DNA of 64,000 nt, from assembly GCF_011039135.1 (NCBI RefSeq), contig NZ_JAAKEJ010000004.1, positions 62,001-126,000 of the forward strand, in the 5' to 3' direction. The notes below the pieces were generated by a model. The model saw only the letters and a list, made by a program, of their open reading frames with translations. It was not told the DNA's origin and did no database searches. The position numbers were made by a program, and so were the translations under genes. This stretch comes from Desulfovibrio sp. ZJ209 (GTDB taxonomy: Bacteria > Desulfobacterota > Desulfovibrionia > Desulfovibrionales > Desulfovibrionaceae). This document shows, in pieces, positions 1 through 64,000 of the stretch (position 1 is its first letter; the number at the start of each line of letters is the position of its first letter).

Positions 1-545
1 CGCAGGTTTTCCAGCGCAAGGTTGAAGCCCGAGACGCGGATGTCGCGGGCGCCGTCCTCAAGGTGGAGGGCGCCCTGGCTCACGGTGAGGCGCCCGAGCT
101 CGAAGGGCAGCGCGTCGTCCGGGGCCTTGCGCCCCCTCGTGTCGCTGGCGCCCGGGGCTTGCGCCGGCCCGCTTTCCGCATCGCCGGCGGCGGCCGCGGC
201 CAGGCGGATGTCGGCCTCGGGCCGGTCCAGCCTGAGCTCGCTGACGACGAGAGCGCCCGACAAAAGCGGTTCCAGCTCGAGGCGCGCCATCCCCCCCGCA
301 AGCGACACGGCCACGGCATTCCCGTCGAGCACGCCGCTCCAGCGGGCCGCGCCGAAGCGCAGCCCGGGCGGCAGCAGGGAGATATGCGGCGTCTCCTTGA
401 GCTCCAGCGGCGCGCCGGTGGCCTTTTCCGTGGCTTCGGCGATGCGCCGGACGATGAAGCCCGCATCCATGTGGGTGACATAGAACGCCGCCCCGACGAC
501 GCCGAGGACGAGGACGCCCAAGATACAGAGAAGGACTCGTTTCAT
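1..545 (-). CDS. AsmA-family protein, N-terminal part (cut by window edge)
   Basis: The gene starts at the ATG complementary to 543-545 and runs off the left edge, giving about 181 residues. The product opens with a short basic stretch and one hydrophobic segment (residues 4-22, LLCILGVLVLGVV core), so it should be anchored in the inner membrane with the rest in the periplasm. The following region (THMDAGFIVRRIAEATEKATG, then alternating beta-like hydrophobic residues with LRLDRPEADIRL and GALHLEDGARDIRVSGFNL) has the look of the AsmA N-terminal domain. AsmA proteins act in outer-membrane and lipid homeostasis. Family assignment is by overall pattern only; the C-terminus is not visible. Confidence 0.6.
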   Translation of the reverse strand, partial: MKRVLLCILGVLVLGVVGAAFYVTHMDAGFIVRRIAEATEKATGAPLELKETPHISLLPPGLRFGAARWSGVLDGNAVAVSLAGGMARLELEPLLSGALVVSELRLDRPEADIRLAAAAAGDAESGPAQAPGASDTRGRKAPDDALPFELGRLTVSQGALHLEDGARDIRVSGFNLALENL

Positions 546-670
546 GCGGCCTCCGCAGCGGCCCGCGCAGGCGACAGCGCCGCCCCGTGGCTATGGCAAG
601 CTCTCTACAGGAAGTCACGGCGCCCCGCAAGCCGGGTTTACCGGCGGGGCAAAAGCCGCTACAACAGGGC

Positions 671-1636
671 ATGGTCTTGTTGCAGGCATTCGGGGGCGTG
701 CTGAGCCTTTTGCTCGTGGTGGGCGTGGGGTATGTGCTGGCCGGGCGCGGCTGGTTCCCGCCGGCGGTGCGCGGCCTGCTGCCCAAGCTCGTGACCAATG
801 TGGCGCTCCCGCCCTTCCTCATGTGCACCATTTTGCGCTCCTTCGGCCGCGAGGACCTCTGGCGCATGCTCCAGGGCACGCTGTTGCCGCTCCTCGCCAT
901 GGTGCTCATGTATGCGCTCGCCTATGCGGTGGGCCGCGCCGCCGGCGTGGAGCGCCGGCACTTCGGGCTTTTTTGCGCCTGCGTCTCCAACCCGAACACC
1001 ATCTTCATCGGCATCCCGGTCAACATGGCGCTCTTCGGAGAGGAGGCCGTGGCCTATGTGCTCCTCTACTATTTTGCGAGCACGTCCTTTTTCTGGACAG
1101 TGGGCAACTACGCCATCAGCAGGGACGAGCGCGCGCCCGGCGCCGCCGCACCGCGGGCGGACGGGGATGGCCACCCGGGCGGCGGGAGGCGCAAGGCGCT
1201 CGTTTCCGCGCCGGTGTTCGGCTTTCTCGCCGGCATCTCGCTGGCGCTTTTGCATGTGGAGCTGCCGGGCTTTCTGCTGGAGGCCGCGCGCCTCGTGGGC
1301 AGCCTCACCACGCCGCTGGCCCTCATCTATATCGGCGTGACCCTGCACGAGATGGATCTGCGCCATTTGCGCGTCACGCGCGACATGGCGCTGGCGCTCA
1401 CGGGCCGCATGGTGGCGAGCCCGCTTTTGGTCTGGGCGCTCTTGCCGCTGTTCGGCCTGCCCTCGCTCATGGGCAAGGTCTTCGTCATGCAGGCGTCGCT
1501 TCCCGTGCTCATGCAGGTGGCCATCCTGAGCGGCTATTACAATACCGACCCGGAGTTCGGCTCGCTCATGGTCTCCTTGTCCACGCTCGCCTGCGCCGTG
1601 ACCATCCCTGTCTATATGCTGCTGTTATCGCTGTGA
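671..1636 (+). CDS. AEC-family (auxin efflux carrier-like) transporter
   Basis: Integral membrane protein of 321 aa with about ten hydrophobic segments, in the usual range for bacterial AEC permeases, which export or exchange small organic anions. Features seen: an N-terminal helix pair (VLSLLLVVGVGYVLAGRGW), the family-like LVTNVALPPFLM segment, FCACVSNPNTIFIGIPVNMALFG, and a C-terminal half with MQASLPVLMQVAILSGYYNTDPEFGS. A basic loop around residue 170 separates the two halves. An in-frame ATG at 587 would add 28 hydrophilic residues; I prefer 671 because membrane sequence begins at once, though no strong ribosome site precedes either. The substrate cannot be deduced. It converges with the MFS gene with only 10 bp between stops. 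Confidence 0.82.
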   Translation: MVLLQAFGGVLSLLLVVGVGYVLAGRGWFPPAVRGLLPKLVTNVALPPFLMCTILRSFGREDLWRMLQGTLLPLLAMVLMYALAYAVGRAAGVERRHFGLFCACVSNPNTIFIGIPVNMALFGEEAVAYVLLYYFASTSFFWTVGNYAISRDERAPGAAAPRADGDGHPGGGRRKALVSAPVFGFLAGISLALLHVELPGFLLEAARLVGSLTTPLALIYIGVTLHEMDLRHLRVTRDMALALTGRMVASPLLVWALLPLFGLPSLMGKVFVMQASLPVLMQVAILSGYYNTDPEFGSLMVSLSTLACAVTIPVYMLLLSL

Positions 1637-1646
1637 GCGGCGCCCC

Positions 1647-2834
1647 TCACGCCCCGTGCGGTTCGGGCCGCGATTCCGGCCCGCGCGAGAGCAGCCAGGA
1701 GAAGGTCGCGCCCAGGAGCGCCACGCCCGCCAGCACCCGGATGGCCACGGGCAGTCCCGCCATGTCGGCCACCCAGCCGAGGACGGGCTGGGCCACGCCG
1801 CCGAGGCTGGTGGCGAGGCCCAGGGTCACGCCCGAGGCGAAGCCGATATTGCGCGCGAGGAGCCGCTGCCCGAGCACCACCTGCGAGCTGAAGGGCGCAT
1901 AGAGCACGAAGCCGAGCAGGGGCAGGCAGGCATAGGCCCAGACCACCGAGGGCGCGAGGCTGAAGGCGAGCACCGCGAAGGGCATCACCGAGAAAGCGAG
2001 GCGGATGACCGGCACGCAGCCGATGCGGTCGGAGAGCATGCCGCCCATGATGTTGCAGGCCACGCCGCAGGAGCAGAAAATCACGAGCGCCACAGCGCCC
2101 GCGGCCTTGGATTGCCCAAACACGTTCACCCAGTAGAGCGGGATGAAGGCGTTGCAGCCCACGAACACCGTGGAGCGGGCCACGATGACCACGGTGAGCC
2201 GCGAAAATTCATGCCAGTTGTTGACCGGCCTGGGGCCGGCAGCGGGCCCGGCCTCGGCCGGACTTTTTTGCGGCCCCTTGGTCGCCCCGCGCCCGAGGCG
2301 GGTGATGGCGAGGAGCAGCACAGCGGCCATCACAAGGCCGAGCACGCCGAAAACGCCCATGCCCTTCATGCCGAAGCCGCCCACGAAGGCCGCCACGAGC
2401 AGCGGCCCGAGGATGAAGCCGGTATTGCCGCCGATGGAAAAGATGCTGAGGCCCATGCCCTTGCTCTCGCCCGAAACGCGGTTGGCATGGCGCGCGCCTT
2501 CGGGGTGGAACAGGGCCGCGCCCACGCCGCTGATGGCGATGGCCGTGAAAATGGCCCAGTAGCTCGAGAGAAAGCCCATGCAGGCGATGCCGCAGCCGGC
2601 CAGCGCCACGCCCACGGGCAAGAACCACGGCTTGGAGAGCCTGTCGGCGAGCAGCCCGAACACCGGCTGGATGATGGACGACAGGCAGGAATAGGCGAGC
2701 ATGAGGCCGCCCGTGGCCTGGTAGTCGAGCCCGTAGGCCGAGCGCAGGTAGGGGAGCGCCGCAGGCAGCGCGCCGGAATTGACATCGCAGGACATGTGCC
2801 CCAGGGCGAGGAGAAAGATCTTCTTCTTTTCCAT
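1647..2834 (-). CDS. MFS transporter, fosmidomycin-resistance (Fsr) type
   Basis: A 395-aa, twelve-helix major facilitator protein. The N-terminus (GHMSCDVNSGALPAALPYL) matches the Fsr subgroup, where an H-x(4)-D motif in helix 1 is typical. GLLADRLSKPW is the loop 2-3 MFS signature and GVGAALFHPEGARHANRVSG is the Fsr-like helix 4-5 region. A hydrophilic Ala/Pro-rich linker sits in mid-protein (about residues 185-205). Fsr-type exporters expel small drugs such as fosmidomycin, but the natural substrate is unknown. It lies 31 bp downstream of cbiH on the same strand and could be co-transcribed with it. Confidence 0.85.
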   Translation of the reverse strand: MEKKKIFLLALGHMSCDVNSGALPAALPYLRSAYGLDYQATGGLMLAYSCLSSIIQPVFGLLADRLSKPWFLPVGVALAGCGIACMGFLSSYWAIFTAIAISGVGAALFHPEGARHANRVSGESKGMGLSIFSIGGNTGFILGPLLVAAFVGGFGMKGMGVFGVLGLVMAAVLLLAITRLGRGATKGPQKSPAEAGPAAGPRPVNNWHEFSRLTVVIVARSTVFVGCNAFIPLYWVNVFGQSKAAGAVALVIFCSCGVACNIMGGMLSDRIGCVPVIRLAFSVMPFAVLAFSLAPSVVWAYACLPLLGFVLYAPFSSQVVLGQRLLARNIGFASGVTLGLATSLGGVAQPVLGWVADMAGLPVAIRVLAGVALLGATFSWLLSRGPESRPEPHGA

Positions 2835-2865
2835 GCCCCGGAAGCTACGCCTGCGGGCGAAAAAT

Positions 2866-3645
2866 TCAAGCCGTTTTCCCGGGCTTGCGGGCGTAGCCGC
2901 GCGGTGTGAGCATGTACGGGCCCGCCAGCCGGCTCTCGGAATTGCCGATGATGACGAGAGTCAGCATGTCGGCCCAGGCCGGGTCGGCTTCGGCGAGCGT
3001 GGTGAGCCTGACCTCCTGCCCGGGGCGATACGCCTTGCGCACCATGCCCACCGGGCAGGAGGCATCGCGCAGGCCCCGGGCCATGTCGAAAGCCATGCCG
3101 AGATAATCGGGCCGCCCGTGGGAGCGCGGATTGTAGAGCACACAGACGAAATCCGCCGCCAGCGCGGCGTGAAGCCGCGCCCGGATGCGGTCGAGCGGGG
3201 TGAGCAGGTCGCTCAGGCTGATGCAGGCGAAATCATGGGTCAGCGGCGCGCCGAGAAGGGCCGCGGCGGCGCACAGCGCCGGCACGCCGGGCACCACGCT
3301 GAAGGGCATAATCCCGAGCAGCCCGCGCTCTTCCAGTATCTCCAGCGCAAGGCCGGCCATGGCGTAGATGCCCGCGTCGCCGGAGCTGACAAGGGCGGTG
3401 GGAACCCCTCCGAGGGCCGCGTCCGCCGCGGCGGCGCAGCGCTCGCGCTCCTGGCGCATGCCCGAGCTGAGGAGCCGCTTGCCGGCAAGAAGCTCCTGCG
3501 GGAGCAGGTCGAGATAAAGCCTGTAGCCGACCACGCAGGATGCCGCCGTAAGCGCGGCCTGTGCCTCGGGGGTGAGCAGGCTCGCGTCCCCGGGGCCGAT
3601 GCCCACGGCGGTGAGCGGCGCGGGAGCAGCGGGAGTTTTCGGCAT
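2866..3645 (-). CDS. cbiH: Cobalt-factor III/precorrin-3B C17-methyltransferase
   Basis: SAM-dependent tetrapyrrole methyltransferase of 259 aa that methylates C17 and contracts the ring in cobalamin synthesis. The N-terminal motif VGIGPGDASLLTPEA, the GYRLYLDLL segment, the SSGDAGIYAMAGLALEIL SAM-binding region, VVPGVPALCAAAALLGAPL, CVLYNPRSHGRP and VIIGNSESR are all hallmarks of CbiH/CobJ. The ATG at 3645 has AAGGAG just upstream and overlaps the cbiG stop (TGATG), so the two are translationally coupled. Since it sits beside cbiG in an anaerobe, the anaerobic (cobalt-early) pathway is the likely context. Confidence 0.93.
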   Translation of the reverse strand: MPKTPAAPAPLTAVGIGPGDASLLTPEAQAALTAASCVVGYRLYLDLLPQELLAGKRLLSSGMRQERERCAAAADAALGGVPTALVSSGDAGIYAMAGLALEILEERGLLGIMPFSVVPGVPALCAAAALLGAPLTHDFACISLSDLLTPLDRIRARLHAALAADFVCVLYNPRSHGRPDYLGMAFDMARGLRDASCPVGMVRKAYRPGQEVRLTTLAEADPAWADMLTLVIIGNSESRLAGPYMLTPRGYARKPGKTA

Positions 3646-4829
3646 CAATTTTCTCCTTGGCAAACAGCGACAGCCACGGTGACGCGGCCCTGAAAGACCG
3701 TCTTGGGCGCCAGCAGCACGGCGTTCGCGGCGGCCCGTGCTTCTTGCGCGGCCAGCAGGGCAGCCGCTTCGCAAACACTGAATGGGGGGAGGCCGAAGCG
3801 CAGCCCGGCGGCTTCCGACGGGTGCGGCACGGGCACAACCGCGAGCTCCGGCGCAGGGTACGCCAGCAGGCGCACGCCGAGGCGGCGGGCGGCTTCCACA
3901 AGGCCCGGCTCTCCCGCTTTTTCCTCCACCGTGGCGAGGCTTGCCAGGGCCGCCGCTTCCAGCCCGTGCTCCGCCAACGTCTCGCGCACGGCCCTCTCGA
4001 TGCTCGCCGCGTCCACGCCCCGGCGGCAGCCCACGCCGGCGTGCAGCAAAGGCGCGGCCATGCGGAGCACGTCCGGGCGGGGGTGGATGAATTTCCAGTG
4101 GATATGCACGAGGGGGAGGGTTCCGCATGCCTTTTCGGCGCCGCGCAGGAAGCGCGGCTCCCGGGCCTCGGGGAGGCACGAAAGGGGGTCGCTCAAGGGC
4201 ACGGGCTCGCCCTCCAGCAGGGCCGCGGCCACGCGCGGGAGCTTGTCCCAGTCGAGGATGCGCAAGGATGCGGCGCGGGCGAGCTCGTCCAGCGCCGGGG
4301 GGCTGCCGGGGTGGGCGTCAGAGGCCGTGGTGATGACAGGCTCCCCGCCGAGCAGGGCCGCCACATGCCGGGCAAGGCTGTTGCCGCCTCCCCAGTGTCC
4401 CGAGAGCAGGCTCACCGCATGGCGGCCGGCGGCGTCCAGCACCACCACGGGCGCGTCCTCGCTCTTGTGGCGCAAAAGCGGCGCCAGCGCCCGCACGGCG
4501 ATGCCGGCCGCGCCGACGACGATATGGCCACGATACGTGCGAAAATCCCGCGCCAGCGCGTCGGCGAAGCGCGCGAAGGGAACGGCCGCCGCTTCCCCGT
4601 TCTCCCGGTCAGGGGCGCAGAGGCGCGCCGGCGCCAAGAGGCGGCAGTCGGCCACGCTGCCCCCTTCGGGCGCCCCCCAGGGCTGTTCCGCGAGGCGTGC
4701 CACGAGCCTATGCCCCGTGGCAAGGCCCTCCCGGCTGAGCGTCCAGCAGACGAGAGCGCAAAACGGCGCCTCAGCCCGCGTTTGGGGAAAACATCGCGGC
4801 CGCCGGCGCCGCAGCAAGAAACGCCGCAC
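3645..4829 (-). CDS. cbiG: Cobalt-precorrin 5A hydrolase CbiG
   Basis: About 394 aa. CbiG opens the ring lactone of cobalt-precorrin-5A and releases acetaldehyde in the anaerobic cobalamin route. Visible signatures: GHIVVGAAGIAVRALAPLL, VVLDAAGRHAVSLLSGHWGG followed by NSLARHVAALLGGEPVITTA, and the C-terminal CbiG domain with HAGVGCRRGVD and LATVEEKAGEPGL. No ATG is available in the right place. GTG at 4829, five bases after the hemL stop, or TTG at 4817 are the only sensible starts, because the family N-terminus (here CALVCWTLSREGLATGH) begins shortly after. The arrangement implies coupling from hemL through cbiG to cbiH. Confidence 0.87.
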   Translation of the reverse strand: MRRFLLRRRRPRCFPQTRAEAPFCALVCWTLSREGLATGHRLVARLAEQPWGAPEGGSVADCRLLAPARLCAPDRENGEAAAVPFARFADALARDFRTYRGHIVVGAAGIAVRALAPLLRHKSEDAPVVVLDAAGRHAVSLLSGHWGGGNSLARHVAALLGGEPVITTASDAHPGSPPALDELARAASLRILDWDKLPRVAAALLEGEPVPLSDPLSCLPEAREPRFLRGAEKACGTLPLVHIHWKFIHPRPDVLRMAAPLLHAGVGCRRGVDAASIERAVRETLAEHGLEAAALASLATVEEKAGEPGLVEAARRLGVRLLAYPAPELAVVPVPHPSEAAGLRFGLPPFSVCEAAALLAAQEARAAANAVLLAPKTVFQGRVTVAVAVCQGEN

Positions 4830-4834
4830 CGGAC

Positions 4835-6112
4835 TCAGGCCGGGAATTTCACCGCCTTGGCCGCAGTGAGGGCGCGGTCGAAGTCGTCCTTGGTATGCGC
4901 GAAGGAGACCATGCCCGTCTCGAAGCCCGAGGGCGCGAGATAGATGCCCTGGGCCCGCATCTGCTTGTAAAATGCCGTAAAGAGCTTCTGGTCGCATTTC
5001 TTGGACTGCTCGAAGTTGGCCACCGGCGTCGCGCTGAAGAAGGGGCAGAACATGGAGGCGATGGTAGGCATCTGCACGGCGACACCCTTGGCGCGGAGGA
5101 TGTCGGCGAGCTCTTTGGCGAAGGCCGCGGTGCGCTTTTCAAGGGCCGCGTAATCCTCGGTCTTGAGGCGGGTGAGGGTGGCGAGGCCCGCGGCCATGGC
5201 CAGCGGATTGCCCGAGAGCGTGCCCGCCTGGTAGACATCGCCCGCCGGGGCCACGCGCTCCATGTAGCGGCGCTTGCCGCCGAAGGCGCCCACCGGAAGG
5301 CCCCCGCCGATGATCTTGCCGAAGCAGGTGAGGTCGGGGTCGATGCCGAAGCGCGCCTGCGCCCCGCCATAGGCGAGGCGGAAGCCGGTGATCACCTCGT
5401 CGAAGATGAGCAGGCTTCGGTATTCCTCGGTGAGCTGCCGCAGGCCCTCGAGGAAGCCGGGCAGCGGCAGCACGAGGCCCATGTTGGCGGCCACGGGCTC
5501 CACGATGACGGCCGCGATGTGCTCGCCGTGCTTCTGGAAGCAGGCGGTGGCGGCCTCGAGGTCGTTGTAGGGCACGAGCAGGGTCTCTTCCACCACGGCC
5601 CTGGGCACGCCCGGCGTGCCCGGAATGGAGAGCGTGGCGACGCCCGAGCCCGCGGCGGCGAGGAAGGGGTCGGCGTGGCCGTGGTAGCAGCCGATGAACT
5701 TGACCACCTTGTCCCGGCCCGTGACCGCGCGCGCGAGGCGCAGGGCGCTCATGGTGGCTTCGGTGCCGGAATTGACCATGCGCACCATCTCGAGCCCGGG
5801 CATGGCCGCGACCACTTCTTGCGCGAGCTTCACCTCGTCCGGGCAGGGCGCGCCGAAGCTGGTGCCCCGGCCCACGGCCTCGCGAAGGGCGGCCGTCACG
5901 GAAGGCTCGTCATGGCCGAGGATCATGGGCCCCCAGGAGAGCACGAAATCCACATAGACCCGGCCGTCCACGTCCTTGAGGTGGGCGCCGTGGGCCTCGG
6001 CGATGAACAGGGGCAGGCTCTCCACATTGCGGCAGGCCCGGACAGGGCTGTTGACGCCGCCGGGGATGAGGGCGCAGGCCGCTTCGTAGAGTTCGCGCGA
6101 ACGGTCGTCCAT
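4835..6112 (-). CDS. hemL: Glutamate-1-semialdehyde 2,1-aminomutase
   Basis: PLP enzyme of 425 aa that makes 5-aminolevulinate, the first tetrapyrrole precursor of the C5 pathway. Motifs seen: [11 protein letters not shown] near the N-terminus, [42 protein letters not shown], the PLP-contacting [12 protein letters not shown], and [17 protein letters not shown] with the catalytic lysine. The ATG at 6112 has AAGGAG 6 bp upstream; a longer upstream reading frame overlaps ahb and lacks homology. Placed between a siroheme decarboxylase gene and cobalamin genes, it forms a tetrapyrrole operon. Confidence 0.97.
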
Positions 6113-6156
6113 GAGGGCTCCTTGTGCTGGCGCCCGCTGCCGGCATGTGCCGGCAT

Positions 6157-6636
6157 TCAGGCGAAATAGGTCATGGAAGTCTTTTTCAGTTCCTTGAGGC
6201 TGCGCAGGATGGCGTATTCCCGCAGGGGCCATGCGGCCAAAAGGTCGTCCACCACGCCGAGGCATTCGGCCTCGCTGCGGCCGTGGGCCATGGTGTAGAG
6301 GGTATAGGGCCAATCCGCGGCCGGGCTCGGGCGGTAATAGGCGTGGGAGACGCGCGGATGCTTGGCGGCGATGGGCCCGCAGGCGCGGGCCTCCTCCTCG
6401 CTGGCGATCCAGGCCACCATGGCGTTGTGCGTCCAGCCGGTGCGCTGGTGGCGGATGCTGGCGCCGAAGCGGCGGATGGCGCCGCTTTCCATAAGGCGCG
6501 TGAGCAGCGCGAGCACCTCTGCCTCGGTGAGCCCCGCCTGCGCGGCGATGTCCGCGTACGGGGTGAGCGAGTCGGGGATGTTCCCCTGCACGATGGCGAG
6601 CGCCGCGCGTTCGGCGGCGCTGAAGGCGGGCGGCAT
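6157..6636 (-). CDS. ahbB: Siroheme decarboxylase subunit, AhbA/AhbB (Lrp/AsnC-fold) family
   Basis: A 159-aa protein with an N-terminal winged-helix of the Lrp/AsnC type ([42 protein letters not shown]) and an AsnC-like effector domain ([36 protein letters not shown]). AhbA/AhbB are not regulators: they convert siroheme to didecarboxysiroheme in the alternative heme pathway of sulfate reducers. RFGASIRHQ and the C-terminal [11 protein letters not shown] look like the AhbB member, but A versus B is not certain. GGAG precedes the ATG at 6636; an ATG at 6663 is an alternative. It is the first gene of the hemL-cbiG-cbiH run, which supports an enzymatic role. Confidence 0.82.
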
Positions 6637-6686
6637 GGCGGCTCCGGGGCCTGGTGATTGCATTGCTTGCGAGAGGGGCATGTACG

Positions 6687-6706
6687 TCTGTACTGTATCT
6701 GTACTG
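6687..6706. promoter_or_regulatory. Direct repeat TCTGTACTG upstream of ahbB
   Basis: TCTGTACTG occurs at 6687-6695 and again at 6698-6706, one 11-bp helical turn apart, 51-70 bp before the ahbB start and abutting repeat copy 1. Two same-face half sites suggest an operator, but no regulator can be named. Confidence 0.3.
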
Positions 6707-6895
6707 CCGAAATTATCCGTCAAAAACAGCCTTTTTGCTGCTGGCTGCGTCAGAGAAAAATTTTCTCGGTCGAGTACTTAAGTACACTCCCGTCGAAAAT
6801 TTTTATCTTCCTTGCCAGCAGCAAAAAATCTTATTTTTTAGGATTCTTCCGGCACCAGCACCCGTCTTTCGCTTCGCTCCAGACGGACGAAGGAA
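6705..6895 (+). repeat. Five-copy intergenic element, copy 1 (short form)
   Basis: AT-rich element shared with copies at 8.5, 22.7, 40.5 and 54.9 kb. In order: CCGAAATTATCCGTCAAAAACAG, outer arm 6732-6745, TGCGTCAGA, core stem 6756-6765 pairing with 6795-6804 around the palindrome GTACTTAAGTAC, outer arm 6814-6827 (a perfect 14-bp partner of 6732-6745), an A-rich/T-rich stretch ending in TTTTTTAGGATTCTTCCGGCAC, and a terminal CCGTCT...AGACGG hairpin. Relative to the other copies the core stem carries a compensated base-pair change (C to T on one side, G to A on the other). It lies between the minus-strand gene ending at 6930 and ahbB. Confidence 0.85.
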
Positions 6896-6929
6896 GCGCC
6901 GCTGACGGCAAGTATCCGCTCAACTGTCT

Positions 6930-7484
6930 CTAGCGCTTGAAGGAGCGCGCGAACAGGTCCTGGATGGCGATGCGGCCGTTGTCTTCGAGGAAGCGGGTGC
7001 CCGTGGCCGCGAAGTGGGGGTGCTCGATGACCGGGGCTTCCACTTCGGTCCAGACATCCTTGTCCCAGAAGAACCAGGCGCTGCGGGGCTGGTCGAAGAC
7101 ATGCAGGGGCTTGTTGCAGATCTTGGCGAATTCCGCGCCCCAGCCGGTGCCGCCCTTGACCGTGTTGTCGGGCTGGATGGCGCCCACCACGATGACCTCG
7201 TCACCGCTGCTCACCTGCCAGCAGATGGACTGGAGCACCTTGCGGAACAGCGGGGCGCGCGTGTATTCGCGGTTCATGAGCCGCGAGACATAGGTCAGGC
7301 TCACGTCCTTGAGGCCGAGCTCCTCCGAGGTGAGGACGCGCACGCCGCGAGTGCGGTCGATCTGGTGGCCTTCAAAACTGTAGTTGACTTCCTCGATGCC
7401 CCAGCTTTCGGCGAGCGCGCCGAAAAACTGTTCCGTACCGGCGGCGCCGCCGCTGTAGAGCACGCATTGCGAGGGATTGAGCAT
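6930..7484 (-). CDS. Protein of unknown function, possibly SLOG/nucleotide-binding Rossmann fold
   Basis: A 184-aa soluble protein. I do not recognise a named family. The N-terminus (CVLYSGGAAGTEQFFGALA) resembles the SGGxxG loop of SLOG/Moco-carrier-like nucleotide-binding domains, and VIVVGAIQPDNTVKGGTGWGAEFA would be a second phosphate-binding-like, glycine-rich loop. The C-terminal half contains HVFDQPRSAWFFWD. The ATG at 7484 has AGGAG 7 bp upstream, so an upstream extension to 7559 is unlikely. It is monocistronic by layout: repeat copy 1 follows and a 100-bp gap separates it from the upstream membrane-protein gene. Assignment of the fold is inference. Confidence 0.7.
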   Translation of the reverse strand: MLNPSQCVLYSGGAAGTEQFFGALAESWGIEEVNYSFEGHQIDRTRGVRVLTSEELGLKDVSLTYVSRLMNREYTRAPLFRKVLQSICWQVSSGDEVIVVGAIQPDNTVKGGTGWGAEFAKICNKPLHVFDQPRSAWFFWDKDVWTEVEAPVIEHPHFAATGTRFLEDNGRIAIQDLFARSFKR

Positions 7485-7586
7485 GGTCGACTCCTGAAAG
7501 TGGATGATGGCCCCGGCGGGCGGGTGCATCAGTATGGCAGAATTTGCGCCCCGGGGCAAGGCGGGGCGTGGCGCCGTGTCCGCGCC

Positions 7587-8468
7587 CTAGCCGCGGCCGG
7601 AGCGCTCCTCGGCGAAGGTGGCGCCGAAGCGGTCGATGCCCCAGGTGAGCGCCAGCACATAGAGCGCCGCGAACACGGCGAGCCCGGCGCAGAGATAGGG
7701 CGGCGCCGAGAGCGCAAGCCGCATGAGCAGCGTGCCGATGACAAAACCTGAATTGCGGAACACCGCGAAATAGCTTGGCATATAGCGCTGCGCGATGAGC
7801 ACCATGGCGATGTCGGCGAAGATGAGCACGGTGTAGATGGTCTCGAAAAAGCCCGAGCCCCCCGGCGCCGGCCGCCCCCCGAGGAAGGCCCAGACATGCT
7901 CCGCGCCGATGGCGGCGAAGATGCCGAACAGGATAAGCGCCACGAGCTTTTTGCTGAGCACATAGCCCTCGCGGCGGCTGTCGTCCCGGATGTAGTTGCG
8001 CCCCTGCTGGAGGTGCCGGTACACGCCGAGGCAGAGGAACACCAAAAGCGCCGCCCCGGCCGAGGCCGCGATCTCGCCGATCTGGAAGAGGTTGCCCATG
8101 CCGATTTCCACGGGCTCGCCGAATTGCGGCAGCTCCTTGAAGGCGTTGCGCAACAGGATGAGGGTCAGGATCTCGAACTGCTTGCCCATGGAGCGCGAGA
8201 GCGAGGCCGGCAGCACGAAGATGAGGCTCAAAAGCTCCATGACGAGGATGAGGGTGAACGCGAGCTCGATGGACCAGAAGTGGCTGTAGGGCGGCGCGGG
8301 CAGCCATGTGGGGAAGAGGCCCTTGCGCCCGAGCTCCACCGCGCCCAGCGTGAGCAGGTAGATCCAGAGCAGGCCGAGGGCGAGGCGGCGCTGCGTGGCC
8401 GTGCCTTCCCAGAAGTGGTACAGCCGGTCATAGAGGCGGCAGAGCGAGGGGGCCAAGGTGCCGGGCAT
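7587..8468 (-). CDS. Polytopic membrane protein of unknown function
   Basis: About 293 aa with some seven predicted membrane spans: residues near 30-48 (LALGLLWIYLLTLGAVELG), 70-95 (LAFTLILVMELLSLIFVLP), and several in the C-terminal half (LVALILFGIFAAIGAEHVW, TVLIFADIAMVLIAQRY, FVIGTLLMRLAL, LAVFAALYVLALTWGI). A cytoplasmic basic loop (YRHLQQGRNYIRDDSRREG) lies in the middle. No family is recognised. The ATG at 8468 is preceded by GGAG at good distance; another ATG at 8483 adds five residues. Repeat copy 2 lies directly upstream. Confidence 0.72.
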   Translation of the reverse strand: MPGTLAPSLCRLYDRLYHFWEGTATQRRLALGLLWIYLLTLGAVELGRKGLFPTWLPAPPYSHFWSIELAFTLILVMELLSLIFVLPASLSRSMGKQFEILTLILLRNAFKELPQFGEPVEIGMGNLFQIGEIAASAGAALLVFLCLGVYRHLQQGRNYIRDDSRREGYVLSKKLVALILFGIFAAIGAEHVWAFLGGRPAPGGSGFFETIYTVLIFADIAMVLIAQRYMPSYFAVFRNSGFVIGTLLMRLALSAPPYLCAGLAVFAALYVLALTWGIDRFGATFAEERSGRG

Positions 8469-8539
8469 GAGGTCTCCGGGCATGGGCTAGATGTCGTCAG
8501 TCGGGAGCGCGGAGCGGCTGAGCCGCTCCCGCTTGCGCA

Positions 8540-8857
8540 ATGCCGAAATTATCCGTTAAAAACAGCCTTGCTCCAGCCGTTGCGACGAAGGAAGCTACGG
8601 ATGGAGACAGCAGTTGGCTAGCGCGTAAGCCAGTCAACGAAATCGCTGTCGCTATCCGTAAGCAGGCAGAGCCTGCTAACGGCTACCGCTTAGGTTCCGG
8701 CTGCGTCAGAAAAAAATTTCCTCGGTCGAGTACTTAAGTACACTCCCTTCGGAAATTATTTTTCTTCCTTGCCGGAACCTAAAAATCTTATTTTTTAGGA
8801 TCCTTCCGGCACGAGCCCCCGTCTGTCGCTTCGCTCCAGACGGAATTAAGGAAGCGT
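8540..8857 (+). repeat. Five-copy intergenic element, copy 2 (long form)
   Basis: Same element as copy 1 with about 120 extra bases after the AAAACAGCC block. The extra part folds on itself: AGCCGTT 8575-8581 with AACGGCT 8678-8684, ACGGAT 8597-8602 with ATCCGT 8654-8659, and a GCAGGC-AGA-GCCTGC hairpin 8662-8676. The outer arms (8690-8701 and 8771-8782) form a perfect 12-bp stem with a sequence unlike the short copies. An ATG at 8540 opens a 65-codon frame that ends inside the core palindrome. It fills most of the 479-bp gap between genes at 8468 and 8948; in the remaining 90 bp next to the permease stop I see nothing. Confidence 0.85.
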
Positions 8858-8947
8858 CGCCGACTGCTAAAAGGAGCGGGCGGCTCGGGTTATTCTGGCG
8901 CAGGCGCACCATAGCGCGGGCCGCGCAAAAGTCAAAGGCCCGGGGCG

Positions 8948-10129
8948 TCAGGCGGCGGTCGCTGCGCCCTGCTCCTCTTGGGCCGCTCTCCTGGCCTGGC
9001 GCCGGGCCTCGAGGCAGGCGAGGAGGAAATATACCACGGCCAGCAGCAGGAGGTGCGCCATATAGGGCGCCGCCTCGGCCACGTCCGCGCCGCACTGCGA
9101 GGCGCGGATGATGCCGTAGGAGCCGGGCGTGCTCGGGAAGAGCCAGCCGAGGCACTGGAAAAAGAAGGGAATGTTCTGCGTGGGCCAGAGATTGCCGGAA
9201 ATGAACACGCAGGGCAGCGCCGAAAGCACCACCGCCTGCATGACGAAGTGTGTTGGCCCGAGCAACAGCGAGAGCAGGCAGGCGAGCGAGCTCACGGCCA
9301 GCGAGAAGACCGCGCACATGCCGAGCGTGGCCGGGATATTCTGGAAGGAATTGATGCCCTGAAGATAAAAGACCGGCCCCTCGATGAACAGCGTCCAGAA
9401 CAGGCAGAGAAAGAACACCGTCATCTGCACGGCGAACAGGCAGAGCGGCGAGTCAAGCGCCGCCGCGAGCACGGCCGGCCGCTCCGCGTTCATGTACCAG
9501 GCGTTGAACAGCATCCCCATGCCGGCGCACATGAGCGTCTGGAACACGATGACAAAGACGATGGGCACCGCGAAATTGAGATAGCCGGAAATGGTGTTGT
9601 ACGCCGCCACGGTGACGAGCGCGGGCGCCTGCATCTCCATGCGCGCGAGCTCGGAGGCCGAGGCCCCCTGCTCCCGAAGCCACGCTGCGACGGCCCGGCT
9701 CGCCGCGGCCGCAAGCGGCCCGCTGGCCCCGGCCGTGGAGATGCGCCCGCCCACGAGGTAGGCGCCGTCGGCGGTGAGGGTCACGGCCGTGGGCACGGCT
9801 GCCGCCACGTCGCGCCCGAAATGGGGCGGGATCTCGAGGATGGCCGAGACCTCGGCGCGCTTCATGGCCAGGATGGCCTCCTGCCGGTTCTCCGTCACTT
9901 GCAGGATGTTGAGGTCGGGCGTGGCGCGAAATTCCATGACGAGCTGCCGGGAGAGCGGCGAGCCGTCGGCGTCCACGATGGCGCAGTGGATGTGGTCGGG
10001 CAGCTGCGCCATGTAGGGCCAGCAATAATAGGCGGCATAGAGCACAATGGCCGCCATGAAGAGCGGCGCGCAGGCCATGTTGGTGCAGCACTGGCGAAAG
10101 GCCGTGGCAAAGCAGCGTGCGGGCGTCAT
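8948..10129 (-). CDS. ABC-2 type transport permease (second of pair)
   Basis: A 393-aa membrane protein with the YhhJ/YbhR layout: one N-terminal span (residues 20-38, PLFMAAIVLYAAYYCW), an extracytoplasmic domain of about 150 residues containing HCAIVDADGSPLSRQLVMEF and a substrate-domain-like VSAILEIPPHFGRD, then five C-terminal spans. It would form half of an ABC-2 export channel. Its ATG overlaps the stop of the preceding permease (ATGA), so the pair is translationally coupled. No ATPase is encoded in this operon. Confidence 0.82.
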   Translation of the reverse strand: MTPARCFATAFRQCCTNMACAPLFMAAIVLYAAYYCWPYMAQLPDHIHCAIVDADGSPLSRQLVMEFRATPDLNILQVTENRQEAILAMKRAEVSAILEIPPHFGRDVAAAVPTAVTLTADGAYLVGGRISTAGASGPLAAAASRAVAAWLREQGASASELARMEMQAPALVTVAAYNTISGYLNFAVPIVFVIVFQTLMCAGMGMLFNAWYMNAERPAVLAAALDSPLCLFAVQMTVFFLCLFWTLFIEGPVFYLQGINSFQNIPATLGMCAVFSLAVSSLACLLSLLLGPTHFVMQAVVLSALPCVFISGNLWPTQNIPFFFQCLGWLFPSTPGSYGIIRASQCGADVAEAAPYMAHLLLLAVVYFLLACLEARRQARRAAQEEQGAATAA

Positions 10130-11322
10130 GGCCGGCCCGCCTCCTCGCTGGCGGCGAAACGTCCGTATTTGCGGCGGAAAAAGGGCAGCCCGATAATGAT
10201 CGGCACCACGAAGAGCAAGGCCAGCGCGAGGAAGGTGGTGCCCAGCTCGTCGAGGCCGGCGCCCAGCGCCCAGACCTGCGACTGGCCGCGGATATACCAT
10301 GTGAGCGGCAGAAAGTCGGCGTAAAAGCGCACGCCCGCGTCCATGGAGTCAAGCGGGATGGAAAAGCCGGAGAAGGGCAGCGCCGGCGCCGCGTAGCCCA
10401 CGGAAATCACCAGCGCGAGCCGCCATGTGGGCGCAATGCCGGTGATGAGCACGCACATGGCGCCGATGGCCGCCACGGACGCGGCGCCGCAGAAGAACCA
10501 GGTGATGACCGAGCCCGCCGGCGCGAAGCCGCCGTAGCCGCTAAAGAGCGCGATATAGAAGAGGATGACGAGGCAGTAATAGACGAAGTGGGGCGTGAGC
10601 TTGCCCACGAGGGCGGCGCCGAAGCTGCCCCCGGCCGAGGCCAGCCACGCGGCCACGCTGCGGTTCCAGATCTCGCGCAGGATGGCTGTCATGAAGGCGA
10701 AGGTGGCGCCGATGATGATCAGCCCCGGGATAAGTGTGGAAGAGAGAAAGATGAGGAAGCTCGAGCCCATGTTGGCGAGCCGGTAAAAATCGGGGTGCAC
10801 GAGGGAGAGGATGCGCCCGGCGCCAGTGGCGCCCGTGCCCGCCTGGAGGAGCTTTTGCGCCGTGCGCTCCTGCGCGAGGCCGTCCATGACCGCGGCCGTC
10901 TCGATGGCGAAGGTGCCCCCCACGGCATAGCGGTTTTCGTCGGTGTGGATGACAACGGTGCCCCCCGCGCCGGTGAGCGCGTCGCGCATGTAGCCGGCCG
11001 GGATAACGATGACCCCGTAGACCGCGCCCTGGCGCATGGCCGCGAGAGCCTCGATGCTGTTCCCGTAGCTTTCGAGCCCGAGAGCCCGGTTGGCGTCGAG
11101 CGCGCGGATGACCTCGCGCGAGGCGGAGCTCTTGTCCTCGTCCACCAGCGCCACGGGCACCTTGGTCATGATGCCCTGCCCGAGCAGGCCCCAGACGATG
11201 AGCATCCACACAAGGGGCATGATGTTGCAGAAGATCACTTCCCGGGCATTGCCGGCCCATTCCCGGCACTCCCTCGCAAGGGAGCCCATGACGCCGGCGA
11301 ACCAGCGGCGCGGGGCGCTCAT
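10126..11322 (-). CDS. ABC-2 type transport permease (first of pair)
   Basis: A 398-aa paralogue of the downstream permease with the same plan: one N-terminal span (FCNIMPLVWMLIVWGLLGQG), a periplasmic domain (PVALVDEDKSSASREVIRAL, YGVIVIPAGYMRDAL), and five to six C-terminal spans. Together the two would make a heterodimeric channel working with the HlyD-type adaptor and TolC-type outer-membrane channel encoded just before. The stop of hlyD overlaps this ATG by 4 bp. The substrate is unknown; homologous tripartite systems export drugs or hydrophobic compounds. Confidence 0.84.
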   Translation of the reverse strand: MSAPRRWFAGVMGSLARECREWAGNAREVIFCNIMPLVWMLIVWGLLGQGIMTKVPVALVDEDKSSASREVIRALDANRALGLESYGNSIEALAAMRQGAVYGVIVIPAGYMRDALTGAGGTVVIHTDENRYAVGGTFAIETAAVMDGLAQERTAQKLLQAGTGATGAGRILSLVHPDFYRLANMGSSFLIFLSSTLIPGLIIIGATFAFMTAILREIWNRSVAAWLASAGGSFGAALVGKLTPHFVYYCLVILFYIALFSGYGGFAPAGSVITWFFCGAASVAAIGAMCVLITGIAPTWRLALVISVGYAAPALPFSGFSIPLDSMDAGVRFYADFLPLTWYIRGQSQVWALGAGLDELGTTFLALALLFVVPIIIGLPFFRRKYGRFAASEEAGRP

Positions 11323-12341
11323 CGCTCCCTGTCCACCAGCACGGTCATGCCGGGCCTCAAGCCCTGGATCGTTTCCACGGGCCTCGCGCGCACCTCAAAG
11401 GTCTTCATGTCATAGCCCGAGTCCTCGCGGGTGCTGCGCCACGTGGCGTAGCTGGCGCGCGGGCTGATGTAGTAGACCTTGAAATCGATGCCGTCGCGCC
11501 CGATGGCCGGCACACGGGCCTTGAACACATGGCCCACGGTGATGCCGGGCAGGCTCTCCTCCCGGATGTTGAAGCTCGCCCACTGGTCGTCGAGGTTCAC
11601 CACTGTGAGCACCGGGAAGCCCGCGCCCGCGAGCTCGCCCGCCACCAGCACCACCTTGTCCACCTCGCCGGCGTGCGGCGCCTTGAGTTCCACGTCGTCC
11701 GCCAGCGAGGCCACCTCGCTGACCACCGCCGCGGCCTCGCTGGTCTCGGCGCTGGCCGCCGCCTTCTCCTGCGGCCGCGAGCCGGCCCGCGCGAGGTCAT
11801 AGACCTGTTTCGCGGCGGCCGCCTGGTCGGCGCTGGCGAGCATTTTGGCGCGGGCCTCGTCATGGCGCTCGCGCGAGACGAGCCCGTCCCGGAAGAGGGC
11901 CGCGATGCGGTCATAGGTCTTGCGGTCGAGGTCGGCGGCGGCCTGGGCGCGCTCCCATTCCGCGTGGGCGGCTTTCTTTTCCTGCGGGCGCAGGCCCTCG
12001 TCCACCATGCTCTGCTGCGCCTCGGCAGCGCGGTCGCGCGCCCTGGCCTCGGCGAGCTTGGCTTCTATCTCGGGCAGGTGCATGCGCGCCACCACCTGCC
12101 CGGCGCTTACGCTCTCGCCGGCCTCCACGAGCACTTCCTTCACGCGGCCCGGCACTTTCGAGGAGATGCTGATGGTGCGGCCTTCCATCTGGCCCTGGAA
12201 GGGGGGGAGCGGCGGAAAGGCCGCGCGCCACACGCCCCAGATGACGAAGACGCCCACGCAGCCCACCGTGGCGAGCAGCAGGATAAGGCCCAGCTTGCCG
12301 CCGAGCGCCTTGGCCGCGGCGTGCCCTTGTGTGTCGCTCAT
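11319..12341 (-). CDS. HlyD-family membrane fusion (adaptor) protein
   Basis: 340 aa, anchored by one N-terminal span (residues 16-36, LGLILLLATVGCVGVFVIWGV). Next comes a lipoyl-like half (ISISSKVPGRVKEVLVEAGE), a long alpha-helical coiled-coil hairpin rich in Ala/Glu/Lys (about 85-190), the second lipoyl half (DDVELKAPHAGEVDKVVLVAGE) and a beta-barrel (LDDQWASFNIREESLPGITVG). It bridges the inner-membrane ABC-2 permeases to the TolC-type channel across the periplasm. It begins 2 bp after the tolC stop and overlaps the next permease by 4 bp. Confidence 0.9.
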   Translation of the reverse strand: MSDTQGHAAAKALGGKLGLILLLATVGCVGVFVIWGVWRAAFPPLPPFQGQMEGRTISISSKVPGRVKEVLVEAGESVSAGQVVARMHLPEIEAKLAEARARDRAAEAQQSMVDEGLRPQEKKAAHAEWERAQAAADLDRKTYDRIAALFRDGLVSRERHDEARAKMLASADQAAAAKQVYDLARAGSRPQEKAAASAETSEAAAVVSEVASLADDVELKAPHAGEVDKVVLVAGELAGAGFPVLTVVNLDDQWASFNIREESLPGITVGHVFKARVPAIGRDGIDFKVYYISPRASYATWRSTREDSGYDMKTFEVRARPVETIQGLRPGMTVLVDRER

Positions 12342-12343
12342 GC

Positions 12344-13753
12344 TCAGTTTTCCCGGATGATGTCGGTTGCCGTGCAGGCGTTCATGAAGTCCGGCATGTT
12401 GCCGGAAACGAGGTGCAGCAGGGCGTAATTGACCACGAACTGGAAGGCCGCCACCCGGCGCTCCACCTCGGCCGCGAGCAGCTGGTCGCGGGCCTGGGTC
12501 ACGTCCAGCGCGGTGTACAGCCCCTCGCCGAAGCCCTCGCTCTTGAGTTTCAGGTTTTCCCGCGCCAGCGCCACGCCCGAGGCCGTGAGGGTATATTGCT
12601 CGCGCGCGTTCTGGGTGTTGATCCACGCCGTCTCCGTGGCCGTCCTCACCGCGTTCACGGCTTCGGCCTGGCCCGCGCGCGCCTCGCGCAGCGTGGCCCG
12701 GGCGCTCTTGTAGTCAGCCATGCGGTCGCGCGAGTCCCAGAGGGTGAGGTTCACGCCAAGGCCGGCCAGCCACTCCGGCCATGCGGCGGCTTGGTGCGGA
12801 TGGGCGAAATAATACTGCCCGAAGGCCATGAGCTGCGGGAACCACGAGCTCCTGCTGGCGGCCACCCCTTGGCCGGCTTGCTGGACGCGCGCCTCCACGG
12901 CGGCGAGCTGCGGATTGTTCCTGAGGGCCTGTTCCACCCAGGTCTCCATGGGTGGAAGCCCCTTCTTGAGCACAAAGAGCGGCGTGGACAGGGTGCCGAG
13001 AGTGTCGGAGAGCAGCAGGCGCTGCAACTCGAGCTTGGCCGTGCGCACATGGTTGCGCGCCTTGAGCTGTTCGCGCTCGGCGGCGTCGCGCGCCACCTTG
13101 ACGCTCATCACCTCCACATGGCTCACCATGCCCTCTTTCTCGAATTTGCGGGCGCGGGCGAGCTCGCGATCCTCCTCGGCGAGGGTGGCCTCGCGCAATT
13201 TCTGGAGGGAGAGCGCGAGCTGGAGGCCGAAATACTTGGCCACCAGCTCGGCGTCGAGCTGATTGGCCTGGTCACGGTGCTGCGCTTTGGCCTCCTCCGC
13301 GCCGTACTTGGCGGCTTTTTGCGCCGCGCCGATCTTGCCGCCGGTGAAGATGGGCATGGTGCCGGTGACGGCCGCGCGCGGGCCGCTGAAATTGTAGGTG
13401 TCTTCGATGTCGAGGGGCATGGAGCCGAGCGGCGTGGAGACCGAGCGGTCAACGTCCACCTTGGCCTCGCCCCACATTTCCACGGCGCCCACGCCGATGG
13501 TCGGGCCGTGCAGCCACTTGAGCGAATCCGCTGCCCGCTCCTTGCTCTCCACATTGGCCGCCGAGGCCTTGAGGGCATTGCTCCGCTCCTGCAACTGTTC
13601 GCGGGCGCGGCTGAAGCTCAGGTCAGCCGCGGCCGTGGGGGCGGGAAGGATGGTGAGGAGCCCCGCGAGCAGGAGGAGCGGGAGCGCAGCAGCCCCGGGG
13701 AGCCGGTGCTTGCCATGTGTGCCGGCAGATTTAGCGTGTGTGGTGTTTCGCAT
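12344..13753 (-). CDS. TolC-family outer-membrane efflux channel
   Basis: 469 aa with a Sec signal peptide (residues 1-43, basic start then PLLLLAGLLTILPAPTAAA). The mature part shows the two OEP repeats of long amphipathic helices typical of TolC (SREQL-type N-helix, LATKYF-like ELVAKYFGLQLALSLQKLREA, and the second repeat VEARVQQAGQGVAASRSSWFPQL, ALDVTQARDQLLAAEVERRVA). The ATG at 13753 follows AAGGGG; a longer frame upstream has no signal peptide. It is the first gene of the four-gene export operon. Confidence 0.9.
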   Translation of the reverse strand: MRNTTHAKSAGTHGKHRLPGAAALPLLLLAGLLTILPAPTAAADLSFSRAREQLQERSNALKASAANVESKERAADSLKWLHGPTIGVGAVEMWGEAKVDVDRSVSTPLGSMPLDIEDTYNFSGPRAAVTGTMPIFTGGKIGAAQKAAKYGAEEAKAQHRDQANQLDAELVAKYFGLQLALSLQKLREATLAEEDRELARARKFEKEGMVSHVEVMSVKVARDAAEREQLKARNHVRTAKLELQRLLLSDTLGTLSTPLFVLKKGLPPMETWVEQALRNNPQLAAVEARVQQAGQGVAASRSSWFPQLMAFGQYYFAHPHQAAAWPEWLAGLGVNLTLWDSRDRMADYKSARATLREARAGQAEAVNAVRTATETAWINTQNAREQYTLTASGVALARENLKLKSEGFGEGLYTALDVTQARDQLLAAEVERRVAAFQFVVNYALLHLVSGNMPDFMNACTATDIIREN

Positions 13754-13846
13754 AAACACCCCTTGGAAGTGGCCCGCGCGGACGGGACGGGATAGGGCGG
13801 GCCTGCGCCGCGCTCTGGAAATTCTCTGGAAACGGTCTCGGGTATT

Positions 13847-13872
13847 TTTATAGGGCGCGAAAGAGAAGTCAA
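13847..13872 (-). promoter_or_regulatory. Candidate sigma-70 promoter of the tolC-hlyD-ABC2 operon
   Basis: On the minus strand TTGACT (13867-13872) is followed by TATAAA (13847-13852) at 14 bp, or TAAAAA at 16 bp. It lies about 95 bp before the tolC ATG in an otherwise GC-rich gap. Spacing is short for the better -10 box, so confidence is limited. Confidence 0.4.
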
Positions 13873-13955
13873 GAAGGCCCGGGGCGGGAGTGGGCGGCGG
13901 CGTTTCGGGCTGCCGTCGGGCCGGGCGTGACCTTCCCGGCCCCGTGCCGGGCGCA

Positions 13956-13990
13956 ATGAAAAACGAAGGCCCCGGCAATGCCGGGGCCTT
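13956..13990 (-). terminator. Intrinsic terminator of the apr-qmo operon
   Basis: A perfect 11-bp GC-rich stem with a 3-base loop at 13966-13990 (arms AAGGCCCCGGC and GCCGGGGCCTT). On the minus strand it is followed by a T-rich run (13958-13964). It lies 25 bp after the qmoD-type stop, closing the aprBA-qmo transcription unit before the tolC promoter. Confidence 0.9.
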
Positions 13991-14015
13991 GTGAAACAGG
14001 CGCTGTGCCGAAAAC

Positions 14016-14738
14016 CTAGAAGCCGAAGCCGTCGGCATTGGCCCCGGAGGTGCCGAAGCCGAATTCCTCGGGCACGCTCGAGGCGGCCTCCTCCTGCACT
14101 TCGGCCACGGCCTCGCCGCCGGTGCCGGCAGCGGCGGCAGCGCCGCCCACCACCATGCCCTTGAGGCCGTCCTTGATGGCGTCCTTGATGGTCTGCATGA
14201 GCTCGTCGTGGTTCACGGCCACCTTGCCCTGGAACTCGGAGACCTGGCGGGTGAGGCCGCCCACCTCGGTCTTCATGGCCTTGAGCTTGCCCTCGAGCTC
14301 GTCGCACTTTTTCTGCACGGCCTCTGCACGGGCCTCGAAGGGCGTAAGCTCGCGCACGCGGGCCTCGAGCTTCGCCACGGCCTCGCTCTGGCGGGTGGCC
14401 GCGGCATTGGCCTCGGCCATGGCGTCCAGAGCCTCGCCGGCCAGCGCCTTGGTGCGGCCGTCCATGGGCGTGAGCGACACATTGTCGCCGAGCGCCTTGC
14501 GCCACTTGGCCACAAAGGCGTTCCAGTCCTGGCCTTCGGCCCAGTCCATGTCCATGAATTTCGGGTACCAGCGCGCGAGCCACGCGGCCGCGAAGGGCCC
14601 CACGGCGGCGGCGCAGGCCGCGCAGGTGACGGAGCGGCCGGTGATGAAGCCGGCGAGCTCCTGCACGTTCACGTCCTTCTTGCCCGTCACGAGGGCGAGA
14701 ACAGTTTCCAGCGGAAAGACTTTGCGATCATCAGCCAT
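14016..14738 (-). CDS. qmoD: QmoD-type protein (DVU0851-like), end of apr-qmo operon
   Basis: A 240-aa soluble protein. Residues 1-75 hold a Cys pair (TCAACAAAVG). Residues 85-185 form a long coiled coil (EAVAKLEARVRELTPFEARAEAVQKKCDELEGKL...), followed by an Ala/Gly-rich hinge and an acidic tail ending FGFGTSGANADGFGF. In Desulfovibrio vulgaris the promoter-distal gene after qmoABC (DVU0851) has been studied with qmo and called qmoD; position and style match, but sequence identity was not tested. Its biochemical role is unknown. It starts 60 bp after the qmoC stop and is followed by a strong terminator. Confidence 0.72.
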   Translation of the reverse strand: MADDRKVFPLETVLALVTGKKDVNVQELAGFITGRSVTCAACAAAVGPFAAAWLARWYPKFMDMDWAEGQDWNAFVAKWRKALGDNVSLTPMDGRTKALAGEALDAMAEANAAATRQSEAVAKLEARVRELTPFEARAEAVQKKCDELEGKLKAMKTEVGGLTRQVSEFQGKVAVNHDELMQTIKDAIKDGLKGMVVGGAAAAAGTGGEAVAEVQEEAASSVPEEFGFGTSGANADGFGF

Positions 14739-14798
14739 GGCGGCTTCCTCCTCGAAGATCGGTACTGCGTTGGTGTGTGCCCGTGCCGTGGCTGCGGG

Positions 14799-15980
14799 TC
14801 AGCTTCTTCCGTACATCCGCACATAGACCATGGCCGCCACCCGGTACACGAAGTGCCCGAGCTTGGACCACGGCGCATAGGCGAAGAGCATCCAGACAAA
14901 GACCAGATGCAGGTAGTAGACGATGAAGGCGGAGTGGATGCAATCCATGAGCCGGAACACCTGCGAGAACATGCCGGTCACGGCCACCAGCCAGATGATG
15001 CCGAGCAGGTACCAGTCATAATAACTGGAGGACTGGTATTTCGGGTTCAGCCGCGCGCGCCGCCAGGTGAGCAGGGCCAGCGCCACGAGCAGCAGGATGG
15101 CCCCGATATTGGCGAGCACCTTCACCGGGAAGGTGAGCGGCATGGGCGTCTCGATGAGGATGCAGGGCAGCACCTTGCCGCCCCAGTGCCCGATGGCCAC
15201 GATGGTGGTGACCAGCGCCAGGATGGCGAAGCTCCACACGAGCATGGTGTGCGACACGCGGCGGCTCTCCTGCGGGACGCCGGTGGCCGGGCCGTCCGCG
15301 CAATCGTCGAACTTGCGGCCCGTGACGACCTCCTCGAAGAGCACCTGCCAGAGGATCTTGAGCCAGCACTGTTTCGGCCCCAGCACGAGCAGGCTCCCCC
15401 TGGGCTTGAACATCCGCCACAGGCGCATGCAGCCCCAGGCGAGGATGGCGAGCGCCCCGAAGAAGGTGAGCATGAAGATGGGGTCGATGGTGTAGTCGCC
15501 ATAGAAGACCTGGCCGAACACGATGCGGCCGTCGGCCGCCCGCGGGAACCAGTTGCCGTCGTTGAAGCCCGCGCGGATCCACCAGACGATGAGCCAGAGC
15601 AAAGCCGGGATGCCGAAGAGCCAGGGCAGCCCCTTGCGGGAGCTCATCCACTTGCCCACGATGGCCGGGGGCGTCAGGTCGCGGTAGATCATGTTGCGGG
15701 CCGCGGACATCATTTCCGCGGGCTTGGCGCCGCGCGGGCAGAGGTCGGAGCAGTTGCCGCAATTGTGGCAGAGCCAGAGGTCAACGTCGGCCGCGAGCTT
15801 TTCCTTGAGGCCCCACGAAGCCCAGACCATTTCCTTGCGCGGATAGGGCGCCACCTCCGGCGAGAGCGGGCAGGCCACCGAGCAGGTGGCGCACTGGAAG
15901 CACTTTTTGAGGTCGCTACCCCCTGCTTCCATGAGCTCCCGCGTGAAGGCGGGATCGGTGTGCAGCGTCATTTGCGCCAT
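14799..15980 (-). CDS. qmoC: Quinone-interacting membrane-bound oxidoreductase subunit QmoC
   Basis: 393 aa. The N-terminal HdrC-like domain has two [4Fe-4S] motifs: CFQCATCSVACPLS at about residue 27 and CHNCGNCSDLCPRG at about 71. The C-terminal HdrE/NarI-like part has about six spans with conserved His residues for heme b (for example MLVWSFAILALVTTIVAIGHW and FSQVFRLMDCIHSAFIVYYLHL). QmoC draws electrons from menaquinol and passes them through QmoA/B to AprAB. The ATG at 15980 follows AGGAAGG and lies 12 bp downstream of the qmoB stop. Confidence 0.96.
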   Translation of the reverse strand: MAQMTLHTDPAFTRELMEAGGSDLKKCFQCATCSVACPLSPEVAPYPRKEMVWASWGLKEKLAADVDLWLCHNCGNCSDLCPRGAKPAEMMSAARNMIYRDLTPPAIVGKWMSSRKGLPWLFGIPALLWLIVWWIRAGFNDGNWFPRAADGRIVFGQVFYGDYTIDPIFMLTFFGALAILAWGCMRLWRMFKPRGSLLVLGPKQCWLKILWQVLFEEVVTGRKFDDCADGPATGVPQESRRVSHTMLVWSFAILALVTTIVAIGHWGGKVLPCILIETPMPLTFPVKVLANIGAILLLVALALLTWRRARLNPKYQSSSYYDWYLLGIIWLVAVTGMFSQVFRLMDCIHSAFIVYYLHLVFVWMLFAYAPWSKLGHFVYRVAAMVYVRMYGRS

Positions 15981-15992
15981 GAGACCTTCCTC

Positions 15993-18317
15993 CTACATGC
16001 CCTTGAACGGGTTGGGGCCAAGGGCCGTGATGCGGGCGACAAAGCCGTCGATGAGGTCCGGCACCCTGTCATATTCGTCGATGGCCACCTCGAGCTGGTC
16101 CACGCGCTCCGGCTCCACGCCGAGGCGGCTCAGGGTCTCGGCGATGTTGTCGCGCCTGCGGGCGCAGATCTCCGAACCCTTGATGAAGTGGCACTGGTAG
16201 TCGTCGCCATACTTGCAGCCGAGCAGCAAAACGCCGTCAAAGCCCTTGCTCATGGCGTCCGACACCCAGATGGCGTTGACGGAGCCAAGGCAGCGCACCG
16301 GGATGACCCGGCAGTAGGGGCTCCAGCTTTTGCCGCGCAGGCCCGCCATGTCGAGCGCCGGGTAGGCGTCGTTCTCGCAGGCGAGGATGAGGATGCGCGG
16401 GCCTTCCTTCTTGAAGTCCTTGGGAACCTGCACCTCGCGGATCATGGAGCCGATCTGGTCGATGCTGTAATTGGCGAAGGAGATGACGCGCTCCGGGCAG
16501 GCGCCGAAACAGGTGCCGCAGCGGCGGCAGCGCGCCGGGTTGGGCTTCGGCGTGCCCTTCTCGTCGTCGTCGAGCGCGCCGAAGGGGCATTCCTCGGTGC
16601 AGCGCTTGCACTGGGTGCAGCGCACGAAGTTGAACAGCGGGTGCGAGGTGTCGCCCGAGCGGGGGAGCACAGCCACGCCGTGTTCCGCGGCCTCGATGCA
16701 CTGGATGGCCTTGAGCACCGCGCCGCAGGCGTCCTCGGCGCAGGCGTCCAGCGTCATGGGCTGGCGCACGCAGCCGGCGGCGTAGACGCCGGTGCGCCGG
16801 GTCTCGTAGGGGAAGCAGATGTAGTTGGAGTCGGCGAAGCCGTCGAAGAGGTCGAGATCCGGGAAGTCCGGGCCCTGGCGGTAATCGAAGTTGACCGTGA
16901 GGTCTTTGGCCGTGGTGGGCACGAGGCCGCAGGGCAGCACCACGAGGTCCACCTCGAGGTCGAAGTCCATGCCGAGCAGGGTGTTGGCGCAGGAGACCAC
17001 AACGCGGTCGCCCAAGTCTTTCACGCTGGTCACGTCGGCCTTGGTCATCATGAGCCCAAGCCTGTCCTGCATCTTCTTGTAGAAGCGCTCGAGGATGCCG
17101 GGGATGGCCATGTTCTTGTAGATGACGAAGGCCTGCACCGCGTCGTTCGTCTTGTCGCAGATGATGTTGGCCTGGCGCAGCATGCCCACGCTGTTCACGG
17201 CGTTGGAATACTGGAGGTGGCGGATGCTCGTGAGGTCTTCCTTGACGTAGGGCGCGTCCATGTTTTCGCCGTCGCTCTCCACGTTCTGGCCTTCGTCTTC
17301 CTTGAGGGCGTCGGCGGCCTCGTAGACGCCGCCGTCCCCGGCCTCGCGGGCGAGCGCACCAGCGCCGAAGGCCCGCTCGGCGAGGGTGGTGTCGAGCACG
17401 AAGGCGATGCGCCTGGCCGTGACCTTGCCCTCCACGAGCATTTTGGCGAACTGGCCGGCATGCACCACCGAAGGGCTGCCATAGCCCATGGGCTCGAGAT
17501 ACTTGCCGTCCAGCGGCGTCCAGCCCGTGGCGAGCACCACGGCGCCCACCTCCACCGTGACCGGGCCTTGCGGCGTGGCGATTTCGGCCTTGAATTCGCC
17601 GGGCTGGCCCTCGAGTTTGGTCACCGTGGCCTCGAGATGGCGGGTGATCCTGGGCTCGGACTCAAGGCGCGCGATGCGCTCCGCGAGCTCCAGCGGCTCC
17701 TTGTCCGTCCACGGGGAGGCGAGCGGCGAGGAGACCGGGATATTGTTGGCCGCGCCGCCGAGCTTGTCGGACTTTTCCACAAGCACGACCTCATAGCCCG
17801 AGGCCGCGGCCTCCATGGCCGCGTGCATGCCCGTCCAGCCGCCGCCGATGACGAGGATGCGGCGCGTGCCCGGGCCTGTGGCGGGCTCGGGCGTCTCGGT
17901 CTTGGAAAGGCGCACCATGCCCATGTTCACATAGTCGGTGGCCATGAGGCGCAGAAGCTCGGGCGCGTCGCCGGGGGGCAGCCCCAGCACGGACGCGCCG
18001 TCCGGGTCGCGGTAGGCGAGCACGCACTGCTCGCGCAGGTTGACGTGCTCCACCTGCACGGGCGTGCCGTCATGGGGCGCGAAGCGGTAGAGGTCCGCGT
18101 CGACGCGCGGCGAGGCGCCGCAGAGCAGCAGCCCGTCCAGGCCCTCGGCCGCGATGTCGGCCTTTATCCCGTCCACGGCCTCCGCGAGCACGGGCACGAC
18201 CTTGACCACGGCCGCGAGCGAGCCCCACTTGTCGCGCACGCCCTGGGCCAGGGCCTCCGCGTCCAGGCCGCCGCCGATGTTGGACTGATCAAAATAGACG
18301 CCAATCTTGCCGGCCAT
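15993..18317 (-). CDS. qmoB: Quinone-interacting membrane-bound oxidoreductase subunit QmoB
   Basis: 774 aa, HdrA-like with a fused MvhD-like end. Features: FAD-binding ILVIGGGWTGMHAAMEAA at about 145, LVEKSDKLGGAANNIP, a second nucleotide-binding segment, and two [4Fe-4S] motifs (CTQCKRCTEECPFG and CRRCGTCFGACPERVISF at about 575-625). The C-terminal MvhD-type domain shows PVRCLGSVNAIWVSDAM and LLLGCKYGDDYQCHF. It is a cytoplasmic flavin/FeS subunit of Qmo, which supplies electrons for APS reduction. It sits 5 bp after qmoA, fully within the operon. Confidence 0.96.
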   Translation of the reverse strand: MAGKIGVYFDQSNIGGGLDAEALAQGVRDKWGSLAAVVKVVPVLAEAVDGIKADIAAEGLDGLLLCGASPRVDADLYRFAPHDGTPVQVEHVNLREQCVLAYRDPDGASVLGLPPGDAPELLRLMATDYVNMGMVRLSKTETPEPATGPGTRRILVIGGGWTGMHAAMEAAASGYEVVLVEKSDKLGGAANNIPVSSPLASPWTDKEPLELAERIARLESEPRITRHLEATVTKLEGQPGEFKAEIATPQGPVTVEVGAVVLATGWTPLDGKYLEPMGYGSPSVVHAGQFAKMLVEGKVTARRIAFVLDTTLAERAFGAGALAREAGDGGVYEAADALKEDEGQNVESDGENMDAPYVKEDLTSIRHLQYSNAVNSVGMLRQANIICDKTNDAVQAFVIYKNMAIPGILERFYKKMQDRLGLMMTKADVTSVKDLGDRVVVSCANTLLGMDFDLEVDLVVLPCGLVPTTAKDLTVNFDYRQGPDFPDLDLFDGFADSNYICFPYETRRTGVYAAGCVRQPMTLDACAEDACGAVLKAIQCIEAAEHGVAVLPRSGDTSHPLFNFVRCTQCKRCTEECPFGALDDDEKGTPKPNPARCRRCGTCFGACPERVISFANYSIDQIGSMIREVQVPKDFKKEGPRILILACENDAYPALDMAGLRGKSWSPYCRVIPVRCLGSVNAIWVSDAMSKGFDGVLLLGCKYGDDYQCHFIKGSEICARRRDNIAETLSRLGVEPERVDQLEVAIDEYDRVPDLIDGFVARITALGPNPFKGM

Positions 18318-18322
18318 GCCGC

Positions 18323-19558
18323 CTACCTCCCTTTCACCGTTTGCACCGCCTTCAGGGCGGCGGCTGTGCCGGACTGGGCCGAGCGCGTCACGTCAAGCGG
18401 CATGCGCGCGCAGCCGCAGGCAAAGATGCCCGCCTCCTCCCCGCCGGCCACGAAGCCGTCCTCGTCCAGCGGGAGCGGCAGGGGAAGCTCCTTGCCGGCG
18501 AGAGAGGGCTGCATGCCCGTGGCCAGGACGGCGAGGTCGAAATCAAGGGCGAGCTTTTCGCCGCGCACGGCGTCCTCGGCGATGAGGCGCACGCGGTCGC
18601 CCTCGATGGCCTGGGCTTCCGCCACCTTGCCCTTGATGAAGGTCACATTGGGGAGCGCCTGCACCTTCTCCAGCACCTTCACATAGCGGCCGGGCGCGCG
18701 CAGGTCGATGTAGAACACCGTGACCTTCGTCTGCGGCGCCTGCTCGGCGAGGTAGAGGCACTGCTTGAAGGTGGCCATGCAGCAGATATAGGAGCAGTAG
18801 TTCAGATGGTTCTGGTCGCGTGAGCCCGCGCACTGCACGAAGCCCACCGAGAGCGGCTGCCGGCCGTCGGACGGGCGCACGATCTTGCCGCCCGTGGGCC
18901 CGAAGGAAGAGGCCAGGCGCTCCATCTGCATGTTGCTCACGCAGTTCACGATGTCGCCGCCGCCGAGGTTGACGAGATGCTCCATGCCGTAGGGCTGCCA
19001 GCCGGTGGCCACCACGATGGCGCCCACGGAAAGCTCGATCTCGCGCGGGCCCTCGTTGATCTCAAGGAAGCGGTTGCCGGCCACGCGCGCGGCGTCCGCG
19101 CGGGTGAGGGTGTCCGGGTCGAGCACCCAGCGGGCCGGGAAGGCGAAGGGCATGGCCTTGTAGAGCGCCTTGCGCGAGGAAAGGCCGAAGTTGAACTCGC
19201 TCTTCGTCTCGCCGTCGAGGGTCTGGGCGAGCAGGCTGAAGTCCACGTTATGCGGGGCCGTGTGCCTGGGCTGAAGGCGCACTTTTGCGGTATAGTCGCC
19301 CTTCCTGCCGGAGAGGCCCACCACTTCGGCGAGCGTCAGGCAGGTGATGCGCGGGTTCTTCCTGATGCGCTGGAACTGGATCTCCAGACCGCAGGAGGGC
19401 GGGCAGAGTTTGGGGAAATACTTGCTGAGCTGGGCCACCCGGCCGCCGAGCCAGGGCGATTTTTCCACGAGATACACTTCGTGGCCCAGTTCCGCCGCTT
19501 CGAGGGCGGCGGTGAGGCCCGAAAAGCCCCCGCCCACGACGAGAATGGCGTTGGACAT
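18323..19558 (-). CDS. qmoA: Quinone-interacting membrane-bound oxidoreductase subunit QmoA
   Basis: 411 aa, a soluble HdrA-like flavoprotein. It opens with the dinucleotide-binding ILVVGGGFSGLTAALEAAELG, then LVEKSPWLGGRVAQLSKYFPKLCPPSCGLE, where the Cys pair matches the HdrA-type cysteine region. GAIVVATGWQPY is the FAD GxxxATGxxP motif. The segment QCAGSRDQNHLNYCSYICC carries further cysteines, and the C-terminus LATGMQPSLAGKELPLP closes the flavin fold. It receives electrons within the Qmo complex and probably contacts AprAB. A hairpin-rich 300-bp gap separates it from aprA. Confidence 0.96.
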   Translation of the reverse strand: MSNAILVVGGGFSGLTAALEAAELGHEVYLVEKSPWLGGRVAQLSKYFPKLCPPSCGLEIQFQRIRKNPRITCLTLAEVVGLSGRKGDYTAKVRLQPRHTAPHNVDFSLLAQTLDGETKSEFNFGLSSRKALYKAMPFAFPARWVLDPDTLTRADAARVAGNRFLEINEGPREIELSVGAIVVATGWQPYGMEHLVNLGGGDIVNCVSNMQMERLASSFGPTGGKIVRPSDGRQPLSVGFVQCAGSRDQNHLNYCSYICCMATFKQCLYLAEQAPQTKVTVFYIDLRAPGRYVKVLEKVQALPNVTFIKGKVAEAQAIEGDRVRLIAEDAVRGEKLALDFDLAVLATGMQPSLAGKELPLPLPLDEDGFVAGGEEAGIFACGCARMPLDVTRSAQSGTAAALKAVQTVKGR

Positions 19559-19640
19559 CCTGGAGATCCTCCTGCGTTGCGCGGCGCACGGCTTGCGGCT
19601 TGGCCGCGGAAACTGCCCCGGAGGCCGGAGCGGATGAAAG

Positions 19641-19836
19641 GAGGGCGGCCTCGTGCCGCCCTCCCCGGGCCGCTGAACTTTCAGCGGCCCCGAAAATTGC
19701 GAGGAGGCTGCGGCTTTGCCGCGCCGTTGACCGAGCGATTTTCGTGCCTTTGCGTCCGGCCGCCGCGCGGCCGGGCGGGCGGCCCCGGCTTGGCGGGGCC
19801 GCCTCCACCAGAGGAGGGCGGCCTCGTGCCGCCCTC
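19641..19836. repeat. Hairpin cluster between aprA and qmoA
   Basis: The 300-bp gap between qmoA (start 19558) and aprA (stop 19859) holds no gene but five GC-rich inverted repeats. They are at 19641-19663 and 19814-19836 (identical, GAGGGCGGC/GCCGCCCTC arms), 19667-19690 (GGGCCGCTGAA arms), 19756-19774 (CCGGCCGC arms) and 19778-19803 (GGCGGCCCCG arms). None has a strong T run, apart from a short CCTTT after the qmoA-proximal one on the minus strand. They may attenuate read-through or protect the aprBA 3' end, giving more AprAB than Qmo; that is inference. Confidence 0.8.
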
Positions 19837-19858
19837 CCTGATGCGTTGCGTTTTGCCC

Positions 19859-21847
19859 CTAGTCGGGGATGATCTGGATATAGGGCTTCTTGAAGAAGGT
19901 GGTCACGCCGGTCTTGGGATCGAACTTCGAGTTCACGAAGCACTTCCACTTGCTGTCGTCGAGGCCGAGGCAGTCAGCACGGTAGTAGAAGCCCGGATAG
20001 CGGGTCTCTTCGCGGAAGGCGATGTGCTGCATGTGCAGGCGCACGGTCCACAGGCGGTGGTAGTTCTCCCAGCAGCGCAAGAGTTCGTGCAGGTCGCGGG
20101 CGGCCAGCTTGGCGGAGTCTTCTTCCAGCATGTCGAGCAGGTGGAAGCCCGTCTTCAGCATGGCGTCGGAGGTGGTGTAGTAGGTGGCCACACCGCCGCC
20201 GTATTCGTCCGTGTGCTTGATGAGCCGCATCATGAAGTTCTTGGGCGCGATGTAGCTCGGGTTGACCACCGGGTCGGTGGAAACGCCCTTGCCGGCCATG
20301 TAGTTGTCGTACGGGCGGTAGACGAGCTTGCGCAGCTCTTCGTCCGATTCCTTGATGGTGGGCTGGAAGTCCTTGTGATCCACGCAGAAGCGCACCATCT
20401 GCTTGCCGGCGATGCGGCCCTCGGCGTGCGAGCCGGAGGAGAACTTGTGGCCGGAGGCGCCCACGCCGTCGGCGCAGGTGAACAGGCCCTCGACCGTGGT
20501 CATGCGGTTGTAGACCTTGCCGTTGCTGGCGCGGATCTTGTATTCCTCGGGAACCCAGTCTTCGTCCGGGCCGGAGACCCAGATGCCGCAGCAGCCGGAG
20601 TGCGAGCCGAGCAGGTAGGGCTCGGTGGGCATGATCTCGGAGCCGCGCTCCTCGGGCATGGTGTCGGTGCAGGCCCACAGGTTGGCCTGGCCCACGCACA
20701 TGTCGAGGAAGTCTTCCCAGGCCTCGCTCTCAAGGTCCTTCTGCTGCTCTTCGTTGAGGGTGGCGAAGGTGGTGTTGAGGGCGGTCTTGGTGTCCATGTA
20801 GATGGGGCCGCGGCCTTCGCGCATCTCGCGCAGCATCATGTGGTTGCGCAGGCATGTGGGGATGACGTTGCCCTTGGCGTAGCCGCGGTCTTCATAGGGC
20901 TTGAGCATGGCCTTGTTGGTCACGCTGTAGTCCTGGCCCATGGCGTTGGTGGCTTTCGCCTTGAAGAGCAGGAACCACGCGCCCACCGGGCCGTAGCCGT
21001 CCTTGAAGCGGGCCGGGACGAAGCGGTTTTCCATCATGGTCATCTCGGCGCCGACCTGGGCGCAGAGCGAATAGGTGGAACCGGCGTTCCACACCGGGTA
21101 CCAGGCGCGGCCCATGCCCTCGCCCATGGAGCGGGGACGGTACACGTTCACGGCGCCGCCCGCGCCCACGAGGATGGCGTTGGCGCGGAAGATGTGCACC
21201 TCGTTGGCGCGCAGGTTGAAGCCCACGGCGCCGGCGATGCGATTGGGCACGTTCTTGTCGAGCAAAAGCTTGACGATGAACATGCGCTCCATGATGCGGT
21301 CTTCGCCGAGGGCGTTCTTGGCCGCCTCGGCCACGATGCACTTGTAGGACTCGCCGTTGATCATGATCTGCCAGCGGCCGGAGCGCACGGGCTTGTCGCC
21401 CTTGGCGAGGCTCATGCCCTTGGCCTTGGCCTGGGCGCCGTTGAGGTTGTGGCCGTCGGCGTCCTTGATCCAGCAGGGCAGGCCCCATTCCTCGAAGAGC
21501 AGCACGCTGTCGTCCACGTGCCGGCCCACGTCGAAGATGAGGTCTTCGCGCACGATGCCCATGAGGTCGGTGCGGACCATGCGCACATAGTCGTCGGCGG
21601 TGTTGTCGCCGAGATAGGTGTTGATGGCGGAAAGGCCCTGGGCCACGGCGCCGGAGCGCTCGAGCGCGGCCTTGTCGCAGAGCAGGATCTTGAGGCCATG
21701 CTTGTCGCCCCAGCGGACGGCTTCATAGGCCACGCCGCACGCGCCCATGCCGCCGCCCACGATGAGCAGGTCGACATCGTGCGTTTTGACGCTGGGTTCG
21801 GAAATCGGCACGCCCTTGGCGGGTTCGTTAACAGGAATCGTCGGCAT
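19859..21847 (-). CDS. aprA: Adenylylsulfate (APS) reductase, alpha subunit
   Basis: 662 aa, the expected length for AprA. FAD-binding VDLLIVGGGMGACGVAYEAVRWG lies near residue 23, followed by KILLCDKAALERSGAVAQG and NTYLGDNTADDYVRMV. The region SHSGCCGIWVSGPDEDW and GLFTCADGVGASGHKFSSGS are typical of the AprA capping and FAD domains. With AprB it reduces APS to sulfite and AMP in the cytoplasm. The ATG at 21847 has AAGGAG upstream. It lies 32 bp after aprB. Confidence 0.98.
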   Translation of the reverse strand: MPTIPVNEPAKGVPISEPSVKTHDVDLLIVGGGMGACGVAYEAVRWGDKHGLKILLCDKAALERSGAVAQGLSAINTYLGDNTADDYVRMVRTDLMGIVREDLIFDVGRHVDDSVLLFEEWGLPCWIKDADGHNLNGAQAKAKGMSLAKGDKPVRSGRWQIMINGESYKCIVAEAAKNALGEDRIMERMFIVKLLLDKNVPNRIAGAVGFNLRANEVHIFRANAILVGAGGAVNVYRPRSMGEGMGRAWYPVWNAGSTYSLCAQVGAEMTMMENRFVPARFKDGYGPVGAWFLLFKAKATNAMGQDYSVTNKAMLKPYEDRGYAKGNVIPTCLRNHMMLREMREGRGPIYMDTKTALNTTFATLNEEQQKDLESEAWEDFLDMCVGQANLWACTDTMPEERGSEIMPTEPYLLGSHSGCCGIWVSGPDEDWVPEEYKIRASNGKVYNRMTTVEGLFTCADGVGASGHKFSSGSHAEGRIAGKQMVRFCVDHKDFQPTIKESDEELRKLVYRPYDNYMAGKGVSTDPVVNPSYIAPKNFMMRLIKHTDEYGGGVATYYTTSDAMLKTGFHLLDMLEEDSAKLAARDLHELLRCWENYHRLWTVRLHMQHIAFREETRYPGFYYRADCLGLDDSKWKCFVNSKFDPKTGVTTFFKKPYIQIIPD

Positions 21848-21879
21848 CTTCGTATTCTCCTTCTCGCGTGCGCGGCTGG

Positions 21880-22368
21880 CTAGTTGCTGTGGGCGATGAC
21901 GGTCGAGGTCTTGTCGGCCTCCTGAACGTCAAACTTCTTCTTGATGGGGGCCTGGGGCTCGGCGAGCTTGGTCTCGGTGAAGAGGCACTCGTCGTCCAGG
22001 TTGGCGCCCTCGGGCTTGCCCTCGTAGGGCTTGATGGAGCCTTCCGGCGTGGTGCGGATGGGGAACTTGAAGCGCTTCACGCTGCCGTTGCGGAACTGCA
22101 CCGTCCACATGATGGAGTCGGCCGAACGCAGGGGAATACAGACGCCGCCCATGGGGCAGAAGTCGGCGTAGGGGCGGGCGGAGATGGCGCCCTGCGGGCA
22201 GATCTTCACGCAGGAATAGCATTCCCAGCAGGCATCCGGCTCCTGGTTGTAGGCCCTCATGGCCTCGGGGTCGAGGATCATGAGGTCGTTGGGGCAGATG
22301 TACATGCAGGCGGTCTTTTCGCCACCCTTGCAGCCGTCGCATTTGGACGGATCGACAAACGTCGGCAT
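21880..22368 (-). CDS. aprB: Adenylylsulfate (APS) reductase, beta subunit
   Basis: 162-aa iron-sulfur subunit. Two [4Fe-4S] sites are seen: CDGCKGGEKTACMYICPNDL (residues about 10-30, with the insertion typical of AprB) and CWECYSCVKICPQGAI (about 47-62). The rest is the beta-sheet and tail that wrap around AprA (LRSADSIMWTVQFRNGSVKRF, ending in a flexible acidic-basic tail). It transfers electrons from Qmo to the AprA FAD. It is the first gene of the operon; the ATG at 22368 is preceded by GGAGGA. Confidence 0.98.
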   Translation of the reverse strand: MPTFVDPSKCDGCKGGEKTACMYICPNDLMILDPEAMRAYNQEPDACWECYSCVKICPQGAISARPYADFCPMGGVCIPLRSADSIMWTVQFRNGSVKRFKFPIRTTPEGSIKPYEGKPEGANLDDECLFTETKLAEPQAPIKKKFDVQEADKTSTVIAHSN

Positions 22369-22471
22369 ACGTGTCCTCCACTCGTAAGAAGTTATGCCGT
22401 GCTCATGCCGGGAACGGCGCGCCCCCCCGGGCGCCTGCGGATCCCCGAGCCGAAAACGAAGAGCGCATGGC

Positions 22472-22489
22472 TTGCGAAATTAGTAACAA
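22472..22489. promoter_or_regulatory. Candidate Rex operator overlapping the aprBA promoter
   Basis: The 18-bp site TTGCGAAATTAGTAACAA agrees at 13 of 18 positions with the general Rex palindrome TTGTGAAATATTTCACAA, including both outer half-site ends. It covers the -10 box of the promoter at 22480-22509, so bound Rex would block transcription. A rex gene is present at 56116-56763. This is a visual match; no binding evidence. Confidence 0.5.
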
Positions 22490-22509
22490 GGCGCGGCGCT
22501 TTGCGTCAA
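22480..22509 (-). promoter_or_regulatory. Probable sigma-70 promoter of aprBA-qmoABCD
   Basis: Minus-strand TTGACG (22504-22509), an 18-bp spacer and TACTAA (22480-22485), placed about 110 bp before the aprB ATG. It lies in an AT-richer patch with TTTTTAAAAA just upstream (about 22516-22525), which could act as an UP element. Confidence 0.6.
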
Positions 22510-22652
22510 GCCCCCTTTTTAAAAATTCCCGGGTTCTTAAGTGCAAAGTTGTTGTATTTCCACTAGTTATTCGGGGAAAAAATATCGGCGCCCCGGGCCT
22601 TGAGTGACCCGGGGCGATGCGGGATGTCATCACTGGGGAACTTTTGCAAGAA

Positions 22653-22848
22653 CCTTCCTTATACTCCGTCTGGAGCGAAGCGGAAGACGGATGCGGGGGG
22701 CCGGAAGAATCCTAAAAAATAAGATTTTTCGGTGCTGGCAAGGAAGATAAAAATTTCCGAAGGGAGTGTACTCAAGTACTCGACCGAGGAAATTTTTCTC
22801 TGACGCAGCCAGCGCCGAAAAGGCTGTTTTTGACGGATAATTTCGGCG
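22653..22848 (-). repeat. Five-copy intergenic element, copy 3 (short form, inverted)
   Basis: The only copy in reverse orientation. Outer arms lie at 22808-22821 and 22726-22739 (13 of 14 bp paired, one C-A mismatch). The core stem AAAAATTTCC/GGAAATTTTT surrounds GTACTTGAGTAC, and the end hairpin CCGTCT...AGACGG lies near 22665-22690. Together with the apr promoter it accounts for the 552-bp gap between aprB and argD; in 22510-22652 I see only an AT-rich stretch. Confidence 0.85.
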
Positions 22849-22920
22849 TCGGGATGGCGCAGGGTGCATCACCGCCAGCACCCCTACCAAAAAGCCCATC
22901 CGTGCAACAGTACCCGGCTG

Positions 22921-24117
22921 CTACCCCTTGAGTACGTCCTCCAGCGTGATGGCGAAACTGTCGAGCTGCACTTCCCCGATGGTGAGCGCGGGGAGGAGGC
23001 GCAGGGTCTTGCCGTGGGAGAGGTTGCAGATGAAGCCGCGCCGCAGGAGCTCCTCCCACACGGGCTTGCCGTCGCCCGCAAGCTCCACGCCGATCATGAG
23101 GCCCACGCCGCGCACCTCGCGGATCTTTTTGGGCATGCGCTCCTGAAGGCCGCGCAAGCGCTCCATGAGGGCGGCGCCGAGCTTGCCCGCGCGCTCGGCG
23201 AGGCCGTCGCGCAGCATGATCTCCACCACTTTCGCGGCCACCGCGCTCGTGAGCGCGCCGCCGCCGAAGGTGGTGGCGTGGCTGCCGGCCTCGAAGCCAC
23301 GGGCCATCTCGTCCGTGGCCAGCATGGCGCCCATGGGGAGGCCATTGGCCAGCGACTTGGCCACGCTGATGGCGTCGGGCGTGAGGCCCGCGTGCTGGAA
23401 GGCCCAGAATTTGCCCGTGCGGCCCATCCCGCACTGCACCTCGTCGCAGAGGAAGAGCACATCCCGCTTGCGGCACAGGGCCTCCACGCCGCGCAGATAG
23501 TCGTGCGGCAGGGGTACCACTCCGCCCTCGCCCTGCACGCATTCCACCAAAACGGCGGCGGTGGCCGCCCCCATGGCCGCGGCCAGCGCGTCGAGGTCGG
23601 CCGCCGGCACCTGCCGGAAGCCCTCGGGCAGGGGCGTGAAGCCGTCGGAAAGGCTCGCGCGGCCCGTGGCGGCGAGCGCGCCCAGGGTACGCCCGTGGAA
23701 GCAGCCCTCGAGGGTGATGATCTCGTAGGCGTCGCGCTGTTTCACCTTGCGCATGTAGCGCCGGGCGAGCTTGATGCAGGCCTCGTTGGCCTCGGCGCCG
23801 GAATTGCAGAAAAAGGCCTTGCTGTGGTGCGTGGTCGAGAGCAGGCGTTCGGCGAGGTCGAGCTGCTCCCGCTGGTAGAAGAGGTTGCTCACATGCCAGA
23901 GCTTGCGCGCCTGGGCCTCCAGGGCGGCGTTGACCTCGGGATTGCAGTGGCCGAGGCTCACCACGGCGATGCCGGCCAGAAGGTCGATGTATTCCCGGCC
24001 GTCCACGTCCCAGAGGCGGGAGCCCTCGCCGCGCGCGATGGCCAGCGGATAGCGGCTGTAGGAGCGGCACAGCAGGCGCTCTTCCTCTGCGCGGATGGTG
24101 TCGAAGGCGTGCGACAT
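22921..24117 (-). CDS. argD: Acetylornithine aminotransferase family enzyme
   Basis: 398-aa class III PLP aminotransferase. Motifs seen: GREYIDLLAGIAVVSLGHCNP, FFCNSGAEANEACIKLARR, CFHGRTLGALAATG, VECVQGEGGVVPL, the PLP-aspartate region LFLCDEVQCGMGRTGKFWAF, and SVAKSLANGLPMGAM with the Schiff-base lysine. This set is typical of ArgD, the N-acetylornithine:2-oxoglutarate aminotransferase of arginine synthesis; related succinyldiaminopimelate activity cannot be excluded. The ATG at 24117 has AAAGGAG upstream. dut lies 50 bp upstream on the same strand. Confidence 0.9.
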   Translation of the reverse strand: MSHAFDTIRAEEERLLCRSYSRYPLAIARGEGSRLWDVDGREYIDLLAGIAVVSLGHCNPEVNAALEAQARKLWHVSNLFYQREQLDLAERLLSTTHHSKAFFCNSGAEANEACIKLARRYMRKVKQRDAYEIITLEGCFHGRTLGALAATGRASLSDGFTPLPEGFRQVPAADLDALAAAMGAATAAVLVECVQGEGGVVPLPHDYLRGVEALCRKRDVLFLCDEVQCGMGRTGKFWAFQHAGLTPDAISVAKSLANGLPMGAMLATDEMARGFEAGSHATTFGGGALTSAVAAKVVEIMLRDGLAERAGKLGAALMERLRGLQERMPKKIREVRGVGLMIGVELAGDGKPVWEELLRRGFICNLSHGKTLRLLPALTIGEVQLDSFAITLEDVLKG

Positions 24118-24167
24118 GGGAGACTCCTTTGCGGCGGCGCCGCGTGCTGGTGAGACTGGGGAAAGGA

Positions 24168-24671
24168 CTAGCGGCCCGTGTGGCCGAAGCCGCCGGCGCC
24201 GCGCCCGGTGGGGGCGAGCTCGGGCACTTCCTCCCAGGCCGGGCGCGCGTAGGGCTGAAAAACGAGCTGCGCCACGCGCTCGCCCTGCCTGAGCACGCGC
24301 TCCTCGTCGGAAGTATTTAAGAGGTAGACGCGGATCTCGCCCGTATAGTCCGGGTCGATGAGGCCCACGCCCTGCGCCACGGTGAGCCCGTCGCGCGCGC
24401 CGAGGCCGCTGCGCGAATAGACGAAGGCCGCCCAGCCGGGCGCAAGGGGCTGGACGCTCAGGCCCGTGGCAACGGCGAGGCGGCCGCCCGCGGGGATGCG
24501 CGTTTCCGGCACCTCGAGGCAGGCGCGCAGGTCGATGCCGGCGGAATGGGCCGTGGCCGGCGCCGGCAGGGCGTTCCCGTCCGTGGCATAGAGCTGAGCC
24601 GCGCCGGGGCGCGTGAAGGCGAGGCGCACAGGGAGGGCCGGAGCAGCCCCAAGGCCGGAAGTTTCGTTCAT
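24168..24671 (-). CDS. dut: Deoxyuridine 5'-triphosphate nucleotidohydrolase
   Basis: 167 aa. The five dUTPase motifs are visible: HSAGIDLRA (motif 1), FVYSRSGLGARDGL (2), GVGLIDPDYTGEIRVYLLN (3), RVLRQGERVAQLVFQP (4) and GRGAGGFGHTGR (5, the flexible C-terminal arm). The homotrimeric enzyme hydrolyses dUTP to dUMP and keeps uracil out of DNA. ATG 24671 follows AAGGCGG. It is divergent from aroE with a 128-bp gap. Confidence 0.96.
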   Translation of the reverse strand: MNETSGLGAAPALPVRLAFTRPGAAQLYATDGNALPAPATAHSAGIDLRACLEVPETRIPAGGRLAVATGLSVQPLAPGWAAFVYSRSGLGARDGLTVAQGVGLIDPDYTGEIRVYLLNTSDEERVLRQGERVAQLVFQPYARPAWEEVPELAPTGRGAGGFGHTGR

Positions 24672-24799
24672 GCCGCCTTGTAGCGCAGCGTCCGGCCGAC
24701 TGCAAGGGGAAGCGGGGAGAAGCGGCAGGCGCCCTTTTGCATTGACCCGCCACCGTGGCCGGGCGTATGGGAAGGGCACACCTCAGCCGGGGAATACGC

Positions 24800-25648
24800 A
24801 TGACCGCACCCACGCCCACAGAAGCGCCGCTGCCCGAACAGCTTTATGGCGTCATCGGCTGGCCGCTCGGCCAGAGCCTTTCGCCGCTTCTCCACAACAC
24901 GGGCTTCCGGGCCCGGGGCATCCCGGCAGCCTATTTGCGCTGGGAGGTCCCGCCCGAGGGCCTCGGCACCTTCATGGAGGCCGTGCGCCTGCTCGACATC
25001 CGGGGCTGCTCCGTGACCATCCCGCACAAGCAGGCCATCCTGCCCTTTCTGGACGTGGTGAGCGAGGCCGCCACCCTGGCCGGCGCCGCCAACACGCTCT
25101 TCTGGAAGGAAGAAGCCCTCTGCGGCGACAATACGGACGTGGCGGGCTTTCTCACGCCGCTCGGGCCCGTGCCGCTGGAGCGCATGGACGCGCTGTTGCT
25201 GGGCGCCGGCGGGGCCGCGCACGCCGTGGCCGCGGCCCTGCGCCTGCGCGGCTGCCGGCAGGTGCGCGTCGCCACGCCAAGCAACAAGCGCCACCTTGAA
25301 CTCGCCGAGCGCTTCGGCTTCACGCCCGTGCTCTGGGAAGAACGCTACGCCGCGCCCGCGGGCCTTGTCATCAACGCGACACCGCTCGGGATGCACGGAA
25401 AGCATGAAGGCGAAACGCCCTATGACTTCGCGCTGGCCCCGCAGGTGGCGGGCGGCATCGCCTACGACATCGTGTACAACCCGGCCGAGACGCGCTTTTT
25501 GCGCGAGGCGGCGGCTTACGGGCGGCGCTGCATCGACGGGGTCGCCATGTTCTTCGGCCAGGCGGACGCGCAGTTCCGCATCTGGACCGGGCAGGCGCTC
25601 CCGGAACAGGCGCGCGAAGCCCTCATGGCGGCGCTGGGCGCCCGCTGA
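24800..25648 (+). CDS. aroE: Shikimate dehydrogenase
   Basis: 282 aa, an NADP-dependent enzyme that reduces 3-dehydroshikimate to shikimate. The substrate domain shows GVIGWPLGQSLSPLLHN and GCSVTIPHKQAILPFLD (with the catalytic Lys), NTLFWKEEALCGDNTDVAGF supplies the catalytic Asp, and LLLGAGGAAHAVAAALRLRG is the cofactor-binding turn. INATPLGM and the YDIVYNP segment complete the signature. I chose ATG 24800 over 24755 because GGGGA lies just upstream. A weak promoter (TTGACC 24742, TATGGG 24766) sits in the divergent gap. It is followed by aroQ, 20 bp on. Confidence 0.95.
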   Translation: MTAPTPTEAPLPEQLYGVIGWPLGQSLSPLLHNTGFRARGIPAAYLRWEVPPEGLGTFMEAVRLLDIRGCSVTIPHKQAILPFLDVVSEAATLAGAANTLFWKEEALCGDNTDVAGFLTPLGPVPLERMDALLLGAGGAAHAVAAALRLRGCRQVRVATPSNKRHLELAERFGFTPVLWEERYAAPAGLVINATPLGMHGKHEGETPYDFALAPQVAGGIAYDIVYNPAETRFLREAAAYGRRCIDGVAMFFGQADAQFRIWTGQALPEQAREALMAALGAR

Positions 25649-25668
25649 GGCGGGGAGGGGGAATAGCC

Positions 25669-26115
25669 ATGAACATCCTTGTCCTGCACGGGGTCAACCT
25701 GAATATGTTCGGCCGGCGCGACCCCAAGCAGTATGGCACGTCCACGCTGGCCGACATCGACGCGGCCCTCGCCGCCCTGGCCGCGGAGCTCGGGGTGGGG
25801 CTTGCCACCTTCCAGACCAATTACGAGGGCGCCATGGTGGAGCGCATCCACGCCGCCCTCGATGACGGCACGGCCGGCGTGGTCATCAATGCCGGCGCCT
25901 GGACGCACACGAGCCACGCCATCGCCGATGCGCTCGCCATCCTCGCCGTGCCCGTGGTCGAGGTGCACATGTCCAACGTGCACGCGCGCGAGCCCTTCCG
26001 GCACGAGAGCGTGCTCGCCCGCGTCGTTGCGGGCAGCATCGCTGGCTTTGGCGTCATGAGCTACCTGCTCGGCCTGCGCGCGGCCGTGGCGCTGGCTGGG
26101 CGTTCCGGCAGCTAA
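25669..26115 (+). CDS. aroQ: 3-Dehydroquinate dehydratase, type II
   Basis: 148 aa, the length of the dodecameric type II enzyme. Motifs seen: ILVLHGVNLNMFGRRDPKQYG (active-site loop with catalytic Tyr and Arg), FQTNYEGAMVERIHAAL, VINAGAWTHTSHAIADAL (substrate-binding) and VEVHMSNVHAREPFRHES (catalytic His). It catalyses the step before AroE, and the two genes form a short operon. GGGGAGGGGGA precedes the ATG. Confidence 0.96.
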   Translation: MNILVLHGVNLNMFGRRDPKQYGTSTLADIDAALAALAAELGVGLATFQTNYEGAMVERIHAALDDGTAGVVINAGAWTHTSHAIADALAILAVPVVEVHMSNVHAREPFRHESVLARVVAGSIAGFGVMSYLLGLRAAVALAGRSGS

Positions 26116-26225
26116 GAGCCCGGGGCTGCGCCCCCACCCGGCCATTCCACTCCCCGGGGCGGGGGGGCTGGATTTTCGTTCGTGCTTCCTGTACGCTGAC
26201 GGGAAACGCGGTGTTTTGCCTTCCC

Positions 26226-26237
26226 GGTTATATAACC
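26226..26237. promoter_or_regulatory. Palindrome GGTTATATAACC upstream of hdrC
   Basis: A perfect 12-bp palindrome, 22 bp before the hdrC ATG in a GC-rich setting. It contains a TATA-like -10 element and could be a promoter core with an overlapping operator. No regulator can be named. Confidence 0.35.
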
Positions 26238-26259
26238 TGCGACCAGTTTCGGAGTTGCC

Positions 26260-26844
26260 ATGATGAATGCCATCTCCCTTGGCCGGATGCGCGATGCGGC
26301 CTTCACCCGCGAGGTGGAGGAGCGCAGCGGCCAGGACATCTCCACCTGTTACCAGTGCGGCAACTGCACGGCCGGCTGCCCGGCGGGCTTCGTCTATGAC
26401 CGCCAGGTGAACCAGATCATGCGCGGCGTGCAGCTCGGCCTCAAGGAGCAGGTGCTCAAGTCCAATGCCGTCTGGTTCTGCCTCGGCTGCTCCATGTGCA
26501 GCCAGCGTTGCCCCAACAATATCGACGTGGCCCGCGTCATGGAGACCCTGCGCCACATGGCGCGCCACGAGGGCGACGTGACCGTGCCCCGGGTGGAGAA
26601 GTTCTGGCTCTCCTTCCTCGATACGGTGCGCGCCTTCGGCCGCACCTGGGAGATCGGCACCATGGCGCTCTACATGTTCCGCTCGCTCAGGCTCACCACC
26701 GACCTCGACCTCGCGCCGGCGGCGCTCAAGCGGCACAAGCTGCCCTTTATCCCGAAGTGCGCGCCCGACGAGGGCGCGGCCGCTGCCGGGCGCATCCTTT
26801 CGCGCTACAAGGAGCGGGCCAAGGCCAAGGGGGTGCGGCCATGA
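26260..26844 (+). CDS. hdrC: Heterodisulfide reductase-like subunit HdrC
   Basis: 194 aa with two [4Fe-4S] motifs: CYQCGNCTAGCPAG (about residue 31) and CLGCSMCSQRCPNN (about 75). It relays electrons between HdrA and the HdrB catalytic subunit. The C-terminal part (KFWLSFLDTVRAFGRTWEIG) is helical and resembles HdrC. GGAG precedes the double ATG (26260 or 26263). Its stop overlaps the hdrB ATG. It is the first gene of a six-gene cluster of the Hdr-Flx type. Confidence 0.94.
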   Translation: MMNAISLGRMRDAAFTREVEERSGQDISTCYQCGNCTAGCPAGFVYDRQVNQIMRGVQLGLKEQVLKSNAVWFCLGCSMCSQRCPNNIDVARVMETLRHMARHEGDVTVPRVEKFWLSFLDTVRAFGRTWEIGTMALYMFRSLRLTTDLDLAPAALKRHKLPFIPKCAPDEGAAAAGRILSRYKERAKAKGVRP

Positions 26845-27749
26845 AGTTCGCCTATTATCCGGGCTGCTCGCAGGAAGGCTCGGCCCTCGACTACGGCAAG
26901 TCCACGGGCGCGCTCTGCGCGGCGCTCGGCATCGAGCTCGCCGAGATCCCGGGCTGGAGCTGCTGCGGCTCCACGCCGGCCCACGCCGTGGATACCCAGC
27001 TTTCCGCCGCGCTCTGCGCGCGCAACCTCGACCTTGCGGCCAAGGAAGGCGCCGAGCAGGTGGTCACGCCCTGCCCGAGCTGCCTCTCCAACCTCAGGCT
27101 CGCGGCCGACCGCATGAAGGAGCCGGCCTTCCGCAAGGGCGTCAACGAGCTCCTGGACGCGCCCGCCGCCGAGGACTTGCCGGAGAGCACTTCGGTCATG
27201 CAGCTCATCGGCCGCGTCTATGACGCGGACACGCTGGCCGCCCGCGTGAAAAATCCGCTGACGGGCATCAGGCTCGCGGCCTATTACGGCTGCCTCATGA
27301 GCCGCCCGGCGGACGTGATGCAGTTCGGCGACCCGGAAAACCCCACCCTCATGGAGACCCTGCTTTCCGCCTGCGGCGCGGAAATGGTGGAATTTCCGCT
27401 CAAGACGGTCTGCTGCGGCGCGTCCTTCGGCATCCCGGAGCGGCCGCTCACGGCGCGCAATTCCGGGCGCATCCTCGAGCTCGCGACCCGGCTCGGCGTG
27501 GACGCCATCGCCGTGGCCTGTCCGCTCTGCCAGATGAATCTTGATCTCAGGCAGAAGCAGGCCGAGAAGGCCGAGGACGCCTTTTTCCACATGCCGGTGC
27601 TCTATTTCACCCAGCTCATGGGCCTCGCCATGGGCATCGCGCCCGAGCACCTCGGTCTGGACCAGCTCTGCGTGAGCGCCGGGCCCCTCCTGCGCAAGAT
27701 GGAGGCCGCGAGCGCCAAGGGCACGGAAGCCAAGGGAGGCAAGGCATGA
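26841..27749 (+). CDS. hdrB: Heterodisulfide reductase-like subunit HdrB
   Basis: 302 aa. Two complete CCG-type cysteine motifs for non-cubane [4Fe-4S] clusters are visible: YYPGCSQ, SCCGST, PCPSC in the first half; YYGC, VCCGAS, CPLC in the second. These build the disulfide-reducing site. In bacteria without coenzyme M the natural disulfide is unknown; the small protein DsrC is a favoured partner (inference from the literature). The ATG overlaps the hdrC stop and the stop overlaps hdrA, so expression is coupled. Confidence 0.94.
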   Translation: MKFAYYPGCSQEGSALDYGKSTGALCAALGIELAEIPGWSCCGSTPAHAVDTQLSAALCARNLDLAAKEGAEQVVTPCPSCLSNLRLAADRMKEPAFRKGVNELLDAPAAEDLPESTSVMQLIGRVYDADTLAARVKNPLTGIRLAAYYGCLMSRPADVMQFGDPENPTLMETLLSACGAEMVEFPLKTVCCGASFGIPERPLTARNSGRILELATRLGVDAIAVACPLCQMNLDLRQKQAEKAEDAFFHMPVLYFTQLMGLAMGIAPEHLGLDQLCVSAGPLLRKMEAASAKGTEAKGGKA

Positions 27750-29707
27750 GAATCGGCGTTTTCGTCTGCCATTGCGGCAGCAATATCGCGGGCACCGTGG
27801 ACGTGGCCCAGGTGGCCGAGCGCGCCCGCCAGTATCCCGATGTCGTTTACGCGGACGACCCCATGTACACCTGCGCCGAGCCCGGGCAGCAGGCCATCGA
27901 GCAGGCCATCCACGACTACAAGCTCGACGGCGTGGTCGTGGCCTCCTGTACGCCCAGGATGCACGAGCCCACCTTCCGCCGCACCGTGGAGCGCGCGGGC
28001 CTCAACCCCTACATGTTCGAGATGGCCAATATCCGCGAGCACGTCTCGTGGATCGGCAAGGACAAGGAGGCCAACACCAACAAGGCCGCCGAGCTCGTGC
28101 TCATGGCCGTGGAAAAGCTGCGCCGCAACCGGCCGCTCTCGCCCAAGGCCTTCGAGGTGACGAAGAAGGTGCTCATCATCGGCGGCGGCGTGGCCGGCAC
28201 CCAGGCCGCCCTCGACTGCGCGGACGGCGGCGTGCCCGTCATCCTCGTGGAGCGCGAGGCCACCATCGGCGGCAAGATGGCCAAGCTCGACAAGACCTTC
28301 CCCACCGTGGACTGCTCGGCCTGCATCCTCGGGCCCAAGATCGTGGACGTGTCCCAGCACCCGCTCATCACGCTCTATGCGTATTCCGAGGTGGAGGACA
28401 TCTCGGGCTATGTGGGCAATTTCACGGTGAAGATCCGCAAGAAAACGCCCTATGTGGACTGGAGCAAGTGCACGGGCTGCGGCGCCTGCACCGAGAAATG
28501 CCCGAGCAAGAAGACGCCCGACGCCTTCAACGAGTTCATGGGCGACACCACGGCCATCAATATCGCCTTCCCCCAGGCCATCCCGAAAAAGGCGGTGATC
28601 AACGCGCCCTACTGCCGCAAGCTCACGAGCGGCAAGTGCGGCATCTGCGCCAAGGTCTGCCCCACGGGCGCCGTGGATTACGAACTCAAGGACGAGTATG
28701 TCACCGAGACCGTGGGCGCCATCGTGGCGGCCACGGGCTATGACCTCATGGACTGGTCCGTCTATGAGCAATACGGCGGCGGCCGCTACCCGGATGTCAT
28801 CACGGGCCTCCAGTACGAGCGCCTGCTCAACGCCTCGGGCCCCACGGGCGGCCACGTGGTGCGGCCCTCGGACGGCCGCGAGCCGGAGAACGTTGTCTTC
28901 ATCCAGTGCGTGGGCTCGCGCGACAGATCCGTGGGGCGCCCCTACTGCTCCTCGTTCTGCTGCATGTACACGGCCAAGCAGGCCGTGCTCACCAAGGACC
29001 ATTTGCCCAATTCCCATTCCTATATCTTCTATATGGACATCCGCGCTGCGGGCAAGCTCTATGACGAGTTCACGCGCCGCACCATGGAGGAATACGGCAC
29101 CCACTACATCCGGGGCCGCGTTTCCGCCATCTACCCGGACGGCGAGGGCCGCTACGTGGTCATGGGCGCGGACACGCTCATGGGCGAGCCCATCGAGATC
29201 AAGGCCGACCTCGTGGTCCTCGCCGTGGGTATCCAGGCCAGTGCTGGCGCCGCCAAGCTGGCGGAAAAGCTGCGCATCTCCTATGACGCCTACGGCTTCT
29301 TCATGGAGAGCCACGTCAAGCTGAAACCCGTGGAGACCAACACCGCGGGCGTTTTCCTCGCCGGCGTGTGCCAGGGCCCCAAGGACATCCCGGCCTCGGT
29401 GGCCCAGGGCTCGGCGGCGGCGGCCAAGGTGCTCGGCCTCTTCGCCAAGCCCCAGCTCGAGAGCGACCCGGCCATCGCGCATGTGGACATGCGCCGCTGT
29501 GTGGACTGCGGCAAGTGCATCCGCTGCTGCCCCTTCGGCGCCATCGAGGAAGTGAACATGCGCGGCGTGAACAAGGCGCAGGTCATTGAAACGGTCTGCC
29601 AGGGCTGCGGCCTCTGCGTGGCGACCTGTCCGCAGGGCGCCATCCAGCTCTCGCATTCCACCGACAACCAGATTCTCGCGGAGGTCAACGCGCTATGCCG
29701 GTTCTAG
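27746..29707 (+). CDS. hdrA: Heterodisulfide reductase-like flavin subunit HdrA
   Basis: 653 aa. The N-terminus RIGVFVCHCGSNIAGTVDV is the HdrA iron-sulfur-binding start. FAD-binding VLIIGGGVAGTQAALDCAD lies at about 145, followed by TVDCSACILGPKIVDVSQH. CTGCGACTEKCPSKK and the CGICAKVCPTGA segment give the first clusters. VRPSDGREPENVVFIQCVGSRD is typical, and the C-terminal two-cluster ferredoxin has CVDCGKCIRCCPFG and CQGCGLCVATCPQG. HdrA is the predicted site of flavin-based electron bifurcation. GGGAGG precedes the ATG. The next gene starts 13 bp before this stop. Confidence 0.96.
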   Translation: MRIGVFVCHCGSNIAGTVDVAQVAERARQYPDVVYADDPMYTCAEPGQQAIEQAIHDYKLDGVVVASCTPRMHEPTFRRTVERAGLNPYMFEMANIREHVSWIGKDKEANTNKAAELVLMAVEKLRRNRPLSPKAFEVTKKVLIIGGGVAGTQAALDCADGGVPVILVEREATIGGKMAKLDKTFPTVDCSACILGPKIVDVSQHPLITLYAYSEVEDISGYVGNFTVKIRKKTPYVDWSKCTGCGACTEKCPSKKTPDAFNEFMGDTTAINIAFPQAIPKKAVINAPYCRKLTSGKCGICAKVCPTGAVDYELKDEYVTETVGAIVAATGYDLMDWSVYEQYGGGRYPDVITGLQYERLLNASGPTGGHVVRPSDGREPENVVFIQCVGSRDRSVGRPYCSSFCCMYTAKQAVLTKDHLPNSHSYIFYMDIRAAGKLYDEFTRRTMEEYGTHYIRGRVSAIYPDGEGRYVVMGADTLMGEPIEIKADLVVLAVGIQASAGAAKLAEKLRISYDAYGFFMESHVKLKPVETNTAGVFLAGVCQGPKDIPASVAQGSAAAAKVLGLFAKPQLESDPAIAHVDMRRCVDCGKCIRCCPFGAIEEVNMRGVNKAQVIETVCQGCGLCVATCPQGAIQLSHSTDNQILAEVNALCRF

Positions 29708-31140
29708 AAGGCAAGGAACTGCGGATCGTCGGCTTTCTCTGCAACTGGTGCTCCTACGGCGGCGCGGACACGGCCGGCGTGGCGCGCGCCGGGCAGCCCA
29801 CCGACCTGCGCGTCATCCGCGTGCCCTGTACGGGCCGCGTGGACCCGCTCTTCATCGTCAAGGCCCTGCTGGAGGGCGCGGACGGCGTGCTCGTTTCCGG
29901 CTGCCACCCGCGTGACTGCCACTATTCGGTGGGCAATTTCTACGCCCGCCGCCGCCTCGAAGTGGTGCGCGAGTTCTTGCCCGTCATCGGCATCGACCCG
30001 CGCCGCTTCGCCTACACCTGGGTGTCGGCCTCGGAGGGCCAGCGCTGGCAGGAGGTGGTGCAGAAATTCACCGCCGAGATCCATGACCTCGGGCCCGCGC
30101 CGCGCCTCGAGGACGCCAAGCCCCTGCTCAGGCTCGCCGACATGGCTCTCACCTCCCTGCATCCGCTGGGCACCGGGGAGAAGGCGGCGCTCGCCGAGCT
30201 CAAGGAGGCCATCAAGGCGAAGCTCCCGGAGCTCGAGTTCGTCATCGGCTGGCAGCAGGGCTATGACGCGGCGCATACCGTGCCGCTCTTCATGAAGACC
30301 CCGGAGGATGTGGACAAGCTCGTCTGGGGGCCGCTCAACGTCAACAATCTGGCCGTCTATCTGCCGCAGTTCAAGGGCAGGAAGGTCGGCATCGTGGTCA
30401 AGGGCTGCGATTCGCGCTCCATCGCCGAGCTGTTGCAGGAAAAGCTCATCAACCGCGAGGACGTGACCATCTTCTCCATCCCCTGCGAGGGCGTGCTGGA
30501 CATGGCCCGCGTGAACACCGAGCTCGGCCGCTACACGAAGATCGACAGCGTGACCATGGACGAGGCCTCGGTGACCATCACGGCCGACGGCAAGGAGCAC
30601 CGCTTCTGCATGACGGAATGCGCCCAGGGCAAGTGCTATGGCTGCACCACGCCGGGCGCGGTCATCGCCGACCAGCGTTTCGGCACGCCCGTGGAGGTGA
30701 CGCCGGCCGCGCACACGCCGCCCGAGCTCGCCATGCTCGACGCCATGAGCCTTGAGGAACGCATGGGCTTCTGGAAGGCGCAGATGGAGCGCTGCCTGCG
30801 CTGCTACGCCTGCCGCAACGCCTGCCCCATGTGCGTCTGCCGCGACTACTGCATCTCCGATGCCCGCGATCCGCACTGGATGAGCCAGGGCGAGAGCGCG
30901 CGCGACAAGCTCTTCTTCCAGACCATCCACGCCCTGCACCTCGCCGGGCGCTGCACGGGCTGCGGCGAGTGCCAGCGCGCCTGCCCCGTGGGCATCCCCA
31001 TCCTCGCCCTGCGCCAGCAGATCGCCCGCGCGGTGGGCAAGCTCTTCGGCGGCTACCAGTCCGGCATCAACCCGGAAGCCATCCCGCCGCTGTTGACCTA
31101 CGCCGTGGAAGAACCGCATATCCATGAGAGGGACTGGTAA
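29695..31140 (+). CDS. Fused MvhD/FlxD-like and FlxC-like iron-sulfur protein
   Basis: 481 aa in two parts. Residues about 1-140 are an MvhD-type [2Fe-2S] domain (GFLCNWCSYGGADTAGVAR, CTGRVDPLFIVKALLEGADG, SGCHPRDCHYSVGN). Residues about 150-481 resemble the FrhB/hydrogenase-beta style subunit (VIGWQQGYDAAHTVPLF, VKGCDSRSIAELLQEKL), with a cysteine-rich block ECAQGKCYGC and two [4Fe-4S] motifs (CLRCYACRNACPMCVC and CTGCGECQRACPVG). In the Desulfovibrio vulgaris Flox/Hdr system FlxD and FlxC are, to my knowledge, separate; here one uninterrupted frame covers both. It links FlxAB to HdrA. Confidence 0.85.
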   Translation: MPVLEGKELRIVGFLCNWCSYGGADTAGVARAGQPTDLRVIRVPCTGRVDPLFIVKALLEGADGVLVSGCHPRDCHYSVGNFYARRRLEVVREFLPVIGIDPRRFAYTWVSASEGQRWQEVVQKFTAEIHDLGPAPRLEDAKPLLRLADMALTSLHPLGTGEKAALAELKEAIKAKLPELEFVIGWQQGYDAAHTVPLFMKTPEDVDKLVWGPLNVNNLAVYLPQFKGRKVGIVVKGCDSRSIAELLQEKLINREDVTIFSIPCEGVLDMARVNTELGRYTKIDSVTMDEASVTITADGKEHRFCMTECAQGKCYGCTTPGAVIADQRFGTPVEVTPAAHTPPELAMLDAMSLEERMGFWKAQMERCLRCYACRNACPMCVCRDYCISDARDPHWMSQGESARDKLFFQTIHALHLAGRCTGCGECQRACPVGIPILALRQQIARAVGKLFGGYQSGINPEAIPPLLTYAVEEPHIHERDW

Positions 31141-32213
31141 TGAGCAAGATCCGTTTTGTCGCTTCGGACGGGCTTCCGGGCCTTGCGGCCAGCCTCGCCA
31201 AGGGCGGCCGCCGCGTGCTCGTGCCCGTGGAAAAGCCCGCGGCCTCCAAGCCCTCCGTGGTGTTCGCGCCCTATGAGCCGGGTATCAAGATGACCCTCGC
31301 CAAGGCCACGGTGCCCCCCAAAGAGGCGGTGCTGCCGGAGTGCGAGACCCTGATGACCTTCCAGAAAAGCCGCGACCCGGCGGACCTCAACCAGACGACG
31401 CTGGCGCTCACGGCGGTGGAAGAGGGCGTGCCCACCGTGGTCTTCGCCTGCCGCCCCTGTGACGCGCGCGGCTTCGCGGCCTTGGACAAGCCCTTCCTCG
31501 AAGGCCTCTATGCCGATCCCTACTACAAGGCGCGGCGCGAAAAGCTCACGGTGGTGAGCCTCACCTGCGCCACGGGCTGCGAGACCTGCTTCTGCCACTG
31601 GGTGGGCGGCGGCCCCACCTCGCCCATCGGCTCGGACGTGCTGATCACCGAGATCGAGGGCGGCTATGTGCTCCAGGCCATGACGGGGAAGGGCGAGGAA
31701 CTCCTTGAGGCGAGCGGCCTTCCCGACGGGGCCGACAAGTTCCCGCTGGCCGAGGCCGCGCGCAAGGCCGCCTGGGCGAGCCTCGTGCCCGCGCCCGACC
31801 TCAAGGCGGCGCAGGAAAGCCTCAAGGCCATGTTCGAGGACACGGCCTTCTGGGAGGCCGAGACCGCGCGCTGTCTTTCTTGCGGGGCCTGCACCTACTT
31901 CTGCCCCACCTGTTACTGCTTCAACATCACGGACGAGGGCGAGCCGCAAAGCCCCTGCGGCGGCCGGCGCCTCAGGAGCTGGGACAACTGCATGTCCTCG
32001 CTCTACACGCGCGAGGCCAGCGGCCACAATCCGCGCCCGGAGAAGTACCAGCGCATGCGCAACCGCGTTTCGCACAAGTTCTGGACCTACCCGGAAAACT
32101 GGGGGCCCTACCTGTGCAGCGGCTGCGGGCGCTGTATCACCAACTGCCCGGTGTGCCTCGACATCCGCGCCATCGTGCTCGACGCCGTGGCCGCGGCCAA
32201 GGGCAAGGTCTAG
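31140..32213 (+). CDS. flxB: FlxB-like 4Fe-4S dicluster subunit
   Basis: 357-aa protein of the hydrogenase-beta/sulfite-reductase-A type. It has FACRPCDARGFAALDKPFL (compare GCDSRSI in the preceding protein), a cysteine cluster TCATGCETCFCHW, and two [4Fe-4S] motifs: CLSCGACTYFCPTCYC at about 243 and CSGCGRCITNCPVC at about 327. It should carry electrons between the NADH-oxidising FlxA and the FlxC/D part. The ATG shares a base with the preceding stop (TAATG). The letter B is assigned from the mirrored gene order relative to flxABCD-hdrABC, so it is inferred. Confidence 0.82.
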   Translation: MSKIRFVASDGLPGLAASLAKGGRRVLVPVEKPAASKPSVVFAPYEPGIKMTLAKATVPPKEAVLPECETLMTFQKSRDPADLNQTTLALTAVEEGVPTVVFACRPCDARGFAALDKPFLEGLYADPYYKARREKLTVVSLTCATGCETCFCHWVGGGPTSPIGSDVLITEIEGGYVLQAMTGKGEELLEASGLPDGADKFPLAEAARKAAWASLVPAPDLKAAQESLKAMFEDTAFWEAETARCLSCGACTYFCPTCYCFNITDEGEPQSPCGGRRLRSWDNCMSSLYTREASGHNPRPEKYQRMRNRVSHKFWTYPENWGPYLCSGCGRCITNCPVCLDIRAIVLDAVAAAKGKV

Positions 32214-32262
32214 GGCCTTCGTGGCATCTCTTGAAGTCCATTTGTGTGAAAGGAGCTGATTC

Positions 32263-33537
32263 ATGGCAACCAGGAAGACTGCCGGAAAGGCCAAGGCCGC
32301 TCCCAAGGCTTCGGACGCCGATACGAAAAAGACCAAGGGCCGCGCCGCCCCGGCTGCCGGGGGCAAGAGCGCCAAGGCCGACAAGGCCGTGAAGGCCCCC
32401 AAGGCCGTGAAGGAGGCCGCGCCCGCGGAGGAAAAGGCCCTGCCCGCGGACGAGCAGCCCATGCTGACCGAATTGAAGGAAGCGCCGCTCCCGGCCGTGG
32501 AGGGCGAGAACCTGCCCGTGCCCGAAAACGAGGCACCTCACGCCGCCAAGGCTGCGGAAGCGCCCAAGGCCCCGAAAGCGGAAGCTGCCAAGCCCGCGCC
32601 CAAGGCTGCCGAAAAGGAGGAGGCGGCCCCCAAGCCCGCGCCCAAACAGGATGCCGCCGGCAAGCCGGGCCCGCGCATGCCCCAGGGCATCTCGCCGCGC
32701 CCGCTCATGACCGGCAACCCGTACCTCCCCAAGCTCGCCACCGTGGTGGAGATCATTCAGGAGACGCGCAATATCCGTACCCTGCGCGTGGTGCTGGACG
32801 ACGCCGAAGCCATGGAGAACTTCACCTTCGAGCCCGGGCAGGTGGGGCAGGTCTCGGTGTTCGGCGCGGGCGAAGCCACCTTTGTCATCAATTCGCCGCC
32901 GTCCGAGAAGAGCTTTCTCCAGTTCTCGGTCATGGACGCCGGCGAGGTGACGGACGCCATCCACCACCTCTCGCCCGGGGACAAGGTGGGCGTGCGCGCG
33001 CCGCTCGGGAATTATTTTCCGTGGAAGGACTGGAAGGGCAAGAATGTCTTTTTCATCGGCGGCGGCATCGGCATGGCGCCCATCCGCACCATCATGCTGC
33101 ACCTCTTGGAGCGCAAGGAGGATTACGGCAAGATCAGCCTGCTCTACGGCGCGCGCAGCCCGGTGGACATGGCCTACAGCTACGAGCTCGACGACTGGAA
33201 GCAGAACCCGGATCTCGACTGCACCCTCTGCATCGACAACCCTTATGAGAACTGGGGGCACCGCGTGGGCCTCATCCCCAAGGTGCTGGAGGAGCTCGCG
33301 CCTTCGCCGGAGAATACCGTGGCCGTGCTCTGCGGGCCGCCCATCATGATCAAGTTCACCCTCCAGGCGCTGGAAAAGCTCGGCTTCGCGCCCGAGAACA
33401 TCGTGACCACGCTGGAAAAGCGCATGAAGTGCGGCATCGGCATCTGCGGCCGCTGCAATATCGGCAGCCGCTATGTCTGCGTGGACGGGCCGGTGTTCAC
33501 GCTCAAGGAATTGCAGGGCTTGCCGCCGGACATGTAG
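32263..33537 (+). CDS. flxA: FlxA-like NAD(P)H:acceptor oxidoreductase with Lys/Ala/Pro-rich N-terminal tail
   Basis: 424 aa. Residues about 150-424 form a ferredoxin-NADP reductase-like module: an FAD barrel (FEPGQVGQVSVFGAGEATFV), the NAD-binding NVFFIGGGIGMAPIRTIMLHL, VLCGPPIMIKFTLQAL, and a C-terminal Cys set (MKCGIGICGRCNIG) as in dihydroorotate dehydrogenase electron-transfer subunits and FlxA. It would oxidise NADH for the Flx/Hdr complex. The first ~135 residues are an odd low-complexity Lys/Ala/Pro tail resembling histone H1-like proteins. AAAGGAG in front of ATG 32263 supports the long start. It is separated from flxB by 49 bp and ends at a terminator. Confidence 0.9.
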   Translation: MATRKTAGKAKAAPKASDADTKKTKGRAAPAAGGKSAKADKAVKAPKAVKEAAPAEEKALPADEQPMLTELKEAPLPAVEGENLPVPENEAPHAAKAAEAPKAPKAEAAKPAPKAAEKEEAAPKPAPKQDAAGKPGPRMPQGISPRPLMTGNPYLPKLATVVEIIQETRNIRTLRVVLDDAEAMENFTFEPGQVGQVSVFGAGEATFVINSPPSEKSFLQFSVMDAGEVTDAIHHLSPGDKVGVRAPLGNYFPWKDWKGKNVFFIGGGIGMAPIRTIMLHLLERKEDYGKISLLYGARSPVDMAYSYELDDWKQNPDLDCTLCIDNPYENWGHRVGLIPKVLEELAPSPENTVAVLCGPPIMIKFTLQALEKLGFAPENIVTTLEKRMKCGIGICGRCNIGSRYVCVDGPVFTLKELQGLPPDM

Positions 33538-33561
33538 CCGGCCAGAGCCTCGCGTTTGGGG

Positions 33562-33600
33562 GCCGGTCCCGCGGGTTGCGCCTGCGGGGCCGGCTTCTTT
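33562..33600 (+). terminator. Intrinsic terminator of the hdr-flx operon
   Basis: An 11-bp stem with one G-T wobble (GCCGGTCCCGC at 33562-33572, GCGGGGCCGGC at 33584-33594) followed by TTCTTT, 24 bp after the flxA stop. Confidence 0.75.
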
Positions 33601-33610
33601 CATTTCGAGT

Positions 33611-33626
33611 TGGCATTCCCCTTGCA
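33611..33626 (+). promoter_or_regulatory. Sigma-54 (-24/-12) promoter of the 82-aa gene
   Basis: TGGCA at 33611 and TTGCA at 33622 with canonical GG-N10-GC spacing. It differs from the TGGCAC-N5-TTGCA consensus at one base. It lies about 80 bp before ATG 33707. Sigma-54 promoters need an enhancer-binding activator; none is encoded nearby and no upstream activator palindrome is obvious, since the flx terminator adjoins directly. Confidence 0.7.
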
Positions 33627-33706
33627 TACTAGTAGGCGTTCCCGCTCATGCGGCAATTTTGACGCACCCCGCCTGCGGGCGGTTTTTGGACCAAAGGAGA
33701 CTGACC

Positions 33707-33955
33707 ATGGAAATTTCCGGCATCCGTTCCGCGCTTCCCTTTGCCTTTCCCACGCTTGACAAGGATGGCGGCGAGGCCGCGCCCGCGCCGGTTGGAGACA
33801 TGGTCGACATCCACGCGCCCACCCTGCTCGACGACAGCGAGGTGGACGGCGTCCTCGACGACACCCTCTCCATGATCGCGCAGGACAATGTGGCGGCCCT
33901 GTCCGTCCACGGCGGCCTTTCCGAAAGCCGCGTCTTCGCCCTGCTCGGCATGTAG
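33707..33955 (+). CDS. Small acidic protein of unknown function (82 aa)
   Basis: An 82-aa protein starting [19 protein letters not shown], with AAAGGAG 9 bp before the ATG. It is acidic, has no cysteine, no signal peptide and no membrane span. The middle ([20 protein letters not shown]) is likely helical, and the C-terminal [18 protein letters not shown] looks like a second short helix. I do not recognise a family. It is a single-gene unit: a terminator and a sigma-54 promoter precede it and a strong hairpin terminator follows. The good ribosome site, codon usage like the neighbours and its own signals support a real gene. Confidence 0.75.
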
Positions 33956-34005
33956 CGCCCGGGCAGCCCCCGGGGCCGGCCTTTCGCGCCGCGCCCGCCG
34001 GGCAT

Positions 34006-34035
34006 TTGACAGCGCCGCCGGCGAAAGAGTATCAA
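34006..34035 (+). promoter_or_regulatory. Candidate sigma-70 promoter upstream of tyrS
   Basis: TTGACA (34006-34011), 18 bp, TATCAA (34030-34035). It reads into the hairpin at 34034-34082, which would lie at the very 5' end of the transcript, so either the promoter is spurious or initiation overlaps the terminator. Confidence 0.35.
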
Positions 34036-34082
34036 AATGCCGGGCCGTTCCGTCATGGTGACGGGGCGCCCGGCATTTTTTT
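34034..34082. terminator. Strong terminator hairpin between the 82-aa gene and tyrS
   Basis: Arms AAAATGCCGGGC (34034-34045) and GCCCGGCATTTT (34068-34079), with a second inner stem CCGTCA/TGACGG, followed by seven T on the plus strand. It ends the sigma-54 unit; the A-run on the left gives a weaker reverse terminator. Confidence 0.88.
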
Positions 34083-34158
34083 CCGGCCTTCCGGCAGGCG
34101 GGGCAGAAGCCCGCCTGCCGGATGCCCGGGCTCCACGTCAAGATACCGGCAGGCACTC

Positions 34159-35355
34159 ATGACCGACATTGACCGCCAGATGGCGCTCATCCGGCGCGGC
34201 GCGGCGGAAATCATCGACGAGGGCGAGCTTGCCGCCAAGCTGGCGGCCGGCCGCCCCCTGCGCGTCAAGGTGGGCTTCGACCCCACCGCGCCCGACCTGC
34301 ACCTCGGCCACACCGTGGTCATGCACAAGATGCGCCACTTCCAGGAGCTGGGGCACACGGTCATCTTCCTCATTGGCGACTTCACGGGCCGCATCGGCGA
34401 CCCCTCGGGCAAGAGCGAGACGCGCCCGCCGCTCACCGGGGAGCAGGTGCTCGCCAATGCCGCGACCTACAAGAGCCAGGTCTTCAAGATCCTCGACCCG
34501 GAAAAGACCATCGTGGAGTTCAACTCCCGCTGGTTCGGCCAGATGGGCGCCGCCGACTTCATCCGCCTCGCCGCGCACAGCACCGTCGCCCGCATGCTGG
34601 AGCGCGACGACTTTGAAAAGCGCTTCCGCGAGGAGCGGCCCATCTCCATCCACGAATTCCTCTATCCGCTCTGCCAGGGCTATGACTCCGTGGCGCTTCA
34701 GGCCGACGTGGAGATGGGCGGCACGGACCAGAAATTCAACCTGCTCATGGGCCGCAACCTGCAGGGCCACTACGGCCAGCCCGGCCAGAGCATCATCACC
34801 ATGCCGCTCCTCGAGGGCACGGACGGCGTGCGCAAGATGTCCAAGTCCTATGGCAACTATGTGGGCATCAGCGAGCCGCCCGAGCAGATGTTCGGCAAGC
34901 TCATGGCCATTTCCGACGAGCTCATGTGGCGCTATTACGAGCTGCTCTCGGCCAAAAGCCTTGAGGACATCGCCGCCCTGCGCGCCGAGGTGGAGGGCGG
35001 CAAAGTCCATCCCAAGGCCGCCAAGGAAGACCTGGCCTGCGAAATGGTGACGCGCTACCACGGCGAGGACGCGGCCAGGGCCGCGCGCCAGTCGTTCAAC
35101 GCGGTCTTTGCCGGGGGTTCCTTCCCGGCGGACGCGCCCGAATATGCCTGCGAGGCCGGCGAGGCCAGCACCCCGGCGGCGTTTCTCGAGGCCGCGGGCC
35201 TCGTCAAGAGCCGCGCCGAGGCCAAGCGCCTTGTCAAGGAAGGGGCGCTCAGCGCCAATGGCGAGCGCGTGAACGACGCGGCGGCGCCCCTTGCGGCCGG
35301 GAGTTACGAGGTCAGGCTCGGCAAGAAGCGCTTTTTGCGGCTCACGGTGCGCTGA
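34159..35355 (+). CDS. tyrS: Tyrosyl-tRNA synthetase
   Basis: 398 aa, class I synthetase that charges tRNA-Tyr. The HIGH-type motif is [13 protein letters not shown] (about residue 45) and the KMSKS motif is intact ([10 protein letters not shown], about 232). [14 protein letters not shown] is the tyrosine/tRNA pocket segment. The C-terminal S4-like domain ([27 protein letters not shown]) binds the tRNA. Length and motif style match the TyrZ-like subgroup. ATG 34159 is chosen over the longer frame from 34006, which would run through the terminator. Confidence 0.96.
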
Positions 35356-35405
35356 GATCGCCTGCCGCCAGCGGCGGCGCCCGCATCCACCCACGGAGGC
35401 ACGAG

Positions 35406-36674
35406 ATGCACAAGCTCTATGTGGCAATGGTCGGCCTGCCGGGCCGGGGCAAATCCACCATGGCGCGCCGCATCCGCGACGGGCTCCTGGCGGAGGGCAT
35501 CGCCGCCAAGAGCTTCAATAATGGCGACATCCGGCGCCAGTTGCTCGGCGCCGAATCCACGGAGCCGGATTTCTACAATCCAGACAACAGCTTCGGGCGC
35601 CAGGCGCGCGAAATGATTGCCCGCCGCAACCTTGAAGAGGCGCAATCCTGGCTCGCTTCGGGCGACGGCGAGGTGGCCATCCTCGACGCCACCAACGCGA
35701 GCCGCGCGCGGCGCCAGTTCATCGAGTCCAAGCTGCGCGACCATCCCGTGCTCTTTGTGGAGTGCGTCAACGAGGACCCGCTCCTGCTCAACGCCTGCAT
35801 CCGGCGCAAGGCGGACCTGCCGGAATACGCGTCCTACACCAAGGACGAGGCGCTCAAGAGCTTCATGCAGCGCATCGAGTATTACGAGACCATCTACGAC
35901 CCGCTGACGGACGAAAAATACTGGATGTGTGTGGATTCCACGGCCAACCGCGTGCTGGCCGAGCGACCGTGCGAGAGCTCGCCCTATTATTCGGCCATCC
36001 GCGAGATCGTGGTCAGCGTGTGGACGCCCTGCCTCTACCTCGCGCGCCACGGCCAGACCGAGTTCAACGTCCAGGGCCGCATCGGCGGCGACCCGCCGCT
36101 CACCGCCAAGGGCCGCGCCCAGGCCCAGGCGCTGGCGCGCCACATGGAGGGGCGCCCCATCGACTGGGTGTTCACCTCCACGCGCATGCGCTCCCACGAG
36201 ACGGCGGCGCCCCTGCTGGAAAGCCACCCCGAGGCCCATGTCATGGCCCTGCGCGAATTTGACGAGATCTGGGCCGGCGACTGCGAGAACATGCTTTACT
36301 CGGAGATCCGCGAAAAAATGCCCGAGGTCACGGCGGCCCGCAACGCGGACAAGTACGCCTACGCCTATCCCAACGGCGAAAGCTACGCCATCCTGCGCGA
36401 GCGCGTGCAGCGCGGGCTTCGGCGCGCCCTCTTCCTCGCGGGCGACCAGCCCCTGCTCATCCTCGGGCACCAGGCCATCAACCGCGTGCTCGTGTCGCTC
36501 TTCCTGCGCCAGCGCACCGAAGATGTGCCCTATATCCACATCCCGCAGAACCAGTATTTCCACATCGCGCTCACGCCGCACCGCAAGCTCTTCGAGCGCA
36601 TCCCCTACGAGGGCAGCGGCGGCGTGCCCGTGGACAAGGACACGGCCCTCAAGGACCCGCAGATTTACGCCTGA
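35406..36674 (+). CDS. Bifunctional 6-phosphofructo-2-kinase/fructose-2,6-bisphosphatase-like protein
   Basis: 422 aa with the domain order of eukaryotic PFKFB enzymes. The N-terminal kinase (about 1-210) has Walker A GLPGRGKSTMARRI, then NNGDIRR, ILDATNASRARR and FVECVNEDPLLL. The C-terminal histidine phosphatase (about 215-410) has the catalytic LYLARHGQTEFNVQGRIGGD, a likely acid/base Glu in REFDEIWAGDCENM, and LLILGHQAINRVL with the second His. The predicted activity is synthesis and breakdown of fructose-2,6-bisphosphate, though bacterial homologues may act on other sugar phosphates. GGAGG precedes ATG 35406. It ends at a bidirectional terminator. Confidence 0.86.
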   Translation: MHKLYVAMVGLPGRGKSTMARRIRDGLLAEGIAAKSFNNGDIRRQLLGAESTEPDFYNPDNSFGRQAREMIARRNLEEAQSWLASGDGEVAILDATNASRARRQFIESKLRDHPVLFVECVNEDPLLLNACIRRKADLPEYASYTKDEALKSFMQRIEYYETIYDPLTDEKYWMCVDSTANRVLAERPCESSPYYSAIREIVVSVWTPCLYLARHGQTEFNVQGRIGGDPPLTAKGRAQAQALARHMEGRPIDWVFTSTRMRSHETAAPLLESHPEAHVMALREFDEIWAGDCENMLYSEIREKMPEVTAARNADKYAYAYPNGESYAILRERVQRGLRRALFLAGDQPLLILGHQAINRVLVSLFLRQRTEDVPYIHIPQNQYFHIALTPHRKLFERIPYEGSGGVPVDKDTALKDPQIYA

Positions 36675-36699
36675 GCCGGGGCGCAGACGCGGCGCAGCT

Positions 36700-36753
36700 A
36701 AAAAACACGCCGCCGGGATGCCATGCAAAGGCGCCCCGGCGGCTCATGTTTTT
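36700..36753. terminator. Bidirectional terminator between convergent genes
   Basis: GCCGCCGGG (36709-36717) pairs with CCCGGCGGC (36735-36743). A GTTTTT run follows on the plus side, and a run of six A (TTTTTT on the minus strand) flanks the left. It serves both the PFK-2/FBPase-2 gene and the hemerythrin gene. Confidence 0.85.
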
Positions 36754-36777
36754 AAGGCGTTTTGTGAATCCGGCGGC

Positions 36778-37206
36778 TCAGCTCTCCGCGGCTTCGGCCT
36801 CCTCCTCGCTCTCGAGATACTTCAGCAATTCCCGGTCATGGCCGAGGATATGCTTGCTCATCCACTTGCCGCAGATGTCGAGGAACTGGTGGATGGAATC
36901 CTCGGAATACTTCTTGTTTTCCATCCGGGAGTACAGGCGCGGCACGATGCGGTCGCGCATGCCGTCATGGATGGCCTTGTGCGCTTCATAATCCCGAAAG
37001 TCAATGGAGCGCATGTAGGCTTCCTCGTCCTCGAAATGCTTGACCACATAGGTGCGCAGATACTTGACGGCCTCGGCGGCGGCCCATTGCGTGTTGCCGC
37101 CCACGCGCACCATCTTGTGCAGGCGGTTGATGACGCGGAAAATTTCCCTGTGGGCATGGTCGATGCTTTCCACGCCGACTTCGTAGCGTTCGTGCCAATC
37201 CAGCAT
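36778..37206 (-). CDS. Bacteriohemerythrin
   Basis: 142-aa di-iron O2-binding protein. The ligand pattern is complete: H in SIDHAHREIF, H and E in HFEDEEAYM, H in YEAHKAIHDGM, and the final HILGHDREL. The first ATG of the frame (37218) is followed by a second at 37206 with GAGGT 5 bp upstream, which I use. Hemerythrins in sulfate reducers bind oxygen for sensing, storage or detoxification. It is a stand-alone gene, with no fused sensor domain. The acidic Glu/Ala tail is typical. Confidence 0.93.
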   Translation of the reverse strand: MLDWHERYEVGVESIDHAHREIFRVINRLHKMVRVGGNTQWAAAEAVKYLRTYVVKHFEDEEAYMRSIDFRDYEAHKAIHDGMRDRIVPRLYSRMENKKYSEDSIHQFLDICGKWMSKHILGHDRELLKYLESEEEAEAAES

Positions 37207-37338
37207 GCGGGACCTCACGGGTGACAGGTGACCGTGCCGGAAATCGGGAACACGGGAGAGTATCCCCTGCTACCATGGGGGCGGCTGCCCGTCAATGCCA
37301 AGGACGCTTTTGGCCCGGTGCCGGACGGAAGGCCGGCT

Positions 37339-38166
37339 TCAGCTCCCGGCGCGCGTGAGGTTGGGGCTCACCCCGAAGATGACGAGCTCCATCCAGTCCA
37401 GCGCAAAGTCCAGGGCGGCCTCGTCGCCGGCGAGGCTGTCCTCCATGATGCGCGCCTGCCGCTCCTCTGTCACCTCCACCCGCGAAAAGATGCGCATGGT
37501 CTCGATGAGCTCGCGGAACTTGTCGAGCTCAAAGAGGCAGAGGATGGCCATGGTGGCGAGCCTGGGCTCGAGCTGCCGCTCCGTGGCGCGCACCATGGCC
37601 ATGAGGCGCATGTAGCGGTCATTGAAGGCTGTGTAGGGCTCCATGCCCTCGTTGGCGAACCACTGGGCCGGCGTGCGCGCCGTGCCGTGGTCAAAGCCGC
37701 GGCAATGCTCCTCCCGCACGAGGAAGAAGCGCTCGTTCACGCCGTCCGTGCCCATGCGGGCGCCGCGCCCGAGCGGGTAGCAGCGGCAGGCGCCCGGGCG
37801 GTCCTCATAGACCGAGCAGCCGGCCGGGGTCACGAAGGGGCAGGGCGCGTCGGGGCTTTCGAGCATGCGCAGGAGCGGCAGGGGAAAGCCCGTATCCGGG
37901 AAGGAGCGCATGCTGGCGAAGGTGCGCAAAAAGTCCTCGCCGCTCATGCCGAGCTGGCGCCGCAGGCGCACCACGTCATAGGGCGTGAGCGGCAGGGTGA
38001 GCTCGGCGCAGCAGCGGTTGAAGCAGGGCATGTGCGGCCCGCAGTCGAAAACGAAGGTCTCGTCCGGGGCGAGCTCGGGCAGGCTTTCCAGCAGGTCGCG
38101 GCCTTCGTCCGTGTCGGGCTGGCTGGCCTCGATGTGGTCGGGGCCGGGCAGTTTGGTGCCGTCCAT
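37339..38166 (-). CDS. YkgJ-family cysteine cluster protein
   Basis: 275 aa. The N-terminal half has the CxxxCC...C...C pattern of the YkgJ/UPF0153 zinc- or iron-chelating family: CGPHMPCFNRCCAELTLPLTPYDVVRLRR, then APCPFVTPAGCSVYEDRPGACRCYPLG, and EEHCRGF. The C-terminal 130 residues are helical without a known motif. Function unknown beyond metal binding. GGAG precedes ATG 38166. It lies downstream of the PHP phosphatase gene with a 22-bp gap and is the last of the ribF-PHP-ykgJ run. Confidence 0.85.
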   Translation of the reverse strand: MDGTKLPGPDHIEASQPDTDEGRDLLESLPELAPDETFVFDCGPHMPCFNRCCAELTLPLTPYDVVRLRRQLGMSGEDFLRTFASMRSFPDTGFPLPLLRMLESPDAPCPFVTPAGCSVYEDRPGACRCYPLGRGARMGTDGVNERFFLVREEHCRGFDHGTARTPAQWFANEGMEPYTAFNDRYMRLMAMVRATERQLEPRLATMAILCLFELDKFRELIETMRIFSRVEVTEERQARIMEDSLAGDEAALDFALDWMELVIFGVSPNLTRAGS

Positions 38167-38188
38167 GGGCGCTCCGGGGCGCGGGCGT

Positions 38189-39022
38189 TCAGAACGCGAG
38201 GCGCCGTTTTTGGCGGTTGATGAAGATGACCGACGCCGCATAGCCGAAGGAGCGTGCGTAGTCGGCCAGGCGGTCGAAGGGGCGCCCCACGTCCGCGTGG
38301 CGGTGCGCGTCGGAGCCGAAGCAGATGTCCACCCCGGCCTCGGCCGCGAGGCGCATGATGGCAGGCGCCGGGTAAGGCTCGGCAAAGTCCAGGCGCAGGC
38401 CCGCGGCCGAGACCTCCATGGCCGTGCCGCTCTCGGCGAGGGCCGAAACGGCAGCCTCGAGCGGGGCCCGGCTTTCCGCGGCGCCGAGCCACGCATGGAA
38501 ATCGTCCACCGCCCGCAGCTTGATGAAATCCGGGTGCGAGGCCACGTCAACGAGGCCGCTTTTTACCATGGAGGCCATTTCGTAAAAATAGGCGGCAAAG
38601 CGGGCGAAGCGCTCCTCGCGCGGGACTTCCGGCCCCCAGTTGGCCACCGCGCCCACAGACATGCCGTCAAGGTAGTGCAGGGAGCCGAGCACATAGTCGA
38701 AGGGCCATGCGGCCACAAGCTCGCGCATATAGCCGGGGCGCGAGGGCAGCCAGTCCAGCTCCAGCCCGAGGAGGATGCGCGGGCCGTCGGCGCCGGGCTG
38801 GGCGGATTTTTCCCTGAGTCGCAGCACCTCGGCCGCATAGCGCGGGAATTCGGCGGCGAGGTCGCCGGTATAGAGCGCGCAGGAAAAGCCCCCGGGCAGC
38901 GGTGAATGCTCGGAAAAGCCGAACCACGCGAGCCCGGCCGCCTTGGCCTGCGCGGCCATGGCGGCCACATCGGCCGTGCCGTGCGAGGCCGTGGTGTGGT
39001 TGTGCATGTCGGCAAGGATCAT
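38189..39022 (-). CDS. PHP-domain phosphatase (histidinol-phosphatase HisK-like)
   Basis: 277 aa. PHP metal-ligand motifs: ILADMHNHTTASHGTAD at the N-terminus, FSEHSPLP, GLELDWLP (Glu ligand), DVASHPDFIKL and GSDAHRHADVGRPF near the C-terminus. These match trinuclear metal phosphoesterases such as HisK, which would give histidinol from its phosphate. hisI and hisG lie 3.7 kb away on the other strand, so this could supply the missing histidine step, but a different phosphate ester cannot be excluded. Its ATG overlaps the ribF stop by 4 bp. Confidence 0.86.
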   Translation of the reverse strand: MILADMHNHTTASHGTADVAAMAAQAKAAGLAWFGFSEHSPLPGGFSCALYTGDLAAEFPRYAAEVLRLREKSAQPGADGPRILLGLELDWLPSRPGYMRELVAAWPFDYVLGSLHYLDGMSVGAVANWGPEVPREERFARFAAYFYEMASMVKSGLVDVASHPDFIKLRAVDDFHAWLGAAESRAPLEAAVSALAESGTAMEVSAAGLRLDFAEPYPAPAIMRLAAEAGVDICFGSDAHRHADVGRPFDRLADYARSFGYAASVIFINRQKRRLAF

Positions 39023-39960
39023 GCGGGCTCCGGGTGTTCGCCGTCCTCCGCCAGCAGGCGCCGGGCTAGCGCCACATCGGCGCCTATCTGGCGGCCGAGC
39101 GCGGCCGCATCGGGGAAGCGCTGCTCCCCGCGCAGGCGCGCCACGAACTCGAGGCGCAGGTCCTCGCCGTAGAAGTCGCCTTCCGCATCCAGCAAAAAGC
39201 TCTCCACGGTGAGGCGGTCGCCCCCGAAGGTGGGCTTCATGCCGATATTGGTCACGGCGTCGAAGCGCCGCCCCCCGCAGCGCGCGCGCGTTGCATAGAC
39301 GCCGTTTGCCGGCAGCGCCGTGGCCGCGCCGTCGAGGTTGGCCGTGGGAAAGCCCAGGCCCCGGCCCCTGCCCTCGCCGTGCGCCACCTGCCCCGAAACC
39401 GCATAGGGGCGCCCCAAAAGGCGCCGCGCCAGTGCCACGTCGCCTGCGGCAAGGCATTCCCGAAGGCGCGTGGAGCTCACGGGCGCGCCGTCGGCGAGCA
39501 CCGCGCCCACCTGCTCCACGCCGAAGCCCATGCCGCGCCCGAGCTGCCGCAAAAGTTCCGGGTGGCCGCTGCGGCCCCTGCCGAGGGTGAAGTCATGCCC
39601 CACAACGAGTTCGCGCGGCCTGAGCGGCAAGAGGTAGCCGCGCACGAAGTCTTCGGGCGTGAGCGCCGCGAGCCCGCGCGTGAAGGGCAGCTCGAGGATG
39701 TGGCGCACGCCAAGGCGATCCAGGAGGGCGAAGCGCTCGGCCCGCGTGCTCAGGGGCGCGTGCGGGCGCTCGGGTGTGAGCACGGTGCGCGGGTGCGGGC
39801 GAAAGGTCACGAGCACGCAGTCAAGGCCGCGGGCGCCGCAGACCTCGAGCGTGCGCCGCACGAGCGCCTGGTGCCCCAAGTGCACGCCGTCGAAGTTGCC
39901 GATGGTCACGCCCGTGGCAGGCAGCGCGGCAAAGGCGGCGGGAGTGTCGGCGATCTGCAT
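39019..39960 (-). CDS. ribF: Bifunctional riboflavin kinase/FAD synthetase
   Basis: 313 aa. The N-terminal FMN adenylyltransferase has GNFDGVHLGHQALVRRTLE (the HxGH nucleotidyl-transfer motif) and a C-terminal-adjacent VSSTRLRECLAAGDV; the C-terminal flavokinase domain has GQVAHGEGRGRGLGFPTANL and GVYATRARCGGRRFDAVTNIG. It makes FMN and FAD, needed here by AprA, Qmo, Hdr and the flavoproteins. The stop overlaps the next gene by 4 bp. Confidence 0.96.
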   Translation of the reverse strand: MQIADTPAAFAALPATGVTIGNFDGVHLGHQALVRRTLEVCGARGLDCVLVTFRPHPRTVLTPERPHAPLSTRAERFALLDRLGVRHILELPFTRGLAALTPEDFVRGYLLPLRPRELVVGHDFTLGRGRSGHPELLRQLGRGMGFGVEQVGAVLADGAPVSSTRLRECLAAGDVALARRLLGRPYAVSGQVAHGEGRGRGLGFPTANLDGAATALPANGVYATRARCGGRRFDAVTNIGMKPTFGGDRLTVESFLLDAEGDFYGEDLRLEFVARLRGEQRFPDAAALGRQIGADVALARRLLAEDGEHPEPA

Positions 39961-39978
39961 GGCTGGGGCTCGGGGCGC

Positions 39979-40452
39979 TCAGATCAGGCGGTCGAAGATG
40001 AAGCGGTACACCTTGCGGATGTGGAGGGCCAGCTTGAGCGTGAGGGTGCGCTGCGCCTTTTCGTCCCGCTCGGCGAAGGAGGTGAGATGCCGCGCCACCT
40101 CGTTGAAATCCGCGTCGCCCGTGGGCTGGAGCATGCCCCAGTACTGGCGCGCCCGCTCCGCCGTCTGGCGGGCGCCCTTGTCGGGGTGGCGCGTGAGGTG
40201 GCCATGGAGGAAGGACGCAAACATGGCGTCCGCATCGTTGGGGAAGGAGCGGGAAAGGGCCAGGCGCCAGAGCGCGATGTACAGGCCGCGCAGCTCGAGG
40301 CCCATCTGGCGGCGCCGCAAAAACTGGAAGCGCCCCACGCCCATGAGCTCAAGCTCGGCCGTGAAGTCCGCGTCGTCCAGGAGGGCGGCGAAATTGTCCA
40401 GCGCCACCTGGGTGATGCCGGGCGATTCGTCTGGCTCCGCGAGATACTGCAT
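39979..40452 (-). CDS. Conserved-looking helical protein of unknown function
   Basis: 157 aa, all-helical by appearance, without cysteines, signal peptide or membrane spans. Notable segments: QFLRRRQMGLELRGLYIALWRLAL, FASFLHGHLTRHPDKGARQTAERARQYWGML, TLKLALHIRKVYRFIFDRLI at the end. No family recognised. CGGAG precedes ATG 40452 at proper distance, and ribF starts 18 bp after the stop, so it is probably the leading gene of that operon. Repeat copy 4 lies 84 bp upstream. Confidence 0.75.
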   Translation of the reverse strand: MQYLAEPDESPGITQVALDNFAALLDDADFTAELELMGVGRFQFLRRRQMGLELRGLYIALWRLALSRSFPNDADAMFASFLHGHLTRHPDKGARQTAERARQYWGMLQPTGDADFNEVARHLTSFAERDEKAQRTLTLKLALHIRKVYRFIFDRLI

Positions 40453-40535
40453 GGACGCTCCGTGCAATGGACTGAAGGCGTGGTTGTAGGTTTGAGTTGT
40501 CGTCCTCGTGCAGGCGCGTTGTTGCTGCCCGTTTA

Positions 40536-40725
40536 ATGTCGAAATTATCCGTCAAAAACAGCCTTTTCGGTGCTGGCCGCGTCAGAGAAAAATTTCCTCG
40601 GTCGAGTACTTGAGTACACTCCCTTCGGAAATTTTTATCTTCCTTGCCAGCCCCGAAAAATCTTATTTTTTAGGATTCTTCCGACACCAGCACCCGTCTT
40701 CCGCTTCGCTCCAGACGGAAGGAGG
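40536..40725 (+). repeat. Five-copy intergenic element, copy 4 (short form)
   Basis: Outer arms 40564-40577 and 40646-40659 (13 of 14 bp paired, one T-C mismatch). The core stem AAAAATTTCC 40588-40597 pairs with GGAAATTTTT 40627-40636 around GTACTTGAGTAC. The terminal CCGTCT...AGACGG hairpin ends near 40718. An ATG at 40536 opens a 25-codon frame [11 protein letters not shown]... ending in the core. It fills most of the 330-bp gap between the 157-aa gene and the helicase; I see nothing else there. Confidence 0.85.
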
Positions 40726-40782
40726 AAAAATCAATTGCCGCGTCTTGCTGTCACACCCAAAGTGCCCGCCGCCATGGGGCCG

Positions 40783-42564
40783 TTAGTCTCCGTCGTCACC
40801 TGCTGCGCCGGTGGCGGCAGAAGCCCCGCCGCCCCCTTGGCCGCCACGGCGCCCGCGCGAGCGGCGCCGCCTTTTGCGCGGAGCCTGGCCTTCACCGCCG
40901 GCTGCCCCGTCCTCGGGGGGCTGGGCGGCTTCCGCCGGTGCCGCTGCCGCCGGCGCATCCGGGCCAAGCGGGCGCGGGCCGCGCTTGCCGCGCGTGCGGC
41001 CTCCCCGGGCGCCGCGGCCGCCGGCACCACTCCCGGAACTCTTGGGAGCCGGGGCCGCGCTCCCCGTGGGGAAGACGAAGCCTTCGCGCAAATTTTCCTG
41101 ATGGCAGGCGTCCAGCAGCATGGCGAGCAGGAGCAGGTTGGCGTTTTCCTCGCCATCTCCCGGGGCCTCGCCGTCTCCCGCGCCCCCGTCTTCCGGCGCC
41201 TTACCGAGCTCGCGCGCAAGGTCGGCGTAGCGCGCCACGCGCATGCGCTCGAGCCCGGTGAGCCCGCGGTACCGCGCCTCGAGCACGGCCATGAGGCGCG
41301 CGGAAGCGGCCCTGGCCGCATCGGCGTCCGTGGGGGCGGGGATTTCCGTGAGATTGATCTTGTAGTGCCGTGCGATGCGCTCGAGCTCCATGCGCTGCAT
41401 CACGTCCACGAGCGAGATGACCGTGCCCGCCGAGCCCGCCCGGCCGGTGCGCCCGGCGCGGTGGATGTAGCTCTCGTGGTCTTCCGGCGGCTCGTAGAGG
41501 AAGACGTGCGAGAGCGCCGGGATGTCGATGCCCCGCGCCGCCACGTCCGTGGCCACGAGATACTGGAGCTTGCCCTCGCGCACTTTTTGCAGCACGGCCT
41601 CGCGCTTCGCCTGCGTCAAGTCGGCCGAGAGGCCGTCCGCGCTGTAGCCGAAGCCCTGAAGCACGCTCGTCACATAGTGCACATTGGCCTTGGTGTTGCA
41701 AAATATGATGGCTGAAGCCGGGTTTTCCGTCTCCAGGAGGCGCACGAGGGCGCGGTCCTTGTCCATGGGCTTGACTTCGCAGAACTCGTGCGCCACCTCG
41801 GCCACATGCACTTCCTTGCGCGAGAGGGAGAGCATGTCCGGCTCGGTCATGAATTCGGCGGCCAGCTTGAGCACATGGGGCGGATAGGTGGCCGAGAAGA
41901 GGCAGGTATGGCGCCGGGTGGGGAGATAGCGCTGGATCTCCTTCATGTCCGGGTAGAAGCCGATGGAAAGCATGCGGTCGGCCTCGTCGAACACGAGCAA
42001 ACGCAGTTTCGCAAGGTCGAGGGTGTGCCGCAGGAGATGGTCGAGCACGCGGCCCGGCGTGCCCACGATGACCTGCACGCCGGCGCGCAGGGCGTCCATC
42101 TGCTTTTTGTAGCCCACGCCGCCGTAAATGGCGCAGACATCGTGGCCCGTGCCGGCGAAAAGCGTCTTCGCCTCGCGCTCCACCTGCAGGGCGAGCTCGC
42201 GCGTGGGCACGAGCACGAGGGCCTGCGGCGCCTTGAGGCCCGGGTCCAGCTCCTCGAGCATGGGGAGGAGATAGCAGCCCGTCTTGCCGCTGCCCGTGCG
42301 CGACTGCACCATGATGTCGCGCCCGGCGAGCAGGTAGGGCAGCGCCAGGGACTGCACGGGCATCAGGCTGTGCCAGCCGGCGCGGGCGCAGGCCTCGCGC
42401 AGGGACGCGGCGAGCTCGTCAAGCGTCACCGGGGGCAGCGCGTTTTCCGGCTCGGTGACGGAAATATCGACAAGTTCGTCTTCAGCGACGACAGGCGCGG
42501 CCGGCGCGGCGGCGCTTTCCGCGGGGTTTTCCTCCGGGGAGGGGGAAGAGGAGGGTTCCGGCAT
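40783..42564 (-). CDS. DEAD-box ATP-dependent RNA helicase
   Basis: 593 aa. Residues 1-45 are acidic/Ala-Pro-rich. Motifs: Q-motif region (GWHSLMPVQSLALPYLLAGRD), I SRTGSGKT, Ia PTRELALQ, II VFDEADRML, III SATYPP, IV IIFCNT, V ATDVAARGIDIPALSHV and VI HRAGRTGRAGS. A C-terminal extension of about 200 residues ends in a Gly/Arg-rich basic RNA-binding tail (RKRRRRSRGRRGGQGGG). It resembles RhlE/DeaD-type helicases in ribosome assembly or cold response; the exact orthologue is not certain. The long start at 42873 lacks a ribosome site; ATG 42564 follows AAAGG. Confidence 0.93.
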   Translation of the reverse strand: MPEPSSSPSPEENPAESAAAPAAPVVAEDELVDISVTEPENALPPVTLDELAASLREACARAGWHSLMPVQSLALPYLLAGRDIMVQSRTGSGKTGCYLLPMLEELDPGLKAPQALVLVPTRELALQVEREAKTLFAGTGHDVCAIYGGVGYKKQMDALRAGVQVIVGTPGRVLDHLLRHTLDLAKLRLLVFDEADRMLSIGFYPDMKEIQRYLPTRRHTCLFSATYPPHVLKLAAEFMTEPDMLSLSRKEVHVAEVAHEFCEVKPMDKDRALVRLLETENPASAIIFCNTKANVHYVTSVLQGFGYSADGLSADLTQAKREAVLQKVREGKLQYLVATDVAARGIDIPALSHVFLYEPPEDHESYIHRAGRTGRAGSAGTVISLVDVMQRMELERIARHYKINLTEIPAPTDADAARAASARLMAVLEARYRGLTGLERMRVARYADLARELGKAPEDGGAGDGEAPGDGEENANLLLLAMLLDACHQENLREGFVFPTGSAAPAPKSSGSGAGGRGARGGRTRGKRGPRPLGPDAPAAAAPAEAAQPPEDGAAGGEGQAPRKRRRRSRGRRGGQGGGGASAATGAAGDDGD

Positions 42565-42779
42565 AGGGGGCCTTTGCGCGCGGGCGCGCCAAAATGAGGA
42601 GGCGGCCTGCGCCGCTTCCCGTCCATGGAAAGCCAAAGAATACGCCATTCCGCCGGCTTCCGCAAGGCGTAGGCCGGGGGCGCCGCGAAATGCGGCTTGC
42701 CCCGCGCACGGAATGCGCCTAACGTGAGGGGCCGCACGGCGAGGGCCGGTCGCGGAACCAGCGAGGGGAGAGGGACGCC

Positions 42780-43226
42780 ATGGCGGACACAGTGGCCGAA
42801 ACAGCGAAAGAGTCCGGCTTTGCGCCGGCATTCGGGGCGGGCCTCCTGCCGGCCGTGGTGCAGGACGCCGCAAGCGGCGAGGTGCTCATGCTCGCGTGGA
42901 TGAACGAAGAGGCGTGGCGGCGCACGCTTGAGACCGGCGAGGCCCATTTCTGGAGCCGCAGCCGCCGCGAGCTCTGGCACAAGGGCGGCACCTCGGGCCA
43001 TGTGCAGCGCGTGCTCTCCGTGCGCCTTGACTGCGACAGCGACGCCATCCTGCTCCTCGTGGAGCAGATTGGCGGCGCGGCCTGCCACACCGGGCGGCGC
43101 TCCTGCTTTTTCCGCGAGTGGCGGGCGGGCGAAGTTGCCGAGTGCGCGCCCATGGTTTTCGACCCCGCGGCCGTGTACGGCACAGCCGGATCCCCCTCCA
43201 CTTCCAGCCACGGGAGCAACGCATGA
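42780..43226 (+). CDS. hisI: Phosphoribosyl-AMP cyclohydrolase
   Basis: 148 aa, HisI alone without a fused HisE domain. Metal- and substrate-binding motifs: [40 protein letters not shown] and the Cys/Asp sites [12 protein letters not shown] and [11 protein letters not shown]. It opens the purine ring of phosphoribosyl-AMP in histidine synthesis. GAGGGGAGAGGG precedes the ATG. Its stop overlaps the hisG start (ATGA). It is divergent from the helicase across a 215-bp gap in which I see no clear promoter. Confidence 0.95.
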
Positions 43227-44116
43227 GCGCCCAGAACCGTCCCGTCCTCAAGCTCGGCGTGCCCAAGGGCTCGCTCGAGGAGGCCACCATCCACCTTTTC
43301 GAGCGCGCGGGCTGGAAGATCCGCAAGCATGCGCGCAACTACTTCCCGGACATCAATGACCCCGAGCTGTCGGCCTCGCTCTGCCGCGTGCAGGAGATCG
43401 GCGGCTATGTGGCGGCCGGCGTGCTGGACGTGGGCATCACCGGCCTCGACTGGCTGGGCGAACGCGGCCATGAAGACAAGGTGGTGCGCGTGGCCGACCT
43501 CGTGTATTCCAAGAACTCTTCCAGGCCCTGCCGCTGGGTGCTGGCCGTGGCCGGGGACGCGCCCTACACCTGCGCGGCCGACCTCGCGGGCAAGCGCATC
43601 GCCACCGAGCTCGAAGGGCTTACGCGCCGCTATTTCGCGGGCAAGGGCGTGGACGCCGACATCTTCTATTCCTGGGGCGCCACCGAGGCCAAGGTGGTGG
43701 AGGGGCTTGCCGACGGCATCGTGGAAGTCACCGAGACCGGGACGACCATCCGCGCCCACGGCCTCAAGATTATCGACGAGGTCATGGTGTCCTTCCCTGT
43801 GCTCATCGCCAACCGCGAGGCCTGGGCCGACCCCGTGAAGCGCGCCAAGATCGACCAGATCACGCTGCTCCTGCAGGGGGCCCTGCGCGCCGAGAACCTT
43901 GTGGCGCTCAAGATGAACGCCCCGGCAGACAGGCTCGACGCCATCCTCGAGATGCTGCCCGCGCTCAACTCGCCCACGGTCTCGCCCCTGCGCGACAAGG
44001 CGTGGCTCTCGCTGGAGACCGTGGTGGAGGTGGGCATCGTGCGCGACCTTATCCCGCGCCTGCGCGCCGCCGGGGCCGAGGGCATCATCGAGTACGCGCT
44101 GAACAAGGTCATCTGA
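43223..44116 (+). CDS. hisG: ATP phosphoribosyltransferase, long form
   Basis: 297 aa, the length of the long, HisZ-independent form. N-terminal [53 protein letters not shown] and the PRPP-loop [20 protein letters not shown] are visible. The C-terminal ~75 residues ([47 protein letters not shown]) are the ACT-like domain that binds histidine for feedback control. It catalyses the first step of histidine synthesis, coupled to hisI. Confidence 0.96.
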
Positions 44117-44195
44117 CCATGCCCCTGCGGGGCGCATGGGGCGCGCCCCCCGCGCCATATTTGTCAAACGCCGGATACAATGCGCCGAGCCTGCC

Positions 44196-44840
44196 ATGCC
44201 GCGTGCGCCCAAAAAAACCGCAAGCCCGCCTGACCCCGCCCCGCGCGGCCGCCCCAGGGAGTTCGACCGGGACGCGGCCCTCAACGCCGCCATGGAGACC
44301 TTCTGGCGCAAGGGCTACATGCAGACGACCCTTGCCGACCTCTGCCAGGCCATGGGCATCAGCGCGCCGAGTTTCTATTGCGCCTTCGGGACGAGGGAGG
44401 ACATCTTTCTCGAGACCGTCGCGCACTATAAACAACAGTACTGGGACAAGGCCCTCGACCGCCTGATGCAGGCAGGGGACGTGCGCACGGCCCTCAAAAA
44501 TTTTGTTGAGGACGCCGTGCAGATCTATATGCGCCCGGGCCTCCCCAAGGGCTGCTTCGTGGAGATCTCCACCGTGGGCCTCGCGCCGGGCGAGACGCGC
44601 ATCATCGAAGCCCTCGCCGTCCTCGACCGGGAAACGGAAGCCCTTTTCCGCAAGCGTCTCCTTTTGGCCATCGAGGCCGGTGAGCTTCCGCCAGAAAGCG
44701 ATGTCCCGGCCATCGTCGGCGCCCTCATCGCCTTCATGAAAGGCGTCGCCCTGCTCGCCCGCGGCGAGCTGTGCCAGGCCGAGCTTGCGGAGATCGCCCG
44801 GCGCGGCCTCGCCCTGCTCCCCAACGCCGGCCAGGACTGA
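44196..44840 (+). CDS. TetR-family transcriptional regulator
   Basis: 214 aa. An N-terminal basic Pro-rich arm is followed by a TetR helix-turn-helix (residues about 25-70): RDAALNAAMETFWRKGYMQTTLADLCQAMGISAPSFYCAFGTREDIFLET. The C-terminal ligand domain has PGLPKGCFVEISTVGLAPGETRIIEALAVLDRE, as in regulators of the AcrR/YxaF-like group. ATG 44196 is preferred over 44136 because the helix-turn-helix follows at the usual distance. It is transcribed toward a flavoprotein/cupin/ferredoxin cluster it probably controls; an 87-bp gap with a promoter-like sequence lies between. Confidence 0.88.
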   Translation: MPRAPKKTASPPDPAPRGRPREFDRDAALNAAMETFWRKGYMQTTLADLCQAMGISAPSFYCAFGTREDIFLETVAHYKQQYWDKALDRLMQAGDVRTALKNFVEDAVQIYMRPGLPKGCFVEISTVGLAPGETRIIEALAVLDRETEALFRKRLLLAIEAGELPPESDVPAIVGALIAFMKGVALLARGELCQAELAEIARRGLALLPNAGQD

Positions 44841-44868
44841 AGGTCCGCCTCGGGGCGCGCCACGCGCC

Positions 44869-44895
44869 TTGACGTTCGCGGCCTGTTTTTATTAT
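44869..44895 (+). promoter_or_regulatory. Candidate promoter of the flavoprotein/cupin cluster
   Basis: TTGACG (44869-44874) and TATTAT (44890-44895) with 15-bp spacing, about 33 bp before ATG 44928. The stretch is AT-rich compared with its surroundings. The tight spacer is suboptimal, as is common for activated or repressed promoters. Confidence 0.4.
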
Positions 44896-44927
44896 CAGGT
44901 TTACAAAATTCAACACGAGGTCATCCC

Positions 44928-45590
44928 ATGAAACTGCTGGCCATCAACGGAAGCCCCCGTAAAAAGTGGAACACGGCGACCATTCTTGAAAGCGTGCTCG
45001 CCGGGGCCAAAGAGGCGATGCCCGGGCTGGAGGGCGAGCTCATCCATCTCTATGAGCATGACTACAAGGGCCGCGTGAGCTGCTTTGAATGCAAGCGCAT
45101 CGGCGGCAAGAGCTATGGCAAGTGCGCCGTCAAAGACGGCATTTCGGAAGTGCTGGAAAAGTCCCTGCACGCCGACTGCCTGGTGTTCGGCACGCCCATC
45201 TATTTTTCCGACGTGACGGGCATGATGCGCTGCTACTGGGAGCGCCTGTTCTTCCCCGTGCTCGTGTATGACAAGAACTATTCCTCCCTTGCGCCGCAAA
45301 AGGTGCGCACGGGCTTTGTCTATACCATGAACGCGCCCGAGGGCATGCTGGAAGACATCCACTATCCCGAGCGCCTGAAAGTCATGGAAGACATTGCGGC
45401 GCGGATGCTCGGCCACGCGCCGCTGATGGAATATGTCTGCGATACCTGGCAGTTCAAGGAGTACGCCAAGTACAAGTCGGACGCCTTTTCCCCCGAGGCC
45501 AAGGCGAAAGTGCGCGAAGCGCAGTTCCCCATCGACCGCGAGAAGGCCAGGGCGATGGGCAGGGCGCTCGCCCTCGGTCAGGCGCACTGA
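44928..45590 (+). CDS. NADPH-dependent FMN reductase/iron-sulfur-flavoprotein-like protein
   Basis: 220 aa with a flavodoxin-like fold. The FMN phosphate loop is LLAINGSPRKKWNTATILESVLAGA. A cysteine pair (SCFECKRIGGKSYGKCAVKDG) resembles the compact Cys region of iron-sulfur flavoproteins, though one Cys of the full motif seems absent. CLVFGTPIYFSDVTGMMRCYWERLFF is the second flavin-contact segment. It is a likely reductase of quinones, metals or small electrophiles. Its TGA overlaps the ATG of the following broken gene. Confidence 0.85.
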   Translation: MKLLAINGSPRKKWNTATILESVLAGAKEAMPGLEGELIHLYEHDYKGRVSCFECKRIGGKSYGKCAVKDGISEVLEKSLHADCLVFGTPIYFSDVTGMMRCYWERLFFPVLVYDKNYSSLAPQKVRTGFVYTMNAPEGMLEDIHYPERLKVMEDIAARMLGHAPLMEYVCDTWQFKEYAKYKSDAFSPEAKAKVREAQFPIDREKARAMGRALALGQAH

Positions 45591-45670
45591 TGCTTGCGGC
45601 AAACGCGGGAGATGAAATGGCGGAAGAACTGGTCTTTTGCTTCAGCGGCACGGGCAATTCCTGTATGTGA
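45590..45670 (+). pseudogene. Remnant of an EFR1/flavodoxin-type gene (26 codons)
   Basis: From ATG 45590 (overlapping the preceding stop) the frame reads about 14 residues, then EELVFCFSGTGNSCM and a stop at 45668-45670. F-SGTGNS is the diagnostic FMN-phosphate loop at the start of EFR1-type ferredoxin-flavodoxin proteins, normally followed by about 240 more residues. Those residues are missing: 61 bp later the cupin gene begins. This looks like a deletion that left only the 5' end. An intact relative follows at 46108. Confidence 0.6.
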
Positions 45671-45731
45671 GTATCAGGGTGACGAAAGCGGCCAATTGCC
45701 AGATATGCCCGGAAACGCATTCGGAGGCGCG

Positions 45732-46049
45732 ATGAAAAGTCCCTTTCCCGACTTTGTGGAGCAACTGCCGCTCCGGGACTACGGCCTTCCGGGCCTGACC
45801 GTGCATGTGGACACTTCGCCCCTCGGCGAGACCTATTTTGTCAGCGCGCAGAAAGAAATCGTCTTTGCCGAGCATGCGCACGGGGCGCAATATACCGTGG
45901 TCGTCAGCGGTTCCTGTGCCTATACCGCGGACGGCAAGACCGTCACGTACAAGAAGGGCGACATCTATTTCATCCCGGCCGGGCAGAAGCACCAGATCAC
46001 CCTGCATGCCGGCTACGCCGAAATGGACTATGTGTTCAACGGGGAATGA
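45732..46049 (+). CDS. Small cupin-domain protein
   Basis: 105 aa, one cupin beta-barrel. Motif 1 region: IVFAEHAHGAQYTVVVSGSCAYTADG; motif 2 region: GDIYFIPAGQKHQITLHAGY. His in AEHAHG and GQKH could bind a metal. Such small cupins act as sensors or isomerase-like enzymes; the specific role is unknown. CGGAGG precedes ATG 45732. It sits between the broken flavodoxin-like gene and the EFR1-type gene in the TetR-linked cluster. Confidence 0.85.
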   Translation: MKSPFPDFVEQLPLRDYGLPGLTVHVDTSPLGETYFVSAQKEIVFAEHAHGAQYTVVVSGSCAYTADGKTVTYKKGDIYFIPAGQKHQITLHAGYAEMDYVFNGE

Positions 46050-46107
46050 ACGCGCCCGGGCGGAGTCTCGGCCCCGGGCCGCAAGCGAACAGCCATAAGG
46101 AGGAACC

Positions 46108-46875
46108 ATGGCTATCAGGAAAGTGGCGACGGTGGTTTTCAGCCCCTGCGGCAGCACGGAAAAAGTCACCGAATTGCTCACGGCCAGGCTGCCCGTGGAA
46201 GTGGAGCGGCATAACCTCACTCTCCCGGACGAGAGGGACGCGAAACTGGCCTTCGATGCGGAGACCCTGGTATTTTTCAGCTTCCCGGTCTATGCGGGCC
46301 TGCCGAAAATCGCGGACAAGGTGTTCGCCTGCGTGGAGGGCAAGGACACGCCCTGCGTGTATGTGGCCGTGCGCGGCGACACCGAGCCGGGCGGCTTTTA
46401 CTGGTCCATGGACGACCTGGCCAGGGCCCGCGGCTTCAGGCCCGTGGCCGCGGTGGCGGCCGTGGCCGAGCACACGCTCATGCCCACGGTGAGCCACGCC
46501 CGGCCCGACGCCGACGACGCGAAACTGCTGAACGAATTTGGGCAGAAGGCCCTTGCGCAGGCCAATGAGGGAAAATCGCTCTCCAAGATCCCGGGCGAGC
46601 GCGGCCCCATGAAGGATCTTGTGTTCTTCCCCATTACCGACGCGGACGCCTGCATCAGCTGCGGCCAGTGCGCGGAAAATTGCCCGGCGGGGGCCATCCC
46701 GGAAGATGACCTCGTCACGCAGGACGACAAGCTCTGTATCTGCTGCTCGGCCTGCGCGCATGTCTGCCCCGTGGACGCGCGCACCATGGGCGACGCCAAG
46801 GCGCGGGAAATGCTGCACCAGGCGGCGACAGTGACCTTTGCCGGCCTGCACCTGGAAACGAAGCTCTTTCTGTGA
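46108..46875 (+). CDS. EFR1-type flavodoxin-ferredoxin fusion protein
   Basis: 255 aa. Residues 1-150 are flavodoxin-like: the phosphate loop is VVFSPCGSTEKVTELL and LVFFSFPVYAGLPKIADKVF is the second FMN loop. The C-terminal ~70 residues form a 2[4Fe-4S] ferredoxin with CISCGQCAENCPAG and CICCSACAHVCPVD. These proteins are electron carriers or reductases in anaerobes. AAGGAGG lies 5 bp before ATG 46108. It is the last gene of the cluster, followed by a hairpin. Confidence 0.9.
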   Translation: MAIRKVATVVFSPCGSTEKVTELLTARLPVEVERHNLTLPDERDAKLAFDAETLVFFSFPVYAGLPKIADKVFACVEGKDTPCVYVAVRGDTEPGGFYWSMDDLARARGFRPVAAVAAVAEHTLMPTVSHARPDADDAKLLNEFGQKALAQANEGKSLSKIPGERGPMKDLVFFPITDADACISCGQCAENCPAGAIPEDDLVTQDDKLCICCSACAHVCPVDARTMGDAKAREMLHQAATVTFAGLHLETKLFL

Positions 46876-46901
46876 CACGCCGGCGTGAACGGCGCAACGA
46901 A

Positions 46902-46936
46902 CGCCCAGCGGTGCTGCGAGGGCGCACCGCTGGGCG
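46902..46936. terminator. Hairpin between convergent genes (terminator-like)
   Basis: Arms CGCCCAGCGGTGC and GCACCGCTGGGCG form a 13-bp GC-rich stem with a 9-base loop, lying between the stops of the EFR1-type and GT8 genes. No good T run follows on either strand, so termination is probable by position only. Confidence 0.5.
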
Positions 46937-46999
46937 GTGAAAAGCGCTGAATGAAAGGGACGGCGTCCTCGCTCTTGCCGGTTGGGGCATGCCGGTCCC

Positions 47000-47872
47000 T
47001 CAGGCGAGGATTGCCCGCACCTCCTCCCGGTTGCGCCAATAGGGGAGCGCGGCCGGGAAGGCTTTTTGCCACGGCTTGTGCCACGAATAATGAAGGAGTT
47101 TTCCGCGAAGCGCCGTCTCGCCCAGGAGAAGGCGCCTGCCGTATTCCATCTGGAAGTTCGCCTTCCCGGACAAGGCGCCCGTGTGCCCGGGAAGCCCGAA
47201 CAGGAAATTGAGGGCGTCCTGGTCCGGGAACTGCAATTCCGGCCTCGCCCTGAACAGGGAAAAAACGGCGGCGGGAACATCGGGAACCAGCCTGTTCACC
47301 TCGGCATTCCTGAAAACCAGGACGCCGGAGTTGAAATAGCCGTCATATTCGCCGAAGACCGACCTGATGTAGGCCCGAAAGCCCGGGCGATGCGCCGGGG
47401 CGCTGTCCCGTACGGCCCAGAGCGGCGGGCCGTCCTTCCTTGCCAGCGCGTCGGCAAAAAGGGGCAGGGCATCCCCCGTGGCGATGATGTCGCTATCCAG
47501 ATAAAGTACAGTTTCATTGGGCAAAAGCTGCGGCAGCAACAGCCGGAACAGGCAGCCCTTGCTGAACCGCTCAAGCGCCGGAATCTGCGGAAACCCGGCG
47601 CTCTCTTTTGCCAGGTCGTGAAATACCGCCTCGCCGCCGGAACGGGAAGCGACTTTTTGAAAAGCGTCCCGCTCCGGCGCACCGAGCGTGCCGTCATGCA
47701 GGATGTGCGCCACGAGGGGGACACTCGCGCCTTTCATCAACGAGTGCATGGACGCGAGGCCGTGGATGAAATAGCCGTCCCTGTTGTGGATGCCGTAGGC
47801 GATGTGCAGGGGGGCGCCGTGCTGCTGGGGAAGCGCGGGCGCCGCCTGGGGGGCAGGGGCGCGAGGGCTCAC
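47000..47872 (-). CDS. Glycosyltransferase family 8 protein
   Basis: 290 aa if started at GTG 47872, the only sensible start; it overlaps the end of tsaB-free sequence by none, lying 7 bp after the tsaB stop. GT8 features: HIAYGIHNRDGYFIHGLASMHSL at the N-terminus, the DxD metal motif in ETVLYLDSDIIATGDALPLF, GYFNSGVLVFRN, FPDQDALNFLFG and a C-terminal LLHYSWHKPWQ. It resembles LPS glucosyl/galactosyltransferases such as WaaO/LgtC. The first 25 residues are Ala/Pro-rich. No other sugar-chain genes lie nearby. Confidence 0.85.
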   Translation of the reverse strand: MSPRAPAPQAAPALPQQHGAPLHIAYGIHNRDGYFIHGLASMHSLMKGASVPLVAHILHDGTLGAPERDAFQKVASRSGGEAVFHDLAKESAGFPQIPALERFSKGCLFRLLLPQLLPNETVLYLDSDIIATGDALPLFADALARKDGPPLWAVRDSAPAHRPGFRAYIRSVFGEYDGYFNSGVLVFRNAEVNRLVPDVPAAVFSLFRARPELQFPDQDALNFLFGLPGHTGALSGKANFQMEYGRRLLLGETALRGKLLHYSWHKPWQKAFPAALPYWRNREEVRAILA

Positions 47873-47879
47873 CGCGGGC

Positions 47880-48707
47880 TCATTCTTCCCGGCTTTCCGG
47901 CTTGCGGCTGAGCAGGTCTTCCAGCTCGGCGCAGGCCGCCTTGCCGTCCATGCCCTGCCGGGCCGCGAGCTCGCCGAGGTTTTCGGCGGCGTCGCAGGGC
48001 CGCACATAGAGGGGCTCGATATCCTTGGGAAAATAGTCGCCGTGGCGGGCGAGCAGGGCGAGGGCCGGGGCGCCCGGGTCCACGAGTTCGGGCATGACGA
48101 CGGCGCCCGGCGCGCCGGCCGGGCCCAAGCCCGTGGCCTCGGGCTCGAACCAGCGCGGGTTGCGACTAAGCCCGCTGCCGCAGGCGTGGCAGGGCGCCCC
48201 GGCCATGCGGGCAAGGGCTTCCTCCGGCGTGATGAGTTCCACGGGCCCGAGCGGCTGCGCCGGGATCTGCGGGCCGTAGGAGCAAAAAGGCCGGTAGTGG
48301 ACGAGGTCGCGCCGGGCATGGGTCACCACCATGACGGGCGCGGGATAGAGCAGGCCCCGTTGCATGACCGCGCTGGTGGCCAGCGCCTGGAGATAGTCAA
48401 GGCTCGCAAGCTGGGCGTGCCCCGCGCGGCGCAGGGCCGCTGCCGTGGCGAGCACGAGGCGGATGCCCGTGAACGAGCCAGGGCCGGCCACGCAGCCGAT
48501 GCGCCGGAAACCGGCTGGAGCGATGGCGAGGGCCGCGCAAATGTCACGCAGGGCCGGGGCCAGAAGCTCCGTGGCGCGGTTCGGCTCGTGCCACTCCTCA
48601 AAGCAGCGGCGGCGGCCGTTTTCCGTCACCAGTATCTGGAGCGCGCCCTCGGCGGCGTTGAGCACGAGCTCGAGCCCGGTGGAGTAGCCCGGTGCGCGCG
48701 CGCTCAT
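47880..48707 (-). CDS. tsaB: tRNA threonylcarbamoyladenosine biosynthesis protein TsaB
   Basis: 275 aa, ASKHA-fold partner of TsaD in t6A37 formation on tRNAs. The N-terminus LELVLNAAEGALQILVTENG is the phosphate-1-like strand. IGCVAGPGSFTGIRLVLATAAALRR is the TsaB signature. VMVVTHARRDLVHYRPF matches the next conserved block. The protein is longer than the typical 230 aa because of a C-terminal extension. ATG 48707 overlaps the rseP stop (ATGA). Confidence 0.9.
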   Translation of the reverse strand: MSARAPGYSTGLELVLNAAEGALQILVTENGRRRCFEEWHEPNRATELLAPALRDICAALAIAPAGFRRIGCVAGPGSFTGIRLVLATAAALRRAGHAQLASLDYLQALATSAVMQRGLLYPAPVMVVTHARRDLVHYRPFCSYGPQIPAQPLGPVELITPEEALARMAGAPCHACGSGLSRNPRWFEPEATGLGPAGAPGAVVMPELVDPGAPALALLARHGDYFPKDIEPLYVRPCDAAENLGELAARQGMDGKAACAELEDLLSRKPESREE

Positions 48708-49804
48708 TTGAAGAGCCGCCATACGTCGTTGAAGGTGGCGAGCGCCATGAGGCCCACCAGCAGGAAGAGGCCCACGCGGGTGGCCATTTCCTGCGCCTTT
48801 TGCGGCACCGGCCGCCGGAAGATCATCTCGATGAGGCAGAAGACGATCTGGCCGCCGTCGAGCACGGGCACGGGCAGGAGATTGAGGATGCCGAGATTGA
48901 CGCTGATGAGCGCCGTCAGCGCGATGAGGCCGGCGAGGCCCTGGTGCGCCTGCTCGCCCACCATCTGGGCGATCATGATGGGGCCGCCCACCTGGTCCAG
49001 CGGCACCACGCGCTGCGCCAGCTTGACGAAGCTCTGCCAGGTGAGGGAGACCATGCCCCAGGTCTGCCGGGCGCCGGCCGCGGCGGCCGCCCAGAAGCCC
49101 TGTGGCTCCGCGCTCACGCTGTTGCCCGCGCGCACCCCGATGAGCCACGCGGTCTCCTCCTCGCCGAAAATGGTCTTGCGCGTGGCGCGCTCGGCCGTGA
49201 GGGTGAGCTCGAGCACATGGCCCCGCGCTTCCGGGCCGCTCTCCCCGGGCGTTTCGGGCCGCAACACCTCAAGGTGCAGCGGACGGCCGCCGCTGGCGTT
49301 GATGGTGGCGGACATGGCCTCCCAGCTCTCCAGCTTTTTGCCGTCAATGGCGAGGATGCGGTCGCCGGGGACGAGCCCGGCGCGGGCGGCCGGGCTGCCG
49401 GCCGAGACGGCGCCCACCACGGGCTGGAGCACGGGCACGCCCCAGCCGAAGGCGAGCGCCCAGCAGAGCAGCCAGGCGAGCAGGATATTGGCCACCGGCC
49501 CGGCGGCCACCACGAGCAGCCGCTGCCACGCGGGCCTGAGCGCGAAGCTCTCCCTGGGGGTGAAGCCGGGCGGGATGTCGGCCTCGTCGCTCTCGCCCAC
49601 AAGCGCCACATAGCCGCCCAGGGGGATGAGCGAGAGCGCGTATTCGGTCTTGCCGATCTTGCGCTTGAGGATCTTGGGCCCGAAGCCGAGCGAAAAGGTG
49701 GACACGCCCATGCCGAGCGCGCGGGCCACGGCGAAATGCCCGAGTTCATGGAAGAAGATCAGTCCGCCGAGGACGATGATCACGGCAACGATGGTCGTCA
49801 GCAC
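48704..49804 (-). CDS. rseP: Site-2 intramembrane metalloprotease RseP
   Basis: 366 aa. Zinc site HExxH in GLIFFHELGHFAVARALG near residue 20; the second motif (NLLPVPVLDGGQIVF, about 305) carries the metal-binding Asp. FSLGFGPKILKRKIGKTEYALSLIPLGGYV is family-typical, and a single PDZ-like domain is visible (AGLVPGDRILAIDGKKLESWEAM). It cleaves anti-sigma factors such as RseA in the membrane and clears signal peptides. GTG 49804 is the start, with AGGAG upstream, overlapping the dxr stop. Confidence 0.94.
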   Translation of the reverse strand: MLTTIVAVIIVLGGLIFFHELGHFAVARALGMGVSTFSLGFGPKILKRKIGKTEYALSLIPLGGYVALVGESDEADIPPGFTPRESFALRPAWQRLLVVAAGPVANILLAWLLCWALAFGWGVPVLQPVVGAVSAGSPAARAGLVPGDRILAIDGKKLESWEAMSATINASGGRPLHLEVLRPETPGESGPEARGHVLELTLTAERATRKTIFGEEETAWLIGVRAGNSVSAEPQGFWAAAAAGARQTWGMVSLTWQSFVKLAQRVVPLDQVGGPIMIAQMVGEQAHQGLAGLIALTALISVNLGILNLLPVPVLDGGQIVFCLIEMIFRRPVPQKAQEMATRVGLFLLVGLMALATFNDVWRLFK

Positions 49805-51162
49805 TTTGGCTCCTCGGGATGGGCGGCGCGGCGGCGCACAAGGGCGCGGCAGGCGCGGTCAAGGGCGTCCACGCGGGCGGCGAGCTCCACGGCGAGGGCG
49901 GCCGCGCGGGCCTCGTCAAGGGGAGCCCGGGGCAGGTCGCCGGGAGAAAGCGGGGCGAGGGCGCGGCCCTCGTCAAGGCCCGGCAGCGCGTCCAGCGTGG
50001 CCGAAACAAGGGCCGGGATGTCCGTAAAGCCGCAGCCGCCGTGGAGGAAAAGCTCCACCGCCGCCTCGTTGGCCGCGTTGAGCGCCACGCAGGCCGGCCC
50101 GAAGCCGGGCGCGCCCCCCATGGCCGCGCGGTCGGCCAGGAGCGCCTCGCGCGCGAGGCGCAGGGAGGGGAAAAGCTCCGGGTCCGGCTCCTCGAAGGTG
50201 AGGCTCCAGACGGCAGCAAGGTCAAGGGGCGGCGCGCCGCGGCCGGCGCAGGCCGGCCAGTCCAGGCAGTGCCCGATGGGGAGCCGCATGTCCGGCGCGC
50301 CGAGCTGCGCCATGAAGGAACCGTCGGCGAATTCGGCCAGCGAATGCACCACCGACTGCGGATGCACGAGGATGCGCACCCGCTCCGGCGGCACGCCGTA
50401 GAGGTGCACGGCCTCAATAAGCTCGAGACCCTTGTTCATCATAGTGGCCGAGTCGATGCTGATCTTGGCCCCCATGCGCCAGTTGGGGTGTGCCAGCGCC
50501 GCCTCGGGCGTCACCCGGGCGAGCTCTTCGGCGCTCCGGCCCCGGAAAGGGCCGCCCGAGGCCGTGAGCACGAGGTTTTTCACCTCCTGCCCGCGCCCGG
50601 CGACGCACTGGAAGAGCGCGTCGTGCTCCGAATCCACGGGCAGTACGGCCGCGCCAGTGCCCGCGCAGATGGCCCGCACGAGGGCGCCGGCGAGCGCGAG
50701 GGATTCCTTGTTGGCGAGTGCGACCATCTTGCCCGCGAGGGCCGCGGCCAGGGTGGCCGTGAGGCCGGCGGCGCCCACCTGCGCCGAGAGCACGGCGCAG
50801 GCCCCGTCGAGCGCGGCGAGGCGCGCATAGCCGGCGCGGCCGGTGAGGATATCGGGAGCATAGCCCACGGGGAGGAGCGGGCGCAGGGCCTCGGCCGCCG
50901 CCTCGTCGAGCACGGCGAGCACCGGGGGCCGGTGGCGCAGGGCCTGCCGGGCCAGAAGCTCCACATTGCGCGCGCAGGCGATGCCGGCGACCTCAAGGCG
51001 CCCTTCGGACGCCTCCACCACGGAAAGCGCGTTGCGCCCGATGGAGCCGGTGGAACCCAGCAGGACCACGCGGCGCGGGCGGATGGCGGCGAGGGCTTCA
51101 GCCGGCGGGGGCGAGATATAGTCCACCGCCGGGCCCCCGCGTCCGGGCCAGAGCGCGGTCAC
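49798..51162 (-). CDS. dxr: 1-Deoxy-D-xylulose 5-phosphate reductoisomerase
   Basis: 454 aa, somewhat longer than usual (~400) because of an extended N-terminus and C-terminus. Motifs: NADPH-binding RVVLLGSTGSIGRNALSV, MVALANKESLALAGALV, metal-binding VDSEHDALFQCVAG, ASGGPFRG, ISIDSATMMNKGLELIEA and VHPQSVVHSL. It commits carbon to the MEP isoprenoid pathway, a natural neighbour for uppS and cdsA. GTG 51162 seems the start; GTG/ATG choices further in would cut the N-terminal ~20 residues. Confidence 0.95.
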   Translation of the reverse strand: MTALWPGRGGPAVDYISPPPAEALAAIRPRRVVLLGSTGSIGRNALSVVEASEGRLEVAGIACARNVELLARQALRHRPPVLAVLDEAAAEALRPLLPVGYAPDILTGRAGYARLAALDGACAVLSAQVGAAGLTATLAAALAGKMVALANKESLALAGALVRAICAGTGAAVLPVDSEHDALFQCVAGRGQEVKNLVLTASGGPFRGRSAEELARVTPEAALAHPNWRMGAKISIDSATMMNKGLELIEAVHLYGVPPERVRILVHPQSVVHSLAEFADGSFMAQLGAPDMRLPIGHCLDWPACAGRGAPPLDLAAVWSLTFEEPDPELFPSLRLAREALLADRAAMGGAPGFGPACVALNAANEAAVELFLHGGCGFTDIPALVSATLDALPGLDEGRALAPLSPGDLPRAPLDEARAAALAVELAARVDALDRACRALVRRRAAHPEEPKC

Positions 51163-51226
51163 GGGCGCCGCCCCCCAAAGCTGTGGTCAGGGGCGCCGGG
51201 TTCAGTGTCGCGCCCGGGCGCTCGGC

Positions 51227-52036
51227 TCAGAAAAAGGAGAACCACTGGTCCACCACCGCCACCATGGGCATGGCGAAGAGAAAGCTGTCCGCCCGGTCGA
51301 GCACGCCGCCGTGCCCGGGCAGGAGGGAGCCGGAATCCTTCACGTTCACCGAGCGCTTGAGCGCGGACTCGAAAAGGTCCCCGAGCTGGGCAAAGGCGTT
51401 CACCGCCACGCCGAGCAGCGCGAAGGCGAACCACCCGGCCTGCCCGAAGATTTCGCCGTAGACGGCGCAGAAGATGACGCAGGCCGCGAGGCTCCCCACG
51501 GCGCCCTCGGAGCTCTTGTTGGGGCTCACGCGCGGCCAGAGCTTGTGGTGGCCGAAGCGCGTGCCCACGAAATAGGCGGCCGTGTCGGACGCGGCCACCG
51601 CGGCCAGCACGAAGATGAGCTTGAGCGTGGAGAGATAGGTGGCCGGCAGAAGCAGAAGCGGCACATAGGCGAGCCCGGCCATGAAGATGCCGCTGGCCGA
51701 AAAGGCGTTTTCCTCCTCCACCACGTCCCAGCGGAAGAGGAAGGAGAGCGCCGCCAGCACGAAGCCCGCGCCGAGGCACACGAGCGCGTCCTGCGGGCGG
51801 TGCATCCACGTGAGCACCAGCATGGCCCAGCCAAGGCCGATGGCGCAGATGCGGCTCGGGATGCGCCCGCGCGGCCCCCAGAAGAGCGAATAGAATTCCC
51901 ACAGCCCGAGCGCCGACACGAGGAGGATGACGCCGAGAAGCGGCCAGCCCCGGCACCAGAGCACCAAAAGCAGCCCCGCCGCCAGGATGAGGCCGGTGAT
52001 GGTCCGGCGGAGGTCCACTGCATGGTCAACAGCCAT
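51227..52036 (-). CDS. cdsA: Phosphatidate cytidylyltransferase
   Basis: 269 aa with about eight hydrophobic spans. The CdsA signature near the C-terminus is SPNKSSEGAVGSLAACV followed by GDLFESALKRSVNVKDSGSLLPGHGGVLDRADSF, which carries the metal and nucleotide ligands. It makes CDP-diacylglycerol for phospholipids. ATG 52036 lies inside the last codons of uppS (11-bp overlap), giving coupling. Confidence 0.94.
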   Translation of the reverse strand: MAVDHAVDLRRTITGLILAAGLLLVLWCRGWPLLGVILLVSALGLWEFYSLFWGPRGRIPSRICAIGLGWAMLVLTWMHRPQDALVCLGAGFVLAALSFLFRWDVVEEENAFSASGIFMAGLAYVPLLLLPATYLSTLKLIFVLAAVAASDTAAYFVGTRFGHHKLWPRVSPNKSSEGAVGSLAACVIFCAVYGEIFGQAGWFAFALLGVAVNAFAQLGDLFESALKRSVNVKDSGSLLPGHGGVLDRADSFLFAMPMVAVVDQWFSFF

Positions 52037-52769
52037 CGGCCTGCTCCCGCGTTTTGCCGAAGCGGCGCGAGCGCCCGGCATAGTCCTTGAGGGCCTTTGC
52101 GAGCTCTTCGGCCCCGAAGTCGGGCCAGAGCACCGGCGTGAACCAGAGCTCGCTGTACGCGCACTGGTAAAGAAGGAAGTTGCTCAGCCTCAGCTCGCCG
52201 CTCGTGCGGATGAGCAGGTCCGGGTCGGGCTGGCCGGCCGTGTCGAGCCTCTCGGCAAGCGCCGCCTCGGTGATGGCCCCGGGCGCGAGGGCGCCGGAGG
52301 CGGCTTCGGCGGCGAGCTTTTTGGCCGCCCGCACGAGCTCGGCGCGCCCCCCGTAGTTGAGGGCCAGGTTGAGGGTCATGTCCTTGCCCGCGGCCGTGCG
52401 GTTCATGGCGTGGCGCAGGGCCGTGCGCTGCGCGAGCGGCAGGCCGTCGAGGTCGCCCAGCACCTTGAGGCGGATGCCCCGCTCCAGCATGGTGGGCACT
52501 TCCGCGCCGAGAAATTCGAGCAAAAGCCCGAAGAGCGCGCTGATTTCGGTTTTGGGGCGGTTCCAGTTCTCGCTCGAAAAGGCGTAGAGCGTGAGGTGCG
52601 GGATGCCGAGGCGCCGGCATTCGCGCACCACCGTACGCACGGCGTCGGCCCCGGCCCGGTGCCCGGCCGTGCGGGGCAGATCGCGCGCCTGCGCCCAGCG
52701 GCCGTTACCGTCCATGATGATGGCGATATGCCTGGGCAGCTTTTCCGCGCCCTCCTGTGCCCCGCTCAT
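52026..52769 (-). CDS. uppS: Undecaprenyl pyrophosphate synthase
   Basis: 247 aa cis-prenyltransferase that makes the lipid carrier for cell-wall sugars. Motifs: HIAIIMDGNGRWAQARDLPR (catalytic Asp), GHRAGADAVRTVVREC, TLYAFSSENWNRPKTE, LNLALNYGGRAELVRAA, and PDPDLLIRTSGELRLSNFLLYQCAYSE. ATG 52769 is used; an in-frame GTG at 52778 is possible, and neither has a strong ribosome site, suggesting coupling to frr. Confidence 0.95.
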   Translation of the reverse strand: MSGAQEGAEKLPRHIAIIMDGNGRWAQARDLPRTAGHRAGADAVRTVVRECRRLGIPHLTLYAFSSENWNRPKTEISALFGLLLEFLGAEVPTMLERGIRLKVLGDLDGLPLAQRTALRHAMNRTAAGKDMTLNLALNYGGRAELVRAAKKLAAEAASGALAPGAITEAALAERLDTAGQPDPDLLIRTSGELRLSNFLLYQCAYSELWFTPVLWPDFGAEELAKALKDYAGRSRRFGKTREQADGC

Positions 52770-52779
52770 GTCATCCACG

Positions 52780-53340
52780 TCAGATGTCCATGATTTCCTT
52801 TTCCTTGGCCTGGCAGCGGGTGTCGGCCTCGGCCACGAAACGGTCGGTGAGCTTCTGCACCTCGTCGGTGGCGCGCTTGAGCGCGTCCTCGGTGATCGCC
52901 TTCTCCTTTTCCGCGCGCTTCAGGCTGTCGTTGGCGTCGCGGCGCACGTTGCGCACGGCCACTTTGGCCTCCTCGCAGTATTTGCGGGCCACCTTGACGA
53001 GCTCCTTGCGGCGCTCCTCGGTGAGCGGCGGGATGGAGATGCGGATGATCTTGCCGTCATTGACCGGCGTGAGCCCGAGGTCGGACTTGAGGATGGCCTT
53101 TTCCACCGCGGCCATGCCGCCCTTGTCCCAGGGCTGGATGGTGAGGGTGCGGCTGTCGGGCACGGCCACGGAGGCCATCTGGCTGATGGGCGTGGGCGTG
53201 CCGTAATAGTCGGCCTTGATGCCGTCCACAAGCGCCGTGGAGGCGCGGCCGGTGCGCAGCTTGGCGAAGTCGCGCTCAAGGGAGGCGAGCGCCTTTTCCA
53301 TGCGGTCTTCGGTGTCCAGCAGGGTGGTGTCGATGTCCAT
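52780..53340 (-). CDS. frr: Ribosome recycling factor
   Basis: 186 aa, exact family length. Opening helix [28 protein letters not shown], then the small domain ([28 protein letters not shown]), and the C-terminal helices ([36 protein letters not shown]). With EF-G it splits post-termination ribosomes. It lies 57 bp after pyrH, the usual bacterial order pyrH-frr-uppS-cdsA-dxr-rseP. Confidence 0.97.
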
Positions 53341-53397
53341 GGCTTCTTCCTTGCGGGGCTGGCCCCGGCTTGATGGCGCGTGAGGTCCCGGGGGCGC

Positions 53398-54138
53398 TCA
53401 CTCCTCGCGGACGATGGTGCCCACGGGCTCGCCCAGGATGGCGCGTTTTATGTCGCCCCCGAACATGCGGCAGACGATGATGGGCACATGGTTGTCGCGC
53501 ACGAGCGCGAAGGCCGTGGCGTCCATGACGCCGAGGCGGCGGCGCAGGGTGTCCTCGTAGCTGATGTGGTCGAACTTCACGGCGTCGGCGTTGGTGGCCG
53601 GGTCCTTGTCATAGATGCCGTCCACCTTGGTGGCCTTGATGATGGCGTCGCACTTGAGCTCCATGCCGCGCAGGGCCGCCGTGGTGTCGGTGGTGAAATA
53701 GGGGTTGCCCGTGCCGCCCGCGCAGATGACCACGCGGCCCTTTTCGAGGTGGTGCAGGGCGCGCCGGCGGATGAAGGGCTCGCACACTTCCTTCATGTTG
53801 ATGGCCGAGAGCACGCGCGTGGGATAGCCCTGCTTCTCGAGCATGTCCTGCACGGCCAGCGCGTTGAGCACCGTGGCCAGCATGCCCATATAATCGGCGG
53901 AGGAGCGCTCCATGCCCTTGGCCGAGCCGGAAAGCCCGCGGAAGATGTTGCCCCCGCCGATGACGAGCGCCATCTCCACGCCCATGTCGAGCACCGAGCC
54001 GATTTCCTCGCAGACGGCGGCCACGGTTTCGGGGTCGATGCCGGTCTTGTGGGCGCCGGCCAGGGCCTCGCCAGAGAGCTTGAGCAGCACGCGCCCGTAC
54101 TTGAGCCCGCGCTCGCCTGTCGCGTTGTCTTCGGTCAT
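53398..54138 (-). CDS. pyrH: Uridylate kinase
   Basis: 246 aa of the amino-acid kinase family; phosphorylates UMP to [24 protein letters not shown] is the N-terminal phosphate-binding segment, [16 protein letters not shown] the glycine loop, [19 protein letters not shown] the UMP site, and [33 protein letters not shown] the ATP site. GGAG precedes ATG 54138. It heads the frr-uppS-cdsA-dxr-rseP-tsaB run. Confidence 0.97.
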
Positions 54139-54193
54139 GGCTCCGCCTTGATTGGAGGTGGCTGGTTCCCGGGCCGGCCCTTGCCGCAACGCA

Positions 54194-54224
54194 TTGAGGA
54201 TACCAGAAAATCCGGCATCCTCAA
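54194..54224. other. Inverted repeat upstream of pyrH
   Basis: TTGAGGAT and ATCCTCAA bracket a 15-base loop that itself has a CC/GG step. It lies 56-86 bp before pyrH and 30 bp after the nitroreductase stop. A short CTTTTT follows on the plus strand, where no gene needs it. It could be a weak terminator or a leader structure. Confidence 0.4.
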
Positions 54225-54252
54225 AGCCTTTTTGCGCGGTGGGGGTGCGGGT

Positions 54253-54852
54253 TCAGGCGCCGAAGCGGCCTGCGACGAGCTCCCCGAGGCTGCGCTTGGG
54301 CACATGGTGCACGCCCTGGGCGTCGCGCCAGTAGTTGAAGGAGCCGTCCGCGGGCATTTCGGCGATGACGCGCTGCTCTTTCGCCACGCCGAGGCCGAGC
54401 ACGAGCGGGATGTCCATGCCCGCCGGCACCTTGAGCAGCGGCGCGGCGGCCGCGCGGTCCACGGAATAGATGATGCAGCAGCCCCAGCCCTGGGTGGCGG
54501 CGGCGAGCTGGATGGTCTCGCTCGCGATGCCCGCGTCATAGGGCACGAGCTTGGCGCCCTCGGCGGGGGCGAGGATGGCGATGAAGGCCGTGGGCCGCTC
54601 GCCGGGCTTGGGCGTGCCCGCGTCCTTGAGGGCGCCGGCCCAGCGCGTGAGCCTGAAGAGCTCGTCGCAGGTCTGGCCCTTGGTCACGAGGACGAAGCGC
54701 AGGACCTGCGCGTTGCGGGCCGAGGGCGTCAGGCGCGCGCAGTCCGCGAGCCATTCGAGGTCGGCCATGCTCAGGGGCTGATCTTCCACAAAGCGGCGGC
54801 AGGTGCGCGCCTCACGGACAAGGGCCTGAAAATCGCGGGGGCTTACGGGCAT
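54253..54852 (-). CDS. Nitroreductase-family protein
   Basis: 199 aa. FMN-binding start (ALVREARTCRRFVEDQPLSMADLEWLADCARLTPSARNAQVLRFVLV), then a hydrophobic core (DAGIASETIQLAAATQGWGCCIIYSVD) and GLGVAKEQR. The fold is the NfsB/FRP-type NAD(P)H oxidoreductase, smaller than the classic 217-aa form. The substrate is unknown. AAAGGAG precedes ATG 54852. Repeat copy 5 lies 59 bp upstream. Confidence 0.88.
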   Translation of the reverse strand: MPVSPRDFQALVREARTCRRFVEDQPLSMADLEWLADCARLTPSARNAQVLRFVLVTKGQTCDELFRLTRWAGALKDAGTPKPGERPTAFIAILAPAEGAKLVPYDAGIASETIQLAAATQGWGCCIIYSVDRAAAAPLLKVPAGMDIPLVLGLGVAKEQRVIAEMPADGSFNYWRDAQGVHHVPKRSLGELVAGRFGA

Positions 54853-54910
54853 GGGTTTCTCCTTTATTTTGTGCATTTGCGAGTTTGTGCAGTGCTTGTG
54901 CGCCCCAGTA

Positions 54911-55227
54911 ATGCCGAAATTATCCGTCAAAAACAGCCTTGCTTCAGCCGTTGCGACGCAGGAAGCTACGGATGAAGACAGCAACAAGTCGCCGCAAATG
55001 TCAACCAACGATGCCATTGTCGCTATCCGTAAGCAGGCAGAGCCTGCTAACGGCTACCGCTTTGCTGCTTGCTGCGTCAGAAAAAAATTTCCTCGGTCGA
55101 GTACTTAAGTACACTCCCTTCGGAAATTATTTTTCTTCCTTGCAAGCACCAAAAAATCTTATTTTTTAGGATTCTTCCGGCACGACCACCCGGCTTCCGC
55201 TGCGCTCCAGCCGGACATAAGGAAGGT
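54911..55227 (+). repeat. Five-copy intergenic element, copy 5 (long form)
   Basis: The second long copy. Its nested fold matches copy 2: AGCCGTT 54946-54952 with AACGGCT 55049-55055, ACGGAT 54968-54973 with ATCCGT 55025-55030, GCAGGC-AGA-GCCTGC 55033-55047. Outer arms 55061-55072 and 55142-55153 pair at 11 of 12 positions with a third sequence type. The bases between the inner arms diverge from copy 2 while the pairing arms are conserved. ATG 54911 opens a 66-codon frame. With it the 424-bp gap between the nitroreductase and cobS is accounted for; the 49 bp next to cobS holds nothing clear. Confidence 0.85.
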
Positions 55228-55276
55228 CTCTCAAGGGCTTTGTGTAACATGCTTTTTCTTGGGCTTAGGAGAGCGG

Positions 55277-56116
55277 CTAGAGGGTGAAGAGCAAGAAGCA
55301 CAGCGTGCCTTCCTCGATGGCAGCGCCGAAAAAATCGCCGGAAAGGCCGCCCTCGCGCCGGGCAAGACCTGTCAGGCGGCGCAGGAGGAGGATTTGCGCC
55401 ATGAGCAACAGGCCCGCGCGCAAGGGCGGCAGCCCGAGCATCACGAGGCCCGCGCAGGCCGCAAGGCCGGCCATGCGGTAGAGCGCGCGTATCCCGGGCC
55501 TGGCGGCGGCACAGGCCAGGGCGCCGAGCCCGGGCCCCTTGCGGGGCGGGCCCATGTGCGCGAGCAGCACGGCAGCCCCTCGGCCCCAGGCCGGGGCCAG
55601 CGCCAGCGGGAGCGCGAGGGCGGCGCCAGCCATGGGATCGTCAGCCGCGAACACCCGGGCGGCGTGCCAGCTCACGGCGCACCACTCCCCGCCGAACACG
55701 AGGAGCAGGCGCAGGGCCCCGAAGGCGCCGAGCCGGCTGTCGGCGAGGATCTCGCGGAAGCGCTCGCCCGTGGCGCCGCTGCCCTCGGCGTCGCCCAAAT
55801 CGGCGGTGCCGTCCCAGTGCAGGCCGAAGGTCGTCCAGACCGAGAGGAAGAGCCAGATCCAGCCGGCGAGCAGGGCTTGCGGCCACTGCGGGCATCCCGC
55901 ACCGTCCCCCCAGGCGAAAAGCCCAGGCAGCGCGAGCGCCGGGAGTGTCCAGATGCAGCCGAGCACGAGGCCCGCGGGCCCGAACCAGGCGAGGGCGCGG
56001 TCAAGCCCGGGCGCGTTGGGTCCCGGCATGGCGGCGGCCGTGCGCGGCAGGGCGAAGCGGCTCAGAAAGGCGAGGGCGCCGGCAAGGCCCGCTCCGGCGG
56101 GCCTCCACGCCCCCAC
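55277..56116 (-). CDS. cobS: Adenosylcobinamide-GDP ribazoletransferase
   Basis: 279-aa membrane protein. AFLSRFALPR is the typical opening of CobS (F-x-T/S-R-x-P), FGLHWDGTADLGDAEGSGATGERFREILADSRLGAFGA is the DGLAD-like catalytic region with GS-x(4)-I-x-D-S-x-G-x-G, and several membrane helices follow. It joins alpha-ribazole to adenosylcobinamide-GDP in the last steps of cobalamin synthesis. Start GTG 56116 overlaps the rex stop (TAGTG), with an AGGGGGGC ribosome site inside rex. A longer upstream frame is not supported. Confidence 0.9.
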   Translation of the reverse strand: MGAWRPAGAGLAGALAFLSRFALPRTAAAMPGPNAPGLDRALAWFGPAGLVLGCIWTLPALALPGLFAWGDGAGCPQWPQALLAGWIWLFLSVWTTFGLHWDGTADLGDAEGSGATGERFREILADSRLGAFGALRLLLVFGGEWCAVSWHAARVFAADDPMAGAALALPLALAPAWGRGAAVLLAHMGPPRKGPGLGALACAAARPGIRALYRMAGLAACAGLVMLGLPPLRAGLLLMAQILLLRRLTGLARREGGLSGDFFGAAIEEGTLCFLLFTL

Positions 56117-56763
56117 TAGGCGCGGCCCCCCTGGGTCTGGGCGAAGGCGAGGGCATAGAGGTGGTGGAAAAAGTCCACATATTCCACGTGCACATGCTCG
56201 GGCACCTTGATGCGGGCCGGCGCGAAGGTGAGGATGGAAGTGATGCCCGCCTCCACGATGTGGTTGGCCGCGCGCTGGGCGCGTTCCGGCGGGGTCGTGA
56301 TGATGCCCATCTGGATGTCGAGCTCGGGCGCGCACGCGGGCAAATCGTCGGTGCAGCGCACTTCGAGGCCGTGCATGATCTCGCCGATCTTGAAGGGGTC
56401 GCAGTCGAAAACGCCCACGATATTGAAGCCGCGCGCGCGGAAATCGCCGTGGTTGAGGATGGCGCGCCCGAGATTGCCCGCGCCCACGAGGGCCATGCGC
56501 CACTCGCGGTTGACGCCGAGGGCGTTCTTGATGGCCGCGATGAGCGCGTCCACGCGGTAGCCCACGCCGCGCACGCCGAACTCGCCGAAATAGGCGAGGT
56601 CCTTGCGCACCTGCGAGCCGTTGACGCCGCAGGCCTCGGCGAGGGGATTGGAGGACACCACCTCCACGCCGTCGCGGGCAAGGTTTTCCAGAACCTGCAC
56701 ATAGATGGCGAGCCGCTGGATGGTGGCGCGGGGGATATGTTTGCTCTTGGGGGCGGTAGTCAT
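56116..56763 (-). CDS. rex: Redox-sensing transcriptional repressor Rex
   Basis: 215 aa. The N-terminal winged helix (PRATIQRLAIYVQVLENLARDGVEVVSSNPLAEACGVNGSQVRKDLAYFGEFG) is near-diagnostic, followed by the NAD(H)-binding Rossmann fold (MALVGAGNLGRAILNHGDF, IVGVFDCDPFKIG). It senses the NADH/NAD ratio and represses energy genes when NADH is low. AAGGAAAGG precedes ATG 56763. A Rex-like palindrome overlaps the aprBA promoter in this same window. Confidence 0.96.
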   Translation of the reverse strand: MTTAPKSKHIPRATIQRLAIYVQVLENLARDGVEVVSSNPLAEACGVNGSQVRKDLAYFGEFGVRGVGYRVDALIAAIKNALGVNREWRMALVGAGNLGRAILNHGDFRARGFNIVGVFDCDPFKIGEIMHGLEVRCTDDLPACAPELDIQMGIITTPPERAQRAANHIVEAGITSILTFAPARIKVPEHVHVEYVDFFHHLYALAFAQTQGGRA

Positions 56764-56893
56764 GATCCTTTCCTTGGGGCGAAAGTCTGGCGGTGCGCCG
56801 GGTGCCGAGCGCGCCCCGTCAGCGTATGCGATACGTGAAAAAAAGCCGCGGTGCAAGCGCCCCGGCGCAGGGGCGCCGGCCGGGGGAAAGGGA

Positions 56894-58471
56894 CTAGCGG
56901 CCCGAATGGCCGCCCTGGCGGTCGAGGAGGCGCAGGCCCACGGCCTCGGCAAGGTGGGCCTCGCCGATGGCGCCGGCGCCCTCGAGGTCTGCGATGGTGC
57001 GGGCCACGCGCAGGATGCGCGTGCAGGCGCGGGCCGAGAGGCCGAGGCGGTCCATGGCCGCTTCCATGAGGGCGTGGCCGGCCGCGTCCAGGGCGCAGTG
57101 GCGTTCCAGCTCGCGCCCGGAAAGCGTGGCGTTGAGCGCTGGCGCCGCGTGGGCGCCCCCTTCGGCGGAAGCCCGCGCCGCCTGCGCCGCCCGGGCGGCG
57201 AGCACGCGCCCGCGCATGGCCGCGCTGCTCCAGCGCTCGGGCACGGTAGGGCTGCCGGGCCGGAACTCGGCATAGCTCACCTGCGGCGCGTCCACATGCA
57301 GGTCGATGCGGTCGAGCAGCGGCCCGGAGAGCCTGCGCCTGTAGCGCGCCACCTCTTCGGGGCGGCAGGCGCAGGCGTGGGCGCTGTCGCCATAATGGCC
57401 GCAGGGGCAGGGATTCATGGCCGCCACGAGGATGAAGCGCGCGGGATACGTCACGCTCCCCGCGGCGCGGGACACCGTGACCATGCCATCCTCCAGCGGC
57501 TGGCGCAGCGCTTCCAGCGCGGCGCGCGGAAATTCGGGGAGTTCGTCGAGAAAGAGCACGCCCCGGTGCGCCAGACTCACCTCGCCGGGGCGCGGCGTGC
57601 GCCCGCCGCCCACGAGGGCCACGTCCGAGACGGTATGATGCGGTGCGCGGAAGGGGCGCTCGGTGACAAGGCCCGAGTCCGGCGCGAGCTGGCCGGCCAC
57701 GCTCAGGATGCGCGTCACGTCCAGCGCCTCCTCGAAGGAGAGCGGCGGCAAAATGCCCGGGAGGCGCCGGGCGAGCATGGTCTTGCCGCTGCCGGGAGGG
57801 CCCACCAGCAGGATATTGTGGCCGCCGGCCGCGGCGATCTCAAGGGCGCGCTTGGCCGCCTCCTGTCCCTTGACTTCGGCGAAGTCCGGCACGGGAGCGG
57901 CGTCCGGGGCCGCGGGCTCCGGCCGGGGCGGAAGTTCCGATGCGTCCTCCCCGGCGAGGAAGGCCGCACAGGCCGCGAGGCTTGGCGGCGCGATGACCGA
58001 AAGCCCCGCCACCACACTCGCCTCGGCGGCATTGGCCGGTGGCACCACGAGGCCGTCGGCGCGGCCTTGCGCATGGAGCTCCCGCGTGAGCAGGGCCAGC
58101 GGCAGCACGCCGCGCACGGGCCGAAGCCCGCCCGAGAGGGAGAGCTCGCCCGTGAAGACGAGGCGCTCCGCGCGTTCGGCCGGCACGAGCCCGGCCGCCG
58201 CGAGCAGCCCGAGCGCCAACGGCAGGTCATAGCCCGCGCCGGACTTGCGCTGCCCGGCCGGGGCGAGGTTGACGGTGACGCGGGCCGGCGCCAGCTTGAA
58301 GCCGCTGGCCCGCAGCGCGGCGAACACGCGGTCGCGCGCCTCGCGCACCTCGGTCTCGGGCAGGCCCACGAGGCTGAAGCCGGGCAGGCCCTGACGGGCG
58401 TAGTCCACCTCCACTTCCACGGGGTAGGCGTCCACCCCGGAGAGGGCGCCGCTCAAGAGGCGGACGATCAC
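56894..58471 (-). CDS. comM: ComM/YifB-family Mg-chelatase-like AAA+ ATPase
   Basis: 525 aa. The N-terminal Lon-like/ChlI-associated domain opens with VRLLSGALSGVDAYPVEVEVDYARQGLPGFSLVGLPETEVREARDRV. The AAA+ part has Walker A LLVGPPGSGKTMLARRLPGILP, RPFRAPHHTVSDVALVGGG, Walker B GVLFLDELPEFPRAALEALRQPLE and a Cys/His motif CPCGHYGDSAHACACRPEEV. It functions in natural transformation as a branch-migration helicase. Start GTG 58471 fits the family N-terminus. It follows lepB by 15 bp. Confidence 0.94.
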   Translation of the reverse strand: MIVRLLSGALSGVDAYPVEVEVDYARQGLPGFSLVGLPETEVREARDRVFAALRASGFKLAPARVTVNLAPAGQRKSGAGYDLPLALGLLAAAGLVPAERAERLVFTGELSLSGGLRPVRGVLPLALLTRELHAQGRADGLVVPPANAAEASVVAGLSVIAPPSLAACAAFLAGEDASELPPRPEPAAPDAAPVPDFAEVKGQEAAKRALEIAAAGGHNILLVGPPGSGKTMLARRLPGILPPLSFEEALDVTRILSVAGQLAPDSGLVTERPFRAPHHTVSDVALVGGGRTPRPGEVSLAHRGVLFLDELPEFPRAALEALRQPLEDGMVTVSRAAGSVTYPARFILVAAMNPCPCGHYGDSAHACACRPEEVARYRRRLSGPLLDRIDLHVDAPQVSYAEFRPGSPTVPERWSSAAMRGRVLAARAAQAARASAEGGAHAAPALNATLSGRELERHCALDAAGHALMEAAMDRLGLSARACTRILRVARTIADLEGAGAIGEAHLAEAVGLRLLDRQGGHSGR

Positions 58472-58486
58472 GCGCGCCGCCGGCCG

Positions 58487-59113
58487 TTAAAGGAGCTTCT
58501 GGCCGATGCGCGACCAGCGGATGTCGTCAAGGCCGCCCCAGGACCAGTAGATGCGCCAGGCCTTGGCCTTGATGTCGCTCTTGTCCACGAAGCCCCAGAA
58601 GCGCGAGTCCAGCGAATTGTCGCGGTTGTCGCCCATGACGAAGTACTTGCCCGGCGGCACGGTCACGGGCGCGTAGTTGTCACGCACGGGCTCGCGGCCC
58701 GTGGGGTCGCTGTGGCGGATATAGCTCTCCTTCACGGGCTGGCCGTTGCGGTAGAGCTGCTTGTCGCGCACCTCGATGACATCGCCGGGTACGCCGATGA
58801 TGCGCTTGATATAGTCCACGCTTTTGTCGTTGGGATAGCGGAAGATGATGATGTCGCCGCGCGCGGGCTCGTCGCCCTCGTAGAGATAGGTGTCGGTGAA
58901 GGGGATCTTGACGCCATAGGCGAACTTGCTGGCGAGCAGGTGGTCGCCCACGAGCAGGGTGCCCACCATGGATTCCGACGGGATCTTGAAGGCCTGGACG
59001 ATGAAGGTGCGGATGACGAAGGCCAGGATGAGCGCCACGGCGAGCGCTTCCGCATATTCGCGCCACAGGGACTTTTTGCCGCGCGGCCGGCGCTGGAGGG
59101 TGATGGGCTTCAT
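58487..59113 (-). CDS. lepB: Signal peptidase I
   Basis: 208 aa with one N-terminal membrane span (ALAVALILAFVIRTFIVQAF). Box B has the catalytic Ser in KIPSESMVGTLLVGDHLLASKFAYG, box D the catalytic Lys in DYIKRIIGVPGDVIE, and box E is YFVMGDNRDNSLDSRFWGFV. It removes signal peptides from exported proteins. AAAGGAC precedes ATG 59113. It heads a lepB-comM pair and is divergent from the DUF1538 gene. Confidence 0.96.
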   Translation of the reverse strand: MKPITLQRRPRGKKSLWREYAEALAVALILAFVIRTFIVQAFKIPSESMVGTLLVGDHLLASKFAYGVKIPFTDTYLYEGDEPARGDIIIFRYPNDKSVDYIKRIIGVPGDVIEVRDKQLYRNGQPVKESYIRHSDPTGREPVRDNYAPVTVPPGKYFVMGDNRDNSLDSRFWGFVDKSDIKAKAWRIYWSWGGLDDIRWSRIGQKLL

Positions 59114-59253
59114 GGGCGTCCTTTGGGGGAGGGAGCCCGCATGAAAGCGGGGATTCGGCAGTATGCCCCCTCGGGGGCGGAATGGCAAGCCGGCGCGGCC
59201 CCGCGCGCGGGCGGCGGAGTTGGGGCGCCCCGGGCGCTTGCGGCGCCCGCGCC

Positions 59254-59282
59254 TTGACCCTGCGCATCCTTTTTCCTATACA
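59254..59282 (+). promoter_or_regulatory. Sigma-70 promoter of the DUF1538-PII operon
   Basis: TTGACC (59254-59259), exact 17-bp spacer, TATACA (59277-59282), 36 bp before ATG 59318. Confidence 0.65.
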
Positions 59283-59317
59283 ACAAGGACGACAAAAGCC
59301 TTGCGGGGTGAGGGCGC

Positions 59318-60814
59318 ATGATCCTGCTCGAGAAACTGAAAGAAGCGGCCACTTCGGTCATTCCCGTCATGGGCGTGGTCTGGCTGCTCCATTTCACGGC
59401 CGCGCCGCTCGGGGACGAGCTTGGCCGCTTTCTCGCCGGCGGCGTGCTGCTCATCCTGGGGCTCGCGGTCTTCTTGCTCGGCGCGGAGATCGGCGTGGTG
59501 CCGGTGGGCAGCCGCGCGGGCTCGGCGCTCACCTCGCGGCGCAACCTGCCGCTTCTGCTCGGAGCTGGCTTTGTCATCGGCTTCTTCATCACCGTGGCCG
59601 AGCCGGACGTGCATGTGCTCGCCCAGCAGGTCTCCGCGGTGGACCCGGGCATCTCGAACCTCGTGCTCGTGGGCATGATCGCCGTGGGCGTGGGCCTTTT
59701 CGTGGCCGTGGCGCTCGCGCGCATCGTCTTCCAGGTGTCGCTCCGGCTGCTCCTGCTCATATTTTACGGCGTCATCTTCGCCTGCGCGGCCTTCACGGCC
59801 CCGGCCTTTCTCGGCGTGGCCTTCGACGCCGGCGGCGCCACCACCGGCCCCATGACCGTGCCCTTCATCATGGCCCTCGGCGTGGGCGTGGCCGCCGTGC
59901 GCGGGGGCGACGGGCGCGACGACAGCTTCGGGCTCATTGGCCTCGCCTCCATCGGGCCCATCCTCTCTGTCCTCCTGCTCGGCATGCTGCACAAGGGCGC
60001 GGGCGCCGCCGCCCCGGCCCTGGCCGAAGAGGGCGCGGCCGGCCTCGCGGCCCATTTTTTCGCCCTCGTGCCGGGCACGGCCTTTGAAGTGGGCATGGCG
60101 CTGGCGCCGCTCGTCGTGCTCTTCGCCGCGTTCCGCATCTTCCTCTTGCGCCGGATGACGCGCATGCGCTTGGTGCGCGTGGTCATGGGCCTGATGTACA
60201 CCTTTCTCGGGCTGGTCTGCTTTTTCGTGGGCGTCAAGGGCGGTTTCATCCCCGCCGGGACTTCCCTCGGGCGGATCATCGCGGTGACGCATCCCGCGTG
60301 GATGCTCATAGTCACAGGCGTGGTGCTCGGCGCGCTGGCCGTGCTCGCCGAGCCGGCGGTGTGGGTTCTGACCGCGCAGGTGGAGGAGGTCTCGGGCGGC
60401 AGCGTGCGCAGCCGCGTCATCCTCGTCACGCTCTGCATCGGCGTGGCCTCGGCCGTGGGGCTCGCCATGTTCCGCGTGGCCGGGGGGCTCTCGCTCTGGT
60501 ACTTCCTCATCCCGGGCTACGCGCTGGCGCTCGGCCTGACCTTTTTGTGCCCGCCCATGTTCACGGCCATCGCCTTTGACTCGGGCGGCGTGGCCTCGGG
60601 GCCCATGGCCTCGACCTTCATCCTCGCCTTCACCCTCGGCGCCTCCGGCGGCCTCGGGGGCAACCCCATCACCGACGCCTTCGGCGTCATCGCGCTCATC
60701 GCCATGACGCCGCTCATCGCCATCCAGGCGCTCGGCATCCTTTACGGCAGGGCGGCGCGGCGCCTTTCGGCCGCGCCGCCGCCACCAGCCCCGGCAGGCG
60801 GGGAGGGCGCATGA
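59318..60814 (+). CDS. DUF1538 polytopic membrane protein
   Basis: 498 aa with about twelve spans in two related halves. The repeated loop FDAGGATTGPMTVPFIMALG (about residue 168) recurs as FDSGGVASGPMASTFILAFT (about 422), and GAEIGVVPVGSRAG/AEPAVWVLTAQVEEVSGG also match between halves. This is the DUF1538 layout, probably an inverted-repeat transporter. The substrate is unknown. Its stop overlaps the ATG of a tandem PII-like protein (ATGA), so the PII protein is probably its regulator. Confidence 0.85.
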   Translation: MILLEKLKEAATSVIPVMGVVWLLHFTAAPLGDELGRFLAGGVLLILGLAVFLLGAEIGVVPVGSRAGSALTSRRNLPLLLGAGFVIGFFITVAEPDVHVLAQQVSAVDPGISNLVLVGMIAVGVGLFVAVALARIVFQVSLRLLLLIFYGVIFACAAFTAPAFLGVAFDAGGATTGPMTVPFIMALGVGVAAVRGGDGRDDSFGLIGLASIGPILSVLLLGMLHKGAGAAAPALAEEGAAGLAAHFFALVPGTAFEVGMALAPLVVLFAAFRIFLLRRMTRMRLVRVVMGLMYTFLGLVCFFVGVKGGFIPAGTSLGRIIAVTHPAWMLIVTGVVLGALAVLAEPAVWVLTAQVEEVSGGSVRSRVILVTLCIGVASAVGLAMFRVAGGLSLWYFLIPGYALALGLTFLCPPMFTAIAFDSGGVASGPMASTFILAFTLGASGGLGGNPITDAFGVIALIAMTPLIAIQALGILYGRAARRLSAAPPPPAPAGGEGA

Positions 60815-61548
60815 CCAGTGATTTCCCGAGCTTCGCCTCAGGCAAGCTGCTCATCGTGGTGACGCGCCATGGCGCGGGCGACCGCGTGGCGCGCGTGGCG
60901 AGGGCGGCCGGCGCGCGCGGCGGCACCATCCTCACCGGGCGCGGCTGCGCGGCGAACCGCCTGTTGCAGTTGCTCTGCCTCGCCGATACCGAAAAAGACC
61001 TCGTCTTCGTGCTGGCGCCCGCGCCCGACATGCAGGAAATCATCGCCGCGGTGCGCGGCTCGCCGGAGGTCTTCCGCAAGACCACGGGCATAGGCATCGT
61101 TCTCGACGTCAACGCCATCGTCCGCGGCGCCCTGTCGAGACCGGCGCCGAAGCCGGAAAAGCCCGCCCCCGGCGGGCGCCCCCAGGGGGAGGCCATGCAC
61201 GACACAGCCCCGCAAAAGCCCGCCGGGCACCAGCTCATCTTCGCCATCGTCAACGCGGGCTACGCCGACGACCTCATGGCCGCGGCCAGGGCCGCGGGCG
61301 CGGGCGGCGGCACCATCCTCAAGGCGCGCGGCACGGGCACCGAGGCCGACGCCAGCTTTTTCGGCATCACCATCGTGCCGGAAAAGGAAGTGCTGCTCGT
61401 GCTGGCGCCGGACGACGCGGCGCCGGCCATTTTCGAGGCCGTGCGCAGGGCGCCCTGCCTTGAGGAGCCGGGCTCGGGCATCATCTTCAGCGTGGCCGCC
61501 GAGGACTTCTTCCCGCTGGGGCCCGGCCGGGGCAACGAAGTCCGCTGA
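60811..61548 (+). CDS. Tandem PII-like signalling protein
   Basis: 245 aa with two PII-like domains. Domain 1 (about 10-108): GKLLIVVTRHGAGDRVARVARAAGARGGTILTGRG, KDLVFVLAPAPDMQEIIAAVR, TGIGIVLDVNAIVRG. Domain 2 (about 140-240): HQLIFAIVNAGYADDLMAAARAAGAGGGTILKARG, KEVLLVLAPDDAAPAIFEAVR, GSGIIFSVAAEDFF. The PII AxxAGxxGGTI core is present in both. A Pro-rich linker joins them. No classic T-loop Tyr is visible. Coupled to DUF1538 by overlap, it likely gates that transporter in response to a nucleotide or bicarbonate-like signal (inference). Confidence 0.85.
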   Translation: MTSDFPSFASGKLLIVVTRHGAGDRVARVARAAGARGGTILTGRGCAANRLLQLLCLADTEKDLVFVLAPAPDMQEIIAAVRGSPEVFRKTTGIGIVLDVNAIVRGALSRPAPKPEKPAPGGRPQGEAMHDTAPQKPAGHQLIFAIVNAGYADDLMAAARAAGAGGGTILKARGTGTEADASFFGITIVPEKEVLLVLAPDDAAPAIFEAVRRAPCLEEPGSGIIFSVAAEDFFPLGPGRGNEVR

Positions 61549-61600
61549 GGCCGCGGGCGCAGCCTGAAACTTCCCGCGGGCGCCCGTAGGCAGGGTCGAC

Positions 61601-63175
61601 ATGCTCTTCAGCTCCTACAGCTTCCTTTTCTGCTTCCTGCCGCTCACCCTCGCCGCGTGGCAGCTCGCGGCGCGCGCGGCGGCGCAGCCCGCGCAGGCTC
61701 TCGGCTGGCTTTTGCTCGCGCTGTCGCTCGTCTTCTACGCCTTCTGGGGCCCCGGCTTCCTTGTGCTGCTGCTCGGCCTCATCGTCATGAACCACGCCTT
61801 CGGCACGGCGCTCGCCGCGCCGCAACAGGAGGGCGCGGGCAAAAGGCGCCTCACCCGCAAGAGCCTGCTCGCCCTTGCGCTCGCCTGCAACCTGCTGCCG
61901 CTCCTCTGGTTCAAGTACGCTGGCTTTCTCACGGACTGCGCGGCCAGGCTTTGCGGGGCGGACTGGAGCTTCACGCCGGCCGGCCTGCCGCTCGGCATCT
62001 CCTTCTACACCTTCATCCAGATCGCGTGGCTCGTGGCCGTCTACCGGCGCGAAACGGCGCCCGAGGGCCTGGCCGCGCACGCGCTCTTCACCTCCTGCTT
62101 CGCGTGGGTGATTTCCGGGCCCATCGTGCGCTATGGCCAAATGGGCCCGCAACTGGGGGCGCTCGCGGGCCTTCGGGCCGAAAACCTCGCCCAAGGCTTC
62201 ACCCTGTTCACGCTCGGGCTCGGCAAGAAGGTGCTCCTGGCGGACAGCATCGGCGCCTATGCGGACGCGGTGTTCAACGCCGCGGCCCGGGGCATCTGGC
62301 CCTCCACGCTGGAGGCGTGGCTCGGCTCGCTCGCCTATACCTTCCAGCTGTATTTCGACTTTTCCGGCTATACGGACATGGCCCTCGGCCTCGGCCTCAT
62401 GCTGGGCCTCAGGCTCCCCGAGAATTTCGCCTCGCCCTACAAGGCCACGGGCATCGTGGACTTCTGGCGGCGCTGGCACATCACCCTCGGCGCGTGGCTC
62501 AGGGACTTTCTCTATATTCCGCTCGGCGGCAACCGGCGCGGGCGCCCGCGCCAGTATGCGAACCTCTTCCTGACCATGCTCATCGGCGGCGCCTGGCACG
62601 GCGCCGGCTGGACCTTCATCGTCTGGGGCGCGCTCCACGGAACCATGCTGTCGGTGAACCACTTTTTCCGCGCCTGTACGCGCGGGACGCTGGCGGAACG
62701 GCTGCTCGGCGCCGCGCCCGGGCGCCTTGTCTGCGTGGCCTTCACCTTTTTCTGCATCAATCTCTGCTGGGTGGTGTTCCGCGCGCCAAACCTTGACACG
62801 GCCCTGACCATCTACACGGCCATGGCCGGCGCCGGGCCTGACGTGTGGCCGCCGCTCATGGCGCCCGACGCCGGGGCGGGGCTTGAGGGCTTTCTCGCCC
62901 GGCTCGACCCGGCCGCGCCCGGCAGCCTCATGGCCGCGCTATTACCCAACCGTTTTTTCAGCGGCTGGCTGCCCTTTGCGCTGCTCGCCGTGTGCGGCGT
63001 CATCGTCTGGTGCTGTCCCAACAGCCAGGAGGTGGTGTTCGGGAGGAAGGAGGGCGCCGGGCCCCGCGTGCGCTGGCGCCCGACGACGGGATGGGCCGCG
63101 GCGCTCGCGCTGCTGGGCTTCGCCGCGCTGGTGCTGGCCTCGCGGGAAACCGTGTTTCTCTATTTCCAGTTCTAG
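61601..63175 (+). CDS. MBOAT-family O-acyltransferase (AlgI-like)
   Basis: 524-aa polytopic membrane protein. N-terminus MLFSSYSFLFCFLPLTLAAW is the typical AlgI/DltB start. Active region: LYFDFSGYTDMALGLGLMLGLRLPENFASPY, VDFWRRWHITLGAWLRDFLYIPLGGNR and the catalytic His in LIGGAWHGAGWTFIVWGALHG. It moves acyl groups across the membrane onto an extracellular polymer; the target here is unknown. The following SGNH-like gene is the usual partner that finishes the transfer. Confidence 0.94.
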   Translation: MLFSSYSFLFCFLPLTLAAWQLAARAAAQPAQALGWLLLALSLVFYAFWGPGFLVLLLGLIVMNHAFGTALAAPQQEGAGKRRLTRKSLLALALACNLLPLLWFKYAGFLTDCAARLCGADWSFTPAGLPLGISFYTFIQIAWLVAVYRRETAPEGLAAHALFTSCFAWVISGPIVRYGQMGPQLGALAGLRAENLAQGFTLFTLGLGKKVLLADSIGAYADAVFNAAARGIWPSTLEAWLGSLAYTFQLYFDFSGYTDMALGLGLMLGLRLPENFASPYKATGIVDFWRRWHITLGAWLRDFLYIPLGGNRRGRPRQYANLFLTMLIGGAWHGAGWTFIVWGALHGTMLSVNHFFRACTRGTLAERLLGAAPGRLVCVAFTFFCINLCWVVFRAPNLDTALTIYTAMAGAGPDVWPPLMAPDAGAGLEGFLARLDPAAPGSLMAALLPNRFFSGWLPFALLAVCGVIVWCCPNSQEVVFGRKEGAGPRVRWRPTTGWAAALALLGFAALVLASRETVFLYFQF

Positions 63176-63185
63176 GCGGGAAGAC

Positions 63186-64000
63186 ATGCGCGCGACGGAG
63201 ACACAGGCCACGCAAGCGCCGCAAGCGGCGGCATGGCTCACCCGCTATTTCCTCATCCTGGCGGGGCTCGGGCTTTTCGGGCTGCTCGTGCTCGCGCCCT
63301 ATGCGGCATGGTGGCTCCACGCAAGCGGCGACGCCGCCGTGGAGCGCGCCGTGGCCGCGCAAGGTTCCGGCCGCTTCGCCCTCTTCGGCTCCGGCGTGTC
63401 ACAGGATTTCGTGGACTACAAGCTCAGGCTCTATGCGGCCATAAAGCCCGACATCGCGGCCGTGGGCTCTTCCCGCGTCATGCAGTTCCGCGGGGCGTGG
63501 TTCCGCAAGCCCTTCTGCAACATGGGCGGCGTGGCGGGCAATCTCGCCGTGCTCCGCTCCACCGTGGACGCCATGCTGCGCATCCACAAGCCAGGGGCCG
63601 TCATCCTGGGCCTCGATTTCTGGTGGTTCCTGCCGCAGTGGGAGGCTGAGCCCTTCAAGGAGGTGCCGCCCACCAGCGGCTCGTACAATTACGGCTTTTC
63701 GAGCCTGAAAAAGCCGTGGCAGTGGCTGCTGGAGGGCAAGATCTCCCCGCGGGAGCTCGCCGCGCCGTTGCTCGGCCTCTTCGGCGCGGGCTTTCGCGAA
63801 GACCGCTTCGGCATCATGGCCCAGCAGACCGACGACGGCTTCGGCCCGGACGGCTCGTGGTATGCCACGGCCGAGGCCACGGGCCAGAAGCTCCCGCTGG
63901 ACTTCCAGTTCCGCGACACGCTCGCGCAGGTGGCCCAAGGCAGCAAGGCCTTCTACCGCGCGCGGCCCGGGCAGGACGGCCCCTCGGAGGCGCATCTGGA
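63186..64000 (+). CDS. AlgX/AlgJ-like SGNH-type partner protein (N-terminal part)
   Basis: The frame begins at ATG 63186, 10 bp after the MBOAT stop, and is open to the window end (271 codons seen). An N-terminal span (YFLILAGLGLFGLLVLAPYAAWWL) anchors it. VAVGSSRVMQFRGAWF resembles the GxS nucleophile block of SGNH-fold acyl-transfer proteins, and VILGLDFWWFLPQW follows as a core strand. The catalytic Asp/His region would lie beyond the window. Partnering with MBOAT supports a role in O-acylation of an extracellular glycan. Confidence 0.75.
   Translation, partial: MRATETQATQAPQAAAWLTRYFLILAGLGLFGLLVLAPYAAWWLHASGDAAVERAVAAQGSGRFALFGSGVSQDFVDYKLRLYAAIKPDIAAVGSSRVMQFRGAWFRKPFCNMGGVAGNLAVLRSTVDAMLRIHKPGAVILGLDFWWFLPQWEAEPFKEVPPTSGSYNYGFSSLKKPWQWLLEGKISPRELAAPLLGLFGAGFREDRFGIMAQQTDDGFGPDGSWYATAEATGQKLPLDFQFRDTLAQVAQGSKAFYRARPGQDGPSEAHL

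What the first reader, a model, noticed from the sequence alone, without database searches (positions are those of the whole stretch)
8540..8702. Long form of the element carries a second nested fold
Copies 2 and 5 contain about 120 extra bases with three nested or adjacent stems: AGCCGTT/AACGGCT, ACGGAT/ATCCGT and GCAGGC-AGA-GCCTGC. Between the two copies these arms are identical while the intervening ~45 bases (8603-8650 versus 54974-55021) differ strongly. Conserved stems with a variable loop suggest a functional multi-branch structure or a cargo slot.
Basis: seen in the sequence. Interest (0 to 1): 0.6.

Follow-up and report, generated by a model that had tools for sequence, protein, structure and literature searches.

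The report
Jumping hairpin nested inside another element
The extra 120 bases in two of the repeats are a separate, very small mobile DNA made of two facing hairpins around a variable spacer; it is found in many Desulfovibrio-group genomes and some of their phages, and it has landed repeatedly inside another small mobile element, mostly after the letters CCTT.

Summary
It is a unit of its own ("B") nested in a host MITE (ends GGCTTTGTTATAC, 8-bp duplications). Of 64 host copies fetched from this genome, 37 hold 50 B units at four positions; 3 further B units stand alone. At an orthologous locus a relative has the host element lacking exactly these 120 nt, with no duplication. B also lies in frame in some prophage genes.

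The arms are inverted copies around a variable 33-nt spacer: the REPIN/BIME plan. Insertions prefer C-(C)-T-T on the left (-4 C in 20 of 24 strictly filtered sites; CCTT before 40 of 50 nested copies), with no duplication, like single-strand IS200/IS605-type transposition. No such transposase (PF01797) was found in this genome, and there is no constant tag, so strict REPIN/RAYT membership is not met. A cargo slot has no support. Verdict: a new, transposase-orphan variant of a known kind. Pairing of the hairpin loop with the target is a guess without statistical support (p 0.19; 0.34 filtered).

The parts
8570..8689 (+). B unit of copy 2: 120-nt REPIN-like element (two inverted hairpin arms around a variable spacer)
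   Evidence: exactly these 120 nt are missing from the orthologous element of relative G027
8570..8611 (+). left arm: GC-nnn-A-GCCGTT-(GCGACGAAGGAAGC)-TACGGAT-n'n'n'-GACAGC, local hairpin
   Evidence: nnn/n'n'n' pairable in 118 of 122 copies, 109 Watson-Crick
8612..8644 (+). variable 33-nt spacer
   Evidence: 17 of 33 differences between copies 2 and 5; mean pairwise identity 65% in 71 copies
8645..8689 (+). right arm, inverted copy of the left arm; own apical hairpin GCAGGC-AGA-GCCTGC
   Evidence: 82-84/116-118 pairable in 77 of 122, a further 40 with one mismatch type GCT/ACC; apex varies in sequence, stems longer than in shuffles
8539..8569 (+). host element module A; ends in the CCTT after which B sits
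   Evidence: module decomposition
8690..8773 (+). host element module C (core hairpin), ends ...TCTTCCTTGCC, the second CCTT used by B in other copies
8774..8860 (+). host element modules D (to 8813) and E hairpin
54941..55060 (+). B unit of copy 5
54910..55225 (+). host element copy 5 with B at the same CCTT
6705..6902 (+). host element copy 1, without B
22654..22847 (-). host element copy 3, without B
40535..40720 (+). host element copy 4, without B

Best explanation
The 120-nt insert is a non-autonomous mobile element of REPIN/BIME plan: two REP-like hairpins in inverted orientation around a variable spacer, nested in an unrelated short inverted-repeat element (MITE). It inserts just 3' of a CCTT-like tetranucleotide with no target duplication, most likely as a folded single strand cut and joined by an IS200/IS605-type (HUH, Y1) transposase acting in trans. 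The MITE carries CCTT on its top strand at two module junctions, and these took B again and again. Recombination between copies then shuffled the modules (A-C-D-E, A-B-C-D-E, A-C-B-D-E, A-B-D-E, B in B). The arms are conserved because the hairpins are what is recognised; the spacer only joins them and drifts. Shown: separate unit, exact 120-nt presence/absence, no duplication, left-side target preference, arm covariation, distribution in the genus. Inferred: the single-strand mechanism, the enzyme, arm recognition, and recombination as the cause of shuffling.
For: Exact steps at orthologous host elements: window/G027, L086/L057 and L173/L011 120 nt, L126/L036 239 nt for two B units. In-gene empty site: the Mu-like I gene of the genome's other prophage is uninterrupted, 95-96% identical, and shorter by 120 nt. 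Target: 31 merged sites, -4 C 23/31, -3 C 16/31, -2 T 19/31, -1 T 17/31; after dropping 7 whose flanks resemble host or B modules or are doubtful, 24 sites: -4 C 20 (p 4e-8), -3 C 11 (p 0.055), -2 T 13 (p 7e-5), -1 T 12 (p 4e-4) (one-sided, positions chosen after looking). Right side at most 0.24 bits, left -4 1.21 bits. 40 of 50 nested copies are preceded by CCTT. Structure: left arm 118/122 and right arm 77/122 pairable, against 2/122 and 1/122 for the long-range pairing. Host MITE: 8-bp duplications, 8/8 in 4 of 10 best-preserved copies, 0 of 90 random pairings at 7 or more.
Against: No PF01797 match in this genome. Relatives are mixed: B-carrying G029, G017, G057 and the incomplete G075, G076 have none, but B-rich G025, G026 and G027 have 4, 5 and 1. 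No B-like end near the 10 Y1 loci examined, one of them from G025. No constant tetranucleotide tag at the hairpin foot. Two of the four nested positions (loop of C; inside B) are not after CCTT. At L165/L048 and L070/L024 the host stem beside B differs too, as gene conversion from another copy would give. The plus-strand minimum-energy fold is the long nested one; only the minus-strand DNA fold shows arm hairpins. In the local fold the right apex pairs poorly in a fixed register, and 'further pair types' is not above shuffles (86 of 500).
Confidence: 0.7

Rival explanations
1. B is a functional module of the long element (RNA switch or cargo slot); long and short forms are two variants of one element.
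For: In this genome 50 of the 53 B units fetched lie inside the host element, at four positions; strong fold.
Against: B stands at 24-31 other independent sites, some in prophage genes; the listed matches of G025 cover B only. At an orthologous locus the same host element exists without it.
Confidence: 0.06
2. B was inserted a few times by an unknown route and then spread among host elements only by recombination or gene conversion (BOX-like module shuffling), so it is not itself mobile now.
For: Modules are combined freely; positions are the same in many copies; at L165/L048 and L070/L024 the neighbouring host stem differs together with B; no candidate transposase in the genome.
Against: 24 strictly filtered sites outside host and B modules share a left-side target preference; insertion in a phage gene with exact borders; at L086/L057 and window/G027 the neighbouring host stem is unchanged.
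Confidence: 0.2
3. B is a Rickettsia-palindromic-element-like unit under selection to be read in frame inside genes.
For: 120 nt = 40 codons; B is read through in frame in ORFs with PhageMin_Tail, Mu-like I (two), AAA_5 and GemA matches; it lies inside the matched stretch only in the two Mu-like I proteins and beside it in the others.
Against: Of 7 sites with 100 or more open codons on both sides after joining the flanks, B is stop-free and a multiple of 3 in 3 (4 if L058 is read on its true strand); of 18 sites with 40 or more, 7. Nested copies are open in frame 0 in only 10 of 77, stand-alone ones in 21 of 39.
Confidence: 0.08

Closest known systems
REPIN / BIME (REP doublets; PMC3116915: outline and abstract; PMC8266576: abstract and introduction)
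   Same: two inverted palindromic units around a variable linker, high copy, a mismatch in the arm stem, some tandem forms
   Different: no RAYT/TnpA-REP gene found in this genome; no GTAG tag; preference for sites after CCTT; nearly uniform 120-nt length; nested in a MITE
IS200/IS605 elements and their non-autonomous derivatives (mechanism: introduction of PMC8266576; absence of duplication recalled)
   Same: hairpins at both ends, insertion 3' of a short target, no duplication
   Different: no related transposase located; guide sequence 5' of each palindrome not identified; target is a preference, not a fixed word
Rickettsia palindromic elements (RPE; passages of PMC3733652)
   Same: palindromic repeats found in frame inside some genes
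   Different: no enrichment of open frames shown here; the identified genes are mainly phage genes; also nested in a MITE
Pneumococcal BOX elements (passages of PMC3049150)
   Same: composite repeat with an optional, repeatable middle module
   Different: here the middle module is also found alone, and at several positions of the host

Membership tests
REPIN/BIME | two REP units in inverted orientation around a variable spacer | tested here: met
REPIN/BIME | cognate RAYT (TnpA-REP, PF01797) in the genome | tested here: not met
   0 matches in own genome, controls ring in 5 of 14; relatives mixed: absent in G029, G017, G057, present in G025, G026, G027
REPIN/BIME | conserved GTAG (or CGTC) tetranucleotide at the foot | tested here: not met
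   three-base stretches at the feet (3-5 and 116-118) vary among copies
IS200/IS605-type insertion | no target duplication | tested here: met
IS200/IS605-type insertion | fixed short target 5' of the left end | tested here: inconclusive
   clear left-side preference C-(C)-T-T, but not a fixed word: nested sites CGGA and CCGT also occur
IS200/IS605-type insertion | guide sequence pairing with the target | tested here: inconclusive
   loop MAGG could pair with CCTN; M against the -1 base: Fisher p 0.19 and 0.27 on 31 sites, 0.34 on 24
IS200/IS605-type insertion | related autonomous element with the same ends | tested here: inconclusive
   no B-like ends in the 10 Y1 loci examined; the other Y1 places were not examined
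MITE (host element) | terminal inverted repeats and target duplication | tested here: met
   outer ends found in 15 of 63 copies; in the 10 best, 8-bp duplications 8/8 in 4, 7/8 in 2, 6/8 in 2
Rickettsia palindromic element | in-frame occurrence in genes above chance | tested here: inconclusive
Rfam RNA families | match to any family at gathering score | tested here: not met
   0 matches in the window

The most novel reading that the evidence does not exclude
A self-guided hairpin element: the loop of the left arm (GACG-MAGG-AAG) pairs with the target CCTN and so picks the landing site, a guide placed in the apical loop rather than 5' of the hairpin as in IS608. The element is moved by an enzyme not yet linked to it, perhaps supplied by Mu-like phages.
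Probability: 0.1. Interest if true: 0.75.

Novelty: new variant of a known kind. Interest (0 to 1): 0.48.

Why it matters
It is an abundant palindromic element of the genus that keeps the REPIN plan but has no cognate RAYT in this genome, has a readable target preference, and is nested at defined points of a second mobile element. Presence/absence at orthologous loci makes its insertion chemistry testable. It also warns that 'long forms' of repeats can be nests of unrelated units, and that inverted repeats alone do not tell which stems form: covariation here contradicts the obvious nested drawing.

Tried and rejected
Long nested fold: not supported by covariation, although its energy is good. 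RAYT-driven REPIN in the strict sense: no PF01797 in the genome. Plasmid and phage record collections: no match to the 322-nt composite. Rfam: no match. Loop-target pairing: p 0.19 for G and 0.27 for T, 0.34 for G after filtering; post hoc, kept only as the novel case, whose odds I lowered from 0.12 to 0.10. In-frame selection: no excess shown. Searching IMG/VR for uninterrupted relatives of interrupted phage proteins: none for L058 or the GemA-like protein, only an identical tape-measure protein; the empty site came from the genome's own second prophage. The first target count mixed orientations and nested copies; it was redone: 141 distinct sites in one orientation, 95 nested dropped, 46 left, 31 after merging. 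A later check found 7 of the 31 (L074, L079, L108, L207, L247, L250, L320) with flanks resembling host or B modules, or, for L207, an odd 128-nt match; both counts are given. Own-genome copies came from searches that score at most 40 candidates each, so 64 is a lower bound. The 122 copies are those of 120 nt with GC at both ends, from 181 hits; 71 of the 122 went into the covariation tests. Shuffle counts there are not probabilities, since the copies are related. Literature: no paper naming this repeat appeared in the listings (open-licence PMC papers only; listings read, not the papers).

Full report
What was checked. The window (G000:C4:62001-126000) holds five copies of a repeat; copies 2 and 5 are longer. 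The extra DNA is exactly 120 nt, 8570-8689 and 54941-55060, and its named stems are present. Between the two copies the arms differ at 3 of 42 and 2 of 45 positions and the middle at 17 of 33.

Copies in the genome. Three searches of the genome and stretches around the hits gave 67 clusters, 64 of the host-element type; each search scored at most 40 candidates, so these are lower bounds. Split into modules the host element reads A-C-D-E. The insert, B, is in 37 of the 64, 50 units in all: 27 at the A|C junction, 14 at the C|D junction, 5 in the loop of C and 4 inside another B; 3 further B units stand alone. Orders such as A-C-B-D-E, A-B-D-E, A-B-C-B-D-E and A-B-C-B-B-D-E occur.

The host. Of 63 host copies with both inner ends, 15 show both outer ends and 10 show them well, GGCTTTGTTATAC...GTATAACAnAnCC; the 8 bases outside match 8/8 in 4 of the 10, 7/8 in 2, 6/8 in 2 and fewer in 2, against none of 90 random pairings at 7 or more. 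So the host is a MITE with 8-bp duplications, short form about 271 bp. An IS1595-family transposase gene of this genome lies just behind a left end GGCTTTGTTATAG...AGTTG; no right end was found, so this is a lead. That IS1595 elements make 8-bp duplications is recalled, not tested.

B is a separate unit. At the orthologue of the window locus, relative G027 has the same host element lacking exactly 8570-8689 (CAGCCTT|TTAGG), with no duplicated bases; G026 and G029 lack the whole element and some neighbouring bases. A 120-nt step separates L086 from L057 and L173 from L011; L126 holds two B units (239 nt together) where L036 has none, with no host base lost. At L165/L048 (120 nt) and L070/L024 (119 nt) the host stem beside B differs as well, which fits gene conversion from another copy. 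B outside this host occurs widely: a strict left-arm pattern is in 24 of 79 genus genomes, 40 times in G025, 45 times here, with no match to the reversed control. Twelve stretches of viral contigs carry the motif.

B in genes. B is read through in frame in an ORF with a phage tail match (PhageMin_Tail), in two Mu-like I proteins, and in ORFs with AAA_5 and GemA matches; only in the two Mu-like I proteins does it lie inside the matched stretch. For one Mu-like I gene the genome's second prophage has the uninterrupted gene, 95-96% identical, and the distance between fixed anchors differs by 120 nt. Is being in frame favoured? After joining flanks at 31 sites, 7 have 100 or more open codons on both sides, and B is open and a multiple of 3 in 3 of them (4 if L058 is read on its true strand); at 40 or more codons, 7 of 18. 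In-frame insertion happens but is not shown to be selected.

Target. Taking one orientation, dropping 95 nested of 141 distinct sites and merging homologous ones left 31: -4 C in 23, -3 C in 16, -2 T in 19, -1 T in 17. On re-checking, 7 of the 31 had flanks resembling host or B modules or were doubtful; the remaining 24 give -4 C 20 (p 4e-8), -3 C 11 (p 0.055), -2 T 13 (p 7e-5) and -1 T 12 (p 4e-4), with no more than 0.24 bits on the right side (one-sided tests on positions chosen after looking). In the host element 40 of 50 B units follow CCTT, 5 CGGA, 4 CCGT and 1 CCCT. One-sided target choice is described for IS200/IS605 single-strand transposition (introduction of PMC8266576); that it leaves no duplication is recalled. 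The loop of the left arm reads MAGG and could pair with CCTN; G at -1 goes with M = C in 6 of 18 sites and with M = A in 1 of 13, p = 0.19, or 5 of 14 and 1 of 10, p = 0.34, after filtering. This is no more than a guess.

Which stems form. Over 122 distinct copies the bases at 3-5 pair with 34-36 in 118 (TTC/GAA, TCC/GGA, TTT/AAA, GTC/GAC, GCC/GGC and wobbles) and 82-84 with 116-118 in 77, with 40 more in one class that has a single mismatch (GCT/ACC); the long-range pairings needed for a nested rod work in 2 and 1 of 122. On 71 of these the local fold has 12 pairs changed on both sides against 7.2 in shuffles and a score of 0.077 against 0.040, none of 500 shuffles as high and slid versions at most 0.059; its count of further pair types is not above shuffles (86 of 500), and the right apex pairs poorly in a fixed register. 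The nested fold has 5 pairs against 5.8; its score of 0.032 is above the shuffles (0.029, 0 of 500 as high) but below two slid versions clearly (0.067, 0.050). RNAalifold chooses the two arm hairpins. Against this, the single-sequence minimum on the plus strand is the nested fold for RNA and DNA, while the minus-strand DNA minimum is three hairpins. The right apex varies in sequence (62% identity) but keeps longer stems than shuffles, mean 4.06 against 2.64 over 33 distinct apices; spacer identity is 65%, the rest of the arms 92-95%.

What it is. Two inverted REP-like hairpins around a variable linker is the BIME/REPIN plan (PMC8266576; PMC3116915, abstract). Membership in the strict sense fails on two tested features: no PF01797 gene in this genome and no constant tetranucleotide tag. 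Relatives are mixed: B-carrying G029, G017, G057 and the incomplete G075 and G076 have no PF01797, while B-rich G025, G026 and G027 have 4, 5 and 1; ten Y1 loci of the genus showed no B-like ends, the others were not examined. I therefore call it a REPIN-like, transposase-orphan variant nested in a MITE; it works like a single-strand element, with the enzyme unknown. Conserved arms and a drifting spacer would follow from arm recognition (inference). I found no support for a cargo slot.

Noticed in passing
L360 963-2064 (G000:C3 about 326800-327900): IS1595-family transposase ORF preceded by a left end GGCTTTGTTATAG...AGTTG like that of the host MITE: possible autonomous partner; right end not found.
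   Followed up: partly
L195 against L048; also L009, L011, L025: A third unit of about 74-75 nt sits between modules D and E of some copies and is absent from an orthologue; by eye it contains a hairpin resembling the right arm of B.
   Followed up: partly
L207 3-166; L212 7174-7433 (viral contigs): The left-arm unit is repeated with a 48-nt period; read by eye it is an open frame (LAVATQEATDGDSRDA repeats) just before another ATG-starting frame.
   Followed up: no
window 8690-8790 and equivalents in other copies: A stem of the host MITE flanking module C covaries by eye (TTAGGTTCC/GGAACCTAA, TTTGCTGCT/AGCAGCAAA, CGGCGCT/AGCGCCG), so the host too seems under structural constraint; broken where C is missing.
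   Followed up: no
L079 and L250 (G007): B units whose flanks look like host modules D and C, at positions not seen in this genome.
   Followed up: no
window 44117-47891: 3775 nt present here is replaced by 46 nt in relative L142.
   Followed up: no
window 33595-33608: Relative L152 carries a B-containing host element (431 nt) where the window has 14 nt: an empty site in this genome.
   Followed up: partly
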